From Mesostigma viride (lineage: Eukaryota; Streptophyta; Mesostigmatophyceae; Mesostigmatales; Mesostigmataceae): a DNA stretch of 64,000 nucleotides. Where the stretch lies: assembly GCA_009746045.1 (NCBI GenBank), contig RPFO01000156.1, positions 3,161,262-3,225,261 of the forward strand, written 5' to 3'. A program made the position numbers and the translations under genes. This document shows positions 1-64,000 of this stretch, one piece after another; position 1 is the first letter of the stretch; each line of letters begins with the position of its first letter. A model generated the notes under the pieces. The model worked only from the letters and a program-made list of their open reading frames with translations. It was not told the origin of the DNA and ran no database searches.

Positions 1-125
1 ACGAGGAAGTTAGGTGACGAAGTTATGTTGTCTGCCAACAAGGGCGCGCATCTGGCACCTAACATTTAATCGTAGCACAATTGACATCCAGGCACCATGG
101 CTAGCGACGGTGATGGTGCGGGTCT

Positions 126-231
126 ATGGAACACGATGATGATGGGGCCGACGAGATGCAGGCGGTATTCGAGACTGTCTGGACGCACATCGTGAAAGAA
201 CAGACTCTCAACAAGAAAGGGCAGCCGACAG
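126..231 (+). CDS. Possible first exon of an unrecognised host gene
   Basis: An open frame starts at an ATG at 126 after an in-frame stop at 111-113. It encodes an acidic start followed by MQAVFETVWTHIVKEQTL and ends at a good donor (gacag/gtaact at 231/232). The exon would end in phase 1. It does not join in phase to the next visible exon at 1177, so an intermediate exon is missing or the two belong to different genes. No family is recognised. Confidence rests only on the open frame, composition and donor site. Confidence 0.3.
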
Positions 232-1176
232 GTAACTAAAGCTCAGTGACGTGCACACTTTTGGATGCGAAATTATCGGGTTCTACCACCCGAGCAAGGC
301 TACCACCCGAGCAAGGCTAGCACCCGCCATATCATGGGCGCCACGTATGCGAAGGAGGCAAGAGTGAGCGAGTGCAAGAGGCCGCCGGAGGCATTGCGTC
401 GATCGCAGGCGGCGGGGTATTTGGTGGCGTGACTCGCGATGCACATAAATGCCTTATTATTTAGCCATGCCGGCTGCTGCTAGCCAGCCACCGTACCATA
501 TGTGTTAATGGTTTAGGGAAGCTGGGTCAGGTTGCTGGCATGCATGGTATCCTGCACGCTAGCCACATTGTTGGCAGCCCGCATGGATTCTTGCTTCATG
601 TAGATCAATATTGCATGGTGGCCAACCACGAGTACGGGCAAGATGTCCGTTTCTGGCATAATGTCTTATTACTTTTGGCAAGTTGGCCAACTGACCGTGT
701 GCTGTATTTCAGTCTTAGTATATAGCAATTCCATGCTGCCAGAGATGACGTGGTTTTAAGTTCAACCTACAGTAATAGTGGCAGCAATCTCTATACCTCT
801 GCAAGTGTCATTGCGCATGCATATCTACTTGTGTTATTATCCTTTTCAGGTGTGCACTGATTGTGCATACAACTTTGATATGGTGTGCGTTTAATAGACT
901 TAACAATTAAACAGGACAATGCTTGTACTTGTAAGCAGCAACGGTAATGCCAATGTCATGAGATGATGTGTCACATATAGGCATGTGGTGCATTGCAAGA
1001 ACACAAAGAAAACATGCCTGATTGGTCAGCATGTTGAGGAACCCCCTGAACCATTAAAAAAACAGCATTTTCAAGAGTCACCGTACGATTTGCGTATAAT
1101 ACCCCGTACGAGCGTATTATACCCAATAACCATGGGCCCCGTACGATTGCGTATTGCGTATGCCTGTTCACTGCAG
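232..1176. other. Non-coding or intronic interval, nothing recognised
   Basis: AT-richer than the flanking exon candidates. Short open frames are present, but none has convincing composition or splice sites. If 126-231 and 1177-1282 belong to one gene, this is intron plus perhaps an unseen exon. A short near-duplicate (ctaccacccgagcaaggc) occurs twice around 280-318. Confidence 0.4.
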
Positions 1177-1282
1177 CGAAGACTGCGCTGCCGTTCCAGT
1201 GTCGGCGGTGCAAGACATCGTCTCCGTGCAGGCCGGCTACTGGCAGGCGGACTTTTACAGCTGGGCGGACTACACCGTACAG
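1177..1282 (+). CDS. Internal exon of an unrecognised host gene
   Basis: The exon is bounded by an acceptor (ttcactgcag/c) and a donor (gtacag/gtactt). In the supported frame it reads EDCAAVPVSAVQ and later QAGYWQADFYSWADYTVQ, with GC-rich third positions. It joins in phase 0 to the exon starting at 1788, giving the continuous stretch DYTVQFFYSKENACLQRV across the junction. The phase match and the compositional contrast with the intron are the support. I do not recognise the protein family. Confidence 0.5.
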
Positions 1283-1494
1283 GTACTTTCTGTTTATAAT
1301 GTCCTCTCTATATTGCATGCATTTGATGCGGCTGGCTGCGATGCCTCATTTGCTTTACTGCTGGAGGTGACAGAAAAGTCATAAAGCTTGCTGCCTGGGT
1401 GTTCGATCAGAGAACATATTTTGTCTGTGTATCTGCTTCTTTTTTTTTCCCTCTGTAATCTTTGGTTGTCTACCCTTTTTCATCCTGGTGGTTG

Positions 1495-1672
1495 GGTGGT
1501 TGGTTAGTTGGTTGGTTGGTTGGTTGGTTGGTTGGTTGGTTGGTTGGTTGGTTGGTTGGTTGGTTGGTTGGTTGGTTGGTTGGTTGGTTGGTTGGTTGGT
1601 TGGTTGGTTGGTTGGTTGGTTGGTTGGTTGGTTGGTTGGTTGGTTGGGTGGGTGGGTGGGTGGGTTGGTTGT
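1495..1672. repeat. TTGG/GGGT microsatellite inside an intron
   Basis: About 140 bp of uninterrupted TTGG units pass into GGGT units. It lies inside the intron 1283-1787 of the unrecognised plus-strand host gene. Open frames read across it in every frame are repeat artefacts. Confidence 0.95.
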
Positions 1673-1787
1673 TGTATACTCACTATTGTTGTGATTGCTA
1701 GAGAACTGTCACTTATATACCATTGTTTACTCGCATGTTTGCTTGCTCATGCTCCTGCCTACCATATCATGTGCACTTACTTCGCAG

Positions 1788-2078
1788 TTCTTCTACTCCA
1801 AGGAGAACGCCTGCCTACAGCGCGTGCGGGGACCGGCCAAGCTGAAGGAGCTCAAGGCGGCCTTTCAGGCGCGCAACGAGGTGCTCATGGCTGGCTGCAG
1901 CGAGCCCACCCGACGCACCCTGAACCAGTCCCAAGCAGCGGCTTTCAGGCCGGTGGCGCAGAAGAAGTGGGGACCCAAGAAGTCAACCCAGGACCCAAGC
2001 GTCAAGGGCTACGTCCAGTTCCCCACCTCGCCGGTCATGATGAGCGCGTGGCCGCGCAGCATCCGGCCTCAAGCGGTT
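1788..2078 (+). CDS. Exon of an unrecognised host gene
   Basis: The exon begins after an acceptor (cttacttcgcag) in phase 0 with FFYSKENACLQRVRGPAKLK and continues through a lysine- and proline-containing stretch (KKWGPKKS) to about SAWPRSIRP. Base composition drops sharply to AT-rich after about 2075. The frame itself stays open to a stop at 2169-2171, so either the exon ends at a weak donor near 2078 or the gene ends at that stop with an unusual tail. The product is not identified. Together with 1177-1282 it makes the best two-exon model in this region. Confidence 0.5.
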
Positions 2079-2171
2079 TGTCAAGAATCCTGTCTTGAAT
2101 ATGCCCATTATGCTGACCGTGCAGAAATCTATAATACGGGCAATTGTATTCGAGCCCTAATTAACAAATAG

Positions 2172-3266
2172 ATATGCTCGGATAGTAGTACCTAAGTGGG
2201 ATTTGTCCTATACGTGAACGGACAAGTATGACTATGTGCCAAGTTGTACAATGGCACTAGGACCATTGGTCACTATCTTCACCAGATTATAGTATGGTGT
2301 CATCACTGTCATGTGCATGTCATACCATGCCGTACCGAGTCATGCATGCGCATGCACCATGTTCCAACATACCAGCTGTCGTTATCGACCCATTGTCGGC
2401 CCATGCGCATACCAGGGCCGCCGCCACCACTCACCTACCATAATTACCAATGTTCACGCTACCTTGAGGTAGCCATGGAAAGCCACACCATATGGACGTA
2501 ATAAATAATTTTCCTGGCTCCTGACGCTTAAGTCGGCAATGATTCACCACCTACAAATTATTAATTCCCATAATAATCACACATGCCTTTAACACGGTTC
2601 AAGGCGGAGTCAGATGGCACCACCTTGAAAGTCAGTGTTTCTAGTAAGGGTTTTTGGCACGCGTCAGACGGCTGACACGCCGCTGTTGGCAGCGCGTCAG
2701 ACCATTCCAGTTAGGGGCGGGTCCCAGGGGCCCCACGTACATCTAGGGTTGATTTACCCTCAAAGACCATAAGAAGCGGAATCACTGGGGGATGGGGGTT
2801 GGGGCAGCCAAATTGGGGGCATGGGTGCAAGATGGGACAGGGACATGATGAAATGGGGTTTCAAGCTATATATAGGTGAAGTGCATGGCAGGACAGATAT
2901 TACGACAATATTTCTCATACATGCTTCATACTCAAGAAAACTGGCCTTCTCAAGCTTTGAAAAAGAAAATTTCCAATTTTCCATTCCACAATGTCACAGG
3001 TTTCTGGTGGACTTTAGAAAACTTAAAATCATGTTATAACTTAATAAAAGAATACAAATTACCAGCGGGACCAAAAAGCTTGATTTCTCAAAACTCAAAT
3101 GGCTAGCAAGTAGCACGTCGATCTAGATGTGCATAAAACAGGAGCCCTTAGCTACAAATAACACAAACTGTCAAGCCCCCGGCCCCCCATCCAATGTTCT
3201 CAAGGTATAGGTGCCGCTGCTGACTGAATCTCCCGGGGCCTGTGCATCTAGCCTCACTAGGCACTC
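2172..3266. other. Intergenic, no gene recognised
   Basis: No convincing coding exon or known repeat was seen. The interval separates the plus-strand host exons from the 3' end of the minus-strand hAT gene, and the outer boundary of the hAT element probably lies here. I searched for hAT-type terminal inverted repeats shared with 14623-15000 and did not find a pair I trust. Confidence 0.4.
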
Positions 3267-5156
3267 TCAGTGTAGCTCCAACTCATCATCCTCAGATGCA
3301 TCTTCCACATCTTCTTCTACATTGCATGCCAACTCAGCAGCCTCTGGCTTTTCCTTTGCCACCGTGCAGCGGTTGCCAGTCTTGCCATGTAGACGGCGTT
3401 TCACTCCCCTGTCCATCCAGTGCCGGTACGCGCGCACAATCCCCCCGGCCGGGCTTGTCAAACTCAGGCAGGGGCAGGGCATTCACACGCGTGCGCATGG
3501 CAGCATCCAGGTGCACCTCCTTCAGTAAGGTGCGCCGCTTGCACTTGATCTCATTCATGGCGGAGAAAACCCTCTCATTGGGCACGGAGCCCACCACCAG
3601 GGACAGGTATACCCGCGCCTGACCGTCAGCCATGCCGGTATCAGGTTGATCAACGCCGTGCACCGCACCTTCTTAGCCCACTCCTGACGCCATGGCGCGT
3701 AGATGGTGCGGCCGTCCTTCTTGTCAGTACCTTGCGTTGCCCACTCCTGCATCATCTTCTTAAAGTCCTTGTACTGCGCCATCAGGTCCTCCCTGCGGAC
3801 AAGCGGGTCCACCTCGAACGGCTCCACCCCGGGCGGCTTGCACTGTTGCGGGTTGCAGTACAGCTGCACGAGCGGGTCGAGGGCCTCAGCAACCGCGGTG
3901 CTGGACTTCGGCTCCTCCCAGTACTCCGGGTGGAACACCTCAAACGCCTGCATGATGGCAGGCTCCGGGAAGCGCGCCTCAAAGGAGGTGAGCACCGTCT
4001 CAGCCACGGCTGCCAGCTTCTGCTTGACCGCGGTGACCTGGTGCTTGAGCTTGGCGGTGTCCGGCCGCCTGCGTGGCCAGGCGCACCTGCTTGCGGGAGC
4101 GCGTGACCCTCGCGGCATTCACCCGCTCAGTCGTTGGCCTGCCCCGCGTGTTGAAGGACACGTCGTAGCCCACCTCGTTCGCCATGCGTCCACGAGCTTG
4201 ACCGACCCACCCTCCCCCTCTTGCAGCCTCACCCTTGTCGCCACAGGTCGCTCTGGCTGCGGGGCGGCCCCGCGCAGCACCAGCTGATCCTCCCCCGCCT
4301 CCCCCCCATCATCATCCCCCGCCTCATCCTCGCTGGCCTTGCAGTTGGTGCCCTCTAGCAGGGCCTGGAAGGCAGCACCGCATGTCGCGCCACCCCCCAC
4401 GTACAGCTCCTTGATCGCGCTCGTGGTGTTGGTCAGCAGCCTGCCCACGTCAGCATAGTGACTGTCCTCCCGCTGAAAAGCCAGCGAGAGGATATCCATC
4501 TGCTGGAACATGGCCAGCAGGCCGTGCGCGGCAAGCACGAACTCCGCTGAGGTCAGCCGGTCGTAGATGTGCTCTGCCTTGTCCTTGTCATCCGCCTTGG
4601 TGGCCGTCTGCACCCGCTCCGCATAGAATGCCAGCAGCGCGTCATACTCCTCGATGACACGCTCCAGCGCCCCGCAAATAGACACCCACCGCACATCGTG
4701 CACTGCCTTGATCTGCAGCGACTTGCAGTGCCCGCGCACCAGCTGCTGCAGCTGGAACGCGCCGGTGCGCACGGTGCTCTTGCGAATGTCACCAGCCACG
4801 TCGGCCAGCAGCAACTGCAGGCGCTCCACGATGTCGTGCTCCAACGTGGCCTTGTAGACCAGGCTGTTCCGCGGTGGGCAGGGCACCACGAGGGCAGGGC
4901 AAAGGGAGCAAACCACTGGCGGCAGAGGGTAATGGCGCCCTTGTCTGCCCCTTGCATGACGTTGGCGCCATCGGATGCAATGGCAGTCACCTCCCTCGCC
5001 AGGGCCTTCAGCCCCCCGTGCTCATCATCAAAGCCCCCCGTGGTGGTGAGGCACTCGAGGATGCCCTTGGCGATGTTCTCAGCCGTGGCCACCCCCTCGG
5101 GGAGCTCGTGCAGCTCAAGGAACCGGGTGGTGCGGAGCGTTCTCCAACGGGTAGAC
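3267..5156 (-). pseudogene. hAT transposase, C-terminal half (interrupted and frameshifted)
   Basis: This is the C-terminal part of a hAT-superfamily transposase, read on the minus strand in several frames. The upstream part contains TTRFLELHELPEG, then a core region (AREVTAIASDGANVMQGADKG) resembling the catalytic domain. Near the end is the family's dimerisation block, SVPNERVFSAMNEIKCKRRTL, equivalent to the usual ER-FS-M--IK-R-R-L pattern. The frame changes at least near 5150, 4553-4916, 4119 and 3600, so the gene is dead or the assembly carries indels. The N-terminal half lies at 13613-14622. The two were separated by insertion of the palindromic-LTR element at 5162-13612, whose target duplication CATGA flanks both halves (5157-5161 and 13613-13617). 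Confidence 0.8.
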
Positions 5157-5161
5157 CATGA

Positions 5162-5344
5162 AGTTAGGTTAATATTGTGCGGAAACCTTTTTGCCACTTG
5201 GGCTTCTCAGGCTCCGCACAATATTACCGGCGATAACCACCGGTGTGAACTTGAGTGTCCGGCGAGTGGTTATCGCTGGTAATATTGTGCGGAACCTGAG
5301 AAGCCCAAGTGGCAAAAAGGTTTCCGCACAATATTAACCTAACT
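5162..5344. repeat. Left terminal repeat of a small LTR-like (TRIM-like) element; palindromic
   Basis: A 183-bp sequence starting AGTTAGGTTAATATTG and ending in its reverse complement; nearly the whole unit folds back on itself. A direct-orientation copy starts at 5580 and finishes at 13612. The copy here lacks about 28 bp from the centre of the palindrome. With the second copy it bounds a 235-bp internal segment, and the whole is flanked by CATGA/CATGA. Termini AGTT...AACT match those of both Copia-like LTRs in this window. The alternative is two independent foldback MITEs. Confidence 0.7.
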
Positions 5345-5579
5345 AAAACCTAGCCTCTTGGTGCGAGGACGAATCACTAGGCTCGGAACACCCGTATGCA
5401 TGAATATGATCGAATATAAGCATCTCGTTGGTGCAAATATCGATATGAATATGATCGAATATGAGCATCTCCTTGGTGCGCATATGATTAGAGCCGGGTG
5501 CCAAATCGGAACGAATTATTCCCCAAATAATCCGCTTCCGAGTGGATTCGAACCTGCGCCCCGCAAGGATCCAGGTCTT
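5345..5579. repeat. Internal segment of the TRIM-like element
   Basis: A non-coding 235-bp segment between the two palindromic terminal repeats. It contains two tandem copies of a roughly 46-bp unit (gaatatgatcgaatat...agcatct...ttggtgc) at about 5401-5490. Its right end carries a tRNA-like B box on the minus strand. No open frame of note. Confidence 0.6.
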
Positions 5580-5580
5580 A
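5536..5580 (-). other. tRNA-like 3' fragment (B box) in the TRIM-like element
   Basis: On the minus strand 5544-5554 reads GGTTCGAATCC, a perfect RNA polymerase III B-box/T-loop consensus, preceded by GGGGCGCA as in the variable arm and T stem of class II tRNAs. The 3' T-stem partner is imperfect and no D arm follows, so this is not a functional tRNA. It may be a tRNA-derived piece or a captured primer copy. Confidence 0.4.
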
Positions 5581-5726
5581 GTTAGGTTAATATTGTGCGG
5601 AAACCTTTTTGCCACTTGGGCTTCTCAGGTTCCGCACAATATTACCGGCGATAACCACTCGCCGGACACTCAAGTTCACACCGGTGTGAACTTGAGTGTC
5701 CGGCGAGTGGTTATCGCCGGTAATAT
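5580..5726. repeat. Right terminal repeat of the TRIM-like element, first part
   Basis: This copy is nearly identical to 5162-5344 in direct orientation but retains the full palindromic centre. It is cut after taatat at 5726 by the Copia-like element and resumes at 13549. The last five bases (AATAT, 5722-5726) are the target duplication of that insertion. Confidence 0.75.
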
Positions 5727-6343
5727 AGTTAACGTAAAGGATTTACGTTAGATGGATAGAGATTGTTACGCTCTTTCCAACGGCACCTTGAACGCCTCAT
5801 TTGGTTAAGGAACGTAAAAGTTATGACGTTTCCTAGGCTGTGCCGACAGTACCCGGCGCGCCACTGTGGGCGCGTACGGACACAGGATGTACAAGTGTCA
5901 CTTTGATAGTCCGCAGGACGTTGACAGGACTTGTACAGGACTTGATGGTCAATTGATAGGTAGGCGTGCTGTAGCGCGCCAGGACCTATGAGACAATTGA
6001 TGCTGACTAGTGTACGGATAGGTCCACAGGACTAGCCGTATGGACAATTGATAGATCTGCGCGCCAAAGGCGTGCCAGAGTCTGTGTAATCAATTGATTG
6101 ACAGTTCAGCTGTGACAGTGCAGCTGAATACTTGGACGCGTCCCTAGCAAGCTATATGAGTGACTTGGTCACACCGGGACGCTAGTTCTTGCGTGCACGT
6201 TCTCTTGGCACTGCGACCCTGTCGTCTGTGCTGCGTGCAGTCTTGGAAGTGACGTGACTTACGTCTGTGTTTCCTTGTTATTAATAAAGGCAACTTCCTG
6301 CAAGAACCATGGCGGAATTCGTGGCATTCTCACCCTCACAACT
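5727..6343 (+). repeat. 5' LTR of Copia-like element 1
   Basis: 617 bp from AGTTAACG to CACAACT. It differs from the 3' LTR (12932-13548) at about three sites, for example near 5968, 6209 and 6230. The element interior starts immediately after; no initiator-tRNA primer-binding motif was recognised there. Confidence 0.92.
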
Positions 6344-6367
6344 CGTATTACACGCTCTGTTAAAAAG

Positions 6368-7076
6368 ATGCCAAATTCTGAAGAATTCCGGATTCCCGAC
6401 GATGAGGAAATAGCCGCTCCGCCGGCTGGTCCTTCGTCAAGACCGACTGCGCCGTCGTGGCAGCAATTGCTCGACGAAGTTACGTTCGCTCGACGAGCTT
6501 CATCGTCAGCAGCGCGCAGCTCACGCATTGCTCGGGGATAACCCCGAGGACCCCGATTTGCCAGCACTGGTGCCGGCAATCCGCAACCTGTTGGACCAGA
6601 TTCGAAACATTTTATCGACATTTACGGTCCAGGTGCGGGGAGGTTTGCGGTCGGTGACCGAAGTCACGACTGCCATTGAGGAGTTGGACAACGTCCTCTC
6701 TTCACTCACCGGTTACCAGAGAAACCTGCAAAACTGGGCATCGCTACGCACGGGGGGCGCGCCGGCGGTGTCAACAAATTTGTTTCAGGATCTCGCGCTG
6801 CTATCGCTGCTCACTCGCGGCGTACGCAGTCGCGAGCGCCAGGTTTTAATTAACCTGGTGGCATTTCTCGCCTCTGTGCGAGAGTGGATTCCCGCGGGGT
6901 GGGAATTGTTGACGATCTTTACACATCCTCTGCGCCTCGTCGCGCGTCGGCGCGTCGCAACTTACGCGGCGGGGAGCACACCGGTTTTAATTCATACCGG
7001 TGCAGGTCCGGAGCTGGATATGGAGGATCGTGAGTTCGTATACACGTACTGCGACTTCAGGGGCCTTGACTACTAG
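6368..7076 (+). CDS. Unidentified 5' ORF of Copia-like element 1 (frameshifted)
   Basis: A reading begins at ATG 6368 (MPNSEEFRIPDDEE), close to the 5' LTR. It moves by one frame near 6480-6530, where LDELHRQQRAAHALLGDN continues into PEDPDLPALVPAIRNLLDQI and on to a stop at 7076. The product would be about 230 residues, mostly helical-looking, with no zinc knuckle, protease or nucleic-acid polymerase motif. It precedes a separate GAG with a CCHC knuckle, so it is either an extra N-terminal GAG domain or an additional protein. Its position in a recent element argues it is part of the element. Function unknown. Confidence 0.45.
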
Positions 7077-7245
7077 TCGGCCTAATTTTCTTTGCAGTAC
7101 TCGTCGACATTTTTTTGTCGAATTTTCGGCGGCAATTCGCGGGGGCGGCAGCGACACCGGCGCAGGCGGCAGTGGCGACACAAAAATTTTGTACATATTT
7201 TCTGCTGCTTTGTTAAGGTGTTCTTTGAATAGCTGGTAGTGCAGG

Positions 7246-8357
7246 ATGGCTGAGGGACGCCGTAGCAAGGGTCCAGCCAGTGGGAATAATAATGGGGGTG
7301 CTGGTAGTGGAACCGCTCACGTAGATGACGTGGGGCTTACCGGAGAGATTACCAACCTTCCTCACAATAATAATAATGCACAAGCTATTCATGGCTTTGA
7401 TCTTACCACACAGGGTCTTTTAATTGTCAATCAGTTGCAGCCTGTAACCTCAGACTCCAAGCCTAAGCAGGCTGAAGAGTTTGTGGAGGGATTGGAAGGG
7501 TTCCCTAGCTTGTACGGTGGTACAAATTACTATCAAATCTGGATAGGCAGTAGCACTTTTGGCAAGTGTACTGACCAGATTAAGGACCTAACCAGGGAGT
7601 GCAAAAGGCCAATAAGGCCTGGGCACTGTACGTGGCTGAGCTGAAGGAGCTGCTGGAAGACCAGCGAAGAAGGTCGGCATCCATTGGCAGGACAAGTATC
7701 AAGGGTGGGAGGTCAAGGGGGACCTGATCCAGAACTTTCTCAACTATTGTAAGATGGTTGAGGAGGGCAGGGCTCACGGCTTTAATGTCGCTGATAACAT
7801 AGCCCTAACCAACTGGCTCAAGGTTTCTGGGCTGGATAAGGCGACACGTGGCTCCTTAAAAGTCATGTGTGCCCCACACTCTACCCTGAAGGCCTACAAG
7901 GTCATCATTAAACAAGCTCGAGGCAGAGGAGCTGTTTGAGGGTGGAGTGCCAGCAGTGAAGGCTACCCAGGCAGGCGGGCGTACCCAGGGTGGCTCCAAG
8001 ACGTCTGAGGCTGACCGAAGCCAAGGAGGGCGTAGGGGCAACCATAACAAGCGCAAGGGAGATCATTCACCTGATTCTGACAGGAGGTCACACTCCAAGT
8101 CGGTGTTCAGGCGGGTGGGTGGTCAGCCCAAGCAGGGCAACGCGTCTGACAATGGGGGCAGTGGCCAGGGCAAGTCCAAGATACAATGCTACCTGTGCAA
8201 GGGGTGGGGGCACATCAAGAAGGAGTGTCCCAGCTTCAAGAAGTCCCAGGGCCAGGGCAGCAACAAGAATAACAACAACAACAAGAAGAACAACAACAAG
8301 TCCCAGGCAGGCCAGCCTTCAAAGGGCAGTCAGCAAGAAGACAACAAGGAGCAGTGA
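7246..8357 (+). CDS. gag: GAG of Copia-like element 1 (frameshifted)
   Basis: The protein starts at ATG 7246 (MAEGRRSKGPASGNN) after a purine-poor leader. Frame shifts occur near 7600-7750 and near 7930. The middle part (GFNVADNIALTNWLKVSGLDK) resembles a capsid core. The C-terminal part is basic and ends with a zinc knuckle, CYLCKGWGHIKKEC (C-x2-C-x4-H-x4-C), followed by an N/K/Q-rich tail. GAG forms the virus-like particle and packages element RNA. No aspartic protease motif is present in or directly after GAG, where Copia elements usually have it. Confidence 0.75.
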
Positions 8358-8498
8358 CTGTCTGAGGCAACCCCTACACACCTTAATTCACCCAAGGGGG
8401 AGGCCAGGTGCTCCAATGCAGATTTTATATCTGGGCAACAAGAGGGTGATCTCCAGGTTCAGTGTGGCCCCAGGTCACCTGGAGAGGTACAGGTTCCT

Positions 8499-11400
8499 AT
8501 GAAGACGTCCTTGACAGCTGATGCAGCTGTAAGAATGTCTGACCCTATGCATCCTCGTGCTGGGCACGAGGGTGGACCTCTCATTTTGAGAGAAACCAAT
8601 GTACAACCACAGAGGGGTGTGAAGGCCTCTGGTGGTATGCATGTGGTCCCTGCTGGCGGTCCAGGTGTTGGGCATGAGCAGGGTGACTCAGGCTCTGAGT
8701 CAGAACAGGATGGAAGTCAGCATGGTGATGCTGGACAACCTGACAGCACAGTCCTGACTGTGCCAGGGACTGCTTCCTCTGTGTACCAGGAGTTGGGTGC
8801 CCGAATCCACAACATGTTTGGGCATGCCACTTCTCTGTCAAACAACTTTGCCTTCCGTATGGGCAGGGCACCCCTTCTTAAGGCGTGTCAGCAAGCTGCC
8901 TCACGGTGTAAGTGCCAGTTGTCCTCCAACAAGCCCAGGAAATCACATGCCAAAGCTCTACCTCAGAGCATTGGTGATCTGCAGTGTGATATCCAACACA
9001 TCAGGGGCATGCAACTGTTGGTGTGCGTGGACAGGTACACGAAATACAAGGTGCTGGAGCATTTACCTTCTATGAAGAACAGGTACTTGCTGGCTGCCCT
9101 GCAGAATGTAAGAGCCAAGTTTCCTACCACAAGGATCCAGGTGGACATGCAGTTTCAGCATCTCAAGGGTGATCCTACCCTTCCTGAGTTGCTGGTTACA
9201 CCTAGGGAGGCTCATGGGCAGCAGGGTGCTATCGAGAGGGCAATCCAGGAGGTCAAGAAATTGATCATCTCTGAAGACTGGGTACCCTTGTCTGCACCTG
9301 CACTTGTCAGGAGTGCATGGCTGAGGAACGTGGAGCAGCAGCTGAACAGCAGGGTTAACTTCTACTATGATGGAGTTGCTGTCAGCCCAATGGGTCTATA
9401 TCATGGCCTGTGCCCACCACATGTGCTGGAGGGCTGGAAACATGCTGCACATGTCACCTTTGCCAAGCTGAGGGAGAAGGACCGGGGTTGGAAGATGCTG
9501 GAGCCACAAGTGGGTCAGAAGGTCCTAGCTTGGAAGGAACCTAGCCTTTATGGCAAACGTGGTAGCTGGAGTCCTGGGGTGGTTACCCAGGTTGATGAAG
9601 CTAGCCACGCATGCTTGGTCAGCATGGAGGACGAACCAAAGCATGTACACCGGCTGAGTTGGTCATATGTCAAGCCTAACCTGATGAATGAGGGCAGTCA
9701 GGCACAAGGCTCACAGGATCTGCAGGATTTTCAGGTCCCAGGTGACATCACTGACGCAACGACCACATCTGTTGCAGGGGAATCTGTCAGCCCTGGCCAG
9801 GTTGCAGAGGTACTTGTTGAACAGGCTGCAAGGTCAACAGCTGGGGAGTCAACTGTCAAGCCCAAGGCACTAACCAAGCCCAGGGGGACAAGTTTGGCTG
9901 GATTGATTGGGGCTCTACAAAGGGCCAAGAAGCAGCCCAAGGTAGCCAAGCTCAGGTGGCATGGCAATCTGGGGCTGGACACTGCCTTAGAGGTAGACAC
10001 TAATTCTCAGGTTTCCATCATTGGGACCAGGGCTGCAGCAGGGTACAGCATGTCTGAACCCAGCTATCAGTTTGTGTCTGACTTCAGTGGCGGGGTACAC
10101 GTGAAGGTACTGGGTGAGGTATTCATTCCTATCCTTGGACAGGACACTGCTTTTTGTGTCTTGGAGGGCTATCAAGGACCTGCTCTTCTGGGGCAGAATT
10201 TCCTATGCCAGGATGGGTAGTGATCACGTCCTCTCTCCTGACTAAGGAAGGGGCTGGTCAGGTCCCACTGATTAATTTCAGGACCACTCACCTATCACGT
10301 GCAGTAACCAGGTCGGTTAAGCGTGTGCAAGTGTGCCAGGGGCAGGAGCCCTTGGTTGATGACCTCATACTGCCAGCTGCTAGTCATCCAAGCAGTTTGG
10401 GCATTGGTCCTCACTCACTTGCTGGACACAGCCCTATCAACTACCAAGGCCTGGTGAAGCTCATGTCCTCTCCCATTATGTGTCCCCAGGTCACACTGGG
10501 TCTGATTAAATCTGGGGAGGACTGGATCTCCAAGAAATGCGTGGAACCTGTCAATGACCTGCCTCCTGCACGACGTCTACTCAAGCTCAAGTTTGTCATC
10601 AAGATGAAGGAGGTGGACGGGGTCAAGGTACCACATGTCAGGCCAGTGCTGAATGAGTTCAAGGGTACTGGTGAGTGCACTGCTGAGGAGTTGTATACCC
10701 CTGGCATGCTGCATGATACTTGGAGGCTGCTGCTGTGTGTATTTCTAGGCCTTCTCAACAAGGGCTTGGACTATGGCTCAGTGGTGGTAGACTTCAAGAG
10801 GGCATTTCTGGAGGGGATGCAGATGTGGCACAGGAAAAGTGGGAGGGCAAGACGCCTTTCTATGTTAGGGTGCCTGCTGTATGGAAAAGGGACATCCACA
10901 CGGAGTTCCTTAAAATCCTCAAGGGCCTGGAGGGCCTGAGGTCAAGTCCAATAATCTGGAGGGAGACTCTCAACCGTTTCCTGAAGGAGCATTGCAACTT
11001 GAAGGTCTCTCCTGTAGACCCCTGTCTGTTTCTGGGGCAATGGGAAGGCCTGCCAGTGTATGCTTCGCTGCACGGGGATGACCTACATCTGATAGCTCCC
11101 ACGTCGTGGCTTAAGGAGCTGATCTCCATCATTAAGTCCAAGTTTCCTCTGGGTAGGGAGCAATGGCAGGTGGAGAATGAGCCTCTGCTGTTTGTGGGCA
11201 TGGAGGCCACACTGGTGAAGAAGGGGGGGAGTGGCGTATGCTGCTGGTGGGGGGCAATGATTATCAAGAGACCCTCATTAGCAAGCTTCCTCCAACCATC
11301 ACACAGGCACTGTGTCCCATGGTGAGGGGCATGGTTGCTTGGGTGGCAGGCATTTCCAGGCCAGACCTTATGGTCATAGCCAGGTTGCCTGATGACATGC

Positions 11401-11981
11401 TGGTGGAGCTAGGGTCTGCCAAGGTGGCTGATCAGGTCAGGGCTTCATCTGGCATTCTGTTGTCTGCAGTGGATTTATCACAACCCATTTGCATGGAGCT
11501 GTATGTGGATAGCTCAATGGACAGCAGGCAGGTCTCCAAGGTCAGGGGCAGGGCTGCAGGGCTCTTTGTGCTCAGACAGGAAGGCCTGGGGAGTTTGGTG
11601 AGCTGGTTTAGTCGCCTGCACAAACGGGTGGCTGTCAGCAGTGATGTGGCAGAATGCAGGGCTATTTGTGAAGGCATTCACACAAGCCTTTATCTGAAGG
11701 AGTTGCTTCATCAGATGACTTCTAACACTCCTTGGCCACTTCAGGTTACCACTCTTCTAAAAACAGACTCCATGGGGATGGTGCAGTTTGTGCACAGGCA
11801 GATGGCCAGAAGTAGGGACTTGGATTATCTCCTTCTTAAGGAGTTGTCCTCCTTGGCCAATATTGAGCATATCCCTGGGGTTGACAATCCTGCTGATGCT
11901 TTGACCAAGCTAGTGCAGAAGGCAGCAGTGCAATACAAGGTTCTTCAGTCTCTGATGGACCCATCTCAGCAAGCTGTCTAA
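8499..11981 (+). pseudogene. pol: POL of Copia-like element 1: integrase, protease-like, RT, RNase H
   Basis: The first frame (8499-10220) has an H/C-rich region (RIHNMFGH ... CQQAASRCKC), an integrase core with acidic residues in CDIQHI, QVDMQF and AIERAI, and then a retropepsin-like stretch with VDTNSQVSII (about residue 499) and PALLGQNFL (about 563). RT follows in other frames: VVDFKRAFLEG (motif A), LEGLRSSPIIW (motif B), SLHGDDLHLIA (motif C, HGDD where Copia usually has YVDD). RNase H ends in DNPADALTKLV. Frames shift near 10200, 10815 and 11225; the last lies at a G8 run. Because the LTRs are almost identical, some shifts could be sequencing indels. Confidence 0.85.
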
Positions 11982-12931
11982 GCTGGTGCATGGTTATAGG
12001 GCATTGGAGAGCAGATTGTGTGGTAGTGTCAGCATTGTGACTGGCATAATACCTGTATTTTAGTCTGTACTAAGGCTCATGGACCATGGTACACTCACTC
12101 TGATTTTAATCAGGATACAGCCAGGTTTTGGCTGGGGTTCATGCTGTTGACTACACAAGGTTGACAGGTCCATTACAGACCATGTATTCTATTTTAAAAG
12201 AAATGTATATTTGTACATACTTCTCACAATGGTCTGGGAACCTTTATTCTGGGGTTTATAGGGCGGGGTTCGATTCCCTGGTATTATGTTTCTACAAGCT
12301 GGCCTGTTCAGGTGTTTGCCTGTTCAGACTTCCCTAGTTCCCCAGGGCAGGATTTAATTGTTGCCTATGTGTTTCATTTTGTCATTTGTTTGCTGTGGCA
12401 GTTTACCATCTGGCAAGTAGACGGGCGCCGTAAGACGGGCGCCAATAGACCCCTGTTGAGAGAATGACAGGCAAACTATTGTAATACGCCTTACTTTGTC
12501 AAGTGGTATTTTAATTGTCATGGATTTATTGTACTTATATTGAATATGTACTGGGTTTTATGGGATTAGTATCTGGGATTAATGTAACTCACCGCCAGAA
12601 GGTCATTGTACTGGAGGCTCTACCGAGGTGATGGGATTAATTCCTGGAGAAGACCTCATAGAATTAACCTGTATGTATTTAATTTTGTGTGCTTCTAATA
12701 TCTGGTGGTACTCTGTAATGCCACTTCCATAGGTTTTTATCCATTTCTCATGGAATGGTTTTCCCTGTGGCAGATCTGTTTCTTTTCCAGTTCCTTAAAA
12801 GAAAGGGCTGGGGGAATGGCAATGGCCATTAAAGACATCTGTTCAAGCTTCAAGCTGGAGTGAAGGACATTTCAAGCTACTTCAAGGGTCCCTGGCAGGG
12901 GATGTGATCCCTAAAGAAAAGAAGGGATTGG
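11982..12931 (+). other. 3' untranslated interior of Copia-like element 1
   Basis: 950 bp between the RNase H stop and the 3' LTR with no credible ORF. A purine-rich tract (aaagaaaagaaggga, about 12913-12927) immediately before the 3' LTR is the likely plus-strand primer (PPT). A short duplicated motif (gacgggcgcc) occurs twice near 12420-12442. Confidence 0.6.
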
Positions 12932-13548
12932 AGTTAACGTAAAGGATTTACGTTAGATGGATAGAGATTGTTACGCTCTTTCCAACGGCACCTTGAACGC
13001 CTCATTTGGTTAAGGAACGTAAAAGTTATGACGTTTCCTAGGCTGTGCCGACAGTACCCGGCGCGCCACTGTGGGCGCGTACGGACACAGGATGTACAAG
13101 TGTCACTTTGATAGTCCGCAGGACGTTGACAGGACTTGTACAGGACTTGATGGTCAATTGATAGGTAGGCGCGCTGTAGCGCGCCAGGACCTATGAGACA
13201 ATTGATGCTGACTAGTGTACGGATAGGTCCACAGGACTAGCCGTATGGACAATTGATAGATCTGCGCGCCAAAGGCGTGCCAGAGTCTGTGTAATCAATT
13301 GATTGACAGTTCAGCTGTGACAGTGCAGCTGAATACTTGGACGCGTCCCTAGCAAGCTATATGAGTGACTTGGTCACACCGGGACGCTAGTTCTTGCGTG
13401 CACGTTCTCTGGGCACTGCGACCCTGTCGCCTGTGCTGCGTGCAGTCTTGGAAGTGACGTGACTTACGTCTGTGTTTCCTTGTTATTAATAAAGGCAACT
13501 TCCTGCAAGAACCATGGCGGAATTCGTGGCATTCTCACCCTCACAACT
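12932..13548 (+). repeat. 3' LTR of Copia-like element 1
   Basis: 617 bp, same ends (AGTT...AACT) and same length as the 5' LTR, with about three substitutions between them. It is followed by AATAT (13549-13553), the target duplication. Confidence 0.92.
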
Positions 13549-13612
13549 AATATTGTGCGGAACCTGAGAAGCCCAAGTAGCAAAAAGGTTTCCGCACAAT
13601 ATTAACCTAACT
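13549..13612. repeat. Right terminal repeat of the TRIM-like element, second part
   Basis: Continues the repeat interrupted at 5726 and ends CCTAACT at 13612. It is followed by CATGA (13613-13617), matching CATGA at 5157-5161 on the other side of the TRIM-like element. Confidence 0.75.
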
Positions 13613-14622
13613 CATGATGCATTCTTGCTCCTTCTTGCTCAGGTCGCTGCTGTCATCCACGCTGATGCCGAAGAATGGCGTGCCATGCAGCACGTCACGC
13701 AGGTCCTCCTTCTGGACCTCGTTGAGGCACTCAGCGAACAACCCCCCCGCGTCGTCATTGCTGTACTTGTCGGGCATTGGAATGCTGCCTGTGCTGCCAT
13801 CACGGCGGTTGATGTACCTGACAACCTCCATGGACTGCTCAAACGCCAGCATGGGACGCGCGTGCAGGAGGGTGTGGTAGGCCAGGGTGAATGCATTCAC
13901 CATGCGTTCCTGATGATTCCCGGCCCGCTGTGCTCTGCATGGCAGCCAGAAATGACTTCCCACCTGTCCCATACAGACGAGTGGCCAAGGTGTTGTCCTT
14001 CATTGGCTGGCCCTGTGCCACTTGCTTGTTGTGCTTCATTTGGTTCGTCTTGTGGGTTTCCGTCTCCTCGTGCTTTTTCAGTCGCTGCAACTTGCACCGG
14101 CCCAGCAGGAATGGCTTCAGCAGGCCGTTGGAACAGACCTTGCACTCAATCCTCCATCTGCCACTGTCAGGTGGATGCTCCACCTTTTTGGCCCAGGAAA
14201 ACTTCTCTCCCTTAAACCATTCATCCCTGGGAGGACGCTTTCCATGATAAGCGCGTCCTCTCGCTTTCTTCTTCTTCTGCTGCTGCTCCACCTTCCGCTT
14301 CTTGGCTGCTTTCTCGTCGTCAACTGAGCTGGACTCGACAGTGACTCGCTGTCCGCTGGAATTCGCAGCAGCTGACCCAGCATTGTCCTTCCCAGAATCC
14401 AATGAAGTTTGTGTCCCGGACGTTAGACGTAGAACTCGTGTCTTCATCGGCATGACTGGACTGTTCAGCGGATTTCGTTGCCTCGGACTTATCTGCGGTT
14501 GACCTTTTCCTCTTGTTCCGCCTTTCTAGCTCCTTCACGGCCTTGTTTACATCGACGAGAGCGGGACTACTGGGTCCTGCCCCGTCGGCGGTTTGCCTCT
14601 TGAAATATGACGAAATCGCCAC
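13613..14622 (-). pseudogene. hAT transposase, N-terminal half
   Basis: On the minus strand translation starts at ATG 14622 (MAISSYFKRQTADG). After one frame change near 14430 it runs through a lysine-rich region and a TTF/BED-type zinc-finger-like segment (WRIECKVCSNGLLKPF ... KKHEETETHK). It then enters the start of the catalytic domain, FFGISVDDSSDLSKKEQECIM, where the first aspartate of the hAT catalytic set is expected. The frame runs into the inserted terminal repeat just after KEQECIM. The C-terminal half continues at 5156. The order (zinc finger, then RNase H-like core, then dimerisation block) fits a complete hAT transposase before interruption. Confidence 0.8.
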
Positions 14623-15294
14623 CGAATGAACCTTTTTAGGAACCCGCCTCCTAATTCGATCCCATGGCCAGATGTGCCCTAAACCCTAAAACCTCGCTGA
14701 AGATCCGCGAGTCAGGTACAAGGCAATGTAATGCAGAAATACGAAAAAATGTTGCGTGGACTTACAGATAGGCCGCTGAGGTTGATCGACGAATTTTATT
14801 TCCTACCGCCTCAGCATGATACCTAAACCGATGCAACCCGCAGGTTGCAAGAAAAGTAGAAAAGGCTCCTACGAAATAGCAGCTGCTATTAAAATGCATC
14901 CATCGTAAGTCTACGTAATAATGCTTTGCTTACAAAGTATTCGCTAGCGCTGCGATGGCTATCACCACCTCGGTGGCTGCACCCAACAGTTATGTTGTCT
15001 CGCGTTGGCAAGCCAGGCAGACGGGCCGGCAGGTCTTAGCATACAGGCACCGAACGTTCCAGAGAGAGGTGAGAGGTTCCACATGGCCAAGTGCGGCCCA
15101 CATTTCAGTCAGTCACAGTCAGTTTCAGTGCATGAAAATCTCAAGTACGATTCGGTGGGCCTGGATGGGCTTATACTTAAGACTATGGGCGCGACGAATA
15201 GACTGGTTGACGCGGCGAACCTGTACCCAGGCACAACATTGACGTGCCTGACGCGTGAGGACTTTGTACCCTTACCCATCTGCTCTCCCAACCC
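14623..15294. other. Interval between hAT and gypsy remnants, nothing recognised
   Basis: Probably holds the 5' flank of the hAT gene and its outer terminus, but no terminal inverted repeat was identified. Two telomere-like units (CCCTAAACCCTAAAA) occur at 14678-14692. A small palindrome (gcaacc-cgca-ggttgc) lies at about 14837. Confidence 0.4.
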
Positions 15295-17293
15295 AACCTT
15301 ACCCCTCGTCAAGCGCGCTGGATGGAGTTTTTAGCACAGTTTTCCCCTTTTAACTTCAGTATGTTAAAGGTGTAGATAACATAGTACCTGATGCACTCTC
15401 CCGTCGCGCAGATTACTCCTTTTTCGAGGACTTGGATGTTCTCAATACTACTCTAGTTCCTACTACTATGGGTGTAATTCCTTATGGTGAACTACCTGAT
15501 GATGAATCTTATGCCTTTCTCTTTCATACAGCTGTTCGCATGCCTGATCTCCTTTCTCACGTAGGACTCTCTCTCCCGTGTGAGGCCCTTCCTGTGGTCT
15601 CTGTGGGGGGGGAGGGGAAAAAGAAAATTTCTATACCGCTTAGCCATATAGCGACTAGGTCAGGCAAGTCTTATGATAACATAGTCCCTCTAGGACCTGA
15701 GTCCCCTTCTCTTTGGCAAGGCGGTAGGAGACCTCTTTAAACCTGTTCTGGATACCTCTGTAGCGATGCCTACCTCTGATCTTGAACGCCTTATTAGTAG
15801 ATTTACTGCCACTGAGCCGGAAGCTTTAGCTGCCATTGCCTCCCATCCCCAACAATTAGGCAAGCACCCTTGTAAATTTGTAGGTGGGTTTTTATATGTG
15901 CAGATAGCAGATTCTCCCCCTCAATGGCGCCTGTATGTCCCCCCTATATGACGCTCCTCCCTGCTCTTTGAGTAGCATGACTTTGCTGCTCACCAGGGTG
16001 GTAAACGGGTACGGGACCTAGTAGCTCGCTCTTACTATTGGCCTTCCCTTTTAAAAGATATAGATGAGTATGTTAGGACCTGCCAATCGTGCCAGGAGAT
16101 GAAACCTAACAATGTAGGACAGATAGCAGAACCTAGAACCCTACCTGATCCCATCATGCCGTGGGACTCTATTATGATGGATTTTGTAGGACCTTTTAGG
16201 AAGAATGATAGAGGTAACGCTCAGATCCTTGTTTTCGTAGATCATTTTACTCGTATGTGTCATCTCGTGCCGTGTCGTTTAGAACTCACCGCACGCGATT
16301 GCGCACGCCTATACCTTAATAACGTTTATAGATATCATGGTTTGAGTAGGCAGTTTATTAGTGATAAAGATAAGTTATTTACCTCTGACTTTTGGCAGCA
16401 GTTTTTCGCTGCTATCGGTACCAAGGTTACGTTCGGTACTGCCTACCACTCCTCCTCCTCTCATTTAGTAGAACGTCTTAATAGGGTAGTGGAAGAAGCG
16501 CTTAGGCACTATGTTAACGGCTCTGGGAGTGATTGGGAGGATTATCTATGCCTGGTAGAGTTCTCCCTTAACAATTGCCCTCAGGCTGCGCATGGCTATA
16601 CGCCTTTCTTCCTAGATACAGGTAGACAGCCTCTTACCCCTACCTCTCTCTTAGCTAGTCCTTGGGACAGGGACGATGTGTCCCGGGATACCGTAGAAGG
16701 CGTGCAGGCCTTATTAGATAAAATGAAAAATGCACATGACCACGCTATTTCAGGGTACCATAAGGCTCAGGCCAAGTACCTTGCTAGGTTCAGTGCGTGC
16801 CTCCTTAGATAGAAGAGCTCCTGAAATAGATATAGGAGATTTAGTCTTAGTAGAAGGCCCCCGTGTTGGCCGATTTGCTCACAAGTTCGAAGCTGAACTT
16901 AAAGTGAAGCTTAGGCCCGCCTTCTTAGGACCCTTCCGTGTGTTGTCTAGAGTAGGTAATTTCTTATATAAAATAGATATCCCTACCTCTTGGCAGACTC
17001 ATTCAAACACCTTCCATAGAAGCCAGCTGAAGCTTTATCACCAAAGCACGTTCGCTGGTAGAGAATTAGCCCCTGCCCCTTTAGAGCATAATCCTGATAC
17101 TGGTGAGGTAGAAGACGAGGTAGAGAGTATCGTGGCCCATAGGGATATTAAAAAGGGCCGCGGTACTCAACGCCAGTATAAGGTGAAGTGGATGTATGCT
17201 CGTAGTGAGGTAGATAAAGTATGGTACACGGAGAGTGAGTTAGATGGTTGTAGCCGTTTGTTGCAGGATTACAAAACCCTACACCAACTCTAG
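15295..17293 (+). pseudogene. pol: Ty3/gypsy chromovirus POL remnant (RNase H end, integrase, chromodomain)
   Basis: The 5' part of the element is missing. The sequence enters at the end of RNase H (LTPRQARWMEFLAQF, then a frame change, then YVKGVDNIVPDALSRRADYS). Next comes the H2C2 integrase zinc finger (HDFAAHQGG ... YYWP ... CQSCQEM) and the integrase core with MMDFVGPF, ISDKDKLF and HLVERLNR. The C-terminal part has the usual beta-barrel region (RPAFLGPFRVLSRVG) and a chromodomain (VESIVAHRDIKKG ... YKVKWM). Stops lie before the H2C2 finger (near 15948-15975), and frames change near 15750 and 16800. A chromodomain typically directs integration to modified chromatin. Confidence 0.88.
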
Positions 17294-17336
17294 CTGGCGA
17301 CCTGCCCCTCCCTTATAGTATGCCTGCTGTCGATGG

Positions 17337-19686
17337 GTGGTTGGTTGTCCCCTCCCCTCCGCAGCCATCATGGCGGAACCTGCCTCTCCGACGGAGATCG
17401 TGCCGCCTTCCCCCGACCCAGAGTTCTACTATGAGGCCCTTCCGGGCCGATGGGTTTCCCGTTCCAGTTATCCGGGTGGCCCCTTTCATCCTGCCCTTCA
17501 GGCTCATCATGCGGCCTTGGTCCGGGCCGCCCTCTTTTGGGTTTCTTGGTTCGGCCCAGATCCCGATGATCCGCAACAGCTGGTCGTGCATGGGTTTGCC
17601 GATGCTGGGCACTGTCTGTTGGGGTGTGGTTCCCGCTGCCTTGCCTTGGGGCAAATAGATGCCGTTCTTCAGTGCCCTAGGTTGTTCTCCTACCTGTCTA
17701 CCCCTGTGGGCCGCTCCTGCCTTCGGGAGGTTTTCCCTTGGCTTCCGGCCGAGGGCGAGGCCGAGGTAGATGAGCACCCCTGCGACCTCCTACGGGCGGT
17801 TGAATTTATGGAGATTGCGGATCAGTCAGCGGGGATGTTAGCACATGGCGATCCTTCCCCTGTGGATGCGCCAGTAGAGACGCAGTACACGCCAGAGTAT
17901 TCGGCCTCAGTCGCAGCGTCCTCCTCCTCCGTGTCGGCTCCTTCCCCTGTCCCGTCTTCACCACGGTCGACCCAGCGCGTGTCGGTGGAGCCTACCCCTC
18001 CGGGCTTGGATCGCCAGCCTGACCCTCTTGCGGCTACCGTTTCTGCAATGCAGGCTCAGATCCAGTCCCTGGTCTCGGCATTCGGGGCCTTCATGGCGTC
18101 CCAGTCGCAGGCTCCAGCCACGCCAGGTGGGGCGTCTGTTGCATCCGTGTCTCCTACCCCTCCTGTTGCCTCGGCGACTACGGCTTCGCCTGCGTCCCAG
18201 GGCGAGCCCTCGGTCGCTGTTGCGGCTCCGACGCCTCCGGCTGCCTCTGCGCCCGCGACCGCCGTACCTGCGCCTTCGCGCGAGTCTTCTGCCCCAGCGG
18301 CCGCGCCCACCGTCGCTGCTTCTGAGCCTCCACAAGCTCCGTCGCAGCCATCGCGGGGCTTCTTTGGCGATACGAGCGGGCTTCCCAGGCTCTGGGAGGG
18401 TGGTCCTCCGCAGAGGATTCCAGTGCCAGACTGGAGCCTGGATGGTAACCAGTCTTATGCCAACGTGCCTGTCCCTACGGGCCCTATTTTCAACATGTGG
18501 CCTGAGGGTGCGCCTCCACCGGAGACCGGAGCGCCAGCTACGGTTGCGGGTCCGTCGCGACCCCCTTCGGCAGCGGGTCCGTCGCGGCCTCCTGTGGTAC
18601 CGGCGCCGCCTGCGCCGGTGCAGGTTCCTACCCCTGTTTCGGTTCCGGCCCCTTCGGCATCGCGGTCCTTGGCTGCGGTTGTTCGGGCCAGCGGCCTTGA
18701 TCATCGCGCCATCCGCGCTGCTGACTCCCTCCGGGAGTTGTCCCCGGGGTGAAGGCGACCGGGACCGGGCCCCTTCTGTGGTACATGCGACGCCGGAGTC
18801 GCGCGACACGCCCGTTCCTGGGTACGGTATGTCTGCGCTCGCCTGCCGACAGTGTGACCTGCCGCGCGCCTCCGCCGAGCTTGCCATTTCGCCCATGTCC
18901 TACGGGTTCTCCCAGGTGTGTCGGGCGCCGCGGGACCGTGGCCTACCCATTGAGACTGATCGGCCTCCTTTCGATATGGTTATTTTAGCTGATCCTGTGT
19001 TCCAGGGCGAGATCCTGGTTCGGCGAGTCCTGTATCGCTGGGCTAGGCGTCACAATGACTTGGACACCTACGGTGGTTTCCAGTGGGCTTACCCTCCGCC
19101 TCTGGGCATTATGGCCTCAGATGCCCTTACGGTAGAGTTTCCTGCGGTGCCGGGTGCTACGTACGGCGCGGTTCTTCTGCAGCCCCTCCTGGAGTGGGAT
19201 GCCCGTCGTCCAGCGCCCCTCCCGGGCCAGGGCCTGGACTCCCGTGGCCATCCTCCCCCTCGGGCTAGCGACTACCTAGAGACGTTCGGGTCGCGACAGT
19301 GCGCTCGTCGGTGGCGCTCACGTGAGGTTCGGCACATCCGGTTGTGGCCGGCTAACGTGGAGCCTCTGATAGATCTGTTCTTCCCTACGGGTTTGCGTCC
19401 TCGGATCCGGTACCATCGCCTACTCCTGCGGGCTCTCTGTTTGATCGCGGTAGAGCCTTTCCTACGCCTCTTTGCCTGTGGCTTCCTGGACTGGGCCCGT
19501 GGCCAGGTCGTTCTTACGCAGCATAGGTATTACTGGGCCTTTCTGGGCCTTTTTCCTGATGGCGTGTGGGCCGATGTTTTCCTCACTGTAGATAGGCATG
19601 ACAATGCCGATGATGTGGCCCACTACCAGGCGTATCTGGATGTTCTGCTGGCCTCGCGTGGCACTTACCAGACTGATGGCAACTAG
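17337..19686 (+). CDS. Extra ORF downstream of gypsy integrase, unknown function
   Basis: An open reading of about 780 residues follows the chromodomain on the same strand, in the place where some gypsy elements carry an envelope-like or additional ORF. The likely start is MAEPASPTEIVPPSPD at 17370. The N-terminal third (to about residue 150) looks globular (FYYEALPGRWVSRSSY); a long A/P/S/V-rich linker follows to about residue 460. The frame shifts by one at the CCCCGGGG run near 18745. The C-terminal 300 residues are again globular (PPLGIMASDALTVEF, later RWRSREVRHIRLWPANVEP) and end at 19686. No CCHC knuckle, protease, signal peptide or convincing membrane anchor is visible. It is placed in the element because it precedes the polypurine tract and 3' LTR. 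Confidence 0.55.
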
Positions 19687-20044
19687 ATAGAGGGCCTTAG
19701 GCCCGACCTGAGGGTGTTGTCCCTCCGGTATATAGAGTCGCCCTCATATTCTGGCCAGTTGATTGGTCGTTCTTGGTCCTTGGTACTGATTTGTTTACTC
19801 TGTGTGTCCTGCCCAGTGCCGTCCCCCCCGGCAAGGACTCTGTTCCAGGCAGTTAGGGGAACCTCCCACCAGGCTTGGTGCTGGCTAACCCTACACCACT
19901 CGGCGTAGTGGTGGAACCGAGTTAACCTGTTGGTGCTTTGTACCTTGGATGGCCTGTCGATTGTGTTGGTGTGTGCTGGGTGCATTAGGTTTTTCCTACC
20001 CCTTGGTTTCCTCCCTGTGCGTAGGGAGAGGGCTCCCTACCTTT
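19687..20044 (+). other. Gypsy 3' untranslated region
   Basis: Non-coding interval between the extra ORF stop and the polypurine tract. It has no ORF or repeat of note. Confidence 0.4.
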
Positions 20045-20227
20045 GTGGGGGGGGAGGTGTTACGTCGCGTAACAATTCGTTGTAGTTACGGACGTAAATT
20101 AGGTCCCTTGCCTTGGTCGTTCCTAGGTTTACGTGTAGTTCGTACTAGGACACTGTCGTCCTCGTAGCAGTACTGTGGTGCATTGGATGCTTTTGGGCGT
20201 CGCGCCGAGTACTTTATTAGTGGTCCT
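20045..20227 (+). repeat. Gypsy polypurine tract and first part of the 3' LTR
   Basis: GTGGGGGGGGAGG at 20045-20057 is a typical polypurine tract, followed directly by TGTTACG as a TG-type LTR start at 20058. The LTR is interrupted at 20227 by Copia-like element 2, and GTCCT (20223-20227) is that insertion's target duplication. The 5' LTR of this gypsy copy is not visible, so its limits are inferred. Confidence 0.55.
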
Positions 20228-20572
20228 AGTTGAGTAACTCTAGAGCCCTAGGATCTGGCTCTGAGTTCCCCATGTCCATCCGCACGCCATCCGCTAGCGT
20301 CCGCTCAGCCGCCGGCTATAATCCGGCGGTCCGATGCGGGCGACCGGTCTAAGGGCGGCGCCTAGGGCCGGCGCCACCTAGGCCCCAGTCCGGGGCCTTA
20401 TCCGGGTCAGTACGGACGGCTAGCTTGTCCCACGGTTACGGCTAACCGGATAGGGTTTGCTGGCTAAGACATAAACCAGTGGTGGGCCAGCTCCGACAGT
20501 AGTTCTCTGTGTTCACCTTATCCCAAGCTCAACGTGACCGACCGCCATAGCTGAGCCGGTCGGGCTTTAACT
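20228..20572 (+). repeat. 5' LTR of Copia-like element 2
   Basis: 345 bp from AGTTGAG to TTTAACT. It contains several GC-rich inverted repeats, such as ccgccggctataatccggcgg near 20310. No differences were seen from the 3' LTR. Confidence 0.92.
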
Positions 20573-20591
20573 TGTATTCATAAAAATCCCG

Positions 20592-22220
20592 ATGGCTTCC
20601 GGTACACGGAGCCGCACGGGCGAACACACAGATACGCCAAGTGGCGAGGCCGCAGGGTCCGTCCTGCCACGCTTTAGTGCGGACGAGGCCACGAGGTTGA
20701 TGCAAACCCTCGTGGCGCAACCTGAACTGGCCAAGCAGTTCAAGCATCTCATGCTGCTGCTGACGATGCACTAAATCGCGGCCCTCTCAAGCAAACGGAG
20801 GTGCCCGCAGATCTACCGGCCGACTATACGGCGGACGACGCAGCAGATTTTCTAGCTGCTCTCAAGCGTCTGCGCGATGGACGCGCAGACAAAGATTCGG
20901 AGCTGATTGGCAAGTTCCGTGCAGTATTCTGCAGTACAACAAAGCACCCAAACATTGCCAATCTAGTTCGCATTGCGGACGACAACAAACAAACCTGGGA
21001 AGTTTTTTACAACGGTCTAGATGCCCACTTGTCGCGGTCTAAGGAAGAGGCCGACGAGCAAGCCTTCAACGACTTCGAGGGCTATGCAGTTAATAAGGCA
21101 AATTTGCCCGGGGCTGCACGTGATTTCCAGGTCTTCGTGCACAAGCACAAGCTGCTAGATACTCTCAAGCCCATTTTCCTGTGCAATCGATTTCTCAAGA
21201 AATGCGACCTGTCGTCGGATGTGCATCTGACCATAGCGACGGAACTCAAAAAGAAGAGTGCCGTCAGTTTCGACGAGGGCATGCTGTATTTGATTCATGC
21301 TTCAAGAGTGCGCAGTCCAAGCCGGCTGCCTCGGCTGCTCTGCCATCCCTGCGCAAGGTGGATGCCGGCGCGTCTTCTTCTTCAGGCGCAGAGGCTCCAA
21401 TTACGCGGTCGGAGCTTACGGCCATCCTGAAAAAGGTCGTCGGCCACGGCAACAACGGGGGCCAGCGAGGGCGCAAGCGCGGGCATGGTGGCGACGCCAA
21501 GCAGGGTGATAATCCCCCGGCCAAGCGGCAGCAGGGGGCGTCTACTGACCGCAAGCAACGCTGTGAGCGCTGCTTCGGACGTCGCCATGTCCGGGATGAC
21601 TGCCGAGTTCGCCCGGACCTGGAGCTCGAGGACAACCTTTGCCGCAAGTGCCACGACGTTCTGCGTGGTCACAGCGTGGAGGCGTGCAAGGCCAAGCGCA
21701 TCGTCGTCCACGGCACACGCGAGGAGTGGGCAGAGCGACGGGCAGCACGAAAGTCAGGTGAGAGCACGCTCGATACCCCTTCTTTTGCTCAATGCGTCAC
21801 GCTGAACCGGGCCGTCGTAGAGCCTGACGTCGTTCCTAAAAGCAACGTGACTGCATCCTCTGTCTCATTCCGTGATGTGCTCACGCAATCCGTTGATGCT
21901 GCTCTGGCTCTGTCGCGCCAGGATCACGTGCTTCCTGAGCACGGGTCTACAATGCGTGACCTAAGCAATGTGGTGTCTTCTAGGTCGGGTGTGTACAACG
22001 CCGAGCGACCAAGCACTACTGCAGCACCCCAGCTAGATACTGGGGCGGTTGGGCCTATGAGGAATGTTGTGACAGTGCAAGAGAATGCTGGGCGGGCAGA
22101 TGTTCTCGGTACACACCACCCTAGTGTGGATCTTCACATTGGCAAGGTGCTCACACGGGCGGCCTTTCGTGCAGCCTCTGAAGCTGCCCAGTTAGCCAAT
22201 GTCACTACCCCAGTAGTCAC
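20592..22220 (+). CDS. gag: GAG of Copia-like element 2 (frameshifted)
   Basis: It starts at ATG 20592 (MASGTRSRTGEHTD). The first frame stops at 20774 and the protein continues from about 20801 (MPADLPADYTADDAADFLAAL) with a helical capsid-like region, then changes frame again near 21270. The C-terminal region is basic and glycine-rich. It carries a CCHC knuckle, CERCFGRRHVRDDC, and about 20 residues later a second Cys/His cluster (CRKCHDVLRGHSVEAC). A low-complexity linker leads into the integrase. As in element 1, no protease motif follows GAG. The boundary with POL is approximate because the frames are continuous. Confidence 0.7.
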
Positions 22221-23372
22221 CCCACCTGTTGAGAATCCTGACAATGCCACTGCACCTCAGGCTGTCACCCTGAAACTGTTAGCATACCAGATGCACCGTG
22301 CATACGGGCATGAGGCCCAAGCCGAGGTAGAGGGGGCACACATGTTGGGGGCACCTTTATACAACGAGCTGAAGAATGTGCGTGCTCAGTGTCCTGCCTG
22401 CATCAAGATCAGGAAGAAGTCGCGTAGGCGGCATGCCAAGACTCCACCCTTGGAGCGAGGGTACCTTGTGGGGGATGTCATGCACATGGAAGGGGGGGAC
22501 ACCTATTTCATAGTCAAGGATAGGTTCAGCAAGGCCACCTACATTGAGCCGCTGCCCACATGTTTGAGGCTGACCTGCACAGGGCTATCAAGATCAGCCT
22601 GGCTTTCTTTCATCCCGTAGTGGAGCTCATGCTAGACCAGCAGTTCCGCTGTGTGCAAGGTTTGCCGGGGATGGAGGCCGTGGTCATCGTGGGGCGTGAG
22701 GATCACGGCAATATGGGCATGATAGATCGCACTGTAAGCTATGTCAAGACTGTGGCAGCCAAGCGACAGGATAACCCACATGGCAAATCCTACGCGGTCA
22801 AGACGGCGTGGTGCAAGGAGCTCATGCATGTGTGCAACCATAGGCACGTGCTTGATGTCAAGGGCTTTGGGCTAGTCACGCCTCGGGGGCTGTCAGCGGG
22901 CACCTACTCACCCGAGGTAGTAGAGGCATACCAACAGCATCTACAGGATACCGCCGCCAAGCTGCGGCTCAAGGATGCCACGCTGCCTGATTTGTCTAGC
23001 GCTTTTGAGGTCGGGCAGTTGGTCATGTTCCACAAGGAGAGCTCGCCCAGCGGCAAACGGGGCACCATGCAGGGGCCTGGGGCCATCACAAAGTTAGACT
23101 GGCCGCTGCGGGTCATAGACATAGAGTGGAATGATCGGGTGTATAGGGTACCATGGGCATCGGTGGCAGGCTATAAGCAAGGGGATAGCATGGAGAGTGA
23201 GCTGGCAGCCAACAGGGCACTGGGGTGGGTAGTGAAGGATAATGCGCCTGTCGTAGCATCTGAGGTGGTACCCCACGGGTCGCTCCCAGGGGCAGACACA
23301 GCTACACCCCCCCCTCCCCTGGGCCCCAATATGACCCCGTGGATGGGTGGGATGAGGATGGGGTGGGTTTGA
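22221..23372 (+). CDS. Integrase region of Copia-like element 2 (frameshifted)
   Basis: It begins with a HHCC-type finger (QMHRAYGHEAQ ... CPACIKIRKKSRR). The integrase core follows: an aspartate in GDVMHMEGGDTYFIV, then after a frame change near 22560 an aspartate in ELMLDQQFRC, and REDHGNMGMIDRTV where the catalytic glutamate is expected. The alignment of the last residue is uncertain because ID replaces the IE seen in element 1. The C-terminal part (SAFEVGQLVMFHKESSPSGKRG) resembles the DNA-binding end of Copia integrases. Integrase inserts the cDNA into the genome, making the 5-bp duplications seen here. Confidence 0.65.
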
Positions 23373-25657
23373 CGGGACCTAGTGCACGTAGTGACTCACC
23401 TCCTGTGCTAGCCACGGATAATGTGGGAGGCCCGCCTAGCGTGGCCTCGCCGGAGGGTCAGGGTCCTGCCCATGCGCCTCGCCCACCTAGGGACCTGGCT
23501 TCAACGGTCACGGCCTTGTGGCGTGCTCAGGCGCTTAAAGCGAAAGCTGCATCAGGGGTGGCTCAGGTCAAAACTCTCTCACAGGGGGTCAGGCCGGTTA
23601 AGTCAGCCTTGTTTCCTACGTGTAGACCGTGGCAGCTGGTGGCTGTGGACACGCAAGCATCCGTGTCTATTATCTCTCGTCGGGCAGCCACCCTGTATCC
23701 AGTGCTAGAGTCGCCGTACAAATCGGTGACCGACTTTGCAGGCACTTCGGCATATCAAGTTACCGGGATGGTGGTGCTGCCGGTGTTGGGCATTGACACG
23801 CCGTTTCACGTCGTGGATGGCTACGAGGATGTGGCCTTGCTGGGCGAACCTTTCGTATCATACCCGGGGTTCTCAGTGTCCGCTGACTTGCTGTCAGTCG
23901 CGGGGGTGGGCAGCATCCCGCTTCGCGAGTACCACGCTCCATTGGGGGTGGTGGTCGGGCAGCCCGGCGTCGTGCGGCGCTTACCGATGGCGGCGTTTTC
24001 CACACCGCCGCTCGTCCAGTCCATCATTCAGCCTCAGGATTGGCACCCGCGCAGCTTCGGCCTCCACTCACACTCACTGGCGGCGGATAGCCCTGTGACG
24101 TGGGAGCAACTTGTCCTGGACTGTCAAGATCCTCTCAAGTTTGCTTTGTGGCGCGACGCGTTCATTCGAGCCAAGGAGCAGTGGCGAGAGCGCGAGGTCT
24201 ACCGAGGATTGGAGAGTGTGCCAGCCGGGGCCACGCGGTTGCGGTTGAAGTTCGTGCTCACCTACAAGCCGGACGAGACCAACTCTTCGGTGGTGTTCCG
24301 GGTAAGGCCCGTGGTCACGGAGACGAAGGGGTCCTCCCCGCTGGACGCCAAGGATCTTTATACCCCTGGGCTCAACCATGTTTCGCATCGGCTACTGACG
24401 GTCATCTACTTGGGCAAGCGGAACGCGGGCAAGGACTACGGGATGTGGTGCGGTGACTTTCAGCGGGCATTCCTCCACAGCGACGCTGGGGTCGCGCAGC
24501 AAACATGGCAAGGCACCCGCTACGTGGTGAAGGTCCCGGTGGTCTGGCAGGATGGCACCATTGGCAGCGAGTATATCGAGCTGTTGACAGGGGTGGAGGG
24601 GCTGCAGAGCTCTCCCATCATCTTCCGCATTTCCGCGGAGGAGGTCTTGCAGAGCTTAGGGGCCACGTACCATCGCGCGGATCCTAACTTCTTTGTGGTC
24701 CCCACCGGCGTCCCTGGCGAGCCAGCCCTCTTCGTGTGGCATGGCGATGACTTCAAGCTGGTGGCACCTCGCACCTTTGCTACCCAGTTTCTTGCTGCAG
24801 TGGCGGCTAAGTTTCCCCTGGGCAGGGCGGTGGATCATGAGGAGGGTAAACCCGTGGTGTTTTGCGGCGTGCAGTCTACGTTGCAGCGGGATTCGCGTTC
24901 TGGCGAATGGGTCATGCACATGCAGGATAGCCGCAACTATGTGGTTGACCTGCTGGCCGACCTCCCGTCCCCGCTGTTGGCAACCCATGGGCCCTCGGTT
25001 AAGGGCAAGCTCGGGTGGTTGGCGGACACGGTGGCACCTGATTTGGCAGTGCTCGCTCGCCTGCCCGATGATGTGCTGGAAGGACTAGGGTCCATTCATG
25101 TTCGGCGGCAGCTGGCCATGACGCCCGGCATTGTGCTTCGTGGGCTCGATTGCTCACAGCCGGTGCACCTCGAGATAGTGACGGATGCTAATCTAGAGAC
25201 GCGCACAGTCAGCCAAGTGCGGGCCCGCATGGGGGCACTGTTCTTTATCAGCAATGAGGGCCAGCCTGGCATGTTGTTAGATTGGTACTCGCGCTTGCAC
25301 AGCCGCATTGCCACTAGCCCCAACACGGCTGAATGCCGGGGCATTGTTTCAGCTATCTCACATGGCATGTGGCTGCGGTACTTGCTGGGTTGGGTATTTG
25401 GCTCGTGTGGGTTCACTCTTCACTGGACTAGCACGGTGCACACTGACTCACAAAGTTGTTTGGCCTTCCTTGACAATCCCTATGCGCGGTCACAGGACGT
25501 TGATTACCTCGTACTCGCTGAGGCGGCCTCCTGCGTCACGCGTCTCCAGCACATCGCGGATGAACTCAATCCCGCGGATGCACTCACCAAGGAGGCGCGG
25601 GAGGCTGCCCCGCAGTACGCAGTGTTGCGCAAGCGCATGACGATGCAACACCCGTGA
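23339..25657 (+). CDS. pol: Protease-like, reverse transcriptase and RNase H of Copia-like element 2
   Basis: A single uninterrupted 772-residue frame. Residues 95-170 form a retropepsin-like segment: VAVDTQASVSIIS (Asp at about 104, with Q where DTG has G) and VALLGEPFV (about 166). RT follows: TRLRLKFVLTYKPD, motif A GDFQRAFLHS (about 370), motif B VEGLQSSPIIF, motif C FVWHGDDFKLVA (about 467) with HGDD in place of YVDD. RNase H occupies the last 170 residues, with VTDANLETRTVSQVRARMG, TAECRGIV, HTDSQSCL and NPADALTKEA. The integrity of this frame and the identical LTRs suggest a recently active element. The protease-like assignment is by motif and position, not by full alignment. Confidence 0.85.
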   Translation: MDGWDEDGVGLTGPSARSDSPPVLATDNVGGPPSVASPEGQGPAHAPRPPRDLASTVTALWRAQALKAKAASGVAQVKTLSQGVRPVKSALFPTCRPWQLVAVDTQASVSIISRRAATLYPVLESPYKSVTDFAGTSAYQVTGMVVLPVLGIDTPFHVVDGYEDVALLGEPFVSYPGFSVSADLLSVAGVGSIPLREYHAPLGVVVGQPGVVRRLPMAAFSTPPLVQSIIQPQDWHPRSFGLHSHSLAADSPVTWEQLVLDCQDPLKFALWRDAFIRAKEQWREREVYRGLESVPAGATRLRLKFVLTYKPDETNSSVVFRVRPVVTETKGSSPLDAKDLYTPGLNHVSHRLLTVIYLGKRNAGKDYGMWCGDFQRAFLHSDAGVAQQTWQGTRYVVKVPVVWQDGTIGSEYIELLTGVEGLQSSPIIFRISAEEVLQSLGATYHRADPNFFVVPTGVPGEPALFVWHGDDFKLVAPRTFATQFLAAVAAKFPLGRAVDHEEGKPVVFCGVQSTLQRDSRSGEWVMHMQDSRNYVVDLLADLPSPLLATHGPSVKGKLGWLADTVAPDLAVLARLPDDVLEGLGSIHVRRQLAMTPGIVLRGLDCSQPVHLEIVTDANLETRTVSQVRARMGALFFISNEGQPGMLLDWYSRLHSRIATSPNTAECRGIVSAISHGMWLRYLLGWVFGSCGFTLHWTSTVHTDSQSCLAFLDNPYARSQDVDYLVLAEAASCVTRLQHIADELNPADALTKEAREAAPQYAVLRKRMTMQHP

Positions 25658-26034
25658 GCCACACAGGGTTACGGCTCGGGCGCTTTATGAATACAGCCAT
25701 AACTCACCCTGTGTTGCTAGCATTCACGAATATCATGGTGGTAGTTTTTTTGCTTGTCCTGACCATACCCTAGCCACGTTGGACGGTGCCTTGGGCCCGT
25801 CGGCGGGTCACTGGTCCTAATAAATGGGTCACCTTTTGTCTGGTGGCATAGTTGTTTTTTTCTCGCTACTTATTACATCACTATTCATGTGTGATCACAA
25901 GGGCGCGGGTCGATACCGTGGTGATTTTGACGGCCTTGAGGCCCCCTTGAGTTCCCTACCTTAGAGGGTTTTGTATGGTCTGCATTTGATGTAATTATTT
26001 TGATAATTAATCAAAGAACAAAAGAGTATGTCGG
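25658..26034 (+). other. 3' untranslated interior of Copia-like element 2
   Basis: Short non-coding interval after RNase H. A loose purine tract (tcaaagaacaaaagag, 26010-26025) lies before the 3' LTR and is the probable plus-strand primer site. Confidence 0.5.
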
Positions 26035-26379
26035 AGTTGAGTAACTCTAGAGCCCTAGGATCTGGCTCTGAGTTCCCCATGTCCATCCGCACGCCATCCG
26101 CTAGCGTCCGCTCAGCCGCCGGCTATAATCCGGCGGTCCGATGCGGGCGACCGGTCTAAGGGCGGCGCCTAGGGCCGGCGCCACCTAGGCCCCAGTCCGG
26201 GGCCTTATCCGGGTCAGTACGGACGGCTAGCTTGTCCCACGGTTACGGCTAACCGGATAGGGTTTGCTGGCTAAGACATAAACCAGTGGTGGGCCAGCTC
26301 CGACAGTAGTTCTCTGTGTTCACCTTATCCCAAGCTCAACGTGACCGACCGCCATAGCTGAGCCGGTCGGGCTTTAACT
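26035..26379 (+). repeat. 3' LTR of Copia-like element 2
   Basis: 345 bp, indistinguishable by eye from the 5' LTR. It is followed by GTCCT at 26380-26384. Confidence 0.92.
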
Positions 26380-26384
26380 GTCCT

Positions 26385-26534
26385 TATCCTTCGGGTAGAA
26401 TGTAGTGGACCAGCGTGCATCTGTGCAATTGTAGGCGAGGGCCAGGTCGGCCCGAGCATGTTGGACCGTTGGTGACCATTTATGCACGTTCTACCCCTCG
26501 TGTTGGCACTCGGCGTGTGTTAAATGAATTAACA
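26385..26534 (+). repeat. Probable second part of the gypsy 3' LTR
   Basis: Removing Copia-like element 2 and one GTCCT joins this stretch to 20227. The putative LTR would run TGTTACG...ATTAACA with TGTTA/TAACA ends, but the 3' boundary is only inferred. Confidence 0.35.
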
Positions 26535-26538
26535 CATA

Positions 26539-28313
26539 TTGTCTAATCACCAAGAAAATGTCCTCATATGAGGACATTTTTAAGCATGGATACCATTTGT
26601 AATAACTCACACATTTCAACATATCCATGGGTACGGCATGGAACCATGTTCATTTATGATATGTTCAAGAGTAGCAATGCTTAACATCCATGAAATATGC
26701 TCATTGTATAATTGTTTACGATTTATGAATGCAGGGGGGTCGCTACGCGAGTGACCAACAAGCACTCAAGTCAACAATATGCCCAGAAAGAAGGCAGGGC
26801 CAGGTCATGGCTGGTCCTGAAAATGCACCCAAGGTGCCCACAACATGTCTACATTACACCCTCGCTATCCTAGACCCTGCAGCCTGCCGGGGGGGGGCAC
26901 AAAATGTAACTGGCAGCCAGGGACCATGGTGCAGGCCAAATAGCAGGTGTAAAGCTAGCTCAAAGCTAGCTCAGTCCAAAGAATGAAATAAGAAGCAAAT
27001 ACTTGCCAAGGTTAGGTCTGTGATCGTTATTGGAGGCTTGGCTGCCACCACGGTGCTCGACGATGATGCTGAAGCAGATTCAATCATATATGAAGCAGAT
27101 ACTGCAAAGAGGCACAAATAGCAATACAAGCACAATGTAAGCATGAAAAGCTCAAGTTTCCAAGCCAGTCTAGCTCACTTGGACATGAGGTTAAGCGTTA
27201 GAAACACATGGGCAACATCCCAGCAAGCCTTGAAAAAGTTTTCAGCAACAAGGCAGTATATGTGTTAAATCAAACTACCACATTGCAACTAAGCACAGTG
27301 ACTTCTACTTGCTGCTGTTTTGACGACGCAAGGCCGTTTACCTTTTCATTGACACCACGGGAAAAGAAAGCATTACCCAGCAAACTTCCTTTAAGTTCCC
27401 CGGACATAGGCGTAATCACAACCACGACGTTGGGCATTGAAAAGAACCGGAATCATTAAGTCTGCGGGGGTTATAAGCTACGATACTCTTGACACGCTTA
27501 TTTAGAACGATGCGGTTGCGGATGACATCCGGAACCTTGTTCTTGACGTGCGCCCAGGCCGCCAGCTGCGCGGGACAGCTCAAGAAATATATATTAAAGG
27601 ACGGTGACGCCCGGGAAGCACCCAGCCTTGCGGCAAAAGTAAAATATGGCTCGCGCTCGCCGTGGTTTTCGCCAGGCGTGACTGCGATATCACGACGAAA
27701 AAATGGAGACTCTTTGACCCATCTAACTGCCCAGGTCCCTCTGTTGCCCGGGTCGCCCATTAACCCAGAAGCGTACCATAACCCATACTCGCGATATCCG
27801 CAGCTACTGGGCGGAAAAAGAAATTGTAAAACCGAACTGCATACTGACCTATCATGCCATCTACGTAGCTTCCAGATTTTCTTCAACGATGCCAAAATCC
27901 GTTCATGAACAATATTTTCGACATATACAAAGCACCTGCACGTCAAAAGCAGCATCTTCGAAATGACTAGATGATGATCTAAAGTTCTGTCTTCATTCGG
28001 GGCAAAATAATGGCCTATAACGTTCAGGCAAGCCTCAGAACTGGAACGACCCCATAGCCGTCACTCGACAAAATGCTCGATTACATTGCAACGTTCTTGC
28101 TGTAGTAGGTACTTTTCCTCGCCTCATATTTTCCAGGTACGGTCGGCCCCTGTCGACCCCGGGGGCTTGGCGCGCTCAGTACCTATCCCAGTTTCGCGCC
28201 AAAACCCACCAGGGATCCTCAGGACCAACTTTGGCGCCAAAACCGCCCCCCTGACCCCCCCCGTCTCAAACGAGGACTATGTCCTCAAATGAGGACATTT
28301 GGTTTTTGGACAA
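26539..28313. mobile_element. TIR element with subterminal hairpins, possible TA duplication (1.8 kb)
   Basis: The ends are inverted repeats: TTGTCTAATCACCAAG at the left and the reverse complement TTGTCCAAAAACCAAA at the right, bounded by TA on both sides (26537-26538, 28314-28315). Just inside each end is a strong hairpin: a 26-bp perfect palindrome centred on CAT/ATG at 26555-26580, and ATGTCCTCA-AA-TGAGGACAT at 28279-28298. The interior holds minus-strand open frames such as 27416-27955 (179 codons) that I cannot assign. No transposase motif was seen, so it is called non-autonomous. TE class uncertain; a TA duplication would suggest Tc1/mariner. Confidence 0.6.
27416..27955 (-). CDS. Unassigned 179-codon open frame in the TIR element
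   Basis: Reads on the minus strand from an ATG at 27955. It has no recognised motif and its composition is not strongly coding. It may be part of a spliced captured gene or fortuitous. Low confidence. Confidence 0.15.
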   Translation of the reverse strand: MLLLTCRCFVYVENIVHERILASLKKIWKLRRWHDRSVCSSVLQFLFPPSSCGYREYGLWYASGLMGDPGNRGTWAVRWVKESPFFRRDIAVTPGENHGEREPYFTFAARLGASRASPSFNIYFLSCPAQLAAWAHVKNKVPDVIRNRIVLNKRVKSIVAYNPRRLNDSGSFQCPTSWL

Positions 28314-28315
28314 TA

Positions 28316-28781
28316 TAGGCTTGGGTCACGGCAGTGTAGTGTGTTTCCTTCCTCTATTCCTGGAATAAACGGGTTCGGGTAAATGGTTGTATGGCGTATT
28401 ACAGTAATACATACGTGAATGCATTGAGATCAGCTCCGTCTCGTTCGTCTTTCGCTAGGGGTTTGAGTAGAGGAGGCCTGACTAATTTAGGTTGGGTTAG
28501 GCCAGGTAGAGGTAGAGGTGGTGGTAGAAGTTTAGGACGTAACAGCAGATGACGCCTAAGGATCAGGTGACAGACAGTAATGAAGGCCACCACCCCGTGG
28601 GCAGTCGGTGGGGCCTCCGCATGTGATTAAGTTTGGCATGCATAGCGCGATTCGGGTCGTGGTGCCTGCAATTAACCCTGTCACTAGGAACTAGACATAG
28701 CTACATCCATCCACCCCATCCCATATTCATGTCCCTGAGGACTCATGCTCACGTGACGCAGTTACGTGTAAATAAGTAAAT
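28316..28781. other. Intergenic, nothing recognised
   Basis: Contains short direct repeats (gtagaggtagaggtggtgg near 28505) but no coding exon, tRNA or element end that I can support. Confidence 0.4.
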
Positions 28782-28797
28782 ACTTCTATATTAATTA

Positions 28798-29330
28798 ATT
28801 AATTAATTAATTAAAATCATAGCTCCGTGGGGAGCATATGTAACACATAGCCCTGAGAAAGGGGCATCTATGGGTTTGTAATACAATCAGGGCGACAACC
28901 TGCAGGTGTAGGATGTACAACTATCACCTGCTCTGGGTGCACTAGGTGCACCTGCACCTCCATGGTGGTTCATGCCTCCTAATCAAGCACAGGCACCCAG
29001 GGGGGGCTTGAGGAGAGGGCCTAGAAGGCCTGCATGACATATGGGGTGGAAGGTATGTGGCTAGGCTATAGCTAGGGTACACATGGCCTCTCAGCAGGGA
29101 GTAACTCCCTGCATGGGCAAAGCATGACTCGAAATTGCTACGGCTATTGCAAGGGCGGGTGTGGGCCCGTCACGTAGGCATACATTCTGATCAGACACTC
29201 CGCAAAGGTGAAAACATGTGTGTAGGCATACATGGCCACGTCACTAAGCTTTCTAGTCTACACTACTGCTATATAGTCCCTAGGCTGGGGTGGCTGGGGT
29301 GGCTGGGGCGGCAGGGGTCGCCTGCCAGGC
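28798..29330 (-). mobile_element. TTAA-tailed retroposon (SINE/LINE-like) with 16-bp target duplication, copy 1
   Basis: The 16-bp sequence acttctatattaatta flanks this segment exactly (28782-28797 and 29331-29346). The left end is a run of TTAA repeats, as expected for the 3' tail of a minus-oriented retroposon. A hairpin-prone block (CTCCGTGGGGAG) lies just inside the tail. A homologous copy in the opposite orientation is at 36150-36386/37731-37812, and the tail-proximal block recurs at 60345-60405. No ORF is present; a non-autonomous family is inferred. Confidence 0.6.
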
Positions 29331-29346
29331 ACTTCTATATTAATTA

Positions 29347-32244
29347 CGTAATGCTTTCATCCACTATGCTATGTCGAAGCTTTATTGCACCCACAGTAGT
29401 TGCTAGACTCTCCCAGCGAGTCATTTGATTAACTGGACATGTGACCTGCCTTGCAAGGCAAGGAAAGAAATGAATTAGAAGCGTCGTGCATGTAGGAAAT
29501 CCGTTTTGCCTCATTTTTGGTGACCAGTCATAAGCCCATGGCACTAAATCATAGTTAGTGTTGTGGCTTGTTCAACTTACAACGGCCCGGGGCATACCCC
29601 ACTTTGGTCGCCATTTTCGATGACAATGCATCTTAGTTGTGAGCTGTTAGTAAAATTATGACCAAATAATGACCTTTCTGATTAGCCGAGCTTCCAGCCC
29701 GCCTTTTATGTTTTAGCCAACACCTCCCAAGGCTGGCTTACATGTGATCGGTTGTTGGCCAGGTCTATTTGTCACAGGCCCCGTGCTGTTGCCATGCTTT
29801 TATCAGGCCGTGATGGAGCTGCTGCAAGTACCAGCCATCATTGCGAATGGCCCAGAATGCATGTCAAAAGCCAGTTCAACACAAAGATGTAATGGCTGTG
29901 ATTACCTCACAGCCTTTCCATGGCATAGCGCCAGTGGTGCATATGCTGCCAAGGGTACTCATGCAGTAAATTCGGTATGCGGTACATCTTCAGAATGCCC
30001 ATGGTAGGCGGGTCGATCCATGGCAGGTGCATGGTAAATGGCAACCATGAGACTTGATATGAGGCTGTGCCACAAACCAATCCAGCTCATCAGAACCAAC
30101 TTTTGATTTATGAATTAAAACTTGTCCTTCCGGGCTCGAATAGCAGCCATGGCTTGAACAGGGTCTGTGCACCCGGCAGACGCCTGGCATGCAGCGCATT
30201 CATGAATGGTTCAGGCCCACATAGCCACGGGAGCGCGCCCATTCACACAAATGTGCGTGTGGGCACACACTACATGAGAAGGTGCGCAACCATTGTTAAA
30301 CAGCAAGTGGAAATACACATATGGGATTGATTAACAAGGTCATGGAAGACCGTGCTTGCAATGAAAAACCTACAACTCATAGCCACGCAGCCTAGTTACC
30401 TGAATTGATTGCAAACGCATCAACATGGTGCACGCAGCAGCATGTCACCAACAATAGCACTCATACATACCATGTTTCGAAACTTGATGAGTATTGAAAA
30501 ACCAACCCAGAAGCGGGGCGACGAAATAAAAGAACGTCACAAAGAGCCAGCGCAGCATAATATTTCCCAAAGCAGAATAGCAGTATTTCTCTAGTGACTC
30601 CGGTCATGCTAGCTCATCTGACTGCTTAGTTGTCGCGCCGACATCACTCCAGTGTGCTCATCATGCTGGCTCATCTGACTACTTAGTTGTCGCACCGACA
30701 TCACTCCGGTGTGCTCATCATGCTAGCTCATCTGAATGCTTGATAGCAGTAGCGCCAATATCACTGTTGGACATGGCACTCACATTTTGATAGCATAAGA
30801 CCATGATATTTGTACATGGCATGCATCTGTGCAGCACATGTACAGGCTATAGATAGAGCACAACTCACGTTAATTATATAGCACAGCACGTACACCGATG
30901 CTACAGTACAAATGCCAAGGTGATTGGTATTACATATACAAGAATGTATAATCACAGCCGCGCGTAAAACCATGGAAGGTCGTATAAGTAACTGATTTCA
31001 TAAACAACCACGTCGGACTCAAGAAACATACCGGCTACCACAAAGATAAGATGATTGACTTGTATACTTATTAAAATGAGTAGATGGCACGAGAATAGGC
31101 TAGCCCGCTAATTAAAAGCCATGGCCAGCCTCTGTGTCCTATATAATGCTTAACTTTTAGCTTCCTGAAATTACCAACATATTTAGCACTACTGGTACAG
31201 TTATAACAAATACATACTAGTATGATAACGTGAGGGTGTAACCCCAGGGGACTTGAGGTCACTCAAAAATTGCCAGTATTACTGAAATCATGCTCCTAGC
31301 TATTGCCGATTTTAAACCACATTGCTAGAAACTGACGTTGTGGACGACGACTTGCACTTTTTTTACGGCTTTGGTGACAGCATATGGCACACGTACAACA
31401 GCCTCCTGGAGACACGTACTGCAGGTAATGGTCATACGATCACTAGCAGCAGACTATACCGCATTGCGAGATACCACAGTTGACACATGTGCCGACAGCA
31501 TTGCATATATAGAGCCCTAACAGTTTGTTAAAAACACATAAGCTATCGAGCTCTAACCCATTCTGTAGGTAAAAGCTAGTACGCGGCGCACTGCATGGTG
31601 CACTTTCAGAACAGCAACGCATAGCCTGCAAGCCAAACTGTTGACTGTCCATTCGCAACATTGAAGTAAAACTAAGCCTTAACGGATTCGCGCTGGCTTC
31701 CAGCGCTGTGCGACTGCGTTAGCACGTCCATGTGACAATACAACAAGACGGTCATTCCCCACGGCGCCGTGATCAATCACTGGCCTCACCATCCTTCCAG
31801 ACACACTGGCATGCATTTCATGCTGGACCAGTCGAACATACCCATTTTCTGTTCAATGTGCACAGCAGACCACTCATCCCCGACATCCCCATGGCCACCT
31901 AAGAATCGCCATCGCACACATTGCATCCCTCAATTCTCCATCCTCCCCACTGCGCCCCACAATCTCCACGCCTGCCCCGGCTCCTGCTTGCGTGCTGGCT
32001 CTCGTGACAGTGATCCGCCATGCCATTTCAATCTAGAATCAGAAGTCGATGCATCGGTGAGCCTGGGCGGCAAATCAAAACAGCAAAACAAGTCTGACTA
32101 TACCGCACTAATAAAGTCCCAAGCTTGTGCTGGCAATTCTACGTCACCATCCATCGTCTCAAAGCAGGGCCTGACCCCTACAGTCACGCGATGTGCTAAT
32201 TGGCTGCGCGGTCGCATCAGGGGTGGCCCCCTATTAGTAGGCCT
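29347..32244. other. Region 3' of the glyoxalase II gene, no gene recognised
   Basis: Mostly AT-rich without supported exons. It may hold the 3' UTR or a missed last exon of the minus-strand glyoxalase II gene. The only clear structure is the tandem repeat at 30605-30770. Confidence 0.35.
30605..30770. repeat. Three tandem copies of a ~60-bp unit
   Basis: Units begin atgctagctcatctgactgc and repeat at about 60-bp spacing with a few substitutions. The third copy diverges. Confidence 0.8.
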
Positions 32245-32454
32245 TCACTTGCACATCCAGTCTTGCCCAAGGCGTACCTTCAAGGCCGGTTCCCGCACCC
32301 GAAGAAAAGGGTTATACGTAAGCTCCTGCCCCATCGTGGACGGCACGGTCGGGCGACCACCCCGGAGCTGTTCCACCACCCACGCGAGCTTTTCGTGGAC
32401 CGCCGTGTTGTCGGCATCCACCGTGCGTGCAAACTCCAGGTTTTTCTTTGAGTA
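32245..32454 (-). CDS. GLO2: GLO2 exon 6 (C-terminal)
   Basis: The acceptor tggctcgcag precedes TAC at 32454. It encodes [18 protein letters not shown] through [14 protein letters not shown]. Reading straight on gives a stop at 32245-32247. A possible donor (AAG/gtacgcc at 32277) would instead lead to an unseen seventh exon holding the short C-terminal helix of the family. Confidence 0.9.
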   Translation of the reverse strand, partial: YSKKNLEFARTVDADNTAVHEKLAWVVEQLRGGRPTVPSTMGQELTYNPFLRVREPALKVRLGQDWMCK

Positions 32455-35400
32455 CTGCGAGCCAGGTGTCAGAAATGCCAGCGCAGATGAGGGCATGATA
32501 AACAAAGCTGCAGTATTGGACCAGGAGGTTAAGTCTAATATTTCTAGCTAGTCTGCGCCGGGTATGCTATTCCAACCAATCTGAGCACTGATTGGAGTGA
32601 GTAGTCTTCATCATGGTAATTTATACCAGGATTAACAATCATGCACGTAATGATGGCACGCACTATATAAACCTGTATGGTAGGGAACACATATACACAG
32701 GAGTGGAAACGAAAACGGTAACGACATCTGGCTGGAAAAATGTACATCTGGTTGACAAATGTTGTACATAGTAATGTCAGAGCACAGAGCTCTAGATAGC
32801 AATGCCTAATTGTGTGAGTTACTTGAAAACTTGTTATACTTGAAATGGATGAATGAAATCTTAAGCTGCTTGGAATGAACGGTGGGCGTTAACAAAAAGA
32901 ATGCCAGATCGGATGGCTGAGTCGGATGGGGGAGGGTGCATGCATGGGTGATTAAGGCGTACTGCTGGATATGATGATCACCTCATGTGCCAGTTATAAT
33001 ACGATGTTACTTTCACCTCTGTCATCGATTCCTTCTTTCCCCCCAAAATTATCTGACATTAATAATTCCAATGTTGAGTTGCTTTACCTCCAATATGCCA
33101 GCTTATTTCGATTTGTCGGCTTGTGTGTCGGATGAAAGAACTAAACATGGTCCATGTGTCAGCAGTTTGGCTTGTGTGTCGGATGAAAGAACTAAACATG
33201 GTCAATATGTCAGCAGGAATACGCTAACAGCGCAACATAGTGCATGCACACCATGCCTGCATCAATACCAGCGTTCATGCGTATGGGCAGAATCATACAC
33301 TGCCTCCCTCGTGGGATATGGTCACTTATAGCGCACCTCGTGCCCTCAGCACGTGCATCGCCAGTGCATGGATTGATTTGTTGATTAAAACCCACGTCGG
33401 ACTGCGTCATGTGAGTCCCAAGACAGGAGATTTCAATATTTGAAACACCACAAGAAGCAGAGTCAGAGCGCCCTACCTTTTCTCACAGCCTAGACGGGCA
33501 GGCCGCAGATCGAGAGAGTACTCTCTCTGCATCATTGAAGGTGCAGGTGCCACAACTATGGACCCATGCTGAATGAGACCTCGCGTTTGTTAGCACGTGG
33601 CGGGATTCTTCAGTCCACATGCCACCTACATGGGCCGCCAGTGGGTCACTTTTGGGTCACCCTTCGGTCAGCCTTGGGTCAGCTCCCATCCATCCCATGA
33701 TCGATGGCTCAGAATCAAGCTTCATGACTCAAGCAGACCCAAGGCTGACCGGGGCGCGGCCCATGCGCTCACGGGCATATTTAGTGATTGTCTCCCCAGT
33801 ATTATATAGTGCTTGAACCTGATTAACACCTGCTGATAGCTTACCTCGTGCCTGGCTGCCCGCAGCACACCAGTCCATGCATGTGGCCAATGGGCATATT
33901 TGTTGACCGTTTCCCCCATGCAGGACACCATGTACTGTACCCCCGACATCGAGTACGTCGTGATCGCAGTACAAAAGTCCACGTGGCCAATGGGCATATT
34001 TGTAGACCGTTTCTCCAGCACACCATGTACAATACCCCCTAACGCCTACTATAGCATACCTCGTGGCCGCAGTACACCAGCGTGTCGGGTGGCAGCTTGG
34101 CAAGCACCCCATTGAGTGCGTGGTCCATGTCTGCTGGGGATCCTTCGAAGAACCGGCCACACCCGGCCACAAACTGCAACCGGCCGTCCAACGGCATGCA
34201 CCATAAATAGCAGCATAAATAAATAGCAGCGGATTAAGCCGACACTGCTGTAGTCAGCAGCCCGGTCGGCATTGATTAGATAAAGATGGAGGGTTAGATC
34301 AAGATCGAGGGTAAGTAGATATAACGATCGAGGGTAAGTAGATACGATCGAGGGTGATTCGATAACGATCGAGGGTAAGTAGATAACGATCGAGGGTGAT
34401 TAGATAACGATCGAGGGAAAGTAGATAACGATCGAGGGTGATTCGATAACGATCGAGTGTAAGTAGATAACGATCGAGGGTAATTAGATAACGATCGAGG
34501 GAAAGTAGATAACGATCAAGGGTGATTAGATAACGATCGAGGGTAAGTAGACAACGATCAAGGGTGATTAGATAACGATCGAGGGAAAGTAGATAACGAT
34601 CGAGGGAAAGTAGATAACGATCCAGGGAAAGTAGATAAGGATTGAGGGTGATTAGATAACGATCGAGGGTAAGTAGATAAGGATCGAGGGTAATCAAGTT
34701 CGGCGGCTCAAGCCTGGCTGAACAGACACCTCAGAGCAGCAAGGCAGTTCAGAAAAAAACTAAGGATGCATGCATGATAGTTGGTTGGAAAGCGCTGGAA
34801 AAACCAAATGCCAATGGCTGAATTCTGGAGCCACGTTAGGCTAGGGATTCGGCTGCGTTGGAAAGCGAGTATCGCCAGGGACTGGTAAGTTTTTGGACTC
34901 CCTTGATTGGATCCCAGATGCATGTGGCGTAATACTCAATGATCGCTGTCAACTGACATTCTGTCATGATTTGCTTGCAAAGTGTAATGCTGATTGCTGA
35001 ACTATGTCTACACTGAGCTTTCTCTACCTGGCCAGCAAGATCATGCTCAAGCGCCAGTGCACGCTGAAGTAGCTGCTTCTGGATGGACAGCAGTCTAAGG
35101 GCACCCCACATGCAAGCCGAATGATAGAACAGTCTAAGGGCAAGTCACATGCCGAATGATAGAACTGTGTGGCCAGCCATGCAAGGGTCAGGGTTACTAT
35201 CGCAACCATGTCTGCTGACAAATCCTATCTATCGCCAGCCACGCAATGATGCATGAGGTCGGCAAGTGGGATGCAGTTGACATCCACGAATGTTCTGTCT
35301 GTTTATTGACATAAACCCAACATGAAAAGTGCTCACATATAAAAATATATACTACTAAGCCCAACATGCACAGCGCTCACAGGCACACTTGAAGGCGGGT

Positions 35401-38400
35401 TGTACGATGAATGGTAAGTACTAAGAGATAGTGTATCCCCCTTCTACAGTGACCAAGTTATGATGCACCATGTTAATGGTTCCCTGCACGAACCTCTCCG
35501 CCATATTTAAAATCTAGCATTTGTGACAGCCGAGGCAGCTCCGCCTTGACAACCAACGAGTACCAACAAACACGCCCATGCAGTTCCCACGTACACAGCC
35601 AGCCTCCCTCTGCGCCCTGGCAGCGATGCCCCAGCTGTTCTGGGCCGACCCCCGGGCTCGGCTAAGCGACCTAATCCTGCCCTAGCACAATATAACACAA
35701 CCAGCAGCCTCAGTGAGTGCTCACGAACCGACCGTTAGTATGTTGGTCAACTAATTACATCACTCCGCGGCCATTGGTTTCTGATGGAAACAGGAAACCA
35801 AATTATGGTGCATCTACCCTGTGATTGTATGCAAAAACTAAACTATAACCCAGGATGCCTCGCCTCACGTCCCTCTAATAATCCATTTTGCTCTTCATGC
35901 TCTTCATTTGCTCCATGCGAAGCTCTAAGAACACCATCCCGACCTTCTCACAACACTCACAGTTCTCACAGCGTGACACCCACCCTATAATATAGTTCAT
36001 CATGGCCAACTTGGGGGGTTGTGGGTTGTGGGTTAACCCTGGGTATGCCCCTAAAAACCCTCAGGCTCCGGGAGAGGCCTTTATACTCAGACTCCCAAAC
36101 TGGCGCCTCTAAATGTGATCCAAGCCTATCTGTGGGCTCTGGACCATGGGGCAGCCTTACTGCATCCGCTATGAGTCAGCCATGCTTTGCCCATGCAGAG
36201 AGCCACTCCCTGCTGAGACGCCATCATGCCCTAGCCATTGCCTAGCCATGATCATCTTCCACCCCATGTCCGCAACTTTGCACAGCTGCTGGAATACATG
36301 GTGGTGCAGGTGCACCTCAGTTGTGCACCCCGAGTAGGTGGCAATTTACACCCACCACCTGCAGGTTGTCGCCTAGAATGTATTAACCCTTAGTCGGGAA
36401 ACTACCCGACCTGTCGGGTAGTTTGACTAACGGTCGAATTTCGCGCCGCGCCGTGAGCGCCGCGCCACCTGTGACGGATGTCAGTGGTCCGGTGGGTCCG
36501 GGAACACTTATGGACGAGGGTGATGCATAGGTTTGGGGGTAATATTCGCCATAGCTTGGTAATTACAACGTGCATTGAGCAGGTATCACGTGACTTTGGC
36601 GGGAAATTTTCACTCGCGCGCGCGCGTAACGAGATATGGCTGCCAGCATGCCGTTCTCACGGAAATTTTGCGTGTCGAGGCTAGAAACGGTTCAGAATTT
36701 TGCTCAGAATGACTATGCGTGATTTTCGTAGGTCAGGCATGGCCAAACTTGTAGGATTGGGAAAATTCAGGTAGGAAAATACTGCCTTCTGGGTCGTCAG
36801 TGCCAGATGAGTAATCGCTTATCATATTTCCATTTTATCCTCATGGCCGGGCAGTCTGCGCAAGCCCAAGCATCCAGATTTGGTACCGGATGTCCGCTGA
36901 TGCGTTTGCTGGGAATGCGGACGCGTTTACAGGTAATATTTGAACGGAGCATCAACCTTGTAATAATAAAGGATGCATGCATGATGCGGCTATGGCGACC
37001 TATGCCTGTAAAGCAATGGTATGTGTGAGATATGAGGGTCCCGGCCAGTGAAATCCGGGCAGGACGTGAACGAGCCAGGTACGGCAACGTGTTTGCGTGT
37101 CCTTTGCAGCGGATTACGTCTCCCATGCATTATATTTGACGAGCTTTTTAGTGCACCTTTCAGCAAGCCTCCATGCCTGCTGTAAAGAGGGGTATTAGCC
37201 CTGAAAGTGACCAGTTTATGGCATTTCTTTGGAGCATATCATTTCGTTAATGCAGGTAGGCAACATGTTTGTATTCCAGCACCTTTGGCAATCTTTTATA
37301 GCTTGTTATAATGCATTCTTGTATTGCATGTCATAGATGGCTGTTTACGCGCGCGTAACCCACACACATGTATGAGCACCTTATATAGGTCTAATGGGTT
37401 ATCCGGGTGGTCTGACCCAAGGAAAGCACCATTGGACTATCCAACTAAGTTGTCCAATGTTGTTGTTGAGGTTCCATACCCTCCCTGGGAAGTTAGGTGG
37501 GGGTTCACTTTTCCTTGGGCAAAAAAGATCGTCTTTTGGCCAAGTTTGACTGGAGCTATCATCCAAATGCTTCGATAAACCTGTGGTATTATTGCATATT
37601 CTGAAAGCCCTCGAAGTGTAGATACTCCTAGCATCTTGGTTGGGGGCATTTGGAGTTGTGGCCTGTGAGTTATGATTTTTCTCATTTTCAGGGGTCTGAA
37701 AGTGCCAAAAATGGTCCTCCCGACTAAGGGTTAAAAACCATATGCCCCTTCTCAGGGATATGTGTTACATATCCTCCCCATGTGCGGAGGTATGTTCTTA
37801 ATTAGTTCAACTTCTACTTTCTAGGGATATTGAGGCCATTAATGCCAACGACTTACCAGGGTGTCCCCGGTGAACACCGCCCCAGGCTCGTTGGGCGTGC
37901 GCTTGTCTGTCACGTAGTAGCAGATGTGGCCACCCGTGTGGCTGCCCGCCGGGGACCAGCATGCGACGCAGGGTGCAAGCAATGCAAGGGTTTCCAGCGG
38001 AGCAGCGGATGGCACTTGGTGAGGACGATAACGATTTCCGAGGATGGAGTTATTGCTGATGCAGCACATGAGATATGTAATTTAAGTCCTCCATTATGCA
38101 GTATATTTTGTAAAATGAGGCAGTACAAGCGTTACCTGAGACCTTAAAAGATGTTCCTAGGGTCTTGCTCACAAGCTCGACTCTTGTTTCCCACAGATTG
38201 ATCCTTTAAAAAGCCAAAGCCAATCCCATCAGGGGGTTGATGAGCCGCATGAACTTGGCTACTAGCTAACACGTTCAACTGTCCTCACGTGTACGCACCC
38301 TCGTCATACTGGGAGCGCCATGCTCTATCTGCCTATTTCTACCCGCCCTATACCACCTGTCCACGGGGGGGACTAGGACAAGAAGGCGGCAGATATCTCT

Positions 38401-41400
38401 AAAGCAGAGCACCGCGGAGTGCCACGTATAGGCGATCGACACGGAAGAATACAGCTGCAGGCTAAATATAGAGTAACTCAAAGCCACAGGATGTGACTGC
38501 ACAGAGATACGAGACAACCAACATGAGGCACTTCATCAATAATTGCAGTTGTGTCCCCACTCAATACATGCGCCGCACCGGTCACGCGACTGCCGGTGTC
38601 TGCCTCACAGCGGAAGCAACGGACGTAGACCAAAATCACATTTTGGCGAGAAGGGCGAGCTTAAAATTGTCTGCTATTATGTCACATGGTGCAAAAAGTC
38701 ACTATTAATAACGGCCAACAGATGCAGGTCACTATGCTGGGTGCAAACAATTCCAATAATTATAGCTAATGCACAACTCAGCAGGACAGGATGGCCGAGC
38801 CGCTTACCATGCATGCGCACATTTCATCCCTCATCATGGTCATCATGCAGCCACACACGTTATTGTCCCCCGATGGGTCCCTGGCATGCTCAAGGATTCG
38901 TACGAGGTTTTGAAGAAATACCCACCAGGGTGTGTGGAGGCAGGTGACCTCCAGGGAGGATGCCAGGGTGAACGTGTCGCCATGCTGGACGGGCTTGGTG
39001 CAGGCAGGGACCTTGTCCAGGGTGCCGCCCACGATTGTAACACCTGGCAGGGACGCGGCCATCGTCTCGTTCCCCCCCGCGTGGTCCCTGGGTGGTTGAG
39101 TGGGTGGAGGCGCCGAGAGAGTTGGGACGCACCCCATTCGTGCAAAAAGGCAGAAAGGCATTAGGCTACACATTAGTCGATAATGCTCTGACACTCACGC
39201 AAGTCATTACAATCAAAATCAAATCAACAGGCCCAGCCACACCAACAAGCCCAGCCTGCACAGCCAGCCACACCAACAGGCCTGGCCACAACCATCCACA
39301 CCAACAGGCCTGGCCACACCCAGCCACACCAACAGGCCCGGCCACACCCAGGATGTCAGGTTTCTCTTCACATGATCCACAGGCAATTGTGCTGGGCGTC
39401 GCGAGGGCTACCCCTTCCATAAGGGGTGAGGGGTCATTCTGCTTAGTTCTAGTTACACGGCACCACTAGCATTATATAATGTGATGTCCAGTTGAGCTTC
39501 GCGAGGGCTACCCCTTGAGGGGGTAGGATTCCCTAGTCCCTCGTCCTAAAGGGAGCTTACCAGTGCCGGTGCGTGGTCAGGTCCTAAAGGGAGCTTACCA
39601 GTGCCGGTGCGTGGTCAGGTCCTATAGGGAACTTACCAGTGCTGGTGCGTGGTCAGGTCCTACAGGGAGCTTACCAGTGCCGGCACGTGGTCAGGTCCTA
39701 AAGGGAGCTTACCAGTGCCGGTGCGTGGTCAGGTCCTACAGGGAACTTACCAGTGCCGGTGCGTGGTCAGGTCCTAAAGGGAGCTTACCAGTGCCGGTGC
39801 GTGGTCAGGTCCTACAGGGAGCTTACCAGTGCCGGTACGTGGTCAGGTCCTACAGGGAACTTACCAGTGCCGGTACGTGGTCAGGTCCTATAGGGAACTT
39901 ACCAGTGCCGGTACGTGGTCAGGTCCTACAGGGAACTTACCAGTGCCGGTACGTGGTCAGGTCCTACAGGGAGCTTACCAGTGCCGGTACGTGGTCAGGT
40001 CCTACAGGGAGCTTACCAGTGCCGGTACGTGGTCAGGTCCTACAGGGAACTTACCAGTGCCGGTACGTGGTCAGGTCCTACAGGGAGCTTACCAGTGCCG
40101 GTGCGTGGTCAGGTCCTAAAGGGAGCTTACCAGTGCCGGTGCGTGGTCAGGTCCTACAGGGAGCTTACCAGTGCCGGTACGTGGTCAGGTCCTATAGGGA
40201 ACTTACCAGTGCCGGTGCGTGGTCAGGTCCTACAGGGAGCTTACCAGTGCCGGTGCGTGGTCAGGTCCTACAGGGAGCTTACCAGTGCCGGTGCGTGGTC
40301 AGGTCCTATAGGGAACTTACCAGTGCCGGTGCGTGGTCAGGTCCTACAGGGAGCTTACCAGTGCCGGTGCGTGGTCAGGTCCTAAAGGGAGCTTACCAGT
40401 GCCGGTGCGTGGTCAGGTCCTACAGGGAGCTTACCAGTGCCGGTGCGTAGTCAGGTCCTAAAGGGAGCTTACCAGTGCCGGTACGTGGTCAGGTCCTACA
40501 GGGAGCTTACCAGTGCCGGTGCGTGGTCAGGTCCTACAGGGAACTTACCAGTGCCGGTGCGTGGTCAGGTCCTATAGGGAACTTACCAGTGCCGGTGCGT
40601 GGTCAGGTCCTACAGGGAGCTTACCAGTGCCGGTGCGTGGTCAGGTCCTACAGGGAGCTTACCAGTGCCGGTGCGTGGTCAGGTCCTATAGGGAACTTAC
40701 CAGTGCCGGTGCGTGGTCAGGTCCTACAGGGAACTTACCAGTGCCGGTGCGTGGTCAGGTCCTACAGGGAGCTTACCAGTGCCGGTGCGTGGTCAGGTCC
40801 TACAGGGAGCTTACCAGTGCCGGTGCGTGGTCAGGTCCTATAGGGAACTTACCAGTGCCGGTGCGTGGTCAGGTCCTACAGGGAACTTACCAGTGCCGGT
40901 ACGTGGTCAGGTCCTACAGGGAGCTTACCAGTGCCGGTACGTGGTCAGGTCCTACAGGGAACTTACCAGTGCCGGTGTGTGGTCAAGACGGTCGTGATCT
41001 GCACGCCTTCTGCCTTCGCAGCACTGAGCACCTTCTCGGGCCCTGCTGGGTCAACGGCGGCCGCCTGCTTGGTGCTGTCGTCCACTACCCTGTGGAGTAG
41101 TAGGGACACACATGCGCCTGAGTGAGTGCATTCCCAGCGTAAGTTGTGAAATTTTAGGCGCAGGGAAATTTCCATGCAAAGCGTTGAGAAAAACAAGGCG
41201 CTGAGAATCGTCGTCGTCACGCCAGCTAGACGTATAGTCGGCCCGTGGTCCCGGCGTGCTGATTCGGACGTGCCTCACCTGCCGGCCATGGGTGACTATC
41301 ACACACAATATATATATATATATTGCAACGGATAGCAATCAAAGTCAGGCGAATGACCTGACAGATAACAAATATCAACATCTTGAACATACATAAAGCT

Positions 41401-41864
41401 ATATAACTTAGTAATTTCATCTAACAAACTACAACAAAAGAGCCCCCTCCCCAGGCATTTCTAATTCTAAGCGATTCAACTTGCATAGTGGAAATTCAGT
41501 GGAAAACACTAGTCGACGCAATACTTCCACGAAGATGACATTACTACTACATTAACCAGAGCGACAACTCTCCCCTTAACAAATAGCGAAAGAATGCGTA
41601 TATACAGGATACTGTGATGCCGACCAGTGAGCTGCAAAGTAGCAACTTATTAATTTCTTGGGTCGTTAGCAAGGTTACACTTTTTCATTACATTGTCGAG
41701 ATAGTTTCCCACACTGAGCAAACAAGTCACGTGGGGTAGAACGCTCAGTGAGGTGCTGCGAAGTATATATCATCCATAGCAATTTATCGGAATGCTACCT
41801 CGACAAGATCCACTTACAGGTAGGAAAAATTATCCTCTAGGACCGGGACAATAACAACTCTCAT
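32245..41864 (-). CDS. GLO2: Glyoxalase II (hydroxyacylglutathione hydrolase), six exons, complete
   Basis: The enzyme hydrolyses S-D-lactoylglutathione to D-lactate and glutathione, the second step of methylglyoxal detoxification. I joined exons 41864-41818, 41089-40967, 39087-38926, 37941-37857, 34173-34060 and 32454-32245; all introns are GT-AG and every phase matches. The product is 246 residues (family usually 250-260). It starts [16 protein letters not shown] and carries the metallo-beta-lactamase motif THRHWDHAGGN across exons 2/3, [16 protein letters not shown] across exons 3/4, GAVFTGDTL, then [26 protein letters not shown] and [22 protein letters not shown]. All expected metal ligands are present. 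No targeting peptide is seen, so it is probably cytosolic. The final residues depend on whether the last exon reads through to the stop at 32245-32247 or splices at 32277. Confidence 0.95.
33116..33217. repeat. Two tandem copies of a ~51-bp unit in GLO2 intron 5
   Basis: The unit begins ttggcttgtgtgtcggatga and is repeated once with few changes. Confidence 0.8.
33870..34035. repeat. Imperfect ~100-bp duplication in GLO2 intron 5
   Basis: Two copies of a segment including gtggccaatgggcatatttg and accgtttc..cca..acaccatgtac, one starting near 33877 and the other near 33980. Confidence 0.7.
34060..34173 (-). CDS. GLO2: GLO2 exon 5
   Basis: 38 codons in phase 0 from [18 protein letters not shown] to DTLVYCGHE, between acceptor ggttgcag and donor gtatgc. 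It holds the last metal-ligand histidine (CGHE). Confidence 0.95.
34285..34700. repeat. Tandem array of ~21-bp units in GLO2 intron 4
   Basis: About 19 degenerate units of the form gataacgatcgagggtaagta / gggtgatta / gggaaagta. The minus-strand open frame through it ([12 protein letters not shown]...) is a repeat artefact. Confidence 0.9.
34701..36149. other. GLO2 intron 4 sequence, nothing recognised
   Basis: Unique-looking intronic sequence with a few short direct repeats (gcccaacatg near 35320-35370; ccgaatgatagaac twice near 35115-35165). No exon or complete element was seen. Confidence 0.4.
36150..36386 (+). repeat. TTAA-tailed retroposon copy 2, first part (inside GLO2 intron 4)
   Basis: Homologous to the reverse complement of about 28850-29110 (shared blocks include cacctgcaggttgtcgcc and ctgcatgggcaaagcatg on opposite strands). 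It is interrupted at the TTAA at 36383-36386 by the piggyBac-type element and resumes at 37731. Confidence 0.65.
36387..37730. mobile_element. piggyBac-type non-autonomous element, TTAA-flanked (1.34 kb)
   Basis: Perfect 13-bp TIRs, CCCTTAGTCGGGA at the left and TCCCGACTAAGGG at the right, are flanked by TTAA on both sides (36383-36386 and 37731-37734). CCC-starting TIRs with TTAA duplications are the piggyBac hallmark. Just inside the left TIR is a perfect hairpin, AAACTACCCGAC-CT-GTCGGGTAGTTT (36399-36424). No transposase frame is visible. It splits a TTAA-tailed retroposon within GLO2 intron 4, and removing it restores that repeat. A canonical E2F-like site (TTTGGCGGGAAA) is at 36595-36606. 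Confidence 0.85.
36595..36606 (+). promoter_or_regulatory. E2F-consensus site in the piggyBac-type element
   Basis: TTTGGCGGGAAA matches the E2F/DP consensus exactly. It is followed by a CG-alternating run. Function is not shown; it could be chance. Confidence 0.3.
37731..37812 (+). repeat. TTAA-tailed retroposon copy 2, second part
   Basis: Continues the repeat cut at 36386 (ccccttctcagggatatgtg and tccccatgtgcggagg) and ends in a short cttaatta tail. Confidence 0.65.
37857..37941 (-). CDS. GLO2: GLO2 exon 4
   Basis: 85 bp from acceptor ggcgggcag to donor gtaagt. It encodes [18 protein letters not shown] through AVFTGDTL, including ligands His and the bridging Asp. Confidence 0.95.
37942..38925 (-). 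other. GLO2: GLO2 intron 3, nothing recognised
   Basis: 984-bp intron bounded by gtgggt and ggcag. No repeat family or exon recognised inside. Confidence 0.6.
38926..39087 (-). CDS. GLO2: GLO2 exon 3
   Basis: 162 bp. It completes THRHWDH and encodes [20 protein letters not shown] through LEVTCLHTP, then splits the Cys codon at the donor. Confidence 0.95.
39225..39358. repeat. Short tandem array (ccacaccaacaggcc) in GLO2 intron 2
   Basis: About six degenerate units of 22-25 bp rich in CCACACC and AGGCC. Confidence 0.8.
39543..40986 (-). repeat. 38 x 38-bp minisatellite spanning the GLO2 exon 2/intron 2 junction
   Basis: Exactly 38 units of 38 bp with no indels: start positions are spaced by 38 from 39543 to 40949. 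Polymorphic sites are few (cctaaa/cctaca/cctata, ggagc/ggaac, gtgcg/gtacg). On the gene's strand each unit contains CACCGGCACTG/GTAAGTTCCC or a near variant. The unit at the exon edge supplies the end of exon 2 and the functional donor, so 37 further donor copies follow in the intron. It is not a CRISPR array because there are no unique spacers. Plus-strand open frames through it are artefacts. Confidence 0.97.
40967..41089 (-). CDS. GLO2: GLO2 exon 2
   Basis: 123 bp. It encodes [20 protein letters not shown] through [13 protein letters not shown] and the first two bases of the next Trp codon. Its last ~20 bp belong to the first unit of the 38-bp minisatellite. Confidence 0.95.
41090..41817 (-). 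other. GLO2: GLO2 intron 1
   Basis: 728 bp from gtaagtgg to ctccacag. It contains a TA microsatellite near 41307-41323; nothing else recognised. Confidence 0.8.
41818..41864 (-). CDS. GLO2: GLO2 exon 1 (start codon)
   Basis: Encodes [15 protein letters not shown] plus two bases of a Leu codon. The start agrees with the conserved N-terminus of the family, and the donor is gtaagt. Confidence 0.93.
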
Positions 41865-42120
41865 GGTGTCGATTCTTGGCGCAAGGGGCTCGTAATTCCG
41901 TCCCTTGCAAACTGGGAAGCAGGCCCTCGATTACTGGGCATACCAAGATGAGTATTGAGAGCTCTATCCTGTAAACATTGGGTGATGATAATTGTTGACG
42001 GCCTGCTACCAGCTTGCAACTTGCAACCAAAATGTTGCGTAGCGCTACTGTAGCGCATCGGCCGATCGGAATCGAGATTGCTAATTCTGATTGCTCCAGA
42101 ATTGCCATCGCCAACATTTT
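41865..42120 (-). promoter_or_regulatory. GLO2 5' UTR and proximal promoter, truncated by a LINE
   Basis: 256 bp between the start codon and the LINE A insertion. No TATA box was recognised. The last 12 bp (CGCCAACATTTT, 42109-42120) are the LINE target sequence. Confidence 0.5.
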
Positions 42121-42201
42121 CCAGGTAAATAGGTGTACGTTTATTCCAAATATAGCCAGTAGGTAATCCCTGCTAAGCCTAGGGTATCAAGATGTCAGTG
42201 G

Positions 42202-43440
42202 CTAAAACGGAGCCTTACTAGACCACGGAAGCCACTGGACTTCTAATGGGTTGTCATTGGGCATGTGGGTAAAGATCCTGTTTTTGCCCATGAGGTCATG
42301 AAAGATCTCAAGTGGGCTGGGCTTATCCTGGTCCGCGCCAGGGTCCCAGATTTTGTTTTGTTCATTTGCAACCATCCAGTAGCGTCGCATGCCGGAGTTC
42401 CATAGGTAAATGAAGCGTGAGAGAACCCCAGCTTTGTCGAAAACTGTGCGCCTATTGAACACCACATCGTTTCGCACCGTCCAGATTGTATATAACATGC
42501 ATGTGCGGAGCCATATCCACGCTTGTTGTGAAAAGGTGAGCTCAAGGCCAGGGGTGCCAGTGATGCCAAAGATAATTGAGCGGGTAGACACCGGTATGAT
42601 AGGCTCAGACGTCCAGGCTGCCCATAAACCAATCAACCAGGTCCAAACTCCCTGGAGGTTACACCATAAAAATCGGTGTTCCACAGTTTCAGTGGGGTTG
42701 GTACATAAACATGTAGCAGGGTGTTGAAATCGCCGGTGGAGGATCTCCCCGACCCCGATGGACCGGTGCATCAAGAGGTGTTGTACGTCGGTCGCGCGGC
42801 GATCAATCAGCGGGTGGTCAACGGCGAGGGTGATGTTGCGGACCCAGGTGTGGCCAGGCCACTCAAAAGCGCCCCAGCGTGTCCGTCCGGGGTGGAATTG
42901 ATGGTTTTTATGCAAGAGCATTGTGTAGCCCCACTCTGCCGTGTACTCGTAAAGGCCTTTTACAGTTCTGCTGTCACCCTGATTTAGCACCCAGCCAAAT
43001 TCCACTGGATCCAATGACAACATGTCCAGGCGGGTTGATCCCACATGTAGCCAAATAATAGCAGCGTCTGGAAGGTTGGGGTTGGGTTGGTATACACATG
43101 ATTGTTCAAGGGACCAAGGTACAACCCGAATCCGGTGGCATAGCTGGGTGGGGAGGAACACCACTGCAGTTGTAAGTTGAGCCAGACTGCCATTGTGGCC
43201 GCTCAGCGGCGCCAGTAGTTGAACGTGCAGGGTTCCAAGGGGGAGTTCTGCGATCACCTTCCCCGAGCATGTTGCGGTCGTGCTGTATGGACAAAAGCAG
43301 CACCATTCACCAGCTTTATAGGGGGCACGGGGAGAAGTCATGAGTGTGTGCCAGCGGGGGGGTATGGCTTGTACTAGCGCGGCCCAGGCAGCATAAGTAG
43401 GCATATTGGGGACCCAGGCAGCCAGTTCGTTATATGTTAA
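42202..43440 (-). pseudogene. LINE A C-terminal domain (zinc-binding, RVT-associated)
   Basis: About 410 residues continuing the RT frame once the TTAA element is removed (joined codons YRLLTYNEL). It contains the CLCTNPTETVEHRFLWC pattern (C-x-C ... H-x4-C) followed by GVWTWLIGLW and IWTVRNDVVFN, typical of the zinc-binding domain downstream of plant and algal LINE RTs. The stop is at 42202. The region is otherwise open. Confidence 0.85.
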
Positions 43441-45159
43441 CACGTCCCCTGTAGAAACTCAGTCCTAAAAATAGGACTGAGTATACCATCTTTGAGATCA
43501 TGTGGCGGTAAGGGTAGGGGGGTACCCCATATATTTGATATGCATCATAGCACTCAATATCATGCTAATGCTTGGGTATGTGCTTAAAAAATCATATGTT
43601 GACCAAATCATGTAAAATTATACATGACTCTCAACCCTTACTCGCGATTTTGGAATTTTCTGTGGAAGCACGAGTGTGTAAAATCCAATAAAATCCATAT
43701 TCACTATTAAAAATCATAGGCGTGTAGATATTAGAGTTCTTGAACTGTGGAAAAAAACTGGACTCAATTCGGCCACTGGCACTGCCTGAAACATGCAAAA
43801 CACTGCCAGTCCTATAAATAGGACTGGGCCTTGGTAACAAAATGCTAGCATGGGAGTGCGGTCGTACTACACACCACCGTGGCCACCAACCATGCCAATC
43901 AACTCATTTCCCTTCCAGCATAATAGGACAACATGCTTGCATCATCATATTGCAGTTATATTATACCTTATAATGTGTGAGAGCCTATGCAAGCACGTAG
44001 GGAATGGGTTTGGATACCTACCCACGAAAGGTTTTTTTGTGTGTGTTAACCACCAATGTATTGGGCAGGTTAAGCATATTTCAAGTGTCTCTAACAAGAA
44101 TGGACATGGATGAAACTGTTTTGCCTTGCCATGGCATGGCCAACATACTTGCTGGCACATGATGACAGTGGTTTACCACCAAGATCTTTCACTCACCCAT
44201 ATAAGCTTGAAAGCACCCTTGACGAGGCCCATGGCCACACAATTATGCAGTATGAACGTAGCAAAAGAACAACTAACATCTATGAAGGTGTTTAAACCCA
44301 TACAGCGCCTAAAAACCTGCACAACTACACCAGGGCAAGGCAAATGCCTGGCAACATCATCTAAAAAGGGGGTTTTGGAGAGGGGCAGGCAACGGTCAAG
44401 AAAGAGCATCAAGACTCGAAACTGGCAACACCTCGCAAGCTTAAACTCATGTAAGAACATCAAGAAATGATGAGACAACGATATTCCGGCTTTACCTTGC
44501 ATGGCTGGCGTTACCTTGGCCCAGGCGGTGCCCGCAAAAGTGGAACTTTGAGGCACACACACCATGAAGTGACAGAGTGGTCGAAATCATCAAATCTATA
44601 CTGCCACTAAGTCAATTCTATGACCATGCATGATAACAAGTAGAAAGAAACCTATAAACCCTTTGACTTGCGCCGGAAAGCAGTTGTAGTAATCAATTCC
44701 GTCGGCCTGCCTGATCGCAGCTTTTTCCAGCAAGAACGGTGCCGACACCTAGTAAATCGCATTTCCGCGAGCTGAAAATTGACTTGTATCATCTCTATGA
44801 TATATAAAAACTATTTCCTGAGTTTGGCCAGCTATATCGTCGGAAAACGTAAACTGCATGCATGGGCGCAAGCCGCCATGGCTAGGTCGTGCATTTCCGG
44901 AACGCACGTTTCATGTGGAAAAGTACCCTTACCACCTGTTCTTTGACCGTACATTTAGCCGCTCATACCAAATCCAAAAAAATCGCAAAAATATGTCCAA
45001 GAAAGATCTTTTCACGTAGTATTTGAATAAATTTTGAGGGAATTTTTTTGACAAACCTTCCGATCGGGGCAAATTTTCTACGAAACCCCAAATCTCAGTC
45101 CTAAATTTAGGACTGAGTTGAACTCAGTCCTAAAAATAGGTGTGGCTACAGACGACGTG
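43441..45159. mobile_element. TTAA-flanked non-autonomous element inside LINE A (1.7 kb)
   Basis: TIRs CACGTCCCCTGTAG (left) and the reverse complement of CACGTCGTCTGTAG (right) are flanked by TTAA at 43437-43440 and 45160-45163. Deleting the element plus one TTAA restores the LINE frame exactly. Close to each end are hairpins built from AGTCCTA...TAGGACT: 43459-43482 at the left, 45096-45119 at the right, and another internally at 43808-43827. No transposase is recognised. TTAA suggests piggyBac mobilisation although the TIR does not start with CCC. Confidence 0.82.
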
Positions 45160-45163
45160 TTAA

Positions 45164-47404
45164 GAGGCGGTAGCAGTCACCGTGGAGAATATACAGGTGG
45201 AGAATAGTGGTTACAGGGTGGGGGGATGTTATGAAGCCTTCATAGGGGTTAGGGCCACTTAAGCATCCAAAGGGGCGATTAAGGGGGTTGAGGTATATAT
45301 CATTAAAGAATAGGGGTTGGCGTGCAACTTCCTCACGTAGTGTGGGGAATAGTAGGCGGTCGGGTTTAAGTGCCATAAAGCCTTGCCATATACGAGCCCA
45401 GTACCAAGGAAGACCTCTGGTGAGCTTCGGGGAGGGGAGGCGAGCAGTAAGCAGTGCGGCTCCAGAGTGCCAGGAAATACCATTGGAGTGATGAGTAAGA
45501 CGTGAGAGGGTTACACGTGCCAGAAGACATCCAGGGTGGGTGTTGACACCAATGTGGGCAGAGATAACTTGTTTGGCATACACAGACCATAAACGCCATT
45601 GCATATTGTGTAAGCCTAGTCCTCCAAGAGGCCACGGCATAAAAGACATTGACTCTCTGATCCATCCGTGTACCTGGCGGCTGAGATCGCTCGATTTTTT
45701 CCAAACAAAGTTATGCCCCAGTCGTTGAATAAGAGACACGGTGTGTTCATCCGGTGGGTGGGCCTGACCGAAGTACAGCAGCTTGGAGAACAGCAGCTGG
45801 TTCGTAACGAGGACCTTGCCCCGGAGGCTGAGGCGGTGTACGCCAGCCCAGCGGTTGGCCACCTGTTGTACACCAGTAAGTTTGCCCAGTTGTTGTGATT
45901 CGTCGTATAAAAAGGTTTTGACTTCCAATAACCTCCCTTCGGCTGTCCGACCGATAGGGCAGTTATGCAAAAGGTGGTATCCTCCTGGCGGGACCCATGT
46001 CACCGCCAGGTTAGTAGGTTGGAGAGTCGGGTTGGTTGTTCTGCCAATATGCAAGCCCGTGGACTTTTGCACGTTGCAGCGTTGTTGGGAGGCGGTACAG
46101 TATGTAGATATGTTCTCAAGCACAGCATCAACATCACGCAGGGAGGTGCAAATGTTAGTAGTGTCATCGGCGTAAGCAGTTTGAAACAGACCACGTGTGT
46201 GGTGAGGGAGGGGGTAGCCTTGAATACGGCTGTCCTGTTGATGAAGAAAGAAGAGGCCAGCGTGAGCGAGCAGAAAGAGAAGGGGAGAGAGACAGTCGCC
46301 TTGTGGGAGAGAGCGTGTGCTATGGCCTATTTGGGATTTATGTCCATTAATTAGTAGGTGCCAAGTGAGGGATTTGATCATGCCTAGACTGACCTTAATA
46401 AGTTTAGGTCCAAATCCAAGCCCGTGTAGTATAGCCTCGAGGTATTTCCAACATATGCGGTCGAATGCCTTTTCAAAATCCCAAAATAAAATAAGACCTA
46501 TAATATTGTTGCGCCATGCGTCATCAACAATGTCCATGATCATGGTGATGCTGTCGCTGATGTGTAGGTTGGACCTGAATCCAACTTGTTCCGGGCCGAT
46601 CAGATTATCTAGTACACTGTAGAAACGGCGTTGCAAGAGTTTGCTGGCTAGTTTGTAAGGGACTGTGAGCATGCGAATGGGTCTATAATTTTTCCAACTT
46701 GTTTTATCCCCTTTTTTGTGTAAGAGGATGAGGATTGTTTCCGACCACTGGCCCACAACAGTTTCGGTGTTCCAGATTTCCAGGATGCATTGGTATAGAT
46801 CCCTGCCTATGAGGGGCCAGAACGTTTTAAAAAACTCTACTGGAAGGCCATCTGCACCAGGTGCGCTACCGGTTTTGAGATGTTGGAGTGCTAGAGATGT
46901 TTCTTCCATAGTGGGGCTGGCGTCTAGTAGAGCTTGTTGTGACGGAGAGAGGCGGTGGGGAATTGCATCGAGGATTTTTTGTGTGGCTGTATTTGCAGAG
47001 GGGTCGGGTTCTGTCCGGAACAGGGTGGAGAAAAAAGCATGTCCAGATTGTAGGATGTCTTGGGGGGTGGTATGGGTGCCAGTCTCGTCTGTAATTTCTG
47101 TGATGGTGGTTTGTGAGCGCGGGGGTGGGATAAATGCAAAGAATTCCTTATTCATTCGTTCACCCTTGACATGCCACCATGTATTTTCCACATCTAGGGC
47201 TTCTGCGTGGCGTTCAAGGCGTAGCTTATCCATCTCAGTCTGGCACAGTTGCAGTCGTGTTAACTCGTGCGGGGCTAGGCGGGGTTTGGATTGCAACATA
47301 GTAATAACGCGTTTGTAGTAATTGTAGTCTTTGCCTTTTATGCGGCGTTGTTCTAGATCGTAGGCCTTAGAGGAGTCAAGGATGTGCGAGAGGCATGCTT
47401 GCAT
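45164..47404 (-). pseudogene. LINE A reverse transcriptase
   Basis: Reads from about 47404 (in fact continuous with VREQWRDWKTK just upstream, after a frameshift) through LKTGSAPGADGLPVEFFK, NYRPIRMLTVPYKL, the motif A region FWDFEKAFDRICWKYLE, SLPQGDCLSPLLFLL (motif B) and FQTAYADDTTNIC (motif C, YADD). All catalytic aspartates are present. RT copies the element RNA at the nicked target. The frame is interrupted at 45163 by the TTAA element and resumes at 43440. Confidence 0.9.
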
Positions 47405-47466
47405 CCAGAGAGTAGTGCTTGGGTATTCTACTTGCTTGGTTTTCCAGTCCCGCCATTGTTCTCGGA

Positions 47467-48327
47467 CTAGGGGCGAAAGGCGGGGTCAGCCAGCAGCTTT
47501 TTATTGAGGCGAGGGACGCCTGGTCCTCTGGGGGGGCTGGAGTGATACACCATGGTGAGAAGGCAGGGGTAGTGATCAGAAAAAACTGTGGAGCGTATGA
47601 CCTCTGCGTGACAAATGAGGGATGCCCAAAAAGGTGACATAAATATGTAGTCTAGACGGCTAGTGATGCGGGTGCCCTGACGAGTGGACTCTCGAGTATG
47701 CAGATGGTCGCGAGGTTTGATAACATCCTGTAGTGAGAGGCGTGTGAGGTGGTTGGCTAACGAGGTCGTCTCAAGCCCAAGGCCATGGTCTAGGTCAACA
47801 TTAAAGTCACCCATTAGTATGACCTCATGAGATTGGTCCAGGAGGGGGGCAACCATAGCAAACAAATCATCAAAAAATTTTATACGGTCAGAGTGTTCGT
47901 TGGGGGCATATACCGATATAATATAGCCAGTCTTACCGCCCCAGGAGATGCATTGCCGGGTCCAGCGACCCTGCCATGTGTTGGGAGCAGTATCTGTGTG
48001 CTGGGCCCATGGGTGCAGTTGAACATGAGGGTGTGGCGGACGTCGATATTGTAGCAATGCAGTGCCTCCACTAGTCCCCCGTGCCCATGCCCATCTGCGT
48101 TCCATGTCTGGGGTGCGTCTTGTAAAGGATTGTAGCGCTTTGGCGTCTATTCCAGGAAATTTATGTTCTTGTAGGCCTACCCAGATTTCATGAGATGGGC
48201 CGACATAGGGTTGGGTGATACTGGCTAGTTGTGCCTGGAGCGCAGATATTTTAGACTGTCCCTGGGTGCGAACACCATAAGTATTTAAACCCTGAACGTT
48301 CCAAGATATTATAGTAAGTTGACTCAT
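47467..48327 (-). pseudogene. LINE A AP-endonuclease domain
   Basis: It starts MSQLTIISWNVQGLNTYG at 48327. Catalytic motifs of the APE-type endonuclease are present: NVQGLN, LQEHKF, YIISVYAP, LMGDFNVDL and FSDHYPCL. The frame ends at 47467 through a single-base shift; the next frame continues VREQWRDWKTKQ into the RT domain, so EN and RT were one protein. The enzyme nicks target DNA to prime reverse transcription. Confidence 0.88.
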
Positions 48328-49043
48328 AAGTTAGTAGAAGGGGAGAGAATGCAGAAGGATGCGAGCGTTGGCGTACCTCTCATGCCTTGGAAGACGACGC
48401 ACGCGCCCGCTTGGTTGCGTCGGCTGTGGTGACCGTTGGCTGCGCCCGTTTGGCCGAGGGGTCGTCCTGCGCTGTCGCTTCCTCGAGAGAGCCAGTTGAG
48501 GAGGGCATCATGTCGAGATCATGGGGTAGGACCGGCAGCCGTGCCGCCGGAGCAGGTATGACAACGAGGACAACAGGAGCAATAAAGAGTTAGATAGCGA
48601 AAAAAGGTGTCCCATTCCAGGGGTTATGCTGGGGGAAGCCTGCATTGCACCATCCGTGACTGCAATGTCAGGTTGGGTCTGTATCGGGTGTCATGGTGAC
48701 TTCCGGTCACCGAGTTATGCGAGAGCCTGTTCCTCAGCAGGATCGCATGGTTAAAGGTGTAAAGGGTGAGTAGAAACAGCACTACCAGGAAGCGTCCAGC
48801 TTCCTGAGCTGTTCTACCACTATTCCAGGTCCATTTGTAGTGAGCCGTCACGCTATTCTGTATGCCTCTAGGCATCAGCCGTACTTCCTGTACGCCTTGC
48901 CAGCCGACATCACAGATAGCGTGGCGGCTCAAGGACCAAATGAAAGTTGCTTATATGGGTATCGTTAGACGCACCTTTTCACGGCGAATCCGTTGGTATG
49001 TCGCTGGTCGCGGATGGCCGAAGCTATCGCCTGCTATCCTCTA
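48328..49043 (-). other. LINE A 5' untranslated region
   Basis: No credible ORF. It contains several small inverted repeats, such as gacttccggtcacc and gaagcgtccagcttc, and ends at the 12-bp target copy. Confidence 0.6.
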
Positions 49044-49055
49044 CGCCAACATTTT
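49044..49055. repeat. Shared 12-bp target copy between LINE A and LINE 2
   Basis: CGCCAACATTTT. The same sequence is at 42109-42120, and CGCCAACATTT is at 57433-57443. Confidence 0.85.
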
Positions 49056-50412
49056 CGGGGAAATGGGTATATTTTATTAGCCAATTATGGACCAAAGAGG
49101 TGAGAGGGGAAATGAGTATCAGCGAATCCTAATGAAGGTGGGCACACACACGTGTGGCGGTGACAGGTGAAAGGCTAACAGGGCGCGTTATTAGACCAGG
49201 GAAGCCATTGGACCTGAGTAATGTCGCCATGAGGCATACTGGTGAATACCTGATTACGGCCCAGTAGATCATGAAAAAGCTGGAGCGGGCTGGGCTTGTC
49301 GTTATTGGGCCCTGGGTCCCACACCCTGTGTTGTTCCTGAGCTAACAGCCAGTAGCGGCGCATAGCCGCATTCCATAGGTATATAAAGCGCCGGACTACG
49401 CCGCCGCGGGTATACTCCTCGCGGACCTTAAAGACTGTCTCGTTGCGTATGGTCCAGATCGCGTATAGCATAGTAGTGCGTAGCCATATCCATTCTGCTT
49501 GGGAAACTGAAAGCTCGGTCCCTGGCGTGCCAGCAATACCGAAAATGATGGTACGCACGCTAATTGGGAGAGTGGGTGGCGATGCCGTCCATGCGGCCCA
49601 GATGTTAATGAGCCACGTCCAAACCCCAGGGAGATTACAGTAAAGAAACCTGTGCTCAATGGTTTCACTAGGGTGCGTGCACAGGCATGATGCATCATGA
49701 CCGAAACGCTCGTGGAGCGTAGCGCAGACCCCTATCGCCCTATGCATCAAAAGATGTTGTACATCAGTGGCCCTGCGGTCCACGAGAGGGTGGTCTACCG
49801 CCAGGGTAATCATCTTGACCCAAGTGTAGCCCGGCCAATGTATTCCCCAGCGGGCTCGGCCCGGATGGGGCTGATGGTACTTATGCAACAAGATATCATA
49901 ACCCCAATCTGCGGTGTACTCAAAGATACATTTGCTGGTTCTGATGTCCCCCTTGGTTAAGACCCATCCAAATTCAACCGGGTCCAGATGTAGTAGATCG
50001 AGCCGTGTGTTGCCCACGTGTAGCCATGTAATGCTCTCAACCGGGGATAATGGGTCCGGCTGGATCATGCAAGATCTTGGCACAGACCATGGGACTACGC
50101 GTATGCGGTGACACTGGGAAGCTGGCGTGTACGCATATAAGGTGGATAGTTGATACAGACACCCATTGTGGCCAGAAATAGCTTCCAGCAGTTGTAGTTG
50201 GAGCCCCTCATGTGGCAGAACCGTCACGACTAAACCCTTGCACGCAGGCGTGACTCCGTCGGCGTAGAAGCTAACCCAGTCGCCGGTTATAATTGGCTTG
50301 CGTGGGGCAGTCATCAATGCATGCCACGCAGCTGGTATCGCACTTATAAGAGTTTGCCACGCTTGCAGGGAGGGCATGTGGGAGACCCAAGTGCTGACCT
50401 CGTCGTAGCTGA
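49056..50412 (-). pseudogene. LINE 2, 3' part: tail and C-terminal zinc-binding domain
   Basis: The 3' end starts at 49056 (cggggaaatgggtatattt on plus). The C-terminal domain (to 49175) is open over 400 residues, with CLCTHPSETIEHRFLYC, GVWTWLINIWAAW and IWTIRNETVFK. It is about half identical to the LINE A domain, so a related but separate family. The frame continues across the 3.1-kb insert at 50413 into the RT part at 53519 (RRL then SYDEVSTWVSHMP). Confidence 0.85.
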
Positions 50413-50559
50413 CACATCAATCCGAAAACCCATTTTCTTCCCCTGGAAAATATTTGGAGATGGAATAATGGTCAGTTTGACCTCAAATTTGGCACCAAGG
50501 TTCCTTATCAGATATCTTATGATGTCATGTGGTCAAAAAAATTTTTGGGAGTTGGCAGC

Positions 50560-51350
50560 ATGGTAACATGGTGACATTTGCTAGCAAAAAATACCGTATT
50601 TTCAGCACTTTCTGGCATGTATGCATATATAATGACATCAAATGAACTCAGTTGGGCCTGGAACTTTGCACATGTTCTAAACACATCCCATGCAGCATGC
50701 CCACAAAGTTTCAGGCTGGTTGGATGACACATTGGTGACAAATGCTAGCATAAATACCCAAAAAATGCAGTTTTTCATGGTTTTTTAAGGGTTTTATCAC
50801 ACATATGCATACATAATGACACCAAATGAACTCAGTTGGGCCTGGAACTTTGCACATGTTCTAAACACATCCCATGCAGCATGCCCACAAAGTTTCAGGC
50901 TGGTTGGATGACAAATTGGTAACAAATGCTAGCATAAATACCCAAAAAAAGCAGTTTTTCATGGTTTTCCAAGGGTTTTATCACACATATGCATACATAA
51001 TGACACCAAATGAGCTCAGTTGGAGCTGGAACTTTGCACATGTTCTAAACACATCCCATGCAGCATGCCCACAAAGTTTCAGGCTGGTTGGACGACAAAT
51101 TGGTGACAAATGCTAGCATAAATACCCCAAAATGCAGTTTTTCATGGTTTTCCAAGGGTTCCAACACATGGGTGCCTATATCAATGAACTCTGAACAGCC
51201 TAGAACTTTGCACAGCTCATAAAAACATCTATGTTAACTGCCCACAAGAAATTCAGACTATTTGCATGACCAATAGGTGACAGATGCTAGCAACATTGCA
51301 CAAAAAATGCAGTTCCTAGTAATTGTTTTTCAAGGGTTTCATCCCATAGT
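50560..51350. repeat. 184-bp tandem repeats
   Basis: Three clear units spaced by 184 bp (aatgacatcaaatgaactca at 50631, equivalent positions 50815 and 50999) and a degenerate fourth unit near 51183. Each includes ctggaactttgcacatgttc and cccacaaagtttcaggctgg. Confidence 0.92.
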
Positions 51351-51534
51351 TGCAAGTCAACCATTCCAGTTTGGGATATATAGTCAGGTTCCCAACAACA
51401 CATCTTGATGATATATTATGTGATATTGCAGGAAGGCAGACTTAGGGGCACACGCCCATGATACAACGTCAACATGTACATCAACAACACACACGTAACT
51501 TAGCTAATCATCATAATAAAAAGCACACCTTCCC

Positions 51535-52515
<981 letters not shown>

Positions 52516-53505
52516 ATCAATCATGCATCCATTCATTCATGCATGCATCCACTCATTCATGAACATGCCTCCGTTGGCCAGGGGTTCAAAATGATGCAAC
52601 AGGCACCAAAAAAGGGAGAAGGAGCCGCCTCCCCAACGTGCCGCCCGGCGACGGCAGCGATGGGCCCAGGGGGGGAACAGTGCGCTTTGTCTTGTTCGCC
52701 GGGGGTGAGCCGGCGGGGTGCGGGCACTGTCGCGTTTTATTTAGCCCGCCCGCCCCAGTCCTTCTCGGAGTGCCTTCTCAGGCCATGGCGTCAGGGTAAG
52801 AGTTCGTTTCGCCCGTCGCCGGACGCTTAAACCACTAGACTACGCCGGTTAATTACGACAAGAAAGCGGGTTACGACGATAGAAACCAGTAGATGGTGGT
52901 TCTCCCGCACCCCGGGCACACCAGCGACGTCGGCAGCGAGCCCCGCCCGCAGGTTATGCAGCTGACGATGTTGCTCTGCCCAAGGGAAGTCATAAAGCTG
53001 CAAAAAAAGGGGTAAAAGCGATTAAATCCACGACATGCATTTTTGCCCCTGTCAGCGCTCCTATAAATCTGACTTTTACGGGAAAATTGCGTGCAACATG
53101 GAAACGCAAAATTAAGGGAATCGCTGTGCTGGATTTCTTCGAAATGATATAAGGAATCGTTCGAAAGTGTGCCCTCCCACCAGTAGCGTCTAATCTGTGC
53201 TAGCCATTACCTTGAACACGCAGGGGTGGCTGCGCTCGGCGCGCGAAACTGGCCACTGCTGCGTGTTTGCCCTCGCACACACACACAAAAAAACTGTTTA
53301 CCGACCTTTTTTTTGCAGAATAAATTTCCTTACGTCAATGCCGATCGAACAAGCGAAATCCGGTACAAAATGGCTTCGTAATCCGTGCACAGTAAATTTT
53401 CACGCCACCATAGCCTTCGCAATGAAATTTGCACTCAACATCTCCCGCGCGCACCGAATTTCGTCAATTTCACCCCGGATTTGCCGCGGACACTTCGGCG
53501 CGGCG
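52516..53505. other. Right interior of the TIR element, nothing recognised
   Basis: Contains short direct repeats (atgcatccattcattc) and GC-rich sequence around 52620-52840. No supported exon or transposase. Confidence 0.4.
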
Positions 53506-53518
53506 TCGGATTGATGTG

Positions 53519-56500
53519 GAGCCGTCGATACGTAGCGCCGTGCCCCAGGTAGAGGTCCAGCACCCTGACAATCGGCGGTGACGCGCGCAGAAAGCCATCA
53601 TACGGGTTGTGTCCGTGGAGATTGCCAAGGGGCTTGTTAGTAGCGTCTGTGATTAAGTCATTAAAAAAGAGTGGCTGCCGTGCCACCTCCTCTCGAGTAG
53701 TAGGAAAGACTAGGCGACCCGGCTTGAGCTTATTGTAACCTGTCCATATGCGCTGCCAGTACCATGGGAGTCCTTTGTACGAAATAAGGGTGCTGCCCAG
53801 TATGCCCGCCCCCAGTACGTTGCCACGAGGTGCCACTAGCATGGGTGGAAAGAGAGGCTAGCGTTTCACGTGCAAGCATGCAGCCAGGGTGTGTGTTAAC
53901 GCCCATAAAAACGGATATCACTTGTTTAGCATACAGCGACCACAGACGCCATTGTATGTTGTGGAGCCCGAGGCCCCCGTGCACCCATGACATGAAGGAC
54001 ATCTCTCTGTTGATCCATCCGTGGACCGTGTGGGAGATTAAGCCTTTCTGTTTCCAGACAAAATTGCTGCCAAGGCGTTGGATGAGCTGTGTGGTGGCAT
54101 CATTGGGTGGGTGTGCTTGGCAATAATACAAGACCTTAGAGAACAACAGTTGGTTGACGATCAGGGTTCGCCCTCGTAGGCTCATGCGGTGGACGGCCCC
54201 CCAGCGCCCTGCGGTAAGGAGAACGCCTGCAAGCTTGCCCACGTGGTTGGTTTCATCATACATGAAAGAACGTTGTTCAGCCAAGCGTCCCTCGGGTGTG
54301 CAGCCGATGGGACAATTGTGCAAAAGGTGGTGATCCCCCGGCTTGACCCAGGTCACAGCCAGGTTGGGGAGGGCGTAGCGTAGGGTGTTGGTTTTGCCGA
54401 TATGCAGTCCCGTGGACTTGAGCACATTGCATCGTTGTTGTGTGGCAACAGAATAGGTAGTGATATTATCCATGACAGCATGCACTTCAGGCAGAGAGAT
54501 ACAAACATTTGTTGTGTCATCCACATAAGCCGTTTGGAATATACCTTTACCGTTACCTGTCGGGAAGCCCCGAATGCGAGGATCGTTCTGGTGTAGCCAG
54601 TAGAGTCCTGCGTGGGCCAGAGAAATAGAATAGGGGACATGCAATCTCCTTGTGGTAGCGATCGTGAGCTAGCGCCGGTCGCTGACTTGTGTCCGTCTAT
54701 TAGTAAATACCAAGCCAGGGATTTGATCATACCCATAATGACGGTCATGAGTTGTGGGCCAAATCCTAGTGCGGTTAGAATGTGTTCTAGGTATTCCCAG
54801 CACATACGGTCAAAGGCTTTTTCAAAATCCCAAACAATATGAAACCCTCTATATCGTCGCGCCAGGCTTTTTCCACAATGTCCATGATGAGGGTAATGCT
54901 GTCGTTGATGTGGAGATTGGCCCTAAAGCCCACTTGCTCCGGACCAATGAGGAAGTCTAGGACGGTGTATAAGCGTCGTTGGATTATTTTACTGATGATT
55001 TTGTACGCTACCGTAAGGAGACGGATTGGGCGGTAGTTTTTCCATAGAGTCTTGTCTCCTTTTTTGTACAGTAAGATAAGCGCAGATTCAGCCCATCTGC
55101 CGCTCACCTTACCGTGCCGCCAAATTTCAAGAATACATTCGTAAAATCTATGTGTAGAAGGGACCAGAACGTTTTCCAGAATTCAATAGGCAGACCGTCG
55201 ACCCCGGGGGCGCTACCGGTTTTGATGTGTTCCATAGCTGTTGTGGCCTCTTCCATGGAGGGGATTTGATCGAGTTCCTGCTGTTGAGCTGGTGTAAGGC
55301 GACGGGGAATGGCATGTAGGATTTTTTGCATGGCTGCAGATGAGTCAGGATGGGGTTCGTTTAGAAAGAGAGCTGAGTAGTAACGGTGACCACTCTGTAG
55401 TATGGAGGTGATGTCTCGGTGGCTGCCGTGTTCGTCTTGGATTTCCGTGATAGAGGAGTGAGCTTTAGGGGTAGGAATCAGAGCAAAGAACTCTTTGGTC
55501 ATTCTTTCTCCTACCTGGTGCCACCACAGATTTTCTGAGTCTAGTGCTAATGTGTGACGCTCGAAACGTAGTTTGTCAAGTTCGGTCTGAGCTCTTTGAA
55601 GTTTTGTTAGTTCCGATTGATACAGGGTAGGCTTCGCTTGGAGTTTATTCACTATGCGTTGGTAGTACCGATAGTCCTGTCCTTTCTGGCGGCGGATATT
55701 TTGTGAATACAGTTGGGAAAATTCTAGAATGTTAGCTAGGCCCTCCTGCATCCAGCTGCAGCAGTCTGTGTAGCTACCCTTGCTGGCTCTCCACGACTGC
55801 CAGCGTGTCATGATCTCAAAGTAGTACTTATCGTCCGCGAGTAGGTGTTTGTTTAAGCGGGGAATGCCGGGGCCCCGGGCGGAGTTGGTGTGATGGGCAA
55901 GGGTAACGATGAGTGGGTAGTGATCAGAAAAATTAACAGAACGGTCGACCGATGCGTAGCAAACTAGGTCCGCCCATGCGGGTGTGATGTAGATTTTATC
56001 AAGACGACGAGTAGTGCGTACATTTAAACGTGTGGCCAGCCAAGTGGGCCCGTGGTCTCGTGAGCGGATGACATCCTGTAAGTTCAGGTCCATGATCTGT
56101 TTACTGAAGGCCGCTGTGCGTATAGGGGGGTGTTCATCCAGGTCTATATTGAAATCGCCCATCAACACAATTTCGAACCCCTGTGAGATAAGGTCAGCGG
56201 CCATTTTGAAAGGGAAGGGTAGAATGAGGCTTGATCCGTTGGCTCGGTTGGGGCATATACACTAATAATGTATCCCTTATTTCCTGCCCATGTAATGGAC
56301 TGCCGCGTCCAACGGCCCTGCCATCTAGCCGCGCTGTGTCGGTAGCTATAGCCCAGTCCTGGCATGTCAGCGTAGGGTTGGGAGGTTTACGGTATTGAAT
56401 GAGGGCAGTGCCCCCTTGTGTACCGCGTGCCCATGCCCAACGGTGAACTGTCCTAGGTGCAAGTGCTCTAGCAGCTCTAAGGGCTGTGCGTGTGGCAGCT

Positions 56501-56686
56501 TCTTGGATTTTATGTTCCTGCAGTCCTATCCAAATTTCATGCGGGGCCCACGTAACGCTCGAGCAAGTTGTGTAATGCATTTGCTAATTCTCGTGTGCGA
56601 GGTATTCGCTGTCCCTGCCCTGGTGTGTGTGACCCGTATGTGTTCAGCCCCCTGACATTCCACGATACCAGTGTTAGTTGACTCAT
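53519..56686 (-). pseudogene. LINE 2 endonuclease and reverse transcriptase (frameshifted)
   Basis: From ATG 56686 (MSQLTLVSWNVRGLNTYG) through EN motifs LQEHKIQE, YIISVYAP, LMGDFNIDL and FSDHYPLI. Then IKTGSAPGVDGLPIEFWK, NYRPIRLLTVAYKI, SLPQGDCMSPILFL and FQTAYVDDTTNVC (YVDD). Frames change near 56560, 56200, 55105, 54800, 54600 and 53780. The frame is cut by the TIR element at 53518. Its layout is the same as LINE A. Confidence 0.85.
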
Positions 56687-57432
56687 GTCATTGCAGGGCT
56701 CCAGCGGACCAGGCCGGGTAGGTTCCGTGTAGGTCCCCATGGCGAGGTGAGATTGGACCTGCGAAAGGTGAAAGACACGGCACAACATGACAGGGCGTGG
56801 GCGTGAGATAGTCATTAAAAGAGAGACCTACTGTGCAGTGTGCTGTGAGCAGAACCAAAGCGATTGGAAAGGCTGCATTACACCCACGTTTGGGTAATGG
56901 CAGCAGGTATTGAGAAAAGTCGTTATGGAGGTGTCTTGGTGATAGCGGATCACCTGGTGTGGCGATAACTATTCCATAGTCATTGCGCCTGTGAAAGGGT
57001 AACCGAGGGTACAGGAGGTCACGCTCCAAGGAGACTACTCGCCCACCCAGGTGGAGGGGCCCAGGCCAAGTCCATCCTGCCGATGGGTTTTCGAATCCGA
57101 GCCGTGGCTCACTGACCGAATGCCATAATGGGGTAGCCGTCACTAGAAACAGTGAGGCGAGGGGCGGACTTACGAATTTCGTAAGGCCTGCTCCTTCTAC
57201 CCACACGTTTCAAGTGACGGCTAGCTTTTCCGCCCCTCAAAAGAGATGGCTAGACGTACCTTTTCGTGCTGAATCCGAATCTGCCCTTTGTTTCGCGTTT
57301 AGATTACTACGTAAGGTGCTATCTCGTCCGCCGTCAGGGCCACCATAGCCAGCTGGTGAGCATAGATTCTATAGTTATATATATTCATTGCATATAGTCA
57401 TGAGCATAGATTATATAGTTATATATAGTCAT
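56687..57432 (-). other. LINE 2 5' untranslated region
   Basis: No ORF recognised. It includes a palindrome (cttacgaatttcgtaag, 57170-57186) and, at its 5' edge, two copies of gagcatagatt(c)tatagttatata (about 57357 and 57403). It ends at the 11-bp target copy 57433-57443. Confidence 0.55.
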
Positions 57433-57443
57433 CGCCAACATTT
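57433..57443. repeat. Right-hand copy of the LINE target sequence
   Basis: CGCCAACATTT, matching 42109-42119 and 49044-49054. Confidence 0.8.
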
Positions 57444-57490
57444 AATATTTATAACTGCCAAGTGCAGTTGCAGTTGTTGTTGTTGTAGGT

Positions 57491-57562
57491 TGTTGTTGTT
57501 GTTGTTGTGTCCCACGCCGCACATGGGCAGCAGAGATATAGTGGCCGAGGGCCGGATATATG
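57491..57562. repeat. 72-bp direct repeat, left copy
   Basis: A run of GTT triplets followed by tgtcccacgccgcacatggg and gtggccgagggccggatata. A near-identical copy is at 62951-63023, so the exon at 57697 and the insertions in it lie between two copies. Confidence 0.85.
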
Positions 57563-57696
57563 TTAAAAATATAATTACTTACAGCAGAGTGAAATCACTC
57601 AAACCAAAGCAAACGCCCAGCTATAAACCTATATACAGAGCCATGTCAAAGCTCTATACTACGATAAGACCAATGGAAACGCCTAACGGGAGGAAC

Positions 57697-57944
57697 CTAA
57701 TAGCCCTGCTGCACCGCAAAATCAGCCCGCGTACGGCGGAGCATGATGTCAGCCATGGCCCGAGTCAGCGCCACCGACAAGCGCTGACGCCAATATGACG
57801 TCCAGGTCCGCGCCGACCATGGGGCCCGCTGGCCCTCCAGGTCCAGCCGGTCCTCCCGGAGCCGGCAACACTCCTTGAAGAAGGCGGAGGTCAGGGGCCC
57901 CATGGCCCCAAACTCCTCGGCCGGATATATGTAGTAGTTGCAGC
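57697..57944 (-). CDS. Unrecognised host coding exon, 3' part with stop
   Basis: On minus it reads YYIYPAEEFGAMGPLTSAFF then KECCRLREDRLDLEGQ, TWTSYWRQRLSVALTRAMAD and IMLRRTRADFAVQQGY, with a stop at 57697. Composition is GC-rich and coding-like, unlike the surroundings. Removing the insertion at 57945-62908 joins it in frame to 62909-62996 (112 codons together, through CGMGKNNYCCNYYIYP). A TGTAA motif about 110 bp beyond the stop (minus strand, near 57588) could be an algal-type polyadenylation signal. Product unknown. Confidence 0.45.
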
Positions 57945-59748
57945 AGTAGTTGTTTTTTTTTTTTTTTCGGGGAAACGGGTATATTTTTATTAGCCAATTA
58001 TGGACCAAAGAGGTGAGAGGGGAAATGAGTATCAGCGAATCCTAATTAAAGGTGGGCACACACACGTGTGGAGGTGGCAGGTGAAAGGCTAATAGGGCGC
58101 TGGTCGATACGTGGTACCTCTAAACACTCCGTCTGTAATTTCGGGCGTGGCCCGTATTACGGGCGTGGCCCGTAATGGAGGCATGGTTTTTCTATTGGTG
58201 GTTACTAATGTACTAATTGTCAGAATGCGCTTTTTATTGGATAGGATGAAAGCTGACTTCAAGGCCTAAAAGAATATCTAATTTTCACGGCCACCCCATG
58301 TCAGATGCTCCGTGGCCACCCCATGGAAAAAAGGTGCTTTTTTGGACTTTCTTGGGCTTTCAATCGGACCGCCGAATGCCAACAACGGTGCAGATGCAGG
58401 CAAATGCTAGCAACGTCGGCTGCAGAAGGAGACTGTCTTTTCGTCACGACTGCTTCGGTCGCGATGTCGTATGCCGAGGTATCCTCGGGTGCTCCTAATC
58501 TTGGCACTGGCGATGAACTGTACGCAGTCCTTGATGGTTGGGCTGTGAGCCTCGGCTTTAAATCATGAGGATTTTTGGCGGCCGTGTTGGGCGATTGATT
58601 GATCAAGACACGTCCTTTATCACGTAGTAGGGTCCTGCTTGGTCGAAGGAGCAAGGAGCAGCAAGGAATTCAGATTTCACTCGAGGCGATGGGTAGCGAA
58701 CCTTACGTAGACTTGGGAGACTGAAGACCTCGCTCGGCCAGGCAGTGTCGCTGAGGTTACGTACTTCATGCTCAAGAAAAGGTGGCCCGTCGAGGACCGT
58801 ACCTTAAGTAGCTAGTGCGCGCTTCATGATTCCGGGTGTCGAGGCGTGTGAAGATTACCTGCATCCGGCTGGGAGAAGGTTTATGGCAACTTTTGGTTCG
58901 TAACTCTGCCAGTTTTTATCACATGTGATCACGGCACATGGCCGCTGTGATTTCAAGGCAGGTTATTGCATAATGCTGCGCTCTGCGGCTGCGCCCCGTT
59001 GCGTAAACGTGGGTGCTTTCTCTAAGATGCATGACTGGGGATCCCCTCTGTCAGTTCCGGCTGCTACGTTGCCCATGTCACAAGCAAGCCTTGCAAGACG
59101 GTCCCCCAAAGCGAGGTAGAGGTTTAGAGAACTGGGTATGGGTGTCCATTCATGCTTGTATCCATATCTTGCCTGATGCTATTCTTGTCCTACCTTAACG
59201 GCAGCACCTTGTCATAAACTCTGATATTTGAATCGGTATTTGGGCTTGGTTTGCGAAGTTAAGCGCTTGGAAGTTCACAGCTGTCATTATAATGCATGAA
59301 CCTTTTGCGTGTTTGTAATAGAGGCTGTGGATTCCTCGTAGTAACATGCAATACCCATGGCAGGCTATTACTGCCTGCAGTGCTTTGCGACAGCCCCAGC
59401 CGTGCATGTGTGTGTGCGGTCCCTTGGGGAGCATGCCTTGCCATGCTAACCGTATCGCGGGCAAACCTCGCAAGGCCCGAAAGATATTTGCGGTTAACCG
59501 ATGTTCCCGGACATTCATGGTATGCACGTGGCCATGAGTTTCTCAGGCTATATTGTTGCTTCGTATGCGTTTGCCTGTCAGACAGGCACACAAGAAGATT
59601 AGTATGATGATATGGCGATGCCTTTCTTTTCAACATTTTCAGAATGTGGACTTGCACCACGTCGTGGATTTACATGTGCTGCCGTCTTATGCATTGACAG
59701 TTGTGCTGCACCACGTGCGGTGGGTTATTATCTATGCATTTGTTTATA

Positions 59749-60110
59749 TAGCATGGTGCATGCTATGAGCTGGACCCTCATTGCAAGTGCCCTATATTTG
59801 ATAGCTTTAGTAATCATATTTCTTGTGAAATAGCATCATCCTAGTGTGTCCATTTCAACACCATATCATTTCAAAATAGAGAGGATGTGCCATGGCACCA
59901 TAGACGGCCATGCCACATGCACGGCGCATTTGACCCATAGCATGGTGCGCCCTATGGGTTGAACCCTCATTGTGCCCTACATTTGATAGCTTTAGTAAAT
60001 TATTTCTTGTACAAAAGCATGTCCTATGTGCCCATTTCATCACCATATCATCCTCTAATGAGAGGATGTGCCATGGTACCACAGATGGCCATGCCACATG
60101 AATGGCACGC
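59749..60110. repeat. ~180-bp imperfect tandem duplication
   Basis: Copies 59749-59930 and 59937-60110 share catggtgc, catttgatagctttagtaa and gagaggatgtgccatgg among others. Confidence 0.8.
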
Positions 60111-60344
60111 CCAAAGGCTAGAATGGAGCATTCTAGTTGTTATTACGGGTGTCACCCGTAATGGTTTGAGTCCCTAGATATTTGGAAGCTTGTTCATGAT
60201 TGATGCTGAATTTCTCACCAAGCGTCCATTATGTAGTGTACTTTTGGGTTTAGGAGGTTTTTGGTGCCCTCAACTTTATCATCATACCCAAATTTTGAAC
60301 CATCTCATCACCCCTTTTTTGTTAACATTTGTAGCCAAACCCCC

Positions 60345-60420
60345 TCATATTAAATTAAATTAAATTAAATTATAACATGCCTCCGTGGGGAGGTCATGTA
60401 GCACATATTTCATGATGGAT
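60345..60420 (-). repeat. Fragment of the TTAA-tailed retroposon family (copy 3)
   Basis: An ATTAA-rich tail followed by catgcctccgtggggaggtc, matching the tail-proximal block of 28798-28870. Confidence 0.5.
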
Positions 60421-60858
60421 GGGGTGCATGGAGGAAGCCGCGTGATCGAACTATCCTAACTCTATCTAGAAAATCCTAACTACACTACTCATCAAAACGC
60501 CTCCTCCGCTTGGGGGGAGGTGGCTTGCCCACAGGGTCGGGCGTGTGCGCCTTGACAATCTTCTTCCACCGCGTCTTGTCCTGCATGGCAGGCCAAAGAC
60601 GGGAGTGGCATCCCCTCATATGGCAACGTGCAATTCACCAATACTTGTTATCCAAAAAAAAATTAAAAATATATTAAAATAGCCCAACATTGGATCTCGG
60701 ATCCCATCGAACCGTTTTTCCGGATTCGGCGCGACGCTTCGGCACCCGCATCTGGCGCGATTCTGCATTCTACGAAAAATTACGGGCCACGCCCGTTATA
60801 AGTTCACAGACGGAGTGTTAACCTAACGATCCTATTGGTTAATAAAAAATACCCATTT

Positions 60859-62868
60859 TTTTTTCGGGGAAATGGGTATATTTTATTAGCCAATTATGGA
60901 CCAAAGAGGTGAGAGGGGAAATGAGTATCAGCGAATCCTAAGGTGGGCACACACATGTGTGGAGGTGACAGGTGAAAGGCTAATAGGGCGCGTTATTAGA
61001 CCATGAAGGCCAGTGGACCTGAGTCATGTCGCCGTGAGGCATAATGGTGAATACCTGATTACGGCCCAGTAGATCATGAAAAAGCTGGAGCGGGCTGGGC
61101 TTGTCGTTATTGGGCCCTGGGTCCCACACCCTGTGTTAATGTTCCTGAGCCAACAGCCAGTAGCGGCGCATATCCGCATTCCATAGGTATATAAAGCGCC
61201 GGACTACGCCGCCGCGGGTATAGTCCTCGCGGCCTCGCGGACATTAAAGACTGTCTCGTTGCGTATGGTCCAAATCGCGTATAGCATAGTAGTGCGTAGC
61301 CATATCCATTCTGCTTGGGAATCTGAAAGCTCGGTCCCTGGTGTGCCAGCAATACCGAAAATGATGGTACGCACGCTAATTGGGAGATTGGGTGGCGATG
61401 CCGTCCATGCGGCCCAGATGTTAATGAGCCACGTCCAAACCCCTGGGAGATTACAGAAAAGGAACCTGTGCTCAATGGTTTCACTAGGGTGCGTGCACAG
61501 GCTTTTTGCCTTTACACCGTGTGCAGTTCTTGGACGTTTGGAATCATGGCATGGCTAACGTGATGACTGACTAGCTACCTTTTCAGTGGTTTTCCATTTG
61601 CGGGTATTTCCTCGTAAATGGTGGGAGAGCGATCGCAGCAATGGTGCTCACCACCAGACACTCCCGGCCAGCTAGGCTCGAAACACACGCCATGATCAAG
61701 CATGCTGTTTCCGGCCCCACCGTCTAGGTCATCTAGTCGCTCTACACGTAAGCCAGCCATAATTTCAATGCACACGGATACACATTTCCATCACCATTCA
61801 TATTCATCATCTTGAACGACTCGAACACGCGGACAAGATAACGGCAGGCTCGAGCTACCATGGTCCGGATTCTCCCGATTTCTGGCCTGCGCTGGTTGTC
61901 TCCTTGATGATGCATCGTGACCAAAACGCTCGTGGAGCGTAGCGCAGACCCCTATCGCCCTATGAATGAGAAGATGTTGTACATCAGTGGCCCTGCGGTC
62001 CACGAGAGGGTGGTCTACCGCCAGGGTAATCAACTCAACCCAAGTGTAGCCCGGCCAATGTATTCCCCAGCGGGCTCGGCCCGTATGGGGCTGATGGTAC
62101 TTATGCAACAAGATATCATAACCCCAATCTGCGGTGTACTCAAAGATACATTTGCTGGTTCTGATGTCCCCCTTGGTTAAGACCCATCCAAATTCAATCG
62201 GGTCCAGATGTAGTAGATCGAGCCGTGTGTTGCCCACGTGTAGCCATGTAATGCTCCCAACCGGGGATAATGGGTCCGGCCGGATCATGCAAGATCTTGG
62301 CACAGACCATGGGACTACGCGTATGCGCTGATACTGGGAAGATGGTGCGTACGCATATAAGGTGGATAGTTGATACAGACACCCATTGTGGCCAGGAATC
62401 TATAGCCGGCTTCCAGCAGTTGTAGTTGGAGCCCATCATGTGGCAGAACCGTCACAACTAAACCCTTGCACGCAGGCGTGACTCCGTCGGCGTAGAAGCT
62501 AACCCAGTCGCCGGTTATAATCATGGGCTTGCGTGGGGCAGTCATCAATGCATGCCACGCCGCTGGTATCGCACTTATAAGGGTTTGCCACGCTTGCAGG
62601 GAGGGCATGTGGGAGACCCAAGTGCTGACCTCGTCGTAGCTGAGCCGTCGACTGATACGTGGCGCCGGCCGTGCCCCAGGTAGAGGTCCAGCACCCTGAC
62701 AATCGGCGGTGACGCGCGCAGAAAGCCATCATACGGGTTGTGTCCGTGCGGTGGAGAGCGCCCGCGAGCCGGAGGGGCTTGTTAGTAGCGTCAGTGATTA
62801 AGTCATTAAAAAAGAGTGGCTGCCGTGCCACCTCCTCTCGAGTAGTAGGAAAGACAGCTAGGCGGGTA
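60859..62868 (-). mobile_element. LINE insertion D2 (5'-truncated, LINE 2 family)
   Basis: Flanked by a 16-bp duplication taaaaaatacccattt (60843-60858 and 62869-62884). It starts with a T tract and the LINE 2 3' end. It covers the zinc-binding domain and the last ~80 residues of RT, and preserves the empty site of the 3.1-kb TIR element. Small indels and a ~400-bp insert (61502-61905) break the frames. Confidence 0.8.
61502..61905. repeat. ~400-bp insertion in LINE copy D2
   Basis: Absent from the equivalent place in LINE 2 (near 49684). No TIR, tail or target duplication was recognised. Its own content is unidentified. Confidence 0.6.
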
Positions 62869-62908
62869 TAAAAAATACCCATTTACCCGGAAAGGCTAAT
62901 AGGGCGCG

Positions 62909-62996
62909 AGTAGTTGTTTTTGCCCATGCCGCAAGTGTAGTTGAAAGTTCTGTTGTTGTTGTTGTTGTGTCCCACGCCGCACATGGGCAGCAGAAT
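62909..62996 (-). CDS. Unrecognised host exon, 5' part (split by the LINE insertion)
   Basis: Starts after a possible acceptor (cactatag) or at the internal ATG 62984, and includes five Asn codons and RTFNYTCGMGKNNY. It joins in frame to 57944. It may not be functional any more because about 5 kb now separates the parts. Confidence 0.35.
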
Positions 62997-63023
62997 CTAT
63001 AGTGGCCGAGGGCCGGATATATC
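62951..63023. repeat. 72-bp direct repeat, right copy
   Basis: Matches 57491-57562 with a few changes (cagaatctatag in place of cagagatatag). Confidence 0.85.
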
Positions 63024-64000
63024 AAGTTCTGTAGCTTAAAACTGTAACGGATAAGATACTTTTAGTTTCTGCAGTTCGTGGCCGCTATTTTCACAAGACC
63101 GTTGGCTTCCGGTACCGTCCATAAGTGTCGACCCTCGGGTACACGTGTCAATAGGCAAGACTGCCCAAGGAAGGAAGTTGACAGTTGACAGCAAATATCA
63201 CTTTGTCGTCTCGTCAGAAAAGCGCGGGGAAAACACATAATTCGACGTGACGAGCCAGGTGCCGGCCGAGGTCCTGAATCACAGCTGGACTTGGCGTATG
63301 TAGGTAATTAGGGATTTTACGCGGGTGAGTGACGAACCAGGTTGTGGCCTTGTGGGGACAAGCGAAGGGTGTGCAGTTGGTTACCCGCGCGACAGTTCCA
63401 GTGATTAAGCTTCCCTCAGTCTCGCCAGCATGCCAGCAAATTGCTACCCGCTAGCATTTTAGGTCCACCTCGCAGGCGGAGAATCGGTAACAGGACGAAT
63501 GACCGGAAGCTAGGGCATGAAGGTCCGAGGCGTGGGGTACCTGCCCGCAATTCAGAGACTGTCGCTTTGGTCAACGCGAATAGGTGCCGTGCAAAAGGTT
63601 TCTGTAGTGTCTCTGCATGTATATGCACAGGGGGGAGATGAGCGACCGCGAAGCTTTGCTATTTTGTCGAGGGGAAGCGATGATAACTTGATTTGCCGAA
63701 ATCGAGTCGCGTATTCATCAAGAGAATTTAAGCCAATGTACGACGTTCTGGATTAGACGCTTGGCTCGATGATATGCCATCATCCGTGCGGTAGCTGAGG
63801 CGTGCTCCTGTTCTTAAGTTTGGCTTGTCAGCACCTTTACGACTGTCGACACGTTGAGATGAAATTCAAGGCGATTTTCAGAGAGCATGGGGCCGACATC
63901 CTGGAAAAGAGTACGTGGCTAGCTATGTATATTTTTTTCTCCTACTCAAAGTTTCTGCCCGCAAAAAAGGCGAAGCATGTCCGTACCTGCCCCCTCAAGC
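63024..64000. other. Window end, nothing recognised
   Basis: Moderately GC-rich sequence with short open frames on both strands, none with motifs, splice sites or length to support a call. It may belong to the promoter or upstream exons of the minus-strand gene at 57697-62996. Confidence 0.3.

Follow-up and report, generated by a model that had tools for sequence, protein, structure and literature searches.

The GLO2 gene of Mesostigma viride carries, at the junction of its second exon and second intron, a minisatellite in which the exon end and its 5' splice site are repeated in 38 serial units on the strand of the gene. The locus lies in a stretch of 64,000 nucleotides of contig RPFO01000156.1 (hereafter the window, to which the coordinates refer unless another sequence is named), and it raises the question of where such a series of splice donors came from and which of them the gene uses. 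The answer proposed here, drawn from comparison of sequences, is that a minisatellite born on the exon-intron boundary has probably spread into intron 2 and would be spliced out with that intron, the first donor doing the work.

Structure of the array

The minisatellite occupies positions 39543-40985 on the minus strand and was characterized by TRF (period 38, 38.0 copies, 95% matches, 0% indels), by alignment of the units and by a search of the assembly. It consists of 38 units of 38 bp, the last of which lacks its final base and is 37 bp long; the first-pass annotation of this DNA had the number of units and the period right, and erred in giving all units exactly 38 bp and in placing the end at 40986. 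On the minus strand the unit reads TGACCACGYACCGGCACTG followed by GTAAGYTCCCTNTAGGACC, plus singleton changes at four other positions. It comprises 19 nt from the end of GLO2 exon 2 and then 19 nt from the opening of intron 2 with the donor GTAAG, the boundary between the two being set by reading frame and homology. When the 439,911,974 bp of the assembly were searched for 30 nt of the unit, with up to two mismatches allowed, 37 places were found, all of them within the array (the search may skip common words). With 38 near-identical units chance need not be considered.

The donor core CACTG/GTAAG is kept in all 38 units on the minus strand. Position +6 of the donor is C (GTAAGC) in 23 of the 38 units and T (GTAAGT) in 15, so that the earlier statement that all other units repeat CACTG/GTAAGT holds for the core and fails at the last base. 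Among the 37 full units 7 of the 38 columns vary, three recurrently (columns 9, 25 and 31) and four once each (5, 8, 10 and 13), and the remaining 31 are invariant; this replaces the three or four variable positions described at first sight. The full units fall into 12 types that are mixed in order, which makes the array unlike a simple assembly stutter. Runs of identical types extend to four units, and private changes are found in unit 1, in the distal units 35 and 36 and also in the inner unit 15. Homogenisation, which had been suggested as well, is compatible with these data, but the signal is weak: lag 4 taken alone gives p 0.02 and the best-lag test over 12 lags p 0.18.

The GLO2 gene and the source of the unit

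Seven minus-strand exons join into a GLO2 protein of 249 amino acids. Exon 1 (41818-41864) and exon 2 (40967-41089), the latter ending in ...TTHRHW, were placed by open frame, splice signals and homology. Exon 3 (38926-39087, starting ...DHAGGN), exon 4 (37857-37941), exon 5 (34060-34173) and exon 6 (32278-32454) follow from the exon model, and exon 7 (31672-31713) was taken from the JGI Mesostigma viride model P0001, in which it is the same. The 236-aa product of exons 1-6 gave Pfam matches to HAGH_C (1.3e-18) and Lactamase_B (1.3e-13). Intron 2 (39088-40966 in the exon model) is 1,879 nt long, and 1,424 nt of it (76%) are array.

Unit 1 (40948-40985) was found, by unit alignment and the exon model, to comprise the coding end of exon 2 and the intron 2 donor, CACTG/GTAAGT. 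The proposed true donor of intron 2 sits in this unit, with the first intron base at 40966, and the array begins 19 nt upstream of the exon 2 end; the claim that the outermost unit holds the exon end and the donor is borne out by frame and homology. Together with the initial G of exon 3, the exonic part of the unit gives (T)TG followed by TTHRHW; exon 3 continues with DHAGG, and the joined exons yield the conserved sequence TTHRHWDHAGG. The copied 19 exonic nt encode part of the metal-binding motif THxHxDH, which is present in 119 of 120 listed homologues (the best 120 of 4,472), the exception being P0001. These 19 nt therefore represent ancestral coding DNA, and the unit derives from the exon, in agreement with the first impression that the exon-end sequence belongs to the unit and that the array extends from the boundary into the intron.

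The peptide TTHRH is altered in 13 of the 37 full units (11 TTYRH, one TTCRH and one TTHQH), and the interior of the array carries changes that the protein could hardly bear. Unit 1, which is the only coding unit in the proposed mRNA, keeps TTHRH; that the motif is lost in 13 of the other 36 full units and intact in this one supports the use of the outermost donor.

Further repeats were observed in the same region. Intron 2 contains a second array with a 28-bp unit (39232-39351), about 145 bp before exon 3, and intron 4 a 21/42-bp array (34273-34693), about 100 bp before exon 5, which was rejected as a donor array since its GTAAG is antisense to GLO2. In the Mesotaenium GLO2 model P0002 a repeated segment, FVAGCGRFF...FCGHE, coincides with Mesostigma exon 5, which suggests that intron positions 4 and 5 are common to both algae. 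A LINE-like, reverse-transcriptase-like coding sequence, judged by eye, lies just upstream of GLO2 (about 42240-46500, minus strand), and a 184-bp tandem repeat (50620-51314) and a (CCCA)n tract of 984 bp (51533-52516) are found elsewhere in the window.

Choice of the splice donor

A local duplication whose unit by chance straddled the boundary of exon 2 and intron 2 may have given rise to the minisatellite. The extra copies would fall downstream of the first donor, and would thus be intronic and removed along with intron 2. The outermost donor, transcribed first and nearest the exon 2 acceptor, would be the one chosen by the spliceosome; its use would leave the protein unchanged and the array free to grow, shrink and drift. 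Use of an inner donor would produce an mRNA with a stop after TTHRHW, expected to be discarded or non-functional.

When exons 1-2, the retained units and exon 3 were joined in silico for each of the 37 inner donors, one identical 57-aa product was obtained every time, because TG/GTAAG reads TGG TAA: the first new codon is TAA, and translation stops directly after TTHRHW (57 of 249 residues). The argument that an inner donor would shift the frame, 38 not being a multiple of 3, is true for length and moot here, TAA being the first new codon in 37 of 37 cases. The suggestion of the first-pass annotation that the array is tolerated as only the outermost donor works gives the best-fitting reading, with the amendment that a stop and not a frameshift would penalise inner use.

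Predicted pairing with the 5' end of U1 amounts to -9.1 kcal/mol in 15 units (unit 1 and 14 inner ones) and to -8.0 in the other 23. By this prediction unit 1 is among the better donors, not alone, and the inner donors as a class are not weaker. That 14 of the 37 inner donors equal unit 1 in predicted pairing, the others being only slightly weaker, counts against a choice of the outermost donor. Where a strong 5' splice site is duplicated, splicing can prefer the intron-proximal copy, and on that basis inner donors would be expected to be used. The idea of an RNA structure hiding the inner donors was rejected, no unusual fold having been found in the two stretches folded (z 0.33 and -1.07), and the tuning of splicing efficiency, which had been proposed as one role of the array, received no support in the tests run.

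The immediate stop from every inner donor, together with predicted U1 pairing that nearly equals that of unit 1, would also suit a regulator by unproductive splicing, in which some transcripts use inner donors, hit the TAA and are degraded, so that GLO2 output would depend on array length or on the availability of U1. The human ABCA7 gene offers a precedent: single-unit retention and length-dependent splicing, with isoform ratios that change with length, are described in the available text of the report (PMC5954066). At four other proposed exon ends, L051, L044, L058 and L039 (see below), reading on into the array likewise meets a stop, after 6, 13, 15 and 20 codons, respectively. In these four siblings, however, the stop is not immediate and lies past the first retained unit (unit lengths 16, 38, 40 and 29 nt), and in GLO2 it is a consequence of intron phase and of the donor word itself (TG/GTAAG), for which selection is not needed. 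A regulatory role of this kind is considered rather unlikely.

A further alternative is that the array is mis-assembled or that exon 2 ends elsewhere. The best protein match of GLO2 is P0001, whose 100% identity over 76% of the query assigns the window to Mesostigma viride. This model omits exon 2; its N-terminus reads MAGR-DHAGG and includes neither exon 1 nor exon 2. Within 39088-46000 on the minus strand, only ATGGCCGGCAG could encode MAGR in one piece and in phase; it lies at 41289 with GT directly after it, and the start of P0001 fits the 11-nt stretch 41289-41279, within intron 1, joined to exon 3. A model without exons 1 and 2 gives the outer junction no support. Against this alternative, the join of exon 2 to exon 3 yields the conserved TTHRHWDHAGG and the unit types are mixed in order; moreover, P0001 seems to skip real GLO2 exons 1 and 2 together with the array, and repeat masking is the likely cause of their loss. 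An artefact or a misplaced boundary is thus held to be very improbable, and the boundary minisatellite with its first donor in use is retained as the preferred reading.

Donor arrays elsewhere in the genome

A search for GGTAAG in three closely spaced copies, the loose pattern, gave at least 16 distinct arrays over C1 plus some 3.2 Mb of C2, namely the GLO2 array, the second window array and 14 others. A strict pattern, AGGTAAGT three times, gave at least 8 arrays, 7 of them new relative to the loose listing; these arrays are a sample. Of the 23 tandem GGTAAG arrays so collected 21 were scored, L052 and L059 being left out since the array or the first donor was not recovered. For each array the 99 nt preceding the outermost donor were given a codon-usage score and compared with a null of 2,400 random positions. 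The training set, 500 codons in all, was drawn from GLO2 and from five exons belonging to three further genes, an ABC transporter and a dynein (both recognised by eye) and a kinase.

Coding-like sequence was found to run into the outermost donor in 5 of the 21 scored arrays, GLO2 included, at p <= 0.03. The GLO2 array has p 0.012, with GLO2 itself in the training set. L039 (p 0.016) and L044 (p 0.025) were assigned by open frame and codon usage alone, and for L058 (p 0.023) and L051 (p 0.027) codon usage is joined by Pfam support for the gene and for the ORF, respectively. The binomial chance is 2e-4 for 5 of 21 and 0.0018 for 4 of 20 without GLO2, with a cut-off chosen post hoc and a null of random sequence, not of matched introns. 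Among 19 GGTAAG sites taken without selection from L053 and the remainder of the window, none scored as high, the best reaching 4.4 vs 7.5 for L051. On the opposite flank 0 of 15 arrays (window and L039-L051) reached 0.03, the lowest value being 0.18; this control is largely void for L054-L060, where the array mostly extends to the end of the fetched stretch, and a control score of 32 at L057 was set aside as coming from a CCG repeat. L060 has p 0.065, yet a 525-nt open frame runs into its first donor. L043 (p 0.53) and L048 (no open frame) were rejected as donor arrays at exon ends.

At L051 an RTX-repeat ORF of 2,034 nt runs into the donor (PF00353, 2.8e-104). Beyond the L058 array, and on its strand, lie exons of a glycosyltransferase of family 41, the joined peptide of which passed the Pfam cut-off (PF13844, 3.7e-07); its matches to O-GlcNAc transferases in the PDB are weak (0.0028 at best), and the pre-array exon gives only about 10 residues of them. 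L058, L061 and L062 (C1215:892683-894448) together make up a donor array that extends over about 1.8 kb in units of 40 and 44 bp, longer than that of GLO2. No Pfam match was obtained with the short exon peptides of L039, L044, L051, L043 and a dynein-like exon, nor with the longer joined L039 chain and the L060 ORF. Matches of a joined L044 peptide to Hanta_Gc_C (E 0.014) and of another joined peptide to GIL1_IRKI_C (0.061) fell below the cut-off and were taken as chance. By open-frame, codon-usage and homology tests the remaining sampled arrays gave no supported upstream exon.

Four arrays (L042, L049, L050 and L056) were seen by eye, in antisense translations, to lie in introns just before exons (acceptors) of opposite-strand genes, a placement that puts tandem repeats at intron 3' ends too. 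Among the neighbouring exons one is dynein heavy chain-like (no Pfam match) and one kinase-like (PF00069, 1.2e-4, below the cut-off).

The like architecture at the exon ends of L039, L044, L051 and L058 supports the boundary-minisatellite reading of GLO2, and the recurrence of boundary arrays in the Mesostigma viride genome is moderately, not strongly, supported. It is tempting to speculate that several genes of this alga have independently turned their own exon 3' end and donor into minisatellites, as a genome-wide habit by which introns grow from the 5' end; this may be so, and is on balance doubtful. If true, gene finders would lose the affected exons and the spliceosome must choose one donor among dozens.

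Counted genome-wide by units and not by arrays, the strict pattern occurs at 115+78 = 193 places and its reversed word at 88+70 = 158, without clear enrichment; the loose pattern, counted in the same way, occurs at 3156+2921 = 6,077 places vs 5897+3191 = 9,088 reversed, again without clear enrichment. These counts, taken with the codon-usage result, suggest an excess, over expectation, of donor-bearing arrays at exon ends; they do not suggest that donors are amplified above other words. A U1 snRNP sink, proposed in the first-pass annotation, or a recruitment platform for U1, in which 38 serial donors concentrate U1 and so make splicing stronger, guard against premature polyadenylation or titrate U1, would agree with the donor core intact in 38 of 38 units, but is highly improbable and found no support, as 31 of 38 columns are invariant and the donor is not specially conserved, and tandem arrays show no clear excess of strict donor words.

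Significance

Dozens of near-equal donors in series are a natural experiment on 5' splice-site choice, and the immediate stop makes errors easily counted. Of greatest interest is the moderately supported recurrence of such arrays within a single genome. If several genes of one early-diverging streptophyte carry such arrays, boundary minisatellites would be a route to longer introns, and the spare donors may give rise to new exons or introns. The locus is also a warning that repeat masking may remove real exons from gene models, as may have befallen exons 1 and 2 of GLO2.

Comparison with known systems

A minisatellite of splice donors at an exon end is reportedly found in the human IFI6 (6-16) gene, where it is said, in work attributed to Turri in 1995, to provide multiple donor sites, several of them in use; its unit is reportedly 12 bp, vs 38 bp in GLO2.

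A likeness in architecture is seen with the amphioxus 'mirages', minisatellite-like tandem duplications of exon-intron boundaries in the Adh3 and globin genes, with units of 10-72 bp in Adh3 and 150-160 bp in the globins; they are length-unstable, and regular splicing is said in the available text to be undisturbed (PMC3087553). In GLO2, too, the unit spans an exon-intron boundary and a splice signal recurs throughout (G/GTAAG in 38 of 38 units), and in both cases several loci per genome are concerned. The GLO2 array differs in lineage and in its 38 copies of 38 bp, as against the few copies of the larger globin units; moreover, the mirages include acceptors and have known length instability, whereas the GLO2 array is read from one assembly.

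The human ABCA7 intron 18 VNTR has a 25-bp unit, the first two bases of which are the exon 18 donor, in about 12 to 427 copies; the first donor is canonical, and the alternative products comprise one-unit retention, use of a cryptic acceptor and exon 19 skipping, as given in the accessible part of the report (PMC5954066). Both genes have serial units that start from the exon's own donor, and in GLO2 the first array donor is the canonical one by reading frame and homology. In ABCA7 the GT opens the unit and that text mentions no exon sequence in it, whereas the GLO2 unit has 19 nt of exon. Some ABCA7 transcripts use a second donor located one unit further on, and that VNTR is polymorphic with measured splicing effects, while the GLO2 array is known here from its sequence. 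As analogues, the amphioxus mirages and the use of the first donor in ABCA7 support the first-donor reading of GLO2.

Internal tandem repeats at exon-intron boundaries are described in human segmental-duplication genes, where, as in GLO2, expansion of a boundary minisatellite alters gene structure; in the available text they are linked to novel introns in recent paralogues, whereas in GLO2 an existing intron grows (PMC2812944). In the green algae Chlamydomonas and Volvox tandem repeats are likewise concentrated near intron-exon junctions, crowding toward intron ends; the main text contains no word beginning 'splice', and the available passages show no unit with the exon's own donor (PMC3887541). 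The main text of the Mesostigma genome paper contains no word beginning 'intron' or 'splice' (PMC7027972), and in the parts available of the open-licence literature, which is weak evidence of absence, no report of such an array in a streptophyte alga was found. Boundary minisatellites are thus an already known kind, of which the GLO2 array is a new and long case.
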